46,556 nt of DNA from Clostridia bacterium (GTDB lineage: Bacteria > Bacillota > Clostridia > TANB77 > CAG-508): positions 1 to 46,556 of the forward strand of contig JAAWJE010000078.1 in the NCBI GenBank assembly GCA_022796725.1, read 5' to 3'. A program made the position numbers and the translations under genes. The notes beneath the pieces were generated by a model that saw only the letters and a list, made by a program, of their open reading frames with translations, did not search any database and had not been told where the DNA came from. The stretch's first letter is position 1, and each line of letters begins with the position of its first letter. Of this stretch, positions 1 to 46,556 are shown in pieces.

Positions 1-246
1 AAATTAGTAGCTTAGAAAAAAATAAAATCAATAATCATTTTATATCCAGATATTTTAACTTATAGTGTCGTTTCTATTTTTATAATATATACTTTTATAG
101 TATATGATAGTTAAAAATAAAAGTATAGATAAAATAAAAAATGACAAAATTAGATATTAATAGCAGAAAATGGTATTGAAAAAATTTTTTCTATATGTTA
201 TAAATAAAATGATATAATACATAAGAAGATAGAAAGGAAGTTTAAA

Positions 247-360
247 ATGGATAAAAAGAAAATATTTATGAAAATTATGACTTGGATTATTGTAGGTGGA
301 TTATTAGTTGCATTATTAGTTCCAACAATATATCAAATTACTATGATGATTAAAGGATAG
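247..360 (+). CDS. Small single-pass membrane protein, 37 aa (MDKKKIFMKIMTWIIVGGLLVALLVPTIYQITMMIKG); resembles the short DUF4044/Prli42-like type
   Basis: ATG at 247 after an AGGAAG-like SD, stop TAG at 358-360. Basic N-terminus plus one hydrophobic helix. Sits directly upstream of cdaA. Below the ORF-track length cut-off. Confidence 0.6.
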   Translation: MDKKKIFMKIMTWIIVGGLLVALLVPTIYQITMMIKG

Positions 361-385
361 TAAAAAAATAAGATTGGAGTGAATA

Positions 386-1255
386 ATGAGTTCATTAATT
401 GAAGGATTTGATAGACTTGTTGATATAAATATTACAGAATATATAAAAAATTTATTTTATCATCCTTTTAATGTAGCAATGTTTATATTAGATATTGCAA
501 TAGTTGTTTTTTGTATAATAAACATGGCAAAATTAATCAAAGATACAAGAGCATGGCAATTGTTAAAAGGAATATTTTTAATATTATTTGCAACATTTAT
601 AAGTAAGGTATTAAAACTAACAATAGTAAATTATATATTAACACAATTTATGACATGTTTTGTATTTGCATTAATAGTAATATTTCAACCAGAACTTAGA
701 AGAATGCTTGAACAATTAGGAACAGGTAAATTTAGAAGAGTTTTTGGAATTGAAATAAAAACATCTGATATAAAAATGAAGGAACAAATATATAAAGTAG
801 CAATAGCTGCAACAGAAATGTCAAATTCGAAAACAGGTGCTTTAATAGTTTTTGAAAGAGATATAAGATTAAATGATATAATAAGTACAGGTATAGAATT
901 AAATGCAGAAGTTTCGCCACAACTATTAGTAAATTTATTTGTTACAAGAACACCTCTTCATGATGGAGCAGTAATTATAAGTAACAATAAAATATCTGCT
1001 GCTTCTTGTATGCTACCCCTTTCAAATGATTCTAGTATTCCACAAGAATTAGGAACTAGACATAGAGCTGCAATAGGAATTTCAAAAGAAACAGATGCTG
1101 TAGTTGTTATAGTATCAGAAGAAACTGGGAAAATATCTATTGCTAAGGATGGAACTTTAATAGCAGATGTAAAAAACGAAACATTAAAGAAAATTTTAAT
1201 AAAAAATTTAATCACGGAAAAAAATAAAACAGATGAAAAAGTAAAAAATGAATAA
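386..1255 (+). CDS. cdaA: Diadenylate cyclase CdaA (c-di-AMP synthase)
   Basis: Three N-terminal TM segments, then a DAC domain with LHDGAVII (DGA) and GTRHRAAIG (RHR) motifs. Confidence 0.95.
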   Translation: MSSLIEGFDRLVDINITEYIKNLFYHPFNVAMFILDIAIVVFCIINMAKLIKDTRAWQLLKGIFLILFATFISKVLKLTIVNYILTQFMTCFVFALIVIFQPELRRMLEQLGTGKFRRVFGIEIKTSDIKMKEQIYKVAIAATEMSNSKTGALIVFERDIRLNDIISTGIELNAEVSPQLLVNLFVTRTPLHDGAVIISNNKISAASCMLPLSNDSSIPQELGTRHRAAIGISKETDAVVVIVSEETGKISIAKDGTLIADVKNETLKKILIKNLITEKNKTDEKVKNE

Positions 1256-1299
1256 GTATATAAACTTAATTATTTTTATAATAAAAGGAGGATAAAAAA

Positions 1300-3495
1300 A
1301 TGAAGAACAAAAGCAAAAAATTGCTAGTTGAAATTGCATTTATTTTAGCATTTATAATAATGAGTAATTTTAATATAGCAAAAGCAGCAGATTATGTACC
1401 AAATATAAGTACATGTATGCCAAAGGTCAATGGGATACATGAGTATGCAGGGCAACAAATAAAACCAGAAGTTGGTTTTAATAGAAATCTTACAGAAGGA
1501 ACAGATTACATTGTAGAATATAAATCTACAGATTTAAAGAATCCAGGAACAAAAAAATTAATTGTTAAAGGAATTCACAATTATTATGGTGAAGTTGAAT
1601 TAACTTATGTAATAAAACCTGCACCAATGAGAGATGTAACAATTACAAATGTTACTGAATCTACAATAACTATAGGTTGGAAAGTATGGGAAAATGGAGC
1701 AGACAAATATTTAGTAGGAATAAAAGATGAAAATAAAAATACTTGGAAACAAGTAGAACCAGTAAAAAATGAATGTACTTTAAATAATTTAGAAGGTGGA
1801 AAGACTTATACTATTGGAGTTGTACCAGCATATTATGAAAAAGAAGAAAAGAAAGATTATGAAGGTAATTATTCATTTGCTACAACAATAACAACACCAA
1901 ATAGAGTAAAAAATTTAAAAACAAGTATTATTAATACTACACAAACAAGAATTACTTGGAATGGAAATAAAGAAGCTAAATACAAAGTTTATTACCTAAA
2001 TGAAGGTGAAAGTAACTGGGTAGAAGCTGGAGAAACAGAAGAAGAATATTTTGATATAAATACTACTGATTTAAAAGGTGAATATAAGGTAAAAGTTATA
2101 GCTTATGTAACAAGAGATGGACAAAATGTTGATTCACAAGAAGCTATTTTCTCAAATTCTATGTTACCAAAAGCACCAGTTCAAGGTCCAACGATATTAT
2201 TAAATGATGGAATACAAATAAAATGGACTTCTTCAGAAAATGTAAAAGGATATGTTATATATAGAATTAGTACAATAGATACAGCTTATAGAAAAATAGC
2301 AACAGTAGGTGGTTCAATACGTACATATACTGATAAAAATGTTGTAACAGGTAGAATATATCAATATAAAATAGTAGCTTTTAATGAAGTTACTGGTAGT
2401 ACATATTATGGTAAATATTCAAATGTTAGAAGTAGATTAATGATTGTGAGACCTAGTAAATTAAGTGTAACTACTTATCCTACAAGTGCAAAAATTACTT
2501 GGTCAAAAGTTACAAATGCAAAAGGATATAAAATATATAGAGCAAAATCTACTAAAGGACCATATTATTTAATTAAAACAGTAAAAGGAAATTCAATATT
2601 TTCTTATACTGATAAAAATTTATCAAGATATAAAAATTATTACTATAAAGTAAGAACATATTATATAAATAATTCAAAAACATATTATAGCAATTACACA
2701 GGATATGCTGCTAAATATCCTCTAGCAAAAGTTAATTTAAAATCAGCTACATATAGTTCAAAAAAATATAATAAATTAACTTGGAGCAAAGTTAAATATG
2801 CAAATGGATATCAAGTTTGGAGATCAACTTCAAAAAATGGAACTTATAAAAAAGTAGCGACTGTAAAGGGAAATGCAAAAGTATCTTATAAAGATAAGAA
2901 AATAACACCAGGTGTAACTTACTACTATAAAGTAAGAGCATATAAAGGAGATTTAAGAGGTCAATATTCAGTAATAAAAACAAGAACTACTGGAACAGTA
3001 GCACAACAATTAAATAGAATAAAATTGAAAACTAAATCAACTGGTGATAAAAAAATAGATGCTATTTTAAATAAAATGGTAAAGAGAGCTATTACAAGAG
3101 AAGGTATGTCAAATTATGAAAAAGCAAAAGCTTTATATGCTTATGTACAAAAGAATTTGAATACTAAAGATGGATTTAGTAGCAATCATTTTGCAGGAAC
3201 ATATTGCGAACTATTAAGATATATTGGTATAAATGCTAATTGTATATATGGAAAATTTAAGACAAAGAGTGGATGGTCAGGACATCTTTGGGTAGAATAT
3301 TCTATAAATGGAACAACATATATTTGTGATGTAAATATAGATAATTCTTATATGAAAAAGAATAAAGGAAAAGTACAATATCAACTATTCTTAAAGAAAA
3401 AATCTTCATTGACTTCAAAATATAAAAATGGAGTTAAATCATCTCATTATTTAGTAGATATATTTACAAAAAAGGTTGTTAAGATAACTAAATAG
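1300..3495 (+). CDS. Secreted multi-domain protein: signal peptide, several fibronectin type III repeats, C-terminal transglutaminase-like domain
   Basis: N-terminal signal sequence. Repeated 'ITWSKVTNAKGYKIYRAKST..GPYYLIKTVKGN..SYTDKNL..YYYKVRTYY' units. C-terminal TYCELLRYIGINANCIYGK..GHLWVEY..CDVNID matches a Cys-His-Asp transglutaminase-like core. Confidence 0.85.
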   Translation: MKNKSKKLLVEIAFILAFIIMSNFNIAKAADYVPNISTCMPKVNGIHEYAGQQIKPEVGFNRNLTEGTDYIVEYKSTDLKNPGTKKLIVKGIHNYYGEVELTYVIKPAPMRDVTITNVTESTITIGWKVWENGADKYLVGIKDENKNTWKQVEPVKNECTLNNLEGGKTYTIGVVPAYYEKEEKKDYEGNYSFATTITTPNRVKNLKTSIINTTQTRITWNGNKEAKYKVYYLNEGESNWVEAGETEEEYFDINTTDLKGEYKVKVIAYVTRDGQNVDSQEAIFSNSMLPKAPVQGPTILLNDGIQIKWTSSENVKGYVIYRISTIDTAYRKIATVGGSIRTYTDKNVVTGRIYQYKIVAFNEVTGSTYYGKYSNVRSRLMIVRPSKLSVTTYPTSAKITWSKVTNAKGYKIYRAKSTKGPYYLIKTVKGNSIFSYTDKNLSRYKNYYYKVRTYYINNSKTYYSNYTGYAAKYPLAKVNLKSATYSSKKYNKLTWSKVKYANGYQVWRSTSKNGTYKKVATVKGNAKVSYKDKKITPGVTYYYKVRAYKGDLRGQYSVIKTRTTGTVAQQLNRIKLKTKSTGDKKIDAILNKMVKRAITREGMSNYEKAKALYAYVQKNLNTKDGFSSNHFAGTYCELLRYIGINANCIYGKFKTKSGWSGHLWVEYSINGTTYICDVNIDNSYMKKNKGKVQYQLFLKKKSSLTSKYKNGVKSSHYLVDIFTKKVVKITK

Positions 3496-3500
3496 AAAAT

Positions 3501-3538
3501 AAAAAACAAAGAGGATTTTATATCTTCTTTGTTTTTTT
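3501..3538. terminator. Bidirectional intrinsic terminator between convergent genes
   Basis: AAAAAACAAAGAGGA-tttta-tatcTTCTTTGTTTTTTT; both strands end in a T-rich tract. Confidence 0.75.
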
Positions 3539-4409
3539 ATAAATTAAATTTTATATTATTATCATTAAAATCTATAAATTTATATACAGCTTCTGCAAAA
3601 GCACCTTGAGAGACATTATTTTTAGTAGTATATGTTGCAACATTTTTAATTTCATCATAAGCATTTGCAACAGCAACTCCAATTCCTGAATGTTTTATCA
3701 TACTAAAATCATTTAAGTTATCACCAACTGCCATTACTTCATCGTTTTTTAGTCCTAAATAATTTTTAAGAAAATCAAGTGCTTGGTTTTTATCAGTGTT
3801 TTTAGATGATATAGATAAGTATTCATATTCTTTATCTATTATCATATCTTTATATTTCCCAAATTTTGAAATTATTGTAATAGAAAGATTGTTGTTATGT
3901 AATAGTTTATCTTTTATATTATCTAAAGAAAAATCACTTGAAATTACTATTTGAAAAATGGATAAATTATTTTGCTTAATACATTCTAAAATATTATCAG
4001 TAATTAAAAATTTAGAATTAGAGAAAAAATTAAGTTTATAATTTCTGAGATCCATATATTTAAGTTTAGGTGTTATTATCTCTTTATCACTATAAGCATG
4101 AATATGAAGATTATATTTCTTGGCTATATTTATACAATTTTCAATTTGTTCTATTGAAAGTACATTTTTATAAATAGACTTTCCAGTTTTTAAATCAACT
4201 ATATGAGAACCATTACCAAATATACCATATTGAGCATCGAATTTTGAGCATAAAGATTTACTTATTGAATATGACTTTCCAGTGCAAATAGCAAAATTTA
4301 TATTTTGATTATTAATATCATTTATAGCAGTTATGTTATTAGGCGATATAAAATTATTTTCATCAATAATAGTACCATCTAAATCACTTGCAATTAATTT
4401 AATACTCAT
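3537..4409 (-). CDS. Cof-type HAD-superfamily hydrolase
   Basis: N-terminal LIASDLDGTIID motif; C-terminal EVMAVGDNLNDFSMIKHSGIGVAVANA typical of the Cof/YidA family. Confidence 0.93.
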   Translation of the reverse strand: MSIKLIASDLDGTIIDENNFISPNNITAINDINNQNINFAICTGKSYSISKSLCSKFDAQYGIFGNGSHIVDLKTGKSIYKNVLSIEQIENCINIAKKYNLHIHAYSDKEIITPKLKYMDLRNYKLNFFSNSKFLITDNILECIKQNNLSIFQIVISSDFSLDNIKDKLLHNNNLSITIISKFGKYKDMIIDKEYEYLSISSKNTDKNQALDFLKNYLGLKNDEVMAVGDNLNDFSMIKHSGIGVAVANAYDEIKNVATYTTKNNVSQGAFAEAVYKFIDFNDNNIKFNL

Positions 4410-4538
4410 AAAATCACCTACAATATGATAATATTTTTAAAAAATTATATAATAAAAATGTTATAATCGCAAGTAAAAGTAATAACATTGATGAAAACTT
4501 AATAAGGTGGTATAATATTCGGAATTGGAGATGAAAAA

Positions 4539-5351
4539 ATGAATATATATAAATTATTAAATGAAGCAGTTGATTATATAGAAAATAATTTAGAAGAAAA
4601 AATTGAATATAAAAAAATAGCTCAAATAATGGGAATGAATGAATATTCTATGCAAACTATATTTTATGCTATGTGTAATATTTCATTATCTGATTATATT
4701 AGAAAAAGGAGATTATCAAATGCAGGATATGACTTATATAATACAGACAGAACAATATTAGAAATAGCATTAAAATATCAATATAACAATGCAACATCAT
4801 TTTCAAGAGCTTTTGAAAAGCTTTATGGAATAAAACCAAGTAAAATAAGAAATAATCCAAATGGATTAAAAATGTATTTAAGAATTAAATTTGATGAAAA
4901 AGAAGAGGTAAACAAATGTATAGAATATAGTATAATAGATATTGAAGAATTAGAACTTTATGGAATAGGAAAAAAAACAACAGTAGATAAGATAAGTATA
5001 GATGCTCCAAAGTTTTGGAAATTAAAATATAAACAATATGGGGAAAAATATGGGGAATTTGACTATGGAATGACTTCTTATGTAGATAGATTTAATAATG
5101 AGAATTGCGAATATTATGTTTTGTATAATAGAAAAGTAGAAGAGAAAGATTTAAAAAAAATAATTATACCAAAAAGCAAATGGATAAAAATAGGTATAAA
5201 TTCACAAAAAGCACTAGATATACAGAGTGTAACTAATAAATTTTATAAAGAATTTATACCAAGTTCATCTTATAAATTTAGAGAATTACCAGAACTTGAA
5301 CATTATCATGATGGAATAGTTGATTTTTTAATACCAATAGAAGAAAACTGA
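4539..5351 (+). CDS. AraC-family transcriptional regulator with C-terminal effector-binding (GyrI-like) domain
   Basis: N-terminal double HTH: '..IAQIMGMNEYSMQTIFYAMCNISLSDYIRKRRLSNA..ILEIALKYQYNNATSFSRAFEKLYGIKPSKIR'. Confidence 0.85.
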   Translation: MNIYKLLNEAVDYIENNLEEKIEYKKIAQIMGMNEYSMQTIFYAMCNISLSDYIRKRRLSNAGYDLYNTDRTILEIALKYQYNNATSFSRAFEKLYGIKPSKIRNNPNGLKMYLRIKFDEKEEVNKCIEYSIIDIEELELYGIGKKTTVDKISIDAPKFWKLKYKQYGEKYGEFDYGMTSYVDRFNNENCEYYVLYNRKVEEKDLKKIIIPKSKWIKIGINSQKALDIQSVTNKFYKEFIPSSSYKFRELPELEHYHDGIVDFLIPIEEN

Positions 5352-5384
5352 TTTTTTTCATAAGAAAAATGTCAGTTTTTTTTT
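5346..5384 (+). terminator. Intrinsic terminator after the araC-family gene
   Basis: AACTGATTTTTTTC-ataa-GAAAAATGTCAGTT followed by T9. Confidence 0.75.
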
Positions 5385-5420
5385 GTGATTTTTTATATAA
5401 TTACTACTGTGGAGGGTTAT

Positions 5421-7307
5421 ATGAAAAAATATGTATCAGAAATATTTTTAACTACCGATTTTGTAAATGAAGATGAATGGCTTAAATTTATATTAGAAAT
5501 ATCAAGATTAAATGGTATTTTTAATAAGTGGAAGATAGTTATTGAAATAGAAAGAAATTTAGTAAAATATTATATAATAACCAAAAGAAAGATTCCTACT
5601 ATATTAGGCGTATCAGGCAGTTTTTTTATAAAAAATATAGATAATATAGAAAATCAAAAAACAAAATTATATCCAGTATATATGGTAAAAAATAATGAAA
5701 ATAATATAGTAGAAATATACGAAAAAAGCGAAGCAAAATATAATAAAAAAGTAAAAAGAATTGAAATAAAAATAATACCATTTAAACAAAACAATTATAT
5801 TACTAAAACACATTTATATTTTGGAAATGATGAAAAAATTTTTTATAAGAGAAAAGCAGTATTTTTTATTCCACATATAGCAATTAGTATTGATTATACA
5901 AAACATAATAGGTTTTTATATAAGAAAGATGGAGTAAAATATTTAAAAATACAAAAATCAGTAAAAATCTTTAATAAAGAAAAAAATAATGATGATATAT
6001 TAGAAATAAATGCGTTTCCATATTTTGAAGAAAAATATTATTTGAATATAAATGACTATGATTTTAATAAACATTCTTTAATTGTTGGAGCAAGTGGAAG
6101 TGGAAAATCAAAATTAATAGCGTCATTTATAGAGAGAATTTATGAAAACAAAGCTATTAGAGATGATTATAAAATAGTTGTTATAGACCCACATAGTTCA
6201 CTAGAAGAAGATATAGGAGGAATGGAAAGCTTAAAAATTATAGATATGAAATCAACTGAAACATCAATGAATTTATTATCTAATAAGAGTGAAAATGTAA
6301 GTAGTAATACAGAAATACTAATGACAATTTTTAAAACAATTTTAGGAGAAGAATATAATTCAAGATTAGAGAGGGTACTAAGACATTCCATATATTTATT
6401 ATTAAAAGAAAAGTTATTAAGTTTTGAAAATTTAAGAAAATTATTATCACAATCAGAATATAGAAATAAATTAGTTAAAGATTCAGAAGATATAGAAGTG
6501 CATATAAAAGAGTTTTTCTTAACTGATTTTAAGGAAATAAAATCATCTTCATATCAAGAGGCAATATCTCCAATTATAGCAATAATAGATGAAATGCAGA
6601 TGCTTCCAGGATTTAAAGAAGGGAAAGATATAAATGATTTTGAAGATACAATAGAAAAAAATTTTTCTACGATATTTTCAATAAATCAGGCAGTATTGGG
6701 AGAAAAAGTAACTAAAATTATTTCTGGACTGATTATGGGACTTATGTTTAGTCTAGTACAAAGAAGAAGATTTGATAAAAATATAATATTTATAATTGAT
6801 GAAATAGCAGTTGTAGAAAATCCTATACTAATTAGTTTATTATCAGAGGCTAGAAAGTATAATTTATCTTTAATTGTTAGTGGACAGTATTTAGGTCAAG
6901 TCAGTAAAGAACTAAGAGATGCTATATTTACAAATGTATATAATTATTATTCTTTTAGAATATCAAGAGAAGATGCAATGCTTCTAAATAATCATATGCA
7001 AATGGAAATGGCAGTAAAAAATACATATAATAATAGAATTAAATTGCTGACAGAACTTCCAAATAGAGAATGTATAGTAAGAATTAGTAAAAATGGAATT
7101 CTTATACCAGCTTTTAGATGTAAGACATTAGATTTTAGACCAATTCCAAAAGAAAAAAATCAGATATTACATAAAATAGTAAGGGAAAGTATATTAAAAA
7201 AAGATATAGAAATAAAAGAATTTAATTTTGAAATAGGAGATGACATAGATATAAAAAGTATAATGTCTTCTCAATCTACAAGTAGGAGGAAAATAAAATA
7301 TGAATAA
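5421..7307 (+). CDS. HerA/VirD4-like (DUF87/AAA+) P-loop ATPase
   Basis: Walker A GASGSGKSKLIASF, 'IVVIDPHSSLEEDI', Walker B NIIFIIDEIAVVENP, 'LSLIVSGQYLGQV' sensor-like region. Start set at ATG 5421 (MKKYVSE.., SD GGAGGGTTAT) rather than the ORF-track start at 5385. Confidence 0.85.
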   Translation: MKKYVSEIFLTTDFVNEDEWLKFILEISRLNGIFNKWKIVIEIERNLVKYYIITKRKIPTILGVSGSFFIKNIDNIENQKTKLYPVYMVKNNENNIVEIYEKSEAKYNKKVKRIEIKIIPFKQNNYITKTHLYFGNDEKIFYKRKAVFFIPHIAISIDYTKHNRFLYKKDGVKYLKIQKSVKIFNKEKNNDDILEINAFPYFEEKYYLNINDYDFNKHSLIVGASGSGKSKLIASFIERIYENKAIRDDYKIVVIDPHSSLEEDIGGMESLKIIDMKSTETSMNLLSNKSENVSSNTEILMTIFKTILGEEYNSRLERVLRHSIYLLLKEKLLSFENLRKLLSQSEYRNKLVKDSEDIEVHIKEFFLTDFKEIKSSSYQEAISPIIAIIDEMQMLPGFKEGKDINDFEDTIEKNFSTIFSINQAVLGEKVTKIISGLIMGLMFSLVQRRRFDKNIIFIIDEIAVVENPILISLLSEARKYNLSLIVSGQYLGQVSKELRDAIFTNVYNYYSFRISREDAMLLNNHMQMEMAVKNTYNNRIKLLTELPNRECIVRISKNGILIPAFRCKTLDFRPIPKEKNQILHKIVRESILKKDIEIKEFNFEIGDDIDIKSIMSSQSTSRRKIKYE

Positions 7308-8004
7308 AGATGAAGTATTAGAAAACATTAATAAAATACTTTTAAATATTTTTGAAATAGAAAATCCATTTACAATAGAAGAAATATTAGAGAAATTTGC
7401 ATTTGATGTAAAACTCCCAAAAGAAGTAATTGATAGTGTAACAAAAGAAAAAACTTGGACAGAGATGGAAAATTCAACTAATTTTATAAAACAAGTTAAT
7501 ATGGAAAAATATGATGAATATAAAGGCTGGATGATTACAAAAAGAGATATAAAGTCAGTAAAAGATATAATACAGATATGGAATAAAATTAATTATATTA
7601 CAACAGAAAGAATATATAATTCAGAGAATGTGTCAGAAAGTGACACTATTTATGACTCAAATAATATTTATAGGTCAGTAGATTTGAGAAAATGCAAAAA
7701 TGCTATATTTTCAGATGGATGTGGTGATTGTGAAAGTATAATAGCGTGTCAAAGAACTGGATATTCAACTAATTGTATAAGGGTAGATGATTCAGGTACT
7801 TGTTCTAATAGCTATAATGTTATATGTTCTGCTAAAATAGTAAATTCCTTTTTTATTCAAGATTGTAATAGTTTATATGAATGTATGTTTTGTAGTCATA
7901 TAGCAAATAAAAGATATTGTATAGCAAATATGCAATTTGAAGAAAATGAATATCTTAAGATAAAAAAAGAAGTAGTAAAATGGATTTTAAAAAAGAGCAA
8001 TTAA
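7300..8004 (+). CDS. Uncharacterised Cys/Ser-rich repeat protein, partner of the upstream ATPase
   Basis: Overlaps the upstream CDS by 8 nt. C-terminal half 'CKNAIFSDGCGDCESIIACQRTGYSTNCIRVDDSGTCSNSYNVICSAKIVNSFFIQDCNSLYECMFCSHIANKRYCIANMQFEENEY' has a short-period, beta-helix-like pattern. Confidence 0.8.
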   Translation: MNKDEVLENINKILLNIFEIENPFTIEEILEKFAFDVKLPKEVIDSVTKEKTWTEMENSTNFIKQVNMEKYDEYKGWMITKRDIKSVKDIIQIWNKINYITTERIYNSENVSESDTIYDSNNIYRSVDLRKCKNAIFSDGCGDCESIIACQRTGYSTNCIRVDDSGTCSNSYNVICSAKIVNSFFIQDCNSLYECMFCSHIANKRYCIANMQFEENEYLKIKKEVVKWILKKSN

Positions 8005-8020
8005 TTAAAAAATAATTTTA

Positions 8021-8048
8021 TTGACTGATATAAAAAAAGTTATATAAT
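8021..8048 (+). promoter_or_regulatory. Sigma-A type promoter
   Basis: TTGACT (8021-8026), 16-nt spacer, TATAAT (8043-8048). No ORF starts for about 325 nt downstream. Confidence 0.65.
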
Positions 8049-8054
8049 CTAATA

Positions 8055-8236
8055 AAATAAAGAAGGAATGTATTTATTAAAAGTTTGATAAGTTGTACCC
8101 ATAAATGGGCATAGTAAAGACTAGAGGTGCTACTCTAGTCTTTTTTACGTATTAATCAAACATCTTAAGGATATGATAAATCAAGATTAATGCAATCAAT
8201 TTGATAAGTTGCTAAATAAACTTTTACATCCTTTTA
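8055..8236 (+). ncRNA. Candidate structured RNA of unknown class, about 180 nt (or about 90 nt if it ends at the hairpin at 8117-8147)
   Basis: Promoter directly upstream. 5' AAGGAATGTA..AAAAGTTT can pair with 3' AAACTTTTACATCCTTT. Internal hairpins CCCATAAATGGG, AGACTAGAG/CTCTAGTCT+T6, ATTAATC/GATTAAT. 12-nt direct repeat TTTGATAAGTTG at 8084-8095 and 8200-8211. Confidence 0.45.
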
Positions 8237-8374
8237 GAAATTGAGTACTTAGATAGTATAAAACGAAAAATTAATATATACAGTGATTTATCTGAAAATA
8301 ACAATTTATGTATTGACTTTTATATAAGACTGTACTTAAATTAAAAAGTAATATAAAAATAAATGGAGTGAAAA

Positions 8375-9115
8375 ATGCGAAATATAAAACTTGTAATTGA
8401 ATATGATGGAAAAGGTTTTAATGGATGGCAAAAACAGCCAAATAAATTAAATATACAAGGAGAAATAGAAAAGGCAATTCAAGAAATAACTGGAGATGAG
8501 ACTATTGATTTAATCGCATCTGGAAGAACAGATGCAGGAGTACATAGCTTAGGACAGACTGCTAATTTTAAGACAGAAAATGATAAGATACCAGTTGAAA
8601 AATTTCCAATAGCATTAAATTCTAAACTTAAAAAAAGTATTATAATAAAATCAGCAGAAGAAGTAGAGGATAGATTTCATAGCAGATATTGTGTAAAATC
8701 TAAAACTTATAGATATATAATAAATAATTCTGAAAATGGTACAGCATTATATAGGAATTTAGAGTATCATTTTCCTCAAAAATTAAATACTTGCGAAATG
8801 AAGAAAGCAATAAAATATTTTGAAGGAGAGCACGACTTTAAAGGATTTAAAGCTAGTGGTTCAAATAATAAAAGTAGTATAAGAAAAATTTATAATACAA
8901 ATATTAGAGAAGAAAATAATAGAATTATTATTGAGCTTACTGGAAATGGATTTTTATATAACATGGTAAGAATAATAGTTGGAACTTTGCTTGATGTAGG
9001 AATAGGAAAGATTAAAGCAGAAGAAATTTCACATATAATTGATGCAAAAGATAGGAAACTTGCAGGTAAAACAGTACCACCTTATGGACTATATCTTTTA
9101 AAAGTAGAGTATTAA
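8375..9115 (+). CDS. truA: tRNA pseudouridine(38-40) synthase TruA
   Basis: MRNIKLVIEYDGKGFNGWQKQPN..; LIASGRTDAGVHSLGQTANF catalytic motif; GNGFLYNMVRIIVGTLL. Confidence 0.96.
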   Translation: MRNIKLVIEYDGKGFNGWQKQPNKLNIQGEIEKAIQEITGDETIDLIASGRTDAGVHSLGQTANFKTENDKIPVEKFPIALNSKLKKSIIIKSAEEVEDRFHSRYCVKSKTYRYIINNSENGTALYRNLEYHFPQKLNTCEMKKAIKYFEGEHDFKGFKASGSNNKSSIRKIYNTNIREENNRIIIELTGNGFLYNMVRIIVGTLLDVGIGKIKAEEISHIIDAKDRKLAGKTVPPYGLYLLKVEY

Positions 9116-9203
9116 TTAAAATTAGAATATTATGCTTTCACTAAAGTAATATTATTAGAATAATATATTGTATAATAATTATACATAAAGGAGAGAGTAT
9201 AAT

Positions 9204-9569
9204 ATGAATCAAACATTACTTATATATTTTGCAATTCCACTTGCAGTAATAATACTATCTGCTATATTTGAAACATTTATAAATTGTCCATTAAAAGTAG
9301 CTGGAATAACATTTGCAATATTATTAATAGTTGCTTTTGCAGCATTTGGAACTGAATTTTTAGTTGCAGTTATAATATATACAATATTATCATATATTAC
9401 AGCTTTTATAATAAATAGATATAATGAAAGAGATGATAAATTACAAAATATAGAAGATTTAATAATTAATAATCAATCGGAGAATAATAATAACAATAAT
9501 AATGAATCTAATTGTATAAATTCAAGTTCTAGTTGTAATAGAGGATGTAATCGTAGAAGGGTATTTTAA
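9204..9569 (+). CDS. Small membrane protein with Asn-rich and Cys/Ser-rich tail
   Basis: Good SD (AAAGGAGAGAG). Hydrophobic helices, then NNQSENNNNNNNESNCINSSSSCNRGCNRRRVF. Confidence 0.65.
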   Translation: MNQTLLIYFAIPLAVIILSAIFETFINCPLKVAGITFAILLIVAFAAFGTEFLVAVIIYTILSYITAFIINRYNERDDKLQNIEDLIINNQSENNNNNNNESNCINSSSSCNRGCNRRRVF

Positions 9570-9586
9570 AATAAAAGGAGAGAAAA

Positions 9587-9823
9587 ATGAGAATAGATAA
9601 ATTTTTAAAAATGAGTAGAGTCATAAAAAGAAGAAGCGTAGCAAATGAAGTAATTAATTTAGGAAGAGTTTCAGTAAATGGCAAAGTTGTGAAGCCAAGT
9701 TATGAAGTAAAAGTAGGAGATATAGTGGGAGTACAATTTGGTGATAAAATATCTAAATTTGAAATATTATCTATTCCAAAAGTACAAAATGTCAATTTAG
9801 CAGATGTTATAAAGTTAATATAA
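9587..9823 (+). CDS. S4-domain RNA-binding protein, RqcP/YabO-like
   Basis: MRIDKFLKMSRVIKRRSVANEVINLGRVSVNGKVVKPSYEVKVGDIV is a canonical S4 domain; short length matches RqcP. Confidence 0.85.
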   Translation: MRIDKFLKMSRVIKRRSVANEVINLGRVSVNGKVVKPSYEVKVGDIVGVQFGDKISKFEILSIPKVQNVNLADVIKLI

Positions 9824-9844
9824 TGTAAATTTTAATAAAATAAG

Positions 9845-9886
9845 AAAAATAAGCTTTTCAAATAAAAATGAATAGCTTATTTTTTG
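9845..9886 (+). terminator. Intrinsic terminator
   Basis: AAAATAAGC..GCTTATTTTTT hairpin downstream of the S4 gene. Confidence 0.6.
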
Positions 9887-9970
9887 CATAAAAAAATGAA
9901 CAACTTGTATGTAAATATTGATAAAAAGGGGATAGTATGATATAGTTTGCATATAAAAAGGAGATTAGAT

Positions 9971-12900
9971 ATGCCAGATTTTGTACACTTACATGTTCAT
10001 AGTGAATATAGTTTATTAGATGGAATGAGTAGAATTAAAGATTTACCTGTAAGAGCTAAAGAGCTTGGAATGAAAGCAATAGCTCTTACGGATCATGGCG
10101 TTATGTATGGTGCTGTTGAATTTTATAAAGAATGTAAAAAAAATGATATAAAACCAATAATTGGTTGTGAAGTATATGTTGCAAGAAGAACAAGATTTGA
10201 TAAAGAAGCAAGTATTGATAGTGGATATAATCATTTAATATTACTTGCTAAGAATAAGATAGGATATCAAAATCTAATAAAATTAGTGTCGCTGTCATTT
10301 ACAGAAGGATTTTATTATAAACCAAGAATTGATAAAGAAATATTAGAAAAATATAGTGATGGATTAGTATGTTTAAGTGCATGTTTAGCAGGAGAACTCC
10401 CACAAGCTTTAGTAAAAAATGATTTAGAAAAAGCAGAAGATATTGCTATGTGGTATAAAAACTTATTTAAAGATGACTATTATATAGAAATACAAAATAA
10501 TGGACTAAGAGAACAAGTAATGGTAAATCAAAAACTTATAGAACTTGCCAAAAAGTTAGATATACCAGTAGTTCGGAACAAATGATGCACATTATTTAAA
10601 AAAAGAAGATGCTTATAATCATGAAGTATTATTATGTATTCAAACTGCAAAAAAAATGTCTGATGAAGATAGAATGAGATTTGAAACAGATGATTTTTAT
10701 ATAAAGGCACCAGAAGAGATGTCAGACTTTTTTGAAAATATTCCTGAAGCAATAGAAAATACAGTAAAAATTGCTGATAAGTGTAATTATGATTTTGAAT
10801 TTGGTGTTACTAAACTTCCAAATTATGATGTATCAGATGAATTTGAAACGCATACAGATTATTTTAAAAAGCTTTGTTATGATGGTTTTAAAGAGAGATA
10901 TGGAGATAATCCAGAAAGAGAAATAAAAGATAGACTAGAATATGAATTATCAGTAATTGAGAAAATGGGATATGTAGATTATTTCCTAATTGTATGGGAC
11001 TTTATAAATTATGCTAAAAGTGTAGGGATACCAGTAGGACCAGGACGTGGTTCTGGTGCAGGTTCAATTGCAGCTTATTCTATAGGAATAACAGATATAG
11101 ATCCTATCAAATATAATCTTATTTTTGAAAGGTTTTTAAATCCTGAAAGAATAAGTATGCCAGATTTTGATATAGATTTCTGCTATGAGAGAAGACCAGA
11201 AGTTATAGAATATGTTGGAAGAAAATATGGAATAGACCATGTATCACAGATTATTACATTTGGAACAATGGCTGCAAGAATGGTTATTAGAGATGTTGGA
11301 AGAGTATTAGACTTTCCATATTCTGAAACAGATAAACTTGCTAAAATGATTCCAATGGAAATTCATATAACAATAAAAAAAGCACTAGAACAAAACAGAG
11401 AATTAAAAGAATGGTATGATTCAGATGAGAATGTTAAACAATTAATAGATATCGCAATGGCATTAGAGGGACTTCCAAGACAAGCTTCAACACATGCTTG
11501 TGGAGTTGTTATAACTAAAGATCCAGTAGATACTTATGTTCCTCTATACTTAAATGATGGTAATGTATCAACACAATATACAATGACACTTTTAGAAGAA
11601 TTAGGGCTTTTAAAAATGGACTTTTTAGGACTTAGAACTTTAACTGTAATAGCAGATTGTATAAAACTTGTAAAACAAACTAGAGGGATAGATGTAGAAT
11701 TCGATAAAGATATGTCAGATCAAAATGTCTATAAGCAATGGGGAGATGGAAATACTTGTGGTATATTCCAATTTGAAAGTGGTGGTATGACAAACTTTAT
11801 GAAGGAACTTAAACCAGATAGCTTGGAAGATATAATAGCAGGAGTATCTTTATACAGACCAGGGCCTATGGATCAGATACCAAGATATGTTAAAGGAAAG
11901 CAACATCCTGGACATAATGAATATACTCATCCAGCATTAGAGCCAATATTAAATGTTACTTATGGTTGTATGGTATATCAAGAACAAGTTATGCAAATAG
12001 TAAGAGATTTGGCAGGGTATTCTCTAGGACGAGCTGATTTAGTAAGAAGAGCAATGGGAAAGAAAAAGCTAGATGTGATGGCAAAGGAGAGAGAATATTT
12101 TATACATGGACAAATTGATGAAGATGGAAATATTATTGTTCCTGGATGCGTAAGAAATGGTATTGATGAAGTATCTGCAAATAAGATATTTGATGAAATG
12201 GCAGAGTTTGCAAAGTACGCATTTAATAAATCTCATGCAGCTGCATATTCAGTTGTATCATATAGAACAGCATATCTTAAATATTATTATACAGAAGAAT
12301 TTATGGCTGCAACTTTAAATAGTTTCTTAGGAAACTTGGATAAAGTACCAATATATATAGATGAATGTAGAAGATTAAATATAGAAATATTAAAACCAAG
12401 TATAAATAAAAGTTTTACTAAATTTACAGTGCAAGATAAGAAAATAAGATTTGGACTTGGTAGTATAAAAAATGTTGGAGTAGCTGCAGTAAACAATATA
12501 GTAAGTGAAAGAGAGAAAAATGGAGAGTTTAAAAACTTTACAGATTTTTGTGAAAGAGTAAAAAATGAAAGTATTAATAAAAAATGTGTAGAATCGTTAA
12601 TAAAAGCAGGATGCTTTGATGGAATGGGACAAACAAGAAATACTCTACTTGCTTCATTTGAAGGAATATTGGATACAATAAATAATCAAGGTAGAAATTC
12701 TATTGCTAATCAAGTAACAATGTTTGATTTAGTAAGTGATGAAAATGTAGAAGAGATAAAATATAATTATATAATACTTGATGAGTTAAGTAAAAAAGAA
12801 ATATTATCAAATGAAAAAGAAATGCTTGGTATTTATATATCAGGACACCCATTAGACTCTATAAGAGAATTAATAAAGAAAAATACTAACATAAATTCTC

Positions 12901-13445
12901 TTCAGCTTAAGAATGTTGAAGATGAATTGAAAAATGATAACAGTAATATATTTAAAGATGGACAAAATGTTAAATATGCAGGAACAATAACAAATATAAA
13001 GAAAAAATATACTAAGAAAAATACAATTATGGCCTTTGTAACAGTTGAAGATTTATATGGAAGTGTAGAAATAATTGTTTTTGATAGTGTATATTCAAGG
13101 ATTAATGATATTTTATATGAAGAAAATATTATACTAATAGATGGTAGACTAAGTATTAAAGAAGATGAAGCACCAAGAATAGTTGTAAAAGATATTACAG
13201 AGTTTAATGAAAATTCTATTGAAAAGAAAAAGAATATTCTTCAGATAGATATTACAGAATTAAGTGAAAACCAAAAAAAGAGATTAAGAGGAATAATAAA
13301 ATTTTTCAGTGGAGATAGAGTAAACTTTAAAATACAAGTAGTAGATAAAGCAGAAGTAAAACCATGTGGAGCAATTTATTTAACTGAACAAATTTTAGAT
13401 GCTTTTAAAGAAATTGTTGGAGAAAATAATATTTGTATAGTATAA
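9971..13445 (+). CDS. dnaE: DNA polymerase III subunit alpha (DnaE), interrupted by one extra base at about 10574
   Basis: Part 1 (9971-10585): PHP domain MPDFVHLHVHSEYSLLDG. Part 2 in the +1 frame, conserved from GTNDAHYLKKEDAYNHEVLLCIQTAKKMSDEDRMRF (about 10575) through DnaE motifs (GPGRGSGAGSIAAY, MPDFDIDFCYERR, NKSHAAAYSVVSYRTAYLK) to 13445. Start at ATG 9971 follows AAAAAGGAG. Confidence 0.9.
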
Positions 13446-13528
13446 TTATTTTTAAATATGTGTTAAAATATAAAACAAAGAAAATTTTACTAAACTTAAA
13501 ATAAGCTATTTGCTTTTAGGAGAATGAT

Positions 13529-15241
13529 ATGGAAGATAAAAAGATAGAACAAGAAGAACATTTAGCATTAAAAAATAAAAATATATTAATTGAAAGAGCT
13601 ATTTTTATAGTTTCAATATTTTTAATTATTTTAGTAATGTTGTTTTTTATAGGAAAAAAAGAAGGCTTTCATTGCGACGAAATTTTTTCTTATGGTTCAG
13701 CAAATTCAACATATTCTAATACATTTTATTCATATTGGAAAACAGACCCAGAAAAGATATTTTTTGATGAATATGTAAAAAATGATAATATATTTGAAAC
13801 AATAAAAAATGTAAAAAAATATTATGTTGACAATACAGCTGAAAAAGACAGAATAACGAAAGAAAAAGAAGATGAACAAAAAGATAAATGGAGAACAAGA
13901 GAAGAAGCAATTGATTATATGCAAATAACAGGAAATGGAGATGAGTTTAACTTTTCCTCTGTTTTTTGGAATCAAATAAGTGATGTACATCCACCACTTT
14001 TTTATATATTAGTAAATATAGTATCATCAATTGTAAAAAACAATAGTTCTAAATATATTATATTTGGAATAAATGTAGTATTCTTTGTTCTTACAGCATA
14101 TTTTATGAGAAAAATATTAATTGAAATAAAGAAAAAAGAACTTGCAGCATTAACAGTATTACTTTATGGATTAAGTATTGCTGGAATATCTACTGTAATA
14201 TTCTTAAGAATGTATATGATGCTAGCATTTTTTACAGTGTTATTCTTATATCTAAATATCAAAATTATAAATAATGACTATCATATAGATAAAAGAAAAG
14301 CTATTGAACTAATTTTAACTACAATAGGTGGATTTCTAACACAATACTTCTTTTGTATATATGCACTAATAGTAGTAATTATTATGAGTATAATACTTTT
14401 AATGAAGAAAAAATATAAAGAATTATTAAAATATGTTTTAATATTTGTAGTATCTGCAGTTATAGGTGTTTTAATATTCCCAATGTCACTATATCATATG
14501 TTCTTTGGAGAAAGAGGAGTCAATTATTTTGCAAATGAGAACTATTTAGAAAGGTTTAAAATTTTTACAGAATTAATATTAAATAGTTTTGGAGCAAATA
14601 ATATTATAGGAATTGCACTTTTAATATTATCAATAGTAGTAGTAGTAATAATAAAAAGAAAAGAAAGCTTACCAATCTTTTGTTTAATATCAATACCAGT
14701 AGCATGTTATATAATGATTATAGCTCAAATAGCTCCATATACAGAGCTTAGATATATAATGAATGTACTTCCAATAGCATCAATATTTGTTGTAATGATG
14801 GTAGGAAGTATGTTTGATAATAAATCTTATGAAGTTTTATTAGTTGCTGTAATGGTAGTAGGGCTTAGTGGATATGGTTTTATAACTCAAAAACCAATTT
14901 GTTTATATAAAGGATATGATAAGTATATAGAACTTGCAGAAGAAAACAAAGATTTAGATATAGTGTATGTAGGATATTCTTTCTTTAATCATATTCAATT
15001 TATGCCAGAGTTTATGCAATATAATAAAATTCTTATAACTTCACAAGGAGACTTATATTGGCTTGAAAATAGTGAAGAATTAAAGGATAAAGATGAATTT
15101 ATATTAAGTATAGAGGTAACTTCTGCAAATGAACAAGAAGTACTAAATACAGTATTAAAAAATACTGGATTTGAAAGATATGAGATATTAATGGAACCAG
15201 TAGAAAATATTAATAATAAAGTATATAGAATTTATAGATAA
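13529..15241 (+). CDS. Multi-pass membrane glycosyltransferase, GT39/ArnT-like
   Basis: Many TM segments; 'GFHCDEIFSYGSANS' acidic motif in the first extracytoplasmic loop; 'ISDVHPPLFYILVNIV' and 'TELRYIMNVLP' typical of the family. Confidence 0.75.
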   Translation: MEDKKIEQEEHLALKNKNILIERAIFIVSIFLIILVMLFFIGKKEGFHCDEIFSYGSANSTYSNTFYSYWKTDPEKIFFDEYVKNDNIFETIKNVKKYYVDNTAEKDRITKEKEDEQKDKWRTREEAIDYMQITGNGDEFNFSSVFWNQISDVHPPLFYILVNIVSSIVKNNSSKYIIFGINVVFFVLTAYFMRKILIEIKKKELAALTVLLYGLSIAGISTVIFLRMYMMLAFFTVLFLYLNIKIINNDYHIDKRKAIELILTTIGGFLTQYFFCIYALIVVIIMSIILLMKKKYKELLKYVLIFVVSAVIGVLIFPMSLYHMFFGERGVNYFANENYLERFKIFTELILNSFGANNIIGIALLILSIVVVVIIKRKESLPIFCLISIPVACYIMIIAQIAPYTELRYIMNVLPIASIFVVMMVGSMFDNKSYEVLLVAVMVVGLSGYGFITQKPICLYKGYDKYIELAEENKDLDIVYVGYSFFNHIQFMPEFMQYNKILITSQGDLYWLENSEELKDKDEFILSIEVTSANEQEVLNTVLKNTGFERYEILMEPVENINNKVYRIYR

Positions 15242-15255
15242 AAAAATAATATTTA

Positions 15256-15301
15256 ATAGTTAATATGTATTTTTTATAAGTATATATTAACTATTTTTTT
15301 A
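15256..15301 (+). terminator. Intrinsic terminator
   Basis: ATAGTTAATATGTA..TATATATTAACTATTTTTTT. Confidence 0.7.
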
Positions 15302-15341
15302 TAGTAAAAAATAATTTAATAGTATTAAAATTATGCACAAA

Positions 15342-15370
15342 TTGACATAATATATATAATGTTTTATAAT
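15342..15370 (+). promoter_or_regulatory. Consensus sigma-A promoter upstream of the Nudix gene
   Basis: TTGACA (15342-15347), 17-nt spacer, TATAAT (15365-15370). Confidence 0.75.
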
Positions 15371-15503
15371 AGAATTATGAATTGCTTATATTTAGTGATT
15401 TCTTATTTTTTGTTTTTTACTAAAAAGACATTGGTAAGTGCATACCATGTCGCATAAACGCTTAAAAGAAAAGAGTTTTTGAAGAAATAAGGAGGAATAC
15501 AAA

Positions 15504-16064
15504 GTGGAAAAAGCAAAGAAAGTCGAGTATGTAGATGTGCTTGATGAGTATGGAGTCAAGACAGGTGAGATAGTTACAAGAGATGAAGCTCACCGGCTTG
15601 GAAAGTATCACCGTGCAATAATTGTTATCATAATTAATGGTGAGAACAAAATTCTCATTCAAAAAAGGTCTAAATATAAAAAGAAGAGACCAGGAATGTG
15701 GGATGTGTCAGTTGCAGGGCATGTTTCGTCTGGAAAAGATTCTATCTCGGCGGCAATGAAGGAAACAGGTGAAGAAGTGGAGGTTACTTTTATGTGGAAC
15801 ATTGGCGTAAAAGATTTCCGCTATATGTTCAGCTACCTGTGTAAAGAAACTTTCGATGATGGAACTATCGAGAACCAGTTTTATGATGTATTCATCATTC
15901 GAGAAAATAGTATTACAGATGCGTCAGTTGTAAAAGTTCAGGAGGAGGAAGTAGAAGAAGTAAAACTTGTATCTCCATCAGAACTGCGGAAAATGGTAGA
16001 CAGAGACGACTTTGTCGATAGACCGATATGGGATGAGGTGATAGACTACTTATATAGGTACTAA
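15504..16064 (+). CDS. NUDIX hydrolase (IDI-like subfamily fold)
   Basis: GTG start after AAGGAGG. 'VDVLDEYGVKTGEIVTRDEAHRLGKYHRAIIVII..ILIQKRS..PGMWDVSVAGHVSSGKDSISAAMKETGEEVEV' with a degenerate Nudix box. Visibly less AT-rich than flanks. Confidence 0.85.
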   Translation: MEKAKKVEYVDVLDEYGVKTGEIVTRDEAHRLGKYHRAIIVIIINGENKILIQKRSKYKKKRPGMWDVSVAGHVSSGKDSISAAMKETGEEVEVTFMWNIGVKDFRYMFSYLCKETFDDGTIENQFYDVFIIRENSITDASVVKVQEEEVEEVKLVSPSELRKMVDRDDFVDRPIWDEVIDYLYRY

Positions 16065-16097
16065 AAATTGCGTAATGGTGCACTACATTATAGCGAA

Positions 16098-16133
16098 CCT
16101 AAAGGCTGCATAGAAATATGCAGCCTTTTAGGT
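16098..16133 (+). terminator. Strong intrinsic terminator after the Nudix gene
   Basis: CCTAAAGGCTGCATA-gaaa-TATGCAGCCTTTTAGG. Confidence 0.75.
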
Positions 16134-16249
16134 TATTATCTTATAAATAAATTATAAGATAATTTGTATTAAGAGAATTTTATAAACGATGTTTTTTCAA
16201 AAAACTTATTTGACAAAAGTAAAAAAGGATGTTATTATAATGTTATTAT

Positions 16250-16400
16250 ATAAATACATTAAAACAATGTACTTTAGTTCGGGTTGTGTATATTGTTTAC
16301 CGTATGTGTACCACAATGCACATACTTTTTTATGTCTAAAAATAAAAAAGTAAGAGAACCACCACAATAGCTCTCCAACTCGACTATGTATGACACAATG
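16250..16400 (+). ncRNA. Candidate structured RNA, class unknown
   Basis: 16270-16286 TACTTTAGTTCGGGTTG can pair with 16376-16390 CAACTCGACTATGTA. Internal GTATGTG/CACATAC hairpin (16302-16325) followed by T6. TTGACA at 16210-16215 and AT-rich -10-like sequence upstream. Confidence 0.35.
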
Positions 16401-16504
16401 GACATTTTATAAAATGTCTTAATATTAATTTTTATTTTCTAATAATAGAATAAAAAATACTAATTGACAATAAAGTAAAAATGTGGTATAAATACTTGTA
16501 TAAA

Positions 16505-16757
16505 TAAAAGCAATGAAAAAGAGTAGTAAATTTAAAACTATCTAATAGAGAATAGAAGTGATTGCGCTGGAAGCTTCTTGTAGAAAAGATAAATTGAAGT
16601 AGCTTTGGAGCTGATATATTGAAAAATAAAGTAAATATATCCGTCTAAGAAACGTTAAATTCTAACTAAGATATATAGTTTATAATAGATTAAATTATAT
16701 AAATTAAGGTGGTACCGCGAAATTAGAACGCCCTTATTATAAGGTCGTTTTTTTGTT
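16505..16757 (+). promoter_or_regulatory. T-box leader controlling valS
   Basis: T-box core AAGGTGGTACCGCG (16708-16721); terminator ACGCCCTTATTATAAGGTCGTTTTTTT; upstream Stem I-like segment with AGAGAATAGAAGTG; located directly upstream of valyl-tRNA synthetase. Confidence 0.92.
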
Positions 16758-16785
16758 TTATAAAAATAATTTTAAGGAGGTTTTT

Positions 16786-19434
16786 ATGGGAGATAAACAT
16801 AAGTTAAATGACAAATTTAGTCCGAAAGATTTTGAAGACAAACTATATGAGAATTGGGAAAAAAATGGATATTTTAGAGCTACAATAGATAAAAATAAAG
16901 AGCCATATTGTATAATGATGCCACCACCAAATGTAACTGGAAAACTGCACATGGGTCATGCTTTAGATGGAACAATACAAGATATTTTAATAAGATATAA
17001 AAGAATGAAGGGATATGATGTATTATGGCTTCCTGGAACAGATCATGCTTCTATATCAACAGAAATGAAAGTAGTTCAAAAATTAAAAGATGAAGGAAAA
17101 ACAAAATATGAACTAGGAAGAGAAAAATTTTTAGAAGAGGCTTGGGATTGGACACATAAATATGGAGGAATTATTCAAGAGCAACAAAGAAAACTTGGAT
17201 GTTCTTGTGATTGGGAAAGAAATAGATTTACATTAGATGAAGGAATGTCAGATGCAGTTCTTGAGCAGTTTGTTAAACTTTATGAAAAAGGATTGATATA
17301 TAAAGGAAAGAGAATGGTTAACTGGTGCACAAGTTGTAATACTTCAATATCAGATGCTGAAGTTGAATATAAAGAAGAACCATCTCATTTATGGCATATT
17401 AAATATAAGATTACTGGTGAAGAAAATAAATATATAGTAGTTGCAACAACAAGACCAGAAACAATGTTAGGAGATACTGCTGTTGCTGTTCATCCAGATG
17501 ATGAAAGATATAAAGATTTAGTTGGAAAAACGTGTATTTTACCAATAATGAATAAGGAAATTCCAATAATTGCAGACGAATTTGTAGAAAAAGAATTTGG
17601 AACAGGCTGTGTAAAATTAACACCTGCACATGATATTAATGATTATGAGGCAGGACTAAGACATAATTTAGAAGTTATATCTGTTTTTGATGAAGATTTT
17701 AAAATGGGTGATTTAGTTCCAGAATATAAAGGAATGGAACTTCTAGATGCAAGATTAAAAATAGTAGAAAAACTAAAAGAAATAGGAGCTTTAGTAAAGA
17801 CAGAAGAATATACTCATAATGTTGCAAAGTGTGAAAGATGTAAAAATACAATAGAACCTAAAATATCTACGCAATGGTTTGTAAAAATGAAAGACTTAGC
17901 AAAAAGAGCAGCAGATGCAGTTAGAAATGATGAAACTAAATTTGTTCCTAAAAGATATGAAAAGCAATATTTTCACTGGTTAGATAATATAAGAGACTGG
18001 TGTATTTCAAGACAGTTATGGTGGGGACATAGAATTCCAGCATATTATTGTAAAGATTGTAATCATATAAATGTGTCAAAAGTAAAACCAGAAAAATGTG
18101 ATAAATGTGGAAGTGAAAATTTAATTCAAGATGAAGATACTCTAGATACATGGTTTAGTTCTGCATTATGGCCATTTTCAACACTAGGATGGCCAAACAC
18201 AGAAAATGAAGATTATAAAAGATATTATCCAGGCAATGTACTAGTTACTGGATTTGATATAATTACATTCTGGGTATCAAGAATGATGACACAAGGTTTA
18301 GAATTTACAAATGAGGTACCATTTAAAGATGTATTAATACATGGAATTATTCGTGATAGTCAAGGAAGAAAAATGTCAAAGACACTTGGAAATGGTGTTG
18401 ACCCATTAGATGTTATTGAACAATATGGTGCAGATAGTTTAAGATTTTCAGTACTTTCTGGTACTACAATGGGAAATGATATAAGATATATGCCAGAAAA
18501 GCTAGAACAAGCATCTAATTTCTGTAATAAATTATGGAATGCTTCTAAATTTGTACTAATGAACTTAGAAGATAGTAAAGACTTAGATAATATTGATGTA
18601 AAAGATTTAAAAATTGAAGATAAATGGATTATTAGTAAACTTACAAAACTAACTAAAGAAGTAGAAAATAATATAGATAATTATGATTTAGGAATAGCAA
18701 TAGATAAAATTTATTCATTTATTTGGAATGAATTCTGTGATTGGTATATAGAAATAGTAAAATCAAGACTATATGATAAGGAAAATACATCAAGACATAG
18801 TGCACAATATACTCTAAATAAAGTATTAAAAAGTGCATTAAAACTATTACATCCATTTATGCCATTTATAACAGAAGAAATATATACAAAACTTTATGAT
18901 GTAGATGAAAGTATAATGATATCAAATTTTTCGGATTGTTCAGATAAAGATATATTTGAAGAAGAAGAAAATTTAGTTGAGATATTAAAAAATATTATTA
19001 CAGAGATTAGAAATATAAGAGCAACAATGAATACACATCCTAGTAAAAAAGCAAATTTAATATTTGTAAGTCAAAAATATAGAAAAGAAATTAAAGATTC
19101 TGAAGGATTCTTATTAAAATTAGGATATGGAAATTCTTTAGAAATAAGAGATAAAAAAGAAAATATATCTGACAATGTTATTTCAATATTAAATAATGGT
19201 ATTGAGTTATATATTCCATCAGAAGATTTAATAGATATAAAAGAAGAAATAGAAAGATTAGAAACAGAAAAGAAGAAATTAGAAGCAGAAGTTTTAAGAG
19301 GAGAAAAAATGCTTTCAAATGAAGGTTTTATTTCAAAAGCTCCAGAAGAAAAAATAAATCAGGAAAAAACAAAACTTTCAAATTATAAAGAAAAGTTATC
19401 TTCTGTAATAGAAAGACTAGAAAAATTAAAATAA
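16786..19434 (+). CDS. valS: Valyl-tRNA synthetase
   Basis: PPPNVTGKLHMGHALDGTIQDI, Zn-binding CERCKNTIEPK and CKDCNHI..CDKCGSENL, KMSKTLGNGVDPL, C-terminal coiled coil. ATG 16786 preceded by AAGGAGG. Confidence 0.97.
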   Translation: MGDKHKLNDKFSPKDFEDKLYENWEKNGYFRATIDKNKEPYCIMMPPPNVTGKLHMGHALDGTIQDILIRYKRMKGYDVLWLPGTDHASISTEMKVVQKLKDEGKTKYELGREKFLEEAWDWTHKYGGIIQEQQRKLGCSCDWERNRFTLDEGMSDAVLEQFVKLYEKGLIYKGKRMVNWCTSCNTSISDAEVEYKEEPSHLWHIKYKITGEENKYIVVATTRPETMLGDTAVAVHPDDERYKDLVGKTCILPIMNKEIPIIADEFVEKEFGTGCVKLTPAHDINDYEAGLRHNLEVISVFDEDFKMGDLVPEYKGMELLDARLKIVEKLKEIGALVKTEEYTHNVAKCERCKNTIEPKISTQWFVKMKDLAKRAADAVRNDETKFVPKRYEKQYFHWLDNIRDWCISRQLWWGHRIPAYYCKDCNHINVSKVKPEKCDKCGSENLIQDEDTLDTWFSSALWPFSTLGWPNTENEDYKRYYPGNVLVTGFDIITFWVSRMMTQGLEFTNEVPFKDVLIHGIIRDSQGRKMSKTLGNGVDPLDVIEQYGADSLRFSVLSGTTMGNDIRYMPEKLEQASNFCNKLWNASKFVLMNLEDSKDLDNIDVKDLKIEDKWIISKLTKLTKEVENNIDNYDLGIAIDKIYSFIWNEFCDWYIEIVKSRLYDKENTSRHSAQYTLNKVLKSALKLLHPFMPFITEEIYTKLYDVDESIMISNFSDCSDKDIFEEEENLVEILKNIITEIRNIRATMNTHPSKKANLIFVSQKYRKEIKDSEGFLLKLGYGNSLEIRDKKENISDNVISILNNGIELYIPSEDLIDIKEEIERLETEKKKLEAEVLRGEKMLSNEGFISKAPEEKINQEKTKLSNYKEKLSSVIERLEKLK

Positions 19435-19453
19435 ATATATAAAATTAGAAAAT

Positions 19454-19511
19454 AAAGAGTATTTATTTGTAAGTTAATTTAAGTTTACTTTAATAAATAC
19501 TCTTTTTTTAT
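19454..19511 (+). terminator. Intrinsic terminator after valS
   Basis: AAAGAGTATTTATT..AATAAATACTCTTTTTTT. Confidence 0.75.
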
Positions 19512-19524
19512 TTTTATAAAAAAG

Positions 19525-19600
19525 TTGTCGAAAACTTCTATTATTTCGACAAAACTTCTAATTTTTCATCGAAGGAAAATAGCTTGTACACTAGAATAAT
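19525..19600 (+). promoter_or_regulatory. Spo0A boxes plus sigma-H type promoter of the spoIIA operon
   Basis: TTGTCGAA (19525-19532), TTCGACAA inverted (19545-19552), weaker TTCATCGAA (19565-19573). Sigma-H-like AGGAAAAT (19573-19580) and GAAT (19594-19597) with 13-nt spacing. Confidence 0.8.
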
Positions 19601-19644
19601 AAATATATAAATATAATAATTTCTAATTTAAAAGGGGGAAAGAT

Positions 19645-19959
19645 ATGAATGTAAATTTTGAAGAAAAGGACAAGCTTTTAATATTAGAAATAAATGAAGA
19701 GATAGATCATCATATAGCAGAAAAATTAAGGAGGGATGCTGATTATGAAATTCAAAGACGAAGTCCTAAAAGAATTGTACTTGATTTTAATAGTGTTAGC
19801 TTCATGGATAGTGCCGGAATCGGAATGGTAATTGGAAGATATAAAACAGCTACAATGATAGGAGCAAAAATGGAAATGATAAATGTAAAAGAAAATATAA
19901 AAAAGATTTTTGAAATGACAGGAGTTTTAAAGATTATTCCTATTACTAATAATATATAA
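19645..19959 (+). CDS. spoIIAA: Anti-sigma F factor antagonist SpoIIAA
   Basis: STAS domain '[25 protein letters not shown]'; first gene of a spoIIA operon. Confidence 0.93.
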
Positions 19960-19972
19960 GGAGGATATTTAC

Positions 19973-20434
19973 TTGAAAAGAACTTATGAAAATGAAATGA
20001 GATTAGAATTCTTAAGTAAATCATCAAATGAAGCTTTTGCTAGAATTACCGTAGCTGCTTTTGTATCCCAATTAGATCCTACTATAGAAGAATTATCTGA
20101 CATAAAAACAGCGGTATCTGAAATTGTTACAAATTGTATTATTCACGCTTATGATTCTCCAGACGAAATAATAAAAATAATTGCTAAAATTCAAGATAAT
20201 GCAGTAATAATAGAAATTTCAGATACAGGAAAAGGAATAGAAGATATAGAACTTGCTAAAAAGCCACTATATACATCTAAAGCAGAACTTGAAAGGTCAG
20301 GAATGGGATTTACTATTGTAGAGAATTTTATGGATGAACTTAAAGTAGAGTCAATATTAGAATTAGGAACAAAGGTTACTATGAAAAAGGTAATTAGAAG
20401 TGAAAAGCAGGTGGAAGAAGAAAATAATACATAA
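19973..20434 (+). CDS. spoIIAB: Anti-sigma F factor SpoIIAB (serine kinase)
   Basis: GHKL kinase motifs '[17 protein letters not shown]', '[12 protein letters not shown]', '[16 protein letters not shown]'; TTG start after AAGGAGG. Confidence 0.94.
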
Positions 20435-20460
20435 ATAATTTAATACTAAGGAGAAAGCTA

Positions 20461-21165
20461 GTGGAAGATATTGTAGAAAATTGCAATAATAATGAAATTG
20501 AAACACTAGTATCAGAAAATACAGGATTAATTTGGAGTATTGTAAATAGATTTAAAAATAGGGGCTATGAAGTAGAAGATTTATACCAAATAGGAGCAAT
20601 TGGATTAATTAAAGCTATTAAAAAGTTTGACGAGTCTTATGGTGTCAAACTTTCTACTTATGCAGTTCCATATATTATAGGAGAAATAAAAATTTTTTTA
20701 AGAGATGACGGAATAGTAAAAGTTAGTAGAAGTTTAAAAGAACTAAATTATAAAATAAAAATGTTAGAAAATAAATATGAAAGTGAAAATAAAAAGATAA
20801 CAATAGAAGAAATGGAAAAAGAATTAAAAGTACAAAGAGAAGATATAATCCTAGCACAAAATTTATCAAATAATGTTGAATCAATTAATGAGGCTAGTTT
20901 TGAAAATGGTGATAATGAAAAAGAAGAAAGAATATTAATTAATAAAAATGATAATCAAGAAAAAGATATAATAGAAAAGATAATGTTAAAAGATGCTTTA
21001 AAAAATCTAGAAGAAAGAGAAAGAGAAATTATAATATTGAGGTATTTTAAAGAAAATACTCAATCAGAAGTAGCAAAAAAATATGGAATGAGTCAAGTAC
21101 AAATATCAAGAATAGAAAGAAAGATATTAGAAAAAATGAGAAAAGATATAAAGGAGATAATTTAA
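20461..21165 (+). CDS. sigF: RNA polymerase sporulation sigma factor SigF
   Basis: Sigma-70 regions 2-4 ('GYEVEDLYQIGAIGLIKAIKKFDESYGVKLSTYAVPYIIGEIK'); follows spoIIAB; GTG start. Confidence 0.93.
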   Translation: MEDIVENCNNNEIETLVSENTGLIWSIVNRFKNRGYEVEDLYQIGAIGLIKAIKKFDESYGVKLSTYAVPYIIGEIKIFLRDDGIVKVSRSLKELNYKIKMLENKYESENKKITIEEMEKELKVQREDIILAQNLSNNVESINEASFENGDNEKEERILINKNDNQEKDIIEKIMLKDALKNLEEREREIIILRYFKENTQSEVAKKYGMSQVQISRIERKILEKMRKDIKEII

Positions 21166-21166
21166 C

Positions 21167-22189
21167 ATGAAAAAACTAGTAATCTATATAATTTTTATAA
21201 TATTATTATTCTTTTTAATTCCTATGATATTTACTACAAGATTTAATAATACTAAAGAAACTATTTCTGAAAGTTACGAAAATAAAAATGTATTAGAAGA
21301 AATAGTAAATAATGTACATAAAGATGAGAATAAATATAACTATAAAAAATATAAAACAATAAAATTATTACATACTGATACTGGAAAAATTGAAAAGGTT
21401 AATTTAGATGAATATATATGTAATGTTGTTTCAGCAGAAATGCCTGTTTCTTATGAAATTGAAGCATTAAAAGCACAAGCTGTTGTTGCAAGAACATATA
21501 CTTTATATAAAATTAAAAGTAAAAAGCATAAAAATGCAGATATATGTGATGACTTTGGATGTTGTCAAGCATGGATATCTAAAAAAGATAGGTATAAAAG
21601 ATGGAAAAATGATAAAGATAAAAAATGGGACAAAATAAAAAAAGCGGTGTATGATACAAAAGGAAAAGTAATTACATATAAAGGAAAAGTAATAAATGCT
21701 TTTTTTCATTCTAATAGTGGAGGTGCAACAGAAAAACCACTTTACGTATGGGGAGGAGAAGGATACCCATATCTTCAAAGTGTAGAGACTATTGGAGAGG
21801 ATAATTATGAAGAATACTTGTCAGAAGTGATTATTAGTAAAAGTAATTTTGTAAAAAAAATGAAAAGTAAATACAAAAAATTTAAAATAAATTGGAAGGA
21901 GAAAGATTGCATAAAAATTAATTCTTATACAGAAGGAAAAAGAGTAAAAAATATAAAAATAGGAAATAAGACATTAACAGGAGTAGAAGTAAGAAGTATA
22001 TTTTCACTTAAATCAGCTAAATTTAATGTGCAAATTGGGAAAAATAATATTAAATTTAAAGTTACTGGATATGGTCATGGAGTTGGAATGAGTCAAACAG
22101 GAAGTAATACTCTTGCAAAATCAGGAAAGAACTATGTAGATATAATTAAACATTATTATAAGGATGTTAAAGTAGAGGATGCAAATTAG
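21167..22189 (+). CDS. spoIID: Stage II sporulation protein D (SpoIID)
   Basis: 'YICNVVSAEMPVSYEIEALKAQAVVARTYTLY', 'AFFHSNSGGATEKPLYVWGGEGYPYLQSV', 'VTGYGHGVGMSQTGSN'. Confidence 0.93.
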   Translation: MKKLVIYIIFIILLFFLIPMIFTTRFNNTKETISESYENKNVLEEIVNNVHKDENKYNYKKYKTIKLLHTDTGKIEKVNLDEYICNVVSAEMPVSYEIEALKAQAVVARTYTLYKIKSKKHKNADICDDFGCCQAWISKKDRYKRWKNDKDKKWDKIKKAVYDTKGKVITYKGKVINAFFHSNSGGATEKPLYVWGGEGYPYLQSVETIGEDNYEEYLSEVIISKSNFVKKMKSKYKKFKINWKEKDCIKINSYTEGKRVKNIKIGNKTLTGVEVRSIFSLKSAKFNVQIGKNNIKFKVTGYGHGVGMSQTGSNTLAKSGKNYVDIIKHYYKDVKVEDAN

Positions 22190-22262
22190 TAAAAAATTGA
22201 ATATTTAATAAAAAAGTGCAAATACTGTAAATAGAATTACAATATATAAGGAGGAATTAAAA

Positions 22263-23024
22263 TTGAGCGGTAAAAGATATTATATAGAAGATGAAAATAA
22301 ACTAAAAAAGGTAGCTTATATTTCAGGTATAGTATTGTTAGTATCTACAATTGTTTTAGTGTTTGTACTTTCATTATATCAAAATAAGGCAGAAGCTGAC
22401 AAAAGAATAGCAGCTCAAAAGATGAATAATATAGAAACAGAAGTGATAGAAAGTACTACATCAACAGAAGATAAATCAATAAACGAAGTAAATGAAATAG
22501 TACAAGAAAATATAAATAACACTGTATCTACATCAAGTAACACTACCATAGAGAAAAATGTAACTAAAGATAAAAAAACAAAAAAAGAGACAAAAAAGAA
22601 AGAAGTAAAAAAGGAATTAAAGTTTGCTGTACCACTAAAAGGTGATATTATTAAAGATTATGCAGATACTAATTTAGTATATTCAGAAACTTTAAAGGAA
22701 TGGACAACACATTATGGAATAGACATAAAAGCTGATAATGGAAGTGCTGTTTCAGCATCTGAGGCAGGAACAATAAAATCAATAAAAAATGACCCAAGAT
22801 ATGGGCTTACTGTTACTATAAAGCATGATTCAGGATTTGAAACTGTATATTCAAATCTTTTATCAGCAGAATTTGTATCTGAGGGAGATTCAGTAAAAAA
22901 AGGACAAACCATAGGAACAGTAGGAAGTAGTGCTGCTTTTGAAATAACAGATGAACCACATCTACATTTTGAAATGATATCAAATGGAAATAATGTAAAT
23001 CCAACAACATATTGGAAAGATTAA
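22263..23024 (+). CDS. spoIIQ: M23-family peptidase-like SpoIIQ
   Basis: N-terminal TM; M23 domain 'THYGIDIKADNGSAVSASEAGTIKSI..GLTVTIKHDSGFETVYSNL..EPHLHFEMISNG'; located directly after spoIID. TTG start. Confidence 0.82.
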   Translation: MSGKRYYIEDENKLKKVAYISGIVLLVSTIVLVFVLSLYQNKAEADKRIAAQKMNNIETEVIESTTSTEDKSINEVNEIVQENINNTVSTSSNTTIEKNVTKDKKTKKETKKKEVKKELKFAVPLKGDIIKDYADTNLVYSETLKEWTTHYGIDIKADNGSAVSASEAGTIKSIKNDPRYGLTVTIKHDSGFETVYSNLLSAEFVSEGDSVKKGQTIGTVGSSAAFEITDEPHLHFEMISNGNNVNPTTYWKD

Positions 23025-23027
23025 ATA

Positions 23028-23073
23028 AAAATATCTTAAGTAAATTATCAAATATTTACTTAAGATATTTTTT
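23028..23073. terminator. Bidirectional terminator between convergent genes
   Basis: AAAATATCTTAAGTAAAT..ATTTACTTAAGATATTTTTT. Confidence 0.85.
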
Positions 23074-23683
23074 ATTTTCCTAAAGCTTTTTTAATTTTTT
23101 TTCTTTCTTTTTCTTCTGGAGAAAGTTTTTTATTTTTTTGAATATTAGAAAAATCAACTTCTCCAAATTTTAAGTATATAAATTTTATAAATAAAAATAA
23201 TAAAATTAATCCGAGTATAAATGCAACAATAACATCACTTGAATAATTAACTCCTAAATAGATTCTGCTTAGTCCAATAAGTATTAAAAGAGATGAAATC
23301 AATAAAGATAAAATATTTTTAAGTTTTTTGTTTTTAATATTTTTTCTTAGCAAATATATGATAAATCCATATAAACAAGTTGAGATTACTACATGAGTAC
23401 TAGGAAAGCTATATCCAGAATTGAATGATATTTTTATAATTTCACTTGGTCTTGGTCTTTTTATAATATTTTTAATTATATTACTTGAAATATCAGATGT
23501 TAAAGTTAAAAAGCAGAAATATAAAAACATTTTTTTATTTTTAAATAATAAAAATATACATAATAAAATTGTAATTATAACTAATGAAGATGAAAAACTA
23601 GTAATTATTCTCATAAACATAGTAAATGGAATATTATAGAGTTTACTGATAAAGTTATATATATACAAATCAAAAGGATTCAT
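23072..23683 (-). CDS. PAP2-family phosphatase (membrane)
   Basis: Hydrophobic; 'KRPRPSE..', 'SGYSFPSTHVV', 'GLSRIYLGVNYSSDVI' match PAP2 motifs 1-3. Confidence 0.9.
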   Translation of the reverse strand: MNPFDLYIYNFISKLYNIPFTMFMRIITSFSSSLVIITILLCIFLLFKNKKMFLYFCFLTLTSDISSNIIKNIIKRPRPSEIIKISFNSGYSFPSTHVVISTCLYGFIIYLLRKNIKNKKLKNILSLLISSLLILIGLSRIYLGVNYSSDVIVAFILGLILLFLFIKFIYLKFGEVDFSNIQKNKKLSPEEKERKKIKKALGK

Positions 23684-23781
23684 TAGAACCTCCTATAAAA
23701 TAAATATAAAAAAGTATATTATAATATAGAGAAAAATTCAACTAATAATAAGTATATTAAAGTTATTTTCTAACTTTTTCG

Positions 23782-23810
23782 TTGAATAATGTCTAAAATC
23801 ATGTTATCAT
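23782..23810 (+). promoter_or_regulatory. Promoter of HNH gene 1
   Basis: TTGAAT (23782-23787), 17-nt spacer, TATCAT (23805-23810). Confidence 0.5.
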
Positions 23811-23848
23811 AGAATTACAAAGGATTACATAAAGAAGGGGGCTTTGAT

Positions 23849-24505
23849 ATGTATATTAAATTGCCAGATAACTTTTCATATATAGTTAAAGGACGGCGGT
23901 ATGCAGTTGTAGAAAATGATACTCTTTACATATTTGCAATAGGAAATATTTCATGGGAAAAGATGGTTTATGAAATGTCTTATGAAATTCATGGGAGTAA
24001 TACTTGTAAATATTGTGGAAGAAAAAACTGTAAAGATATGACACTTGACCATAAATTTGCTATAAGCCAAGGTGGAGTTTCTATACCAGATAATCTTGTA
24101 CCAGTATGTCAAAAATGCAATATTAGAAAGTCGTACATGAATTATGAACAGTACAAAAAGTATCTTTCTAAATCTCAAAATCAGAGAGAGGTATATAAGG
24201 AAGGCATAGACAAGGAAATTGAACAAATAAGATATGAGAAAGGATTCAATTTACCTAAAAACTGGATTACAATGATGGATATTTCAGAGATAATATCAAG
24301 AGATGCAACAGAAGGATATAAGACCTTAAAAAAATATAAAAAGGTACAGCGATTTATTAAGGCGTATGGAAATGCTCCAAGACCAATTATCATATCAAAA
24401 AATAATTTTCTCTTGCAAGGCAATTCATTGTATTTAGCCGAGAAAGACAGTGGGTTTAAGTATGTTCCTACTGTAAAGTGTGAAAATGTAATTGTGGATA
24501 GCTAA
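23849..24505 (+). CDS. HNH endonuclease (paralog 1) with possible C-terminal ParB/Srx-like domain
   Basis: CKYCGRKNCKDMTLDHKFAISQGGVSIPDNLVPVCQKCNIRKS; C-terminus 'PIIISKNNFLLQGNSLYLAEKDSGFKYVPTVKCENVIV'. Confidence 0.85.
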   Translation: MYIKLPDNFSYIVKGRRYAVVENDTLYIFAIGNISWEKMVYEMSYEIHGSNTCKYCGRKNCKDMTLDHKFAISQGGVSIPDNLVPVCQKCNIRKSYMNYEQYKKYLSKSQNQREVYKEGIDKEIEQIRYEKGFNLPKNWITMMDISEIISRDATEGYKTLKKYKKVQRFIKAYGNAPRPIIISKNNFLLQGNSLYLAEKDSGFKYVPTVKCENVIVDS

Positions 24506-24513
24506 GTTTCTTT

Positions 24514-24544
24514 AAGCAGAGTTTCTTTGGGAACTCTGCTTTTC
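24514..24544 (+). terminator. Intrinsic terminator of HNH gene 1
   Basis: AGCAGAGTTTC-tttg-GGAACTCTGCTTTTC. Confidence 0.75.
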
Positions 24545-24573
24545 TATGCCTAAAAAATTAATATATAAATTTA

Positions 24574-24602
24574 TTGAACAATAAATAAAAACGTGATAGG
24601 AT
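24574..24602 (+). promoter_or_regulatory. Promoter of HNH gene 2
   Basis: TTGAAC (24574-24579), 17-nt spacer, TAGGAT (24597-24602). Confidence 0.45.
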
Positions 24603-24639
24603 ATAAACAAACAAATCTGAAAGAAAGGGGGCAAAAGAT

Positions 24640-25302
24640 ATGCGTATAGAATTGCCCAAAAAGGACTTCTGGTATACAGGAAAAGATAGCCGGACTTATG
24701 CTAATGTGAAAAATGGTATTCTTTATATAGTTGGAATAGAAGATATTTCATGGGAAAAAATCGCCATGGATATAACTTATTCGATATATGGCAAACAAAT
24801 ATGTCAATACTGTTTAAGAAGAGCCGAAAGAATATCGATTGACCATAAATATGCCAGAAATTGCGGAGGGGTAACAATACCAAATAATCTTATACCTGCA
24901 TGTAGAAGGTGTAATGGCACAAAAAATGAACTTAATTATGATCAATTCAAAAACTTGCGCACAATGAAAGATAAGAAAATAAGAGAGAGTTATAGAAGAA
25001 ACATCATAATTAAAAACGAAAGAATAAGATGCGAAAAAGGTTTTGAATTGCATCGAAAATGGATAATAGATAAAATAGACATTTCGGAAGTTATTGTAAT
25101 GGATAATATAAGTCGGAATGAAAATAAAAAGTATTTAAAATCCATAAAGTTCATTAAAGAATATCGAAATGTACCAAATCCATTAGTAATATCGAAAAAT
25201 AATATTCTTTTAGAAGGACATTCACTGTATTTGGCTGAGCTTGACAGTAAGTTAGAAAAAGTACCAGTGCTAAGACTTGAAAATGTAATTGTAGTTGATT
25301 GA
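24640..25302 (+). CDS. HNH endonuclease (paralog 2) with possible C-terminal ParB/Srx-like domain
   Basis: CQYCLRRAERISIDHKYARNCGGVTIPNNLIPACRRCNGTKNE; C-terminus 'PLVISKNNILLEGHSLYLAELDSKLEKVPVLRLENVIV'; aligns end to end with the 23849-24505 product. Confidence 0.85.
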   Translation: MRIELPKKDFWYTGKDSRTYANVKNGILYIVGIEDISWEKIAMDITYSIYGKQICQYCLRRAERISIDHKYARNCGGVTIPNNLIPACRRCNGTKNELNYDQFKNLRTMKDKKIRESYRRNIIIKNERIRCEKGFELHRKWIIDKIDISEVIVMDNISRNENKKYLKSIKFIKEYRNVPNPLVISKNNILLEGHSLYLAELDSKLEKVPVLRLENVIVVD

Positions 25303-25313
25303 CTTTCTTTAGA

Positions 25314-25346
25314 AGGGCTCCTGTGGGAGCCCTATTTTTCTTTTTT
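25314..25346 (+). terminator. Intrinsic terminator of HNH gene 2
   Basis: GGGCTCC-tgt-GGGAGCCC followed by TATTTTTCTTTTTT. Confidence 0.8.
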
Positions 25347-25356
25347 GTATATAAAA

Positions 25357-25385
25357 TTGAAAAAATAATTGAATTAAAGTATAAT
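25357..25385 (+). promoter_or_regulatory. Sigma-A promoter for the DUF3006-addA unit
   Basis: TTGAAA (25357-25362), 17-nt spacer, TATAAT (25380-25385). Confidence 0.7.
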
Positions 25386-25415
25386 TATATAAATTTAGTA
25401 TAGGTAGGATTTAAA

Positions 25416-25664
25416 ATGAAAATGTATATAATTGATAGATTTGAAGGAGACTTCGCAGTATGTGAAAACTACAATATAGATGAAGATAGTGATATAAAGA
25501 TTGAAAATATAAAAAAAGAATTAATACCAGAAGATGCAAAAGAAGGAGATATAATTGTAGTAAATAATGATAATCAAATATATATTGATTATCAGCAAAC
25601 TAAAATAAGAAAACAAAAAATAGAAGAACTTAGAAAAAGACTAACTAAAAATAAGGAGAATTAA
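25416..25664 (+). CDS. DUF3006 domain-containing protein
   Basis: 'IIDRFEGDFAVCENY..KELIPEDAKEGDIIVV' signature; stop abuts the addA start. Confidence 0.8.
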   Translation: MKMYIIDRFEGDFAVCENYNIDEDSDIKIENIKKELIPEDAKEGDIIVVNNDNQIYIDYQQTKIRKQKIEELRKRLTKNKEN

Positions 25665-28600
25665 ATGCCAGAGTGGACTAAAGAACAAAAAAGAGCAATT
25701 GAAGAAAAAGGAAATAATATATTAGTAGCTGCTGCTGCTGGGAGTGGGAAAACAACAGTATTAGTAGAAAGAGTAATTCAAAAGATAATAAAAGATAGAA
25801 TTGATATAGATAGATTATTGATTGTTACATTTACAAATGCTGCGGCTTCAGAAATGAGAGAAAGAATATTAAATGCTTTATATAAAGAAATTGATAAAAA
25901 TCCTACTGATATTCATCTTCAAAAACAAATTGTTCTTTTAAATAAAGCAAATATTTGTACAATAGATGCTTTTTGTTTAGAGATAATAAAAAATAATTTT
26001 TTTGAAATAGGAATTTCATCTAATTTCAGAATTGCTGATAATATAGAACTTGAACTATTGAAACAAGAAGCTATGGAAGATTTATTTGAAAAATTATATT
26101 TAGATAGAGATAAAAAATTTGAAAAATTAATTGATATATATGCAGGATATAAAGGCGATGAAACATTAAAAGAACTTATATTTAAAATCTATGATAATAT
26201 ACAAAGTAATCCTTTCCAATATGAATGGTTAGATGAAAAAATTGAATATTTTAATGTAAAAAAACATATAGAAGAAGACTTTTCAAAATCAAAATGGGGA
26301 AAAGTATTAATTGAAAATTATAGAAATGAGATAATAGATGAAATAAATAGTTTGAAGGTTATAAAAAATAGATTACAAAATTATACAGAATTAGAAAAGT
26401 ATTATAATGTAATTAATAACGATATTGATGGTTTAAATGATGTAAAAAATTCATTAAATAATTGGGATGAAGCTTATAATGTAAGTAATAACTTAAAATT
26501 TAAAACTTGGCCAACTGATAAAAAAGTAACAATGGATTTAAAAGATGAAGCAAAATCAGCAAGAGATATTATAAAAGAAAAATATAATAAAATCACCAAA
26601 AAGACATTTATATATAATTCAAAAGAAGCATACCAAGATATATATGAAATGTATGATATATTAAAAAATTTAGGAGATTTAGTAGTAAAATTTGCAAAGT
26701 GCTTTGAAGAAAAAAAATTAGAAAAAAATATCATGGATTTTGGAGATATAGAACATAATGCTCTAAAAATATTAATTAAAAAAGATAAAAATGGAAATTA
26801 TATACCTTCAGAAATAGCAGAAAAATTAAAAGATAAATTTGAAGAAATTGCAATAGATGAATACCAAGATAGTAATTTAATTCAAGAGTATATATTAACT
26901 TCTACTTCAAAAGGAAATAATATTTTTATGGTTGGAGATGTAAAGCAAAGTATATATAAATTTCGACAAGCAAGACCAGAGTTATTTTTAGAGAAATATG
27001 AGACTTATAGTAATGATATATCAGAAAATGGTATTAAAGGTGTAAAAATTCAATTATTTAAAAATTTTAGAAGTAGAAAATCAGTAATAGATTTAACTAA
27101 TCTATTATTTGATAATATTATGAGCAAAAAATTAGGAGATATTGAATATACAAAGCAAGAATATTTAAACTTCGCAGCAAATTTTCAAGATTCAGAAGAT
27201 AATAAGAATAAAGCAGAGTTACATATTATAGATTTAAAAAATTCACAAAAAGAAGATGAAAGTATTTATGAAGATGATATTTACGAAGATGAGGACAAGT
27301 TAGAAGAAAATAAAAAACTAGAAAAACCAGAAATAGAAGCAAAATATGTAGCTGGTGAAATAAAAAGAATAATTGATAGTGAATATAAAATTTATGATAA
27401 AAATGTAGGATATAGAAATATACAATATAAAGATATTGTTATTTTACTTAGAGCTACAAGTATGGTATCTAATATATATGAAAAGGAATTATATGATATA
27501 GGAATTCCAGTTTATAGTGATACTGGAGAAGATTATCTTGAAACATTAGAAATCCAAAGAATAATTTCACTTTTAAAAATTATTGATAATCCATATCAAG
27601 ATATACCATTACTTACAGTACTAAGGTCTCCAATATTTGACTTTTCAGATGAAGAACTTACGACAATAAGGCTTGTAAATAGAGAAAATTACTTTTATAA
27701 AACTATGGAAGAAGCAATAGAAAATAATAGTTTAGAAGATAGCACAAAAAATAAAATAAAGAATTTAATTAGTAGTATAGAAAAATGGAGAGAAGAAGAA
27801 AAGTATTTAAAATTAAATGAGTTAATATGGAAAATTTATATTGATACAGGATATTATAGTTATGTTGGACTTACTAAAAATGGAGAGTTAAAACAAGCAA
27901 ATTTAAAACTACTTTTTGAAAAAGCAAAAGATTATGAAAAAATTAGCTTTAAAGGGCTATTTAATTTTGTAAAATATATAGAAAAAATAAAAAAATCAAA
28001 TGCTGATATGAATTCTGCAAAAATTATTGGTGAAAATGAAAATGTTGTTAGAATAATGAGCATACATAAAAGCAAAGGGCTAGAATTTCCCGTTGTATTC
28101 TTATGTAGAAGTGACAAAAATATAAATATGAGATCATTAAATGAAAATATATTATTAGACCAAGATTTAGGAATAGGTCCAAAATATATTAATTATGAAA
28201 GAAAAATTGAATATAATACAGCAGCAAGAGAAGCGGTAAGACTTAAATCAAAGAATGAAAGTATTTCAGAAGAAATGAGAATATTATATGTTGCACTTAC
28301 AAGAGCAAAAGAAAAACTAATAATTGTGGGAATAAAAAATGATTATGAAAAGGACATAGATAATAAAAAAGAACTTTTAAAGATATATGAAAAAGAACAA
28401 AATAACAAGATAAATCATTTATTAGTACAAAAATATACATCATACTTAGATTGGCTTGAATTAATGTATTTAAATAATATTCAAAATATAAATGACTATT
28501 TAGAAATGAAAATTATAAATGAAGATGAAATAAATATAGAACTAGAGCAAAAAAATGAAGAGTATAGATTAGAATTTAGTAAAGATAAAGAATTAAATAA

Positions 28601-29306
28601 ATTAGATGAAACACTAAACTGGGAATATAAATACATATTAGATACTTTAGTTCCAAGTAAAACATCTGTTACAAAAATAAAAAAGTTAATTAATTTAGAA
28701 AATAAAGATAAACTAGAAAAAATAATAGCAATAGATGATAACGAGAATAATAATGCTTTAGAAATAAAACCAGAATTTATGAAAGATGAGAAAATAACTC
28801 AAGCACAAAAAGGAACAATAATTCATTTATGTTTGCAGAAACTTGATTTAAAGAGAAATTATAATATGTCTGATATAGTAGATTTAATAAATAAATTAGA
28901 ATATCAGAACATAATAACAAATCAAGAAAGAAAAAGTATAAATATTAATAAAATAAAAAACTTTGTTGACTCAGAATTTGCAGAAAGAATAAGAAATGCA
29001 AAATTTATAGAAAAAGAAAAACCTTTTTATACTTATGTTAAAGCAAAAGATATATATAATAATTCATCAGAAGAAAATATACTTGTCCAAGGTATAATAG
29101 ATTTATACTTTATTGAGAAAAATGGAAATGTTGTATTAGTAGATTATAAAACAGACTATGTAACAAATGAAAATGAGTTAATAGAAAAGTATAAAACTCA
29201 ATTAGAGTTATATAAAAATGCTTTAGAAAAGTCATTAAATAAAAAAATAAAAGATACATTTATATATTCAGTATATCTTGGAAAAGAAATTAAAATAGAT
29301 GAATAA
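25665..29306 (+). CDS. addA: ATP-dependent helicase/nuclease subunit AddA
   Basis: UvrD/Rep helicase motifs (AAAGSGKTTVLVERV, FTNAAASEMRERI, IAIDEYQDSNLIQEYIL, MVGDVKQSIYKFRQARPELF, RIMSIHKSKGLEFPVVFL) plus C-terminal RecB-type nuclease (VLVDYKTDYV). Confidence 0.96.
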   Translation: MPEWTKEQKRAIEEKGNNILVAAAAGSGKTTVLVERVIQKIIKDRIDIDRLLIVTFTNAAASEMRERILNALYKEIDKNPTDIHLQKQIVLLNKANICTIDAFCLEIIKNNFFEIGISSNFRIADNIELELLKQEAMEDLFEKLYLDRDKKFEKLIDIYAGYKGDETLKELIFKIYDNIQSNPFQYEWLDEKIEYFNVKKHIEEDFSKSKWGKVLIENYRNEIIDEINSLKVIKNRLQNYTELEKYYNVINNDIDGLNDVKNSLNNWDEAYNVSNNLKFKTWPTDKKVTMDLKDEAKSARDIIKEKYNKITKKTFIYNSKEAYQDIYEMYDILKNLGDLVVKFAKCFEEKKLEKNIMDFGDIEHNALKILIKKDKNGNYIPSEIAEKLKDKFEEIAIDEYQDSNLIQEYILTSTSKGNNIFMVGDVKQSIYKFRQARPELFLEKYETYSNDISENGIKGVKIQLFKNFRSRKSVIDLTNLLFDNIMSKKLGDIEYTKQEYLNFAANFQDSEDNKNKAELHIIDLKNSQKEDESIYEDDIYEDEDKLEENKKLEKPEIEAKYVAGEIKRIIDSEYKIYDKNVGYRNIQYKDIVILLRATSMVSNIYEKELYDIGIPVYSDTGEDYLETLEIQRIISLLKIIDNPYQDIPLLTVLRSPIFDFSDEELTTIRLVNRENYFYKTMEEAIENNSLEDSTKNKIKNLISSIEKWREEEKYLKLNELIWKIYIDTGYYSYVGLTKNGELKQANLKLLFEKAKDYEKISFKGLFNFVKYIEKIKKSNADMNSAKIIGENENVVRIMSIHKSKGLEFPVVFLCRSDKNINMRSLNENILLDQDLGIGPKYINYERKIEYNTAAREAVRLKSKNESISEEMRILYVALTRAKEKLIIVGIKNDYEKDIDNKKELLKIYEKEQNNKINHLLVQKYTSYLDWLELMYLNNIQNINDYLEMKIINEDEINIELEQKNEEYRLEFSKDKELNKLDETLNWEYKYILDTLVPSKTSVTKIKKLINLENKDKLEKIIAIDDNENNNALEIKPEFMKDEKITQAQKGTIIHLCLQKLDLKRNYNMSDIVDLINKLEYQNIITNQERKSININKIKNFVDSEFAERIRNAKFIEKEKPFYTYVKAKDIYNNSSEENILVQGIIDLYFIEKNGNVVLVDYKTDYVTNENELIEKYKTQLELYKNALEKSLNKKIKDTFIYSVYLGKEIKIDE

Positions 29307-29834
29307 TAATTTATACAAACCACATAATTGAAAAATGTTCTGAATTTATAGACTTTGTGGTTGAGGGCATCGAAAAAATGAGGGAGGGGCGGACTTGATT
29401 TCCACTCCTCTTTTTTTATTTTTAGAAAACAAGAAGAAATATTTAATTAGTTAGTTCTTTTTTTAATGAATTATAACGTTAAAATAATATCTTTTTATGT
29501 AAAAATCTATATAACTTATCATAAAATATAATAAGAATATGTATAAAGCACGATGAATTTAAGTTAAAACTATACAATAAAATTGTAAAGCCACAATTTT
29601 AAAAGTAAAACTGAGAAAAAATGTTATAAATCAATATAGCATATAAAAATAGAATAGACAATTGCCATTTTTTCAAGAAATTGGCAATATTAGCAAAAAA
29701 TTGAATGTTTTTGTTTTTGATTTTGAACTTAAATCGGAGTATTATATATAGTGTATTGGTAAATATATCTATAAAAAAAGAGTTTTATAGACTATATATA
29801 CTATTTACTATTTTAAATATAGGAGAAAATTTCT

Positions 29835-30860
29835 ATGAAAAAAAAGAAGAAAAAAGAAAAAGCAAAACCCCGAAAGCAGAGTTTAGGGGTAAATTTAAAA
29901 GAAAGAATTTTTAATTATTATATTAAAGAAACGGAGGAAAGTACAAAAAGTTATAATAAATTTTTAACTAATAAAAGTAATTTAGATAATGTTGATTTTT
30001 ATTTATTTCAAACAATTGAAAATAAAGAAAAAATTAGAGATATGTTATTTGAATTAGCATATTTTTATGATACTAATTTTATAGGGAATAAAGACTTTAT
30101 TCATATACCTAATATAAGTACAATAGTTGATAATACTGTTAATCACCCAATAGTTCTTGCTACAAAGAAAGATGAGTTAGGAAACGAATGTATTTTAGGT
30201 GCTACTACAATAAAAATAGAAAATAATAATTCAATATCAAATAATCCATATTTTCCAACTAAAAATGAGAATATATTATCTATAACAGGTATTTTAAGTA
30301 ATATGAATGCTACATTTAGTGATGGAAATAAAATTAGAGGTATTGGAAAACAGCTATTTAAAACAGCTATTAAAGGTGCATATCAAATTAATAAAAATGA
30401 AAATATTAGACTTATATGTGAAATAGATTGCAGAAATAAAAATAGCTTATATTCTATTAGTAATGCAGTTAGAGAATTAAATAATGAAGGAACAAAAACT
30501 CAATTAGAGATAGTAGGATACTACGAAGAACTTGATAAAAAAGGTAAGTCAACTGCTGCACCTACATTTGTCTTAGAAGTAGATTTATGTGGTGACAAAG
30601 ATATTAATCATCAAGAGAAGTTTTTTAAATTTAATGATTATAGAAAGTATAATGATGAATTAAATGAGGGTCTTTTAGAAGCTATTAAAAATAATACTAA
30701 GGAATATAGAAGATTTATTAATACTAAGGAAGATAAAATAATTGTATATCATAGAATAAAAGCAATTGATGCTTTAAATGTTACTGTAAACTCTGATAAT
30801 ACAATAAAAGGTAATGAAAGAGTACCAGTACTGCAAAGCTTAAGCGTAGAATATGTATAA
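29835..30860 (+). CDS. GNAT-like N-acetyltransferase domain protein, uncharacterised
   Basis: SD AGGAG at the right distance; Lys-rich N-terminus; 'SITGILSNMNATFSDGNKIRGIGKQLFKTAIKGAYQI' resembles the GNAT acetyl-CoA-binding region. Confidence 0.6.
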   Translation: MKKKKKKEKAKPRKQSLGVNLKERIFNYYIKETEESTKSYNKFLTNKSNLDNVDFYLFQTIENKEKIRDMLFELAYFYDTNFIGNKDFIHIPNISTIVDNTVNHPIVLATKKDELGNECILGATTIKIENNNSISNNPYFPTKNENILSITGILSNMNATFSDGNKIRGIGKQLFKTAIKGAYQINKNENIRLICEIDCRNKNSLYSISNAVRELNNEGTKTQLEIVGYYEELDKKGKSTAAPTFVLEVDLCGDKDINHQEKFFKFNDYRKYNDELNEGLLEAIKNNTKEYRRFINTKEDKIIVYHRIKAIDALNVTVNSDNTIKGNERVPVLQSLSVEYV

Positions 30861-30896
30861 AGATGAATCAATAATTTTAGAAAGCTGAGTGAATTT

Positions 30897-32648
30897 ATGA
30901 ATCAAAATAAATATGTAATAAGTATTAAAAGAGAAGCTTTAAGATGTTCTTTTAAAGGTAAAAAAAGTTTAAAATCATTCCCTAAAGCATTTGGAAATAA
31001 AGAAAAGAATATATTTATAAGTTGTAATGAAGATGAATCTATATTGAAATTAAAAGTTTCAGCTTCAAATTACAAAAATGTATATATAAAAATGCAAGAA
31101 ATAACAAATGTTGTCGTTAATGAGCTACACTCATTAAAAGAAATGATTTATGCATCATCTTTTTATGATGATTGTATGATTGCAGAAGCAAAAATTAATA
31201 TTAAAATTGATAAAGAATATTATGAAGAGTTAAGAAAAATATATGATTTACCAGAAAAATTAGAAGAAGCATATATATTAATAAAGAAAAGAATGGAATA
31301 TATAAATAGTTTTATTCAAAAAAGTTATGGTAAAATCAAAATTAAAGCAAATAAAAAAGATATTTCAATATATAATATAAGATTAAATATATTTGACAAA
31401 TATGGAATAAGTGAATCTGATTTAATGTTTTTTGTTTCATCAGTATTTATGTGTTTAAGAGATATAGAAATTAGTAATATTAAAGAACTTCAAAAAGCTT
31501 TATTAGAAACAGATAAAAAATTAAATTTAAAATGTGAAGATGGAATTAAAAATATTTGTAATGAACTAAAAGAAGAAAAAACAAGAATAGATAAAGAAAA
31601 TGAATATTCAAAAGAAGATATTATTAATATTTCTAACGATTATAATGAATATGCTTATAATCAAAGATATTGTATGCAAAAGAATAAAAATCTAGTTGCA
31701 GAATCTGTTGTTATAATTAAAGATGCAATTGCAAATGGTATTGATTTTGAAGTATTAAATGAAAATAAAAGTACAGTAGAGTTTAGAGGAAATGGAAATA
31801 TTGAGTTTGTAATTGAAGGAAATAAGACTGATAGAGATAATTATATTTTCCCAATAATTACAGATGATAAGTATATATCTAAACAAGAAATGAAAAAAGC
31901 GGGATTGTCAGTTCCTAATGCTATACTTTTAGATAAGGATATGAATAAAAAAGATATTGAGGAATTAGTTTCTGAATATTATAATAAAAAAATAGTTGTA
32001 AAACCAAGAAATACAAATTATGGTACAGGGATAACAGTTTTTAGTAAGAAAGCTTCAAAATCTCAAATTTTAAATGCTATTGAATATGCTTTTAAATTTG
32101 ATAATAATGTTTTAATTGAAGAATATAAAAAAGGGATGGAATATAGATTTTTAGTTATAAATGGTAAAGTTTTAAGTGTTTGCCATAGGAGAATTGCATC
32201 TGTTGTTGGTGATGGAAAATCTACTATTAAAGAATTAATTGATGCCAAAAACAAAGAACCTTGGCATGCTCTTACAGGAACACCTGTTAAAATGGATGAA
32301 CCTGTAAAAGAATATTTAAAATTACAAGATCTTAACTATGAATCAATAATCCCTGAAGGGAAAAGAATATTTTTAAGGACAAATTCTAATTGTTCTACTG
32401 GTGGAGAAAGTATAGATTATACTGATATAATGCCATCAAAGTTTAAGAAAATAGCTGAAAAGGCTGCAAAAGTTTTTGATGCAAAAATTTGTGGTGTAGA
32501 TATCATTATTGATAATTTACAAAAAGATGAATATTCTATTATAGAGATAAATGATAATCCAGGATATTCTATTAATGAATGGCCTTATGAAGGAAGAGGA
32601 GAAAAGATAGGAATTTCAATATTAAAACTTTTAAATTTAATGAATTAA
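30897..32648 (+). CDS. ATP-grasp ligase homologous to the C-terminal half of GshF (GshAB), with an unrelated N-terminal domain
   Basis: 'IVVKPRNTNYGTGITVF', 'VLIEEYKKGMEYRFLVINGKVLSVCHRRIASVVGDGKSTIKELIDAKN', 'FLRTNSNCSTGGESIDYTDIM', 'AKICGVDIIID..YSIIEINDNPGYSINEWPYEGRG' match GshF/cyanophycin-synthetase-type ATP-grasp. Confidence 0.85.
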   Translation: MNQNKYVISIKREALRCSFKGKKSLKSFPKAFGNKEKNIFISCNEDESILKLKVSASNYKNVYIKMQEITNVVVNELHSLKEMIYASSFYDDCMIAEAKINIKIDKEYYEELRKIYDLPEKLEEAYILIKKRMEYINSFIQKSYGKIKIKANKKDISIYNIRLNIFDKYGISESDLMFFVSSVFMCLRDIEISNIKELQKALLETDKKLNLKCEDGIKNICNELKEEKTRIDKENEYSKEDIINISNDYNEYAYNQRYCMQKNKNLVAESVVIIKDAIANGIDFEVLNENKSTVEFRGNGNIEFVIEGNKTDRDNYIFPIITDDKYISKQEMKKAGLSVPNAILLDKDMNKKDIEELVSEYYNKKIVVKPRNTNYGTGITVFSKKASKSQILNAIEYAFKFDNNVLIEEYKKGMEYRFLVINGKVLSVCHRRIASVVGDGKSTIKELIDAKNKEPWHALTGTPVKMDEPVKEYLKLQDLNYESIIPEGKRIFLRTNSNCSTGGESIDYTDIMPSKFKKIAEKAAKVFDAKICGVDIIIDNLQKDEYSIIEINDNPGYSINEWPYEGRGEKIGISILKLLNLMN

Positions 32649-32651
32649 AAA

Positions 32652-32690
32652 TAGAAGGAGAAGATTTATTTTCTTCTTCTTATTTTTATT
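32652..32690 (+). terminator. Intrinsic terminator after the ATP-grasp gene
   Basis: AGAAGGAGAAGA-tttatt-TTCTTCTTCTTATTTTTATT. Confidence 0.6.
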
Positions 32691-32771
32691 AGAGAACTCC
32701 AAAATATTGAAAAAAAAAGAAAAGTATGATAAAATATAATAGTATTTGGAAAAATATAGGAGGAGCCTTTT

Positions 32772-33368
32772 ATGGATAGATTAAAAACATTTAGAAATTA
32801 TTGTTTGTATATAATTGTTTTTTTTATCTTCTCTAATATAGCTACAAATGTAATGATTAGTAATTCCTATGCTAACTTATCACAAGAAACAAATGTAATA
32901 AAGTCAGATGAAGGAATAACTGTTGAACCTGTAGATGTAAAGGCTAATAGAAGACAAGGTATTTTTAAAGGAAAAGTAATTAATACATCAAATGAAAAAA
33001 TAGATAAAAAATATATAAGAGTCAGGGCTTATGATGGAAATATTCTACTTCAAACTAGATATTTAACTGTAACAGACTTAGAGCCCAAGGAGACTAGAGA
33101 ATTTACTACAAAATTTACTGCAGATGAAATTGATAATTATAAAGTTGATTTTACAAATGAAGCACCAATAGAAAGAACAATAATAGATGATGCAATAGAT
33201 AAAGTTGTAGAATTATTCAATAAAGCTAAAAATAGTAATTCTTTAGAAAAAATAACTTTTGAACCACTAGATGTTACACAATATAATATTCCAAACTGGG
33301 CTTGGTTTATGGCTTTAGGAATTGCAATATATTATATACCAAGTGGAGCTATATGGTTTATAATTTAA
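32772..33368 (+). CDS. Membrane-anchored extracytoplasmic protein, FxLYD-like domain
   Basis: N- and C-terminal TM segments; 'GIFKGKVINTSNEKIDKKYIRVRAYDGNILLQTRYLTVTDLEPKETREFTTKF' beta-sandwich pattern. Confidence 0.6.
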   Translation: MDRLKTFRNYCLYIIVFFIFSNIATNVMISNSYANLSQETNVIKSDEGITVEPVDVKANRRQGIFKGKVINTSNEKIDKKYIRVRAYDGNILLQTRYLTVTDLEPKETREFTTKFTADEIDNYKVDFTNEAPIERTIIDDAIDKVVELFNKAKNSNSLEKITFEPLDVTQYNIPNWAWFMALGIAIYYIPSGAIWFII

Positions 33369-33486
33369 AAATATAAAGTGTTTTATTTAAGATAAATGCT
33401 TGAATAAAATGCTTTTTTATTGTTTAAAAATTAATACTATGATAAAATAAAAATTATTATAATAAGAAAACAAGGAGAGAATAATT

Positions 33487-35298
33487 GTGCATAATCAGAA
33501 ATTTATTAGAAATTTTAGTATAATTGCTCATATAGACCATGGAAAATCAACTCTAGCAGATAGACTTATAGAATGTACAGGTGTGCTTTCTAAAAGAGAA
33601 ATGGAAAGTCAAGTTTTAGACAATATGGATATAGAAAAAGAAAGAGGAATTACAATAAAATCACAGGCTGTAAGAATGAATTATAAAGCAAAAGATGGAA
33701 ATACTTATGTTTTGAATTTGATAGATACACCAGGTCATGTAGATTTTAATTATGAAGTTTCAAGAAGCTTAGCTGCTTGTGAAGGAGCAGTGCTTATAGT
33801 TGATAGTAGCCAAGGTGTTGAAGCTCAAACTTTAGCAAATGTATATTTAGCATTAGATAATAATCTTGAAATATTACCAGTAATAAATAAAATTGATCTT
33901 CCAAATGCAAGACCTGATGAAGTAAAAAAAGAAATTGAAGATATAATAGGAATTCCTGCAATGGATGCTCCATGCATTTCAGCGAAATCTGGATTAAATG
34001 TGGAAGAAGTTTTAGAGAGAATTGTAACAGATATTAATCCACCAGATGGTGATGAAAATGGAAAATTACAATGTTTAATATTTGATTCTTTTTATGATAA
34101 TTATAAAGGTGCAATAAGTTATGTTAGAATAAAAGAAGGAACTGTAAAGGCTGGAGATGAAATATTATTTATGGCAACAAATAAGTCTTTTATTGTAACA
34201 GAAGTTGGATACTTTGGAGCAGGACAATATATTGAATCAAAAGAATTAAAAGCTGGAGAAGTTGGATATATTGCAGCTAGTGTTAAAACTGTATCAGATG
34301 TACACGTTGGCGATACAATTACTCATAAAGATAGAAAAGCAGAAAAACCACTTCCAGGATATAAAAAAGCAAATTCTATGGTTTATTGTGGAATGTATCC
34401 ATTAGATGGTAGTGAATATGAAGCATTAAAAACTGCTTTAGAGAAATTAAAGTTAAATGATGCTGCATTAGAATATGAACCTGAAACATCTATTGCTTTA
34501 GGATTTGGATTTAGATGTGGATTTTTAGGTCTGTTACATTTAGAAATAATAATAGAGAGACTAGAAAGAGAATTTGATTTAGGGTTAATTACTACTGCAC
34601 CATCAGTTATTTATAAAGTACATAAAACAGATGGAAGTATTATCGAACTTTATAATCCAACAGATTTACCAGAGACACAAGAAATTAGTTATATAGAAGA
34701 ACCAATAGTAAAAGCTGAAATAATGCTACCAAAAGATTTTGTAGGAAATGTAATGGATATATGCCAAAAAAGAAGAGGAATATATATAGATATGAAATAT
34801 TTAGATGAAAATAGAGTAGTTCTAGAGTATGACTTACCATTAAATGAGATTATATATGACTTTTTTGATACTTTAAAATCAAAAACTAAAGGATATGCTT
34901 CAGTAGATTATGAATTTAAGGAATATAAAAGAGCTGAACTTGTTAAACTTGATATATTCATTAATAATGAAGCAGTAGATGCTCTTTCATTTATAGTCCA
35001 TAAAGAATCTGCATATACTAGAGGAAGAAAAATGGCTGAAAAATTAAAAACAGTAATTCCAAGACAATTATTTGAAATTCCAATTCAAGCAGTTGTTAGT
35101 GGAAAAATTATAGCAAGAGAGACATTGTCAGCAATGAGAAAAGATGTTTTAGCTAAATGTTATGGAGGAGATATAACTAGAAAGAAAAAACTTCTAGAAA
35201 AGCAGAAAAAAGGAAAGAAAAAGATGAGACAGATTGGTAATGTTGAAATACCACAAGAAGCATTTTTGTCAGTATTAAAATTAGATGAAGAAGAATAA
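33487..35298 (+). CDS. lepA: Elongation factor 4 (LepA)
   Basis: [50 protein letters not shown]; full length. GTG start. Confidence 0.98.
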
Positions 35299-35323
35299 AA
35301 TATTTTTTAGAGTAGAGGTAATA

Positions 35324-36106
35324 ATGAAAAATAAAAAAGATTTTAAAATAAAAAAGGAAGAAGAGAATTCTTATGATGATATCATAGAAGGAAGAAATTC
35401 AGTAATAGAATTATTAAATTCAGATAGAGATATAAATAAAATATTTGTACAAAGTGGAGAAAGACATGGTTCTATAAATAAAATTATAGCAATGGCAAAG
35501 GAAAATAAAGTAATAGTAAAAGAAGTAGAGAAGTCAAAATTAGATTTTATGTCAAAAACAAAAAATCACCAAGGAGTGATTGCTGTTGTACCACCATTTA
35601 ATTATTGCATGGTAGAAGATATTTTAGAACTTGCAAAATCAAAAAATGAAGATGTATTTATATTAATATTAGATGGAATTGAAGACCCACATAATTTAGG
35701 TTCTATTATAAGAACTGCTGAAACTGCTGGAGTACATGGAATAATAATTCCAAAAAGAAGAACTGTTACAGTAAATAGTACTGTAAGCAAAGTATCAGCA
35801 GGTGCAGTAGAACATATTAAAATAGCAAGAGTAAATAATATAAATGATACAATAAGAAAATTAAAACAAGAAGGACTTTGGATAATTGGAACTGATGGAG
35901 ATGCAAAAACATATTATTATAATCAAGATTTGACTGGAAATATAGCATTAGTAATAGGAAGTGAAGGTTATGGTATGAGTAAATTAGTAAAAGACAATTC
36001 TGATATTCTTGTAAAGATTCCAATGAAAGGAAAGATTACATCACTTAATGCTTCAGTATCTGCTGGAATTGTAATGTATGAAGCAGTTAAACAACGAAAT
36101 AGATAA
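35324..36106 (+). CDS. rlmB: SpoU-family 23S rRNA (guanosine-2'-O-)-methyltransferase, RlmB-like
   Basis: 'IIEGRNSVIELLNSDRDINKIFVQ', 'LDGIEDPHNLGSIIRTAETAGVHGIIIPKRR', 'LVIGSEGYGMSKLVKDNSDILVKIPMKGKITSLNASVSAGIVMYEA'. Start at 35324 is better placed than 35285. Confidence 0.93.
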   Translation: MKNKKDFKIKKEEENSYDDIIEGRNSVIELLNSDRDINKIFVQSGERHGSINKIIAMAKENKVIVKEVEKSKLDFMSKTKNHQGVIAVVPPFNYCMVEDILELAKSKNEDVFILILDGIEDPHNLGSIIRTAETAGVHGIIIPKRRTVTVNSTVSKVSAGAVEHIKIARVNNINDTIRKLKQEGLWIIGTDGDAKTYYYNQDLTGNIALVIGSEGYGMSKLVKDNSDILVKIPMKGKITSLNASVSAGIVMYEAVKQRNR

Positions 36107-36186
36107 TTAGGGTACATAACATAATTAAATAAGTCTTAAATATGCAATGTTAAAATACGATATAAGTAAGTAAAATAGCACATATA

Positions 36187-36231
36187 AGCAAATTATGACA
36201 CTTAGAAAAGTGGACATAATTTGCTTTTTTA
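36187..36231 (+). terminator. Intrinsic terminator
   Basis: AGCAAATTATG..CATAATTTGCTTTTTT. Confidence 0.85.
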
Positions 36232-36303
36232 TTATAATTATGATATAATAATTATGTATAGTTTATATACTTATTACGAAGGAGAAAAGGAGGGAAGATA
36301 CTT

Positions 36304-37269
36304 ATGGATAAAAAACAGATAGAAGAAAAATTAAATCAAAGAATAGATGGAGTAGAAGAAAAATTAAGAAATGATGGTATTAGATTAAAAGCATATAGAA
36401 CATATATGGAATATAAAAAGATATTAAGTGATCTTGGTGAGATTAATGATGATGGGAGTGTAGATTCTAATATTTTACTTATAAGAAATGCGAAACATCC
36501 ATTTGAAATATTTAAAAAAAGAAGAAATGAAAAAACTGAAATTGTGCATTCAAAAATAAAACAATTGAAAGCATCTAATCCTAAGATTAAACTTAATGAC
36601 CTTCTTACTCCAGAAGGAAGAGAAACAATTGCTAGTATAATTTCAGAATATAATCCTGGATTTATACCAGCAGATTTAGAAAGTGTTGCAATAGGACAAT
36701 GTTTAGGAATATATAAAACTGTATGTGATGCTAAAAGTGGAGAACGAAAAGATATAAGTTTAAAACAACTTCCTAAAGATTTATATGAATATGTTAGCAA
36801 AAGTCTTGATGATTATGAAAAAAGCGGTGATGGTGAAAGATATGAAAAAAGAGTTAAATCTAATGCTTCTTTAGAACCAATCGTACATACTGCAGCTGCA
36901 GTGCTTAGAATTGGAACTGGTGAAGCGGAAAGCTCATTAGGTGCTTATGAAGTTATTAAAAGAGTTAAAGCTCCTAATAACTTTGAAGCAAGTATAGATA
37001 TTAGATATATACAATATCAAACAGATTTTGATATGATTAAAAAAATGGATGAAATAATATATGATATTAACCATGCTGAAGAAGGAAAATATACATGTAA
37101 TGAAAAAAAATTATTAATTGAAGAAGCACAAAGAAAAAAAGAAAGAGCTGAACAAAATATAGCAAGAGCTAGTAAATTAAAACAAAATAGTGCTTCAAAT
37201 TTTAAAGAGACGGCTGTTAAGTCTTTTCCTGTAAGAAATAATAATAATAAAAGAGATATTGCTAGATAA
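36304..37269 (+). CDS. Hypothetical protein, mostly helical, no recognised domain
   Basis: 321-aa ORF with SD (AAGGAGAAAAGGAGGG) upstream and terminator downstream; no recognisable motif. Confidence 0.75.
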   Translation: MDKKQIEEKLNQRIDGVEEKLRNDGIRLKAYRTYMEYKKILSDLGEINDDGSVDSNILLIRNAKHPFEIFKKRRNEKTEIVHSKIKQLKASNPKIKLNDLLTPEGRETIASIISEYNPGFIPADLESVAIGQCLGIYKTVCDAKSGERKDISLKQLPKDLYEYVSKSLDDYEKSGDGERYEKRVKSNASLEPIVHTAAAVLRIGTGEAESSLGAYEVIKRVKAPNNFEASIDIRYIQYQTDFDMIKKMDEIIYDINHAEEGKYTCNEKKLLIEEAQRKKERAEQNIARASKLKQNSASNFKETAVKSFPVRNNNNKRDIAR

Positions 37270-37287
37270 AATTAAAATATTTTAATA

Positions 37288-37320
37288 AAAAAAGAATCTG
37301 CATCAGATGCAGATTCTTTT
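37288..37320. terminator. Bidirectional terminator hairpin between convergent genes, overlapping the 3' end of the minus-strand CDS
   Basis: AAAAAAAGAATCTGCATC-AGATGCAGATTCTTTT nearly perfect palindrome. Confidence 0.85.
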
Positions 37321-37653
37321 GTATGTGCAGACTTTGTACAACTTTGAATATTCCACATTCATCAGTTCTTTGTCTGCATGTTTTCGTGGTGGCAATACTG
37401 GCAAGTCTTCAGAATATATAATGCGTTTCCGCACAATTTTTCTTATTTTCTGATATGTTTGCCACAGCTCTGGATAGGAACAATTAGTCCCTGCGGTACA
37501 CTCCAACAGCAGGAAAAGTGTTAAAAATTTCCGTGCTTCTTTCCTGCTTTTAAATTTTATGGAGCCGTTTTCTATGAAAATGGTTCCGAGATGTAGAAAC
37601 GAGTTTTTTGCAAGTTCCACTTCAATTTTTTCTGCTTTTCTTAAAATGTCCAT
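37303..37653 (-). CDS. Small hypothetical protein (116 aa)
   Basis: ATG preceded by GGGAGGTGAAAC on the minus strand; less AT-rich than flanks. Confidence 0.65.
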   Translation of the reverse strand: MDILRKAEKIEVELAKNSFLHLGTIFIENGSIKFKSRKEARKFLTLFLLLECTAGTNCSYPELWQTYQKIRKIVRKRIIYSEDLPVLPPRKHADKELMNVEYSKLYKVCTYKRICI

Positions 37654-37858
37654 GTTTCACCTCCCATAGAAAAACATATAATTGCAGTATTGTATATATT
37701 ATACTACATTTTGAAAATTATGTCAACTTTAGAAATGTTATTAATTTACTGTTATAGTAGGGAAAAGTAAATTAGTATATCATAAAAATAATCATAAAAT
37801 GACTTGAAAAATAGAAAGAGAAATGATAATATACAAACATATTAATTTTCTGGAGAAA

Positions 37859-37898
37859 ACAGATTAAAAAAAAACGCTTTTTTTTAGTCTGTTTTTTT
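37859..37898 (+). terminator. Terminator or attenuator hairpin in the leader of the DUF1846 gene
   Basis: ACAGATTAAAAAAAAA-cgc-TTTTTTTTAGTCTG followed by T7; a possible promoter (TTGAAA 37804-37809, GATAAT 37825-37830) lies just upstream. Confidence 0.55.
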
Positions 37899-37939
37899 GT
37901 TTTTAATTAAAAAATAAAGTAAGAGATGGAGAAGGAAAA

Positions 37940-39412
37940 ATGGAAATAGCTTTTGATAATGAAAAATATTTGAAGATTCAAAAAGAAAAAATTGAAGAAA
38001 GAATAAAAATGTTTGACAACAAATTGTATTTGGAATTTGGAGGGAAGATATTTGATGATTATAATGCAAGTAGAGTACTGCCAGGATTTAGTCCAGATGC
38101 AAAAATAAAACTTTTGCAAGAATTTAAAGAGGATTTAGAAATAATATTTTGTATAAATGCAAATAACATCAAAAAAAATAAAATAAGAGCCGATTATGGA
38201 ATTGGTTATGATGTTGAATTATTAAGATTAATTGATAATATTTCTAAGCTGAATATAAAAATTAATAGTGTAGTAATAACAATGTATACAGAACAGGAAG
38301 AAGTTGAAGAATTAAAAAGAACATTAGAAAATAAAAACATAAAAGTATATTTGCACAAACCTACAAAAGGTTATCCAGATGATGTTGAAACAATTGCAAG
38401 TGAAGAAGGTTATGGAAAAAATCCATATATTGAGACAACAAAAAAATTAGTAGTAGTAACAGCACCAGGACCAAATAGCGGAAAACTTGGTACATGTTTA
38501 TCACAATTGTATCATGAATATAAAAGAAATATAAAAGCAGGATATGCAAAATTTGAAACATTTCCTGTTTGGGATTTATCACTTATGAATCCGATAAATA
38601 TGTCTTATGAAGCTGCAACAGCAGACTTAGGAGATATAAATATGATAGATTCATTCCATTTAGAAAAATATAATATAAAAGCAGTAAATTATAATAGAGA
38701 TATTTCCGCATTTCCAATCTTAAAGAACATGCTAAATAAAATTACAGGAAAAAATATATATAATTCTCCAACAGATATGGGAGTAAATATGATAAGTAAA
38801 TGTATTGTTAATGAAGAAGTAGCACAAAATGCAGCAAGGATGGAGATAATCAGGAGATATTATGATAGTTTGTGTGATTTTAAAAAGGGGATAGGGAATG
38901 AAAATACAGTAGAAACAATTAAAAAAATAATGAATAGAGCTGAGATATCTACCTCAGATAGAAAGATTGTAAAATATGCATTAGAAAAATCTGAAAAAAC
39001 AAATTCAAATATAGTTGCTATTATGCTTGAAAATGGTAAGGTAATAACAGGCAAAGAATCTGAATTATTAAGTGCTTCCAGTGCTTTACTTATAAATGCA
39101 ATGAAAGAATTAGCAGGAATACCAGATGATGTTTATTTACTATCACCATCAGTGTTAGAATCAATTTTCAAGTTAAAACAAAAGACATCATATAAAAGAA
39201 ATTATTCACTAAATTTACCAGAGGTTTTAATAGCATTAAGTATATGTGAAAAGACAAATCCAATTATAGAAAAAACATTTGAATGTATAGATAAACTTAG
39301 AGGTCTGGAGGCTCATAGTTCATATATTGTATCTACAACAGAACTAAAAGTTCTAAAGAGTATAGGAATAAACTTAACTTGTGAACCAAAATTATTAGGA
39401 TATGAAGGATAA
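37940..39412 (+). CDS. DUF1846 (UPF0371) family protein
   Basis: 'LYLEFGGKIFDDYNASRVLPGFSPDAKIKLL', 'VVTAPGPNSGKLGTCLSQLYHEYKRNIKAGYAKFETFPVW', 'NSPTDMGVNMI' signatures. Confidence 0.92.
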   Translation: MEIAFDNEKYLKIQKEKIEERIKMFDNKLYLEFGGKIFDDYNASRVLPGFSPDAKIKLLQEFKEDLEIIFCINANNIKKNKIRADYGIGYDVELLRLIDNISKLNIKINSVVITMYTEQEEVEELKRTLENKNIKVYLHKPTKGYPDDVETIASEEGYGKNPYIETTKKLVVVTAPGPNSGKLGTCLSQLYHEYKRNIKAGYAKFETFPVWDLSLMNPINMSYEAATADLGDINMIDSFHLEKYNIKAVNYNRDISAFPILKNMLNKITGKNIYNSPTDMGVNMISKCIVNEEVAQNAARMEIIRRYYDSLCDFKKGIGNENTVETIKKIMNRAEISTSDRKIVKYALEKSEKTNSNIVAIMLENGKVITGKESELLSASSALLINAMKELAGIPDDVYLLSPSVLESIFKLKQKTSYKRNYSLNLPEVLIALSICEKTNPIIEKTFECIDKLRGLEAHSSYIVSTTELKVLKSIGINLTCEPKLLGYEG

Positions 39413-39492
39413 AATACTAAAAATATATAGTGTTTTTAGCCTAAGTAATGTATAATAGGAACATATTTTATATAGTGAAAGGGGTAAGTAAT

Positions 39493-41040
39493 ATGAAGTG
39501 CAAAAAGTGTGGAGAAGAATTACCTGAAAATAGTAAGTTCTGTACAAAATGTGGAGCAAAAGTTGAAGAAGAAAATGAAGTAGAACAAAAAGCAGAAGAG
39601 ATAGAAGAAAGAGTTATAGAGGAATCTACTGAAAATGAAGAGGTTATTAAAGAACAAGAAATAGATAAAATAGAAGTAGAAGAACCAATTATTAAAGAAG
39701 AGGAAAAACAGGAAGAAATAAAAGAACAAGAAGATAATGATAAATTTGAAGTGAAAAAACAAGAAAAACCAAAGAAGAAATCAAAGTTAAAAGTTATATT
39801 AATTGTACTTATATTAATATTAGCAATAGTAGCAGGTATTTTATATGTATTTAAAGATGAAATAGAAATATTTGAAGAAAATGATAAAAAATCAAGTAAT
39901 TCTGAAAATAAAATAGAAGAATTACAAGATGAAACAAATGAATTAGAAGATGATGAAGAAAATAAGCAAGAAGATAGAACATTAGTAACATCAGATAAAA
40001 GAGAATTTAATAATGGTTTAGCATGGAGCAAGGTTGATGGTCAATTTATATGTATTAATACAGAGGGAAAAGTAGTATTCAGACTTTCAAATGAATATGA
40101 TACTGTTACAGACTTTAAAAATCCTGATTATGCATTAGTTTCAAATTACTATAATAAAGCAATAATAGACAAAGAAGGAAGAATAATAACAACAGATAGA
40201 GAAAATAATGCTTTTGATAAAATAATATCTGAAGATGTTTATGCTGGATGTGCAGTAGTTTATAAAAAAGTAGATACTTATGAGAAGCAAGAAGAACAAT
40301 ATGGTATTATTGGATTTGAAGGAAATTGGATATTAGAATTATCAAAAGATAATAAATTTTTATCAAATTATTCAATTGGACTTACAAAAAATATTATCAG
40401 AAATGGAGAAAAATTATATTTTGTAGATACTTCTAGAAAAATCAAAATACAAACCGGAATAAATAAGTATTTATGTGAAGATGAAAAAAATTGTTATATT
40501 TATACTTATGGTAATAAAATTGCACAAATAAATAAACAAAATGGTAAAACTAATAACATATTAAATGATGTAGTATTATGTGGAAATTGTTCAGACAGTT
40601 TATTTTATGCAAAGACTAGCAAATGGGATAAAAAGAAAAGAACTACAATTATAACAAATGCTTTTTATGACTTAAATGGTAAAAAGCAATTTGAAATAAA
40701 AGAAACAAATGAAATTGATACTATTACAGAAGTAACTACTGATTTTGTTGGTATAGTTATAAGAAATAATGGAGGAACAAGATTTGGGACAATTATAAAT
40801 AAACAAGGAGAATATCAATTTGAGCCAATAAAAGGAGTAAAAAAACTTGAAAAAGTAGGAGAAAATAAATTCTTTATTTCATATTCAAATGAGAATGGCG
40901 AAGGAGAATATGTATGTAATGAAAAAGGAGAAAAATTATTTGATGCAACAAGTATGACAAAATATGAAAATGGATATGCAATTAAAGATAATACAAATTA
41001 TGTAGATGAAAATGGAATGATATTAAAAATAATAGAATAA
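39493..41040 (+). CDS. Zinc-ribbon, single-TM protein with WG-repeat-like C-terminal region
   Basis: MKCKKCGEELPENSKFCTKCGAKVEEE zinc ribbon, Glu/Lys-rich linker, TM (LKVILIVLILILAIVAGILYVF), C-terminal repeated beta units. Start at 39493 follows AAAGGGG. Confidence 0.8.
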   Translation: MKCKKCGEELPENSKFCTKCGAKVEEENEVEQKAEEIEERVIEESTENEEVIKEQEIDKIEVEEPIIKEEEKQEEIKEQEDNDKFEVKKQEKPKKKSKLKVILIVLILILAIVAGILYVFKDEIEIFEENDKKSSNSENKIEELQDETNELEDDEENKQEDRTLVTSDKREFNNGLAWSKVDGQFICINTEGKVVFRLSNEYDTVTDFKNPDYALVSNYYNKAIIDKEGRIITTDRENNAFDKIISEDVYAGCAVVYKKVDTYEKQEEQYGIIGFEGNWILELSKDNKFLSNYSIGLTKNIIRNGEKLYFVDTSRKIKIQTGINKYLCEDEKNCYIYTYGNKIAQINKQNGKTNNILNDVVLCGNCSDSLFYAKTSKWDKKKRTTIITNAFYDLNGKKQFEIKETNEIDTITEVTTDFVGIVIRNNGGTRFGTIINKQGEYQFEPIKGVKKLEKVGENKFFISYSNENGEGEYVCNEKGEKLFDATSMTKYENGYAIKDNTNYVDENGMILKIIE

Positions 41041-41051
41041 CAAGTAAATTT

Positions 41052-41091
41052 AAAATAGCAATAGCATTTATGTTGTTGCTATTTTTAAATA
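41052..41091 (+). terminator. Intrinsic terminator
   Basis: AAAATAGCAATAGC..GTTGCTATTTTT. Confidence 0.7.
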
Positions 41092-41121
41092 AGAAAGGAG
41101 GCCACAGAAGACTGTGGCCTT
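41091..41121 (-). terminator. Terminator of the minus-strand Nudix gene
   Basis: GGCCACAG-aaga-CTGTGGCC; on the minus strand followed by TCCTTTCTT. Confidence 0.6.
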
Positions 41122-41172
41122 AAAGGATTTCGCGGCGGTATAGCTACTTTAGCCGCATTCGGTTACATTATA

Positions 41173-41748
41173 TTAATGAAGAAAGTTATATGCCAGCAGT
41201 GCATATACTGTATGGCCGCTAAGAAATAAGCCGTCGTAGAAAGGTTTTCCCTCTGAGAGCTGCTCACGGAGACGAACAAACACATCGGCTTCGTCAATCC
41301 ATATTATGTCTGAGCTTATGCGCTCATTTTCATCCAGGCACCGGGCCTTTTGTCCGCATGCTGTGGCTTCTGCTACACCAAAGTCCTCGTCCGATTTGCT
41401 TGGGTCCAATAAACTAGGACCGTTTACAACAAGACGAACATCCTTGAGTAACATTCCAGTCTCTTCACGGACTTCACGACGGGAGACATCCAGCATAGAT
41501 TCTTCGCCAGGATTTCTAAGCCCCGCAGGGATTTCAAGAAAATACTGGTTTACTGTTGAACGCAATTGCTTTATAAATGCTATCTTGCCGTCTTCGCTCC
41601 GAACGATAGTTGCTATGCTTGGTTCACTTTTTATGATTGTATGAGTGAACTCATCGCTGCCATCTGTTGCTGTAAGTGTACGTTTTACGCCTTCCATCCG
41701 GGGAGTTTTAAATACTCTTTCTTCGTTAGCAATAACATATTTTTTCAT
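41173..41748 (-). CDS. NUDIX hydrolase (ADP-ribose pyrophosphatase-like)
   Basis: 'FLEIPAGLRNPGEESMLDVSRREVREETGML' is a good Nudix box; less AT-rich than flanks. Confidence 0.9.
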   Translation of the reverse strand: MKKYVIANEERVFKTPRMEGVKRTLTATDGSDEFTHTIIKSEPSIATIVRSEDGKIAFIKQLRSTVNQYFLEIPAGLRNPGEESMLDVSRREVREETGMLLKDVRLVVNGPSLLDPSKSDEDFGVAEATACGQKARCLDENERISSDIIWIDEADVFVRLREQLSEGKPFYDGLFLSGHTVYALLAYNFLH

Positions 41749-41927
41749 AATAAGTCTCCTTTCCTAATAAACAACTACAATTATATTATATCATTATAGC
41801 AGTTTTTTTCAACTAAAGAGGAATTTGTAAGATAAAATAAAGGTGGAATGAGTGGATAAGACTATTGATATATTAGTATTTTTGGTATATAATTTTAATT
41901 ATCATTTTAGAGAAAAGAGGAATAAAT

Positions 41928-43715
41928 ATGAACGAATACAGAACACACAATTGCGGAGAATTAAGAATAGAAAATGTTGGGCAAAAAGTAAAACTTGCAG
42001 GATGGGTACAAAAAATAAGAAATTTAGGTAAAATGCAATTTATAGATTTAAGAGATGAATTTGGCATTACACAAATAATAATTTCAGATAATGAAGAAAT
42101 GTCTAATAAAACTAAAGACTTAACAACAGAGTGTAGTGTTTCTTTTGATGGAGTAGTATCAGAAAGAACTAATAAAAATGCAGAAATTCCTACTGGAGAT
42201 ATTGAAATTATAGCATCAGATGTAACAATACTTGGAAAATGTAAAAATGTTTTACCATTTGAAATTAACCAAAAACAAGATGGTGAAGGTTCTGTAAGAG
42301 AAGATTTAAGATTAGAATATAGATTTTTAGATTTAAGAAATGACAAACTTCATAAAAATATATTACTTAGGTCTAAAATATTAAAAACAATGAGAGATGA
42401 AATGGATAAAGAGGGGTTTGCTGAAATTCAAACACCTATTTTAGGAAATTCATCACCAGAAGGTGCAAGAGATTTTTTAGTTCCTAGTAGATTACATCCA
42501 GGAGAATTTTATGCACTTCCACAAGCACCACAACAATTTAAGCAATTACTTATGATATCTGGATTTAATAAATATTATCAAATAGCACCATGTTTTAGAG
42601 ATGAAGATCCAAGAGCTGATAGATCTCCAGGAGAATTTTATCAATTAGACATGGAGATGTCTTATGCTACACAAGAAGATGTATTTGAAGTTATGGAGAG
42701 AGTAATACCAAATGTATTTAAGAAAAATAGTGATTTAAAAATTACAGAAGCTCCATTTGTTAGAATACCATATAGAGAAGCTATGGATAAGTATGGAACA
42801 GATAAACCAGATTTAAGAAATCCATTAATAATTGAAGATGCAACTGATATTTTTAAAGATACTGAATTTAATGCTTTTAAAGGAAAAACTATAAAAGTAA
42901 TAAAAGTAGATAATATGAATGATAAACCTAGAAAATTCTTTGATCAAATGTCTGAATTTGCTGTTTCTGAGCTATCTGCTAAAGGACTTGCATGGGTAAA
43001 AGTAGAGGATAGAAATAGTCTTACAGGTGGAATTTCAAAATTTATTACAGAGGAGCAGAAAGAAAAATTATTTAAGTTATTATCTTCTACTAAGGATTCA
43101 GCTATATTCTTTATTGCAGATGAATACGAAAAAGCTCAGAAGATTGCAGGAGGAGTAAGAATAGAATTAGGAAATAGATTGGATTTATTAGAAAAGGACA
43201 TTTATAAATTTTGTTGGATAGTTGATTTTCCAATGTATGAATTATCAGATGAAGGTACAATTGATTTTAATCATAATCCATTTTCAATGCCACAAGGAGG
43301 AATTGAAGCACTAAATACTAAAGACCCATTAGATATATATGCTTATCAGTATGATTTAGTTTGTAATGGCTATGAACTTGCTTCTGGAGCAGTAAGAAAT
43401 CATAATCAGGAAATTATGATAAAAGCATTTGAAATTGCAGGATATAAAGAAGATGATGTTAAAAATAGATTTGGTGCTTTATATAATGCTTTTAGTTATG
43501 GAACACCACCTCATGCAGGTGTAGCTCCAGGAGTTGACAGAATAGTAATGTTACTTGCAAAAGAAGAGAATATAAGAGAAGTTATAGCATTTCCAAAGAA
43601 TAAAAAAGCAAGAGATTTACTTATGAGAGCACCTTCTAAAGTATCAGAAGAACAATTAAGAGATGTACATATTAAGTTAAATTTGGAAGAAAATGATAAA
43701 GAAAATAAAGAATAA
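41928..43715 (+). CDS. aspS: Aspartyl-tRNA synthetase
   Basis: 'YRTHNCGELRIENVGQKVKLAGWVQKIRNLGKMQFIDLRDEFGITQII', class II motifs 'CFRDEDPRADRSPGEFYQLDMEMSY', 'PHAGVAPGVDRIVMLLA'. Confidence 0.97.
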   Translation: MNEYRTHNCGELRIENVGQKVKLAGWVQKIRNLGKMQFIDLRDEFGITQIIISDNEEMSNKTKDLTTECSVSFDGVVSERTNKNAEIPTGDIEIIASDVTILGKCKNVLPFEINQKQDGEGSVREDLRLEYRFLDLRNDKLHKNILLRSKILKTMRDEMDKEGFAEIQTPILGNSSPEGARDFLVPSRLHPGEFYALPQAPQQFKQLLMISGFNKYYQIAPCFRDEDPRADRSPGEFYQLDMEMSYATQEDVFEVMERVIPNVFKKNSDLKITEAPFVRIPYREAMDKYGTDKPDLRNPLIIEDATDIFKDTEFNAFKGKTIKVIKVDNMNDKPRKFFDQMSEFAVSELSAKGLAWVKVEDRNSLTGGISKFITEEQKEKLFKLLSSTKDSAIFFIADEYEKAQKIAGGVRIELGNRLDLLEKDIYKFCWIVDFPMYELSDEGTIDFNHNPFSMPQGGIEALNTKDPLDIYAYQYDLVCNGYELASGAVRNHNQEIMIKAFEIAGYKEDDVKNRFGALYNAFSYGTPPHAGVAPGVDRIVMLLAKEENIREVIAFPKNKKARDLLMRAPSKVSEEQLRDVHIKLNLEENDKENKE

Positions 43716-43728
43716 TTAAAAAAAGTAC

Positions 43729-43776
43729 TAAAAAACCTATAATAATGATGTTTATTATTAATATAGGTTTTTTACT
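43729..43776 (+). terminator. Intrinsic terminator after aspS
   Basis: AAAAAACCTATA..TATAGGTTTTTT. Confidence 0.8.
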
Positions 43777-43843
43777 TTAGTTGACAAAGGATGGAAAAAA
43801 AGATATACTAAGTCTGTAATAAAAAAGTGAGGTTTTATTAGAT

Positions 43844-45106
43844 ATGAATAAAAAATTTACTATAACTTTATTAGGAACAGTAGCAGTATGTACTTTATGT
43901 GCAACTTCAGTATTTGCAACAGAAGGAAAAATAACAGGAAATTCAGTTAGAATGAGGTTAGAAGCTAGTACAAAAGCTAGTATAGTAGATACAATAGATA
44001 AGAATGCAAAAGTAGAAGTTTTATCTGAAAGCAATAATTGGTATAAAGTATCTTATAAAAATAAAGAAGGATATATTTATAAAGATTATATAGAAGTAGA
44101 TACAGAAAGTGAAAATACTGTGGAAAACTCAGATGAAAAAGCTTCTAATGAAAGTTCAAAAATTGGAAATATTTTAAATTCAGATGCTAATTTATATTTG
44201 ACAGCATGTTATTCATCATCAAAAATAGGTGATATTAAGAAGAATACAAAAATAAAATTAGAGAAAACAATTTCTAATTGGTCTTATGTTTCTTATAGTA
44301 ATTTATATGGTTGGATACCAAATTATAAATTAATGAAAACAGAAAGCAAAGTAGAAGAGAATGCTAAAGTAGAGGATAAACAACCTAAAAAAGAAACAGA
44401 AGTAAGTAAAATTAATAAAAAAGCATATCTTTCTTCTGGACCTGCTAATTTAAGAAAAGGACCAGGAACTAATTATAGTACAATAGGTGGAATTGCAAAA
44501 AATGAAAGTATTACAGTATTAGAAGAAGAAAAAGAATGGTATAAAATAAAAACTTCTGATAATATAACAGGATATGTTTTAAAATCTCTTGTAACTTTAG
44601 GAGAAAAAAAGACAACATCTAGATCAAGTGTAAAAAGAGATGTAAAAGAAGAAAAAGCTAAAGAAATAACAGTTGAAAAAAAGCAAGAGGATAATAATAC
44701 AAAAGTTGAAGAAGATAAAAAAACATTATCAAAAGAAGAAAAATTAACAGAAAAAAGAAAAGAATTAGTTAAATTTGCAAAAAAATATTTAGGATATAAA
44801 TATGTACATGGCTCTGCATCGCCAAAAACAGGTTTTGATTGTTCAGGATTTACCAAATATGTATATGGACATTTTGGATATAAATTATCTAGGTCAGCAT
44901 CTTCACAAGGCAAAGAAGGTAAACATGTAGATAAAGATAAATTAAAATTAGGAGATTTATTAATATTTACAGGTCATGTTGGAATTTATATAGGAGATAA
45001 CAAATTTATACATGCTTCTAATCCAAGTGATGGAGTAAAGATTACAAGTTTATCAAATAGCTATTATGTTAGAAATTATAAAGATGCAAGAAGAATTATA
45101 AAATAA
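43844..45106 (+). CDS. Secreted cell-wall hydrolase: three SH3b domains plus NlpC/P60
   Basis: Signal peptide; SH3 repeats ('GNSVRMRLEASTKASIVDTIDKNAKVEVL..', 'ANLRKGPGTNYSTIGGIAKNESITVL..'); NlpC/P60 'GFDCSGFTKYVYGHFGYKLSRSASSQ..GDLLIFTGHVGIYIGDNKFIHAS'. Confidence 0.92.
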   Translation: MNKKFTITLLGTVAVCTLCATSVFATEGKITGNSVRMRLEASTKASIVDTIDKNAKVEVLSESNNWYKVSYKNKEGYIYKDYIEVDTESENTVENSDEKASNESSKIGNILNSDANLYLTACYSSSKIGDIKKNTKIKLEKTISNWSYVSYSNLYGWIPNYKLMKTESKVEENAKVEDKQPKKETEVSKINKKAYLSSGPANLRKGPGTNYSTIGGIAKNESITVLEEEKEWYKIKTSDNITGYVLKSLVTLGEKKTTSRSSVKRDVKEEKAKEITVEKKQEDNNTKVEEDKKTLSKEEKLTEKRKELVKFAKKYLGYKYVHGSASPKTGFDCSGFTKYVYGHFGYKLSRSASSQGKEGKHVDKDKLKLGDLLIFTGHVGIYIGDNKFIHASNPSDGVKITSLSNSYYVRNYKDARRIIK

Positions 45107-45149
45107 GGAGAAATAAAACATTTTAAAAATTACAGTAATAGGATATATA

Positions 45150-46556
45150 ATGGGATTAATACTGGGACTATACTTACAAAAAAGTATAGTTCTTTTTTTA
45201 TTTATTTTAGTTATAACTTTATTTTATTCTAATTTAAAAAGTAATAAGTATAAGATAGTTGTATTTACTATAATGTTATTATTAGGATATGTATATATGT
45301 CTCAAATTAGTATTAATAAGAATAAAATGGAAAAGAAAATAATTACTTTAGAAGAAAAGGAAAGTATAATTATATATGGAAATGTATGTTCTAATATAAA
45401 AAAAGGAGAATATAAAGATAGTTTTTATATAAATGTAGAAAAAACTAATGTTAATAATAAAGAATTCAATATTAAAAATATAAAATTAAACATATATATA
45501 AAGGATTCAGATAAATATGATATTATGCAAGGAGATTATATTAAAGTTGTAGGAAAGTTTGACACTATAAGTTCTTATAATAATTTTGGAATATTTAATT
45601 ATAAACAATATCTGAAAAGAAAGAACATATATGGAAATATACAATGTTCAAATTTAACAGTAGTAAAAAGAAGTAAAAGTAAAGTTACATATATAAGATT
45701 TAAGTTAATCAATTATATAAAGAAAAAAATAAAAGATAATATACAAAATAGTGCATTATTAACAGGAATATTAATAGGAGATAAAAGTGAATTATCAGAT
45801 GAAACAATGGAAGAATTTAAAAATAGCAATTTATCACATATACTTGCTGTTTCTGGTACACATATATCAATATTAATAACTTTATTTTCAGTGTTTTTAG
45901 ATAAAATTATTAAAAATTATAAAATAAAAAATACTATTATCATAATACTATTAATATTTTTTTTATTTATAGTAGGAAATACACCATCAGTCCTAAGAGC
46001 AGTAATAATGTCATGTTTAGTAATTATAAGTAAGCTTGTATATAGAAAAAGTAATAATATTAATAATTTACTTTTATCTGCATTTATAATTCTAATTATA
46101 AACCCATATTATTTATTTGATTTAGGATTTCAGTTATCTTTTCTTGCAACACTCGGAATAATATTATTTGTTAGAATATTTGAAAAGAAAATCTCATATG
46201 TATTAAAACAAGATAAAAAACTAAAATTTAGGATTATCAAATACATAATAAGTACATCAGTTGTAAGTGCATCTGCAAATATATTAATTATACCAATAGT
46301 AATGTATAATACTAACAATTTATCATTTAATTTTGTTATATCAAATATTATTGTAAGTCCATTAATTTTTATTCTTGAGATGTTAGGAATTATATTTTTA
46401 TTTTTGCCTAACATATCTTTATTAAATCATTTAATAGAAATCATTTTGTATCTTATAGCAAATACTGCTAAATATTGTTCAAAAATTAAAATATTATCTT
46501 TTTTAATGTCTACTCCTAATATTATAGAAATATTAATATATTACTTTTTAATTTAT
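45150..46556 (+). CDS. comEC: ComEC/Rec2 competence channel protein, 5' part (runs off the window)
   Basis: Open frame from ATG 45150 (or ATT 45120) to the window end; 'NSALLTGILIGDKSELSDETMEEFKNSNLSHILAVSGTHISILITLF' and 'GNTPSVLRAVIMSCLVI' are ComEC competence-domain signatures. Absent from the ORF track because no stop lies in the window. Confidence 0.88.
   Translation, partial: MGLILGLYLQKSIVLFLFILVITLFYSNLKSNKYKIVVFTIMLLLGYVYMSQISINKNKMEKKIITLEEKESIIIYGNVCSNIKKGEYKDSFYINVEKTNVNNKEFNIKNIKLNIYIKDSDKYDIMQGDYIKVVGKFDTISSYNNFGIFNYKQYLKRKNIYGNIQCSNLTVVKRSKSKVTYIRFKLINYIKKKIKDNIQNSALLTGILIGDKSELSDETMEEFKNSNLSHILAVSGTHISILITLFSVFLDKIIKNYKIKNTIIIILLIFFLFIVGNTPSVLRAVIMSCLVIISKLVYRKSNNINNLLLSAFIILIINPYYLFDLGFQLSFLATLGIILFVRIFEKKISYVLKQDKKLKFRIIKYIISTSVVSASANILIIPIVMYNTNNLSFNFVISNIIVSPLIFILEMLGIIFLFLPNISLLNHLIEIILYLIANTAKYCSKIKILSFLMSTPNIIEILIYYFLIY

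Follow-up and report, generated by a model that had tools for sequence, protein, structure and literature searches.

In the described systems closest to the locus considered here, HerA-NurA, HerA-Sir2/Nezha and HerA-DUF, the gene of a HerA/FtsK-type P-loop motor lies beside the gene of a dedicated partner. The same arrangement is found in the window, i.e. the whole 46,556-nucleotide stretch of Clostridia DNA that was analysed, where an ATPase gene is followed by the gene of a Cys-rich solenoid protein (CRS), and the top PDB matches of the ATPase are Sulfolobus HerA (4d2i) and HerA from anti-phage complexes (8xau, 8wiv, 8uae). Unlike in the known HerA-partner complexes, however, the partner is a predicted Cys-rich beta-solenoid with no recognised nuclease or NADase domain, the ATPase N-terminus is unmatched in Pfam, the control is probably of the AraC-GyrI type and the genomic context is housekeeping.

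Other systems share single parts of the locus. The ATPase core resembles the VirD4/TrwB coupling proteins, matching both TrwB_AAD_bind and the TrwB structures (1e9r/1e9s), but unlike these proteins the ATPase has no membrane anchor and no accompanying relaxase or T4SS genes, and it belongs to a chromosomal cassette. Mad8 of the MADS system is its best PADLOC match (1.3e-18), whereas no other PADLOC-matching gene was found among the window neighbours tested. As in Rob/SoxS/MarA-type activators that carry a GyrI-like domain, AraC DNA-binding and GyrI-like domains are combined in AraC-G, the product of the gene upstream; unlike those activators, AraC-G is apparently dedicated to one cassette, and its probable operator, CTGAC-N-GTCAG, is an inverted repeat. 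Finally, a similar pair exists in Patescibacteria (CPR), where an ATPase of 745 aa and Cys-rich proteins of about 555 aa are homologous to the two window proteins and their genes are linked; it differs in having TrmB-type regulators nearby, in two genomes, and not AraC.

The reading preferred here, with a probability of roughly one half, is that of a ligand-inducible chromosomal cassette, in which AraC-G activates a cytosolic HerA-type motor together with its dedicated partner CRS. HerA-type motors with dedicated partners are already known; the CRS family, its regulator and its spread over Bacillota and CPR appear to be new, as no description of them was found in a limited open-access literature search. 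The first-pass annotation had described a two-gene module at 5421-8004, and its interpretation is supported in part: the AraC-GyrI activator and the operator were absent from it, and the cassette extends past these positions. Once the activator gene and its probable operator are added to the pair, the unit becomes a three-gene regulated cassette, with the following features:

4539-5351, plus strand: AraC-G, Rob-like AraC-family activator of 270 aa, with HTH_18 and a C-terminal GyrI-like ligand-binding domain
5348-5375, no strand assigned: inverted repeat CTGATTTTTTT-CATAAG-AAAAATGTCAG, probable operator, overlapping the AraC-G stop codon
5396-5401, plus strand: -10 box TATAAT of the ATPase promoter, read from the sequence and from its fixed spacing across loci
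5421-7307, plus strand: ATPase gene (ATG start, RBS GGAGGG), HerA/VirD4-type, 628 aa
6087-6110, plus strand: Walker A of the ATPase (G223xSGxGKS230), invariant in 44 sequences
6798-6803, plus strand: Walker B of the ATPase (D460 E461), invariant in 44 sequences
7269-7292, plus strand: SQSTSRRK tail motif of the ATPase, conserved within an otherwise disordered, variable C-terminus
7300-8004, plus strand: CRS gene, second of the pair, 234 aa
7882-7920, plus strand: CxxCxH..C knuckle of CRS (C195xxC198xH200...C207), candidate metal site

The ATPase and its Cys-rich partner

The two open reading frames and their 8-nt overlap (ATGAATAA) were confirmed in the sequence as first annotated. The open frame would also permit an ATPase start at GTG 5385, but it is ATG 5421 that has the RBS and that is conserved as a start. 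The 8-nt overlap is found in most of the window genus, and outside it the junction varies, the two genes overlapping by a few nt in some cases and lying up to a few dozen nt apart in others; thus, adjacency is conserved and the exact overlap is not.

The ATPase belongs to the HerA/FtsK/VirD4 ring-ATPase superfamily. Its P-loop core, with Walker A and B, matches DUF87 (8.9e-10) and TrwB_AAD_bind (2.2e-5) above the Pfam cut-offs, and the HerA/VirD4-like fold proposed earlier is backed by Foldseek matches in the PDB to HerA (1e-14) and TrwB (4e-13), as well as to anti-phage HerA, HerA-Sir2 and DndH-C. The AlphaFold model has a pLDDT of 79.7, with values below 50 at residues 581-606 and 619-628. 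The N-terminal region of about 200 aa, which had been described as having no recognised fold, indeed matches no Pfam family, but AlphaFold predicts a confident alpha/beta structure there. At the other end of the protein, the SQSTSRRK tail is a candidate docking peptide. A 19-residue hydropathy scan found no transmembrane segment or N-terminal membrane anchor, the highest value (1.88) lying in the core near Walker B.

For CRS, the predicted architecture comprises an N-terminal alpha/beta domain (residues 1-98), a beta-solenoid (about 100-190) and a C-terminal helix. The short-period Cys/Ser pattern first seen by eye exceeds chance: the hydropathy of the CRS profile has an autocorrelation peak of 0.48 at lag 12, whereas 99.9% of shuffles stay below 0.34, and the protein is predicted to be a beta-solenoid of 12-residue period. 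The AlphaFold model shows regularly spaced strands and has a pLDDT of 77.8, lower over about 150-200, and its C-terminal half is of low confidence. C195, C198 and H200 are present in 64 of 64 CRS proteins and C207 in 63 of them, which suggests a possible metal site; C or H is common at the last position among CPR relatives, and the site is not universal, since the CRS of one CPR genome (G510) lacks two of the knuckle cysteines. No family match above cut-off was obtained for CRS in Pfam, NCBIfam or PADLOC, including any to NurA in Pfam, nor was a nuclease, NADase or other effector domain recognisable with these three collections; structural relatives were found neither in the PDB nor, among viral proteins, in BFVD. 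Among the cassette proteins CRS shows the strongest conservation, with a mean tree distance of 0.85 versus 1.28 and 1.23 for the other two.

Distribution in Bacillota and Patescibacteria

Within the window genus, ATPase and CRS are both present in the same 10 of 14 genomes and both absent from the same four (P 0.001), and they are adjacent wherever the contig allows; judged from these sequences, none of the genus genomes searched has one gene without the other. The first-pass annotation had made its reading depend on conservation of the second gene next to the ATPase in related genomes, and in this comparison the pair held together. Chance adjacency is rejected for the window. An AraC-G orthologue accompanies the pair in nine of the ten genus genomes that have it and in none of the four that do not, two of which hold only AraC-G paralogues of 34% identity.

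When GTDB genomes were searched with an alignment of CRS proteins, 170 encoding stretches were obtained and 80 of them kept; almost all come from MAGs that carry the label Clostridia, Bacilli or Erysipelotrichia. When all open reading frames of these 80 loci and the window were clustered, CRS was found in 81 loci, the ATPase in 79 (directly upstream of CRS) and AraC-G in 65, whereas the fourth most frequent gene, a housekeeping one, is present in 10; AraC-G, ATPase and CRS are the only recurring genes. The earlier remark that no NurA, relaxase or secretion gene adjoins the pair holds beyond the window, the conserved neighbours of the ATPase in the 81 loci being AraC-G and CRS alone, with no NurA gene among them. 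In a close relative without the cassette (G008), the sequence matches the window on the left up to about 4476 and on the right again from about 8008, so that G008 lacks AraC-G, ATPase and CRS and nothing else of this region.

The distances among the cassette proteins correlate (r 0.75-0.88), partly reflecting common descent. One CRS accompanies each ATPase in the Firmicutes loci, the cassette lies at different chromosomal sites in different genomes, and its presence in 3 of the 391 genomes of a class sample makes it rare and patchy. In one genome (G004, locus L030, 9584-11441) the ATPase is broken by stops or frameshifts next to an intact CRS and AraC-G, and the cassette may be decaying there; pseudogene status is rejected for the window. 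As a molecular module, the ATPase/CRS pair is real, widespread and as yet uncharacterised.

Moreover, when the CRS profile was run against Patescibacteria/CPR, the phylum to which a genome with the label Saccharibacteria belongs, the close form of the pair was found in two genomes (G439, G510), and seven CPR genomes were found to carry CRS-like genes mostly of 550-590 aa (typically about 555 aa), many of them in arrays, with up to 16 profile-matching stretches in one genome. The likeness of the CRS C-terminus to CPR proteins, which the first annotation had pointed out, proved correct both by these genome matches and by profile comparison (hhalign: 97.3% probability, 1.8e-11, over the C-terminal cap). 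The window CRS shares with the 555-aa family a solenoid unit ending in a C..C......Y[CH]..N.Q...EEY cap, and differs from it in having a single solenoid unit and a different N-terminus, versus two units and zinc-ribbon-like ends. No function assigned to the CPR Cys-rich paralogue families was found in a limited full-text literature search.

A soluble CPR ATPase of about 745 aa, homologous to that of the window (hhalign: 99.9%, 2.5e-33), adjoins CRS-like genes. Its subfamily, set at 992 bits or more (the next match in a smaller sample scored 816), is present in 25 of 380 CPR genomes, and all 25 carry CRS-like genes, versus 6 of the 355 genomes without it (P 8e-34); outside the profile-building set, CRS-like genes were found in 18 of 18 genomes with the subfamily (P 7e-26), although, since the CPR genomes concerned may be one clade, the 25 are not independent events and both P values overstate independence. 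Direct neighbours (gap below about 200 nt) were seen in at least four of the seven genomes of the profile sample (G578, G564, G457, G535) and in at least 7 of the 18 others (G720, G677, G631, G669, G804, G641, G718), several further CPR genomes have the two within 8 kb, and some CRS-like genes also lie far from the ATPase. In this way, CPR families of Cys-rich paralogues become tied strictly to one soluble HerA-type ATPase.

As regards regulation, no AraC gene is present in the stretches read of G439 and G510, from which it follows that the module can do without AraC control. The 550-590-aa arrays of two other genomes (L161-L164 in G578, L203 in G447) adjoin genes of TrmB-type regulators (PF01978), a possible separate control system. 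The close 234-aa form (L104, L165) comes from a Saccharibacteria-labelled goat-gut MAG and from a 0.91-Mb genome of the same phylum, in which the module lies beside a groEL-like gene; the module may have been transferred between gut Firmicutes and CPR, or the goat-gut MAG may be misbinned. A wider and tentative reading, on balance an unlikely one, would join both phyla in a single undescribed cytosolic machine, a HerA-type ring with metal-binding Cys-rich solenoids as interchangeable adaptors or cargos: one CRS would serve under a chemical-sensing activator in gut Firmicutes, whereas some CPR bacteria would use tandem arrays of at least a dozen.

Defence, cargo and genomic context

The first-pass annotation had also considered a role in defence, plasmid or phage biology, but no such context was found at the loci, either in the census or among the window neighbours. 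The latter have housekeeping or sporulation functions (cdaA, a HAD hydrolase, truA and dnaE, and farther away valS-, sigF- and lepA-like open reading frames), and no PADLOC-matching defence gene was found among those tested. The link of CRS to large phages, likewise pointed out there, turned out to be weak: 55 of 64 CRS proteins match phrog_15341, at best with 3e-6, and no CRS match was obtained in GenBank phages or, by single protein or alignment, in IMG/VR, where the CPR form of CRS is found at one contig end only. A phage origin is rejected, as viral matches cover the ATPase core only and leave CRS unmatched but for that contig end; a plasmid origin is also rejected, on the basis of distant matches limited to the ATPase core at less than 30% identity.

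An anti-phage module, in which a HerA-type motor would act with an effector partner as in HerA-Sir2, HerA-DUF4297 or MADS, is judged unlikely. Dedicated partners of HerA-type ATPases are known from defence complexes, to which several of the PDB matches belong, the ATPase matches HerA (1.2e-10) as well as mad8 in PADLOC, and the presence of the cassette is patchy within the genus. However, the ATPase reaches 22.9 bits against a curated cut-off of 800 for the NCBIfam model HerA_antiphage (NF042943) and so fails it; CRS has no recognisable effector domain and, as the best conserved of the three proteins, is unlike fast-evolving effectors; no further gene is common to the loci, the window neighbours are of the kind described above, and AraC-GyrI control is unusual for defence.

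Somewhat less probable again is that a soluble coupling-type motor unfolds or delivers CRS, which would then be a substrate and not a partner. VirD4-type relatives recruit protein substrates, and a single ATPase beside diversified arrays of CRS paralogues in CPR resembles one machine with many cargos; furthermore, cultivated CPR bacteria are described in a review (PMC12857230) as depending on T4SS-like machines; in the passages covered, that review has no description of the ATPase/CRS module. Against delivery of CRS stand the lack of a transmembrane segment in the window ATPase and of any T4SS gene nearby in the window, the single CRS per ATPase in Firmicutes loci and the CPR CRS-like genes that lie far from the ATPase. 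On the best reading, the cassette serves neither conjugation nor division and is no typical phage-defence system.

The activator and its probable operator

AraC-G matches HTH_18 (2.7e-17) and GyrI-like (1.4e-7) in Pfam, and SoxS (6.6e-19) and Rob (9e-17) by profile, so that by domain content it fits the Rob-like AraC activators. It lies upstream in 62 of the 68 loci with room for its gene. Between AraC-G and ATPase the general form of the repeat is CTGA[C/T]TTTTT-loop-AAAAAGTCAG, i.e. CTGAC-T5..A5-GTCAG, and it is a probable operator: the 7-mer AAGTCAG occurs in 53 of the 70 upstream regions, whereas shuffled ones give 7 at most, and of the 61 occurrences of a [GA]TCAG arm, 53 are followed by a -10-like box at a distance of 26 nt (25 nt in the window), a spacing that places the arm on the -35 position. 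In class II activation the activator site overlaps the -35 element, as it does here, and the ATPase promoter has no good -35 of its own.

The presence of the repeat also tracks that of the activator gene. Of the 62 loci with AraC-G, 61 have the repeat ahead of the ATPase, whereas it is missing from all six loci that lack the activator (P 6e-8), and four well-supported independent contrasts agree in nearly all pairings, although they are too few for a significant sign test alone. In the single exception (L103) the repeat precedes a nitroreductase gene inserted between AraC-G and ATPase; a nitroreductase is also present in L123, where it and the ATPase are each preceded by a repeat. Where other genes lie between AraC-G and ATPase (L074, L115, L123), the repeat is kept at the ATPase promoter. 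Among 18 whole genomes searched, the full pattern was found in nine, each time only at the AraC-G/ATPase junction, and it is absent from all four genus genomes without the module.

That the repeat is merely the transcription terminator of AraC-G, with AraC-G an incidental neighbour, is improbable in general, and this simple reading is rejected for the window. As RNA the repeat would form a hairpin (-19 kcal/mol, z -6.1) with a T-run, overlapping the AraC-G stop. Nevertheless, its core sequence is the same in Clostridia and Bacilli and keeps the 26-nt phase to the next -10; it stays at the ATPase promoter even with AraC-G 0.7-2.8 kb away, and it is missing from AraC-less loci, one of which (L050) has a different hairpin at that position. 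The repeat may double as terminator of the AraC-G transcript, and both roles may coexist.

In the preferred reading of an inducible cassette, AraC-G would bind a small molecule, probably cationic or drug-like, occupy the repeat and recruit RNA polymerase, so that ATPase and CRS would be made together. The ATPase would assemble into a hexameric ring moving nucleic acid (or, less likely, polypeptide) by ATP hydrolysis, and CRS would dock on this ring, giving it its target or output, in the way in which HerA is bound by its partners NurA, Sir2 or DUF4297. A remnant of a conjugation or mobilisation system (T4CP-like) on a mobile element is highly improbable: the TrwB/TraG-type domain matches and the differing chromosomal sites would suit it, but the ATPase lacks a membrane anchor, the cassette has no conserved relaxase, integrase or T4SS gene beside it in the 81 loci, the gene content of the window includes no relaxase or T4SS gene, and plasmid matches are confined to the ATPase core as stated above. 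A response to chemical or genome stress, and not DNA transfer, is the likely role of the cassette, in view of the GyrI-like domain and of the nitroreductase in two operons. The compact Firmicutes cassette, with a predicted inducer-responsive promoter, a single operator and a pair of soluble proteins, is a tractable form of the system for expression and assay, and it would extend the partners of HerA-type motors past nucleases and NADases.

Some other elements of the window deserve mention. Just downstream of the cassette, 8008-8240 is a conserved intergenic element, 77% identical to that of G008, where the cassette is absent; it contains a strong terminator-like hairpin (AAAGACTAGAGGTGCTACTCTAGTCTTTTTT), has no Rfam match and, on the minus strand in G008, could encode, after an RBS, a hydrophobic peptide of 16 aa that resembles a type I toxin. 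DnaE (DNA polymerase III alpha) appears split into frames of 212 aa (9947-10585) and 929 aa (10656-13445), probably by a frameshift or an assembly error, given that a relative (L062) has one open reading frame of 1152 aa. A T-box leader (Rfam RF00230, 108 bits) at 16504-16738 precedes a valyl-tRNA synthetase-like open reading frame, and 23849-25302 holds tandem paralogous HNH-endonuclease-like genes of 218 and 220 aa, of the 'CKYCGRKNC..LDHK' type.
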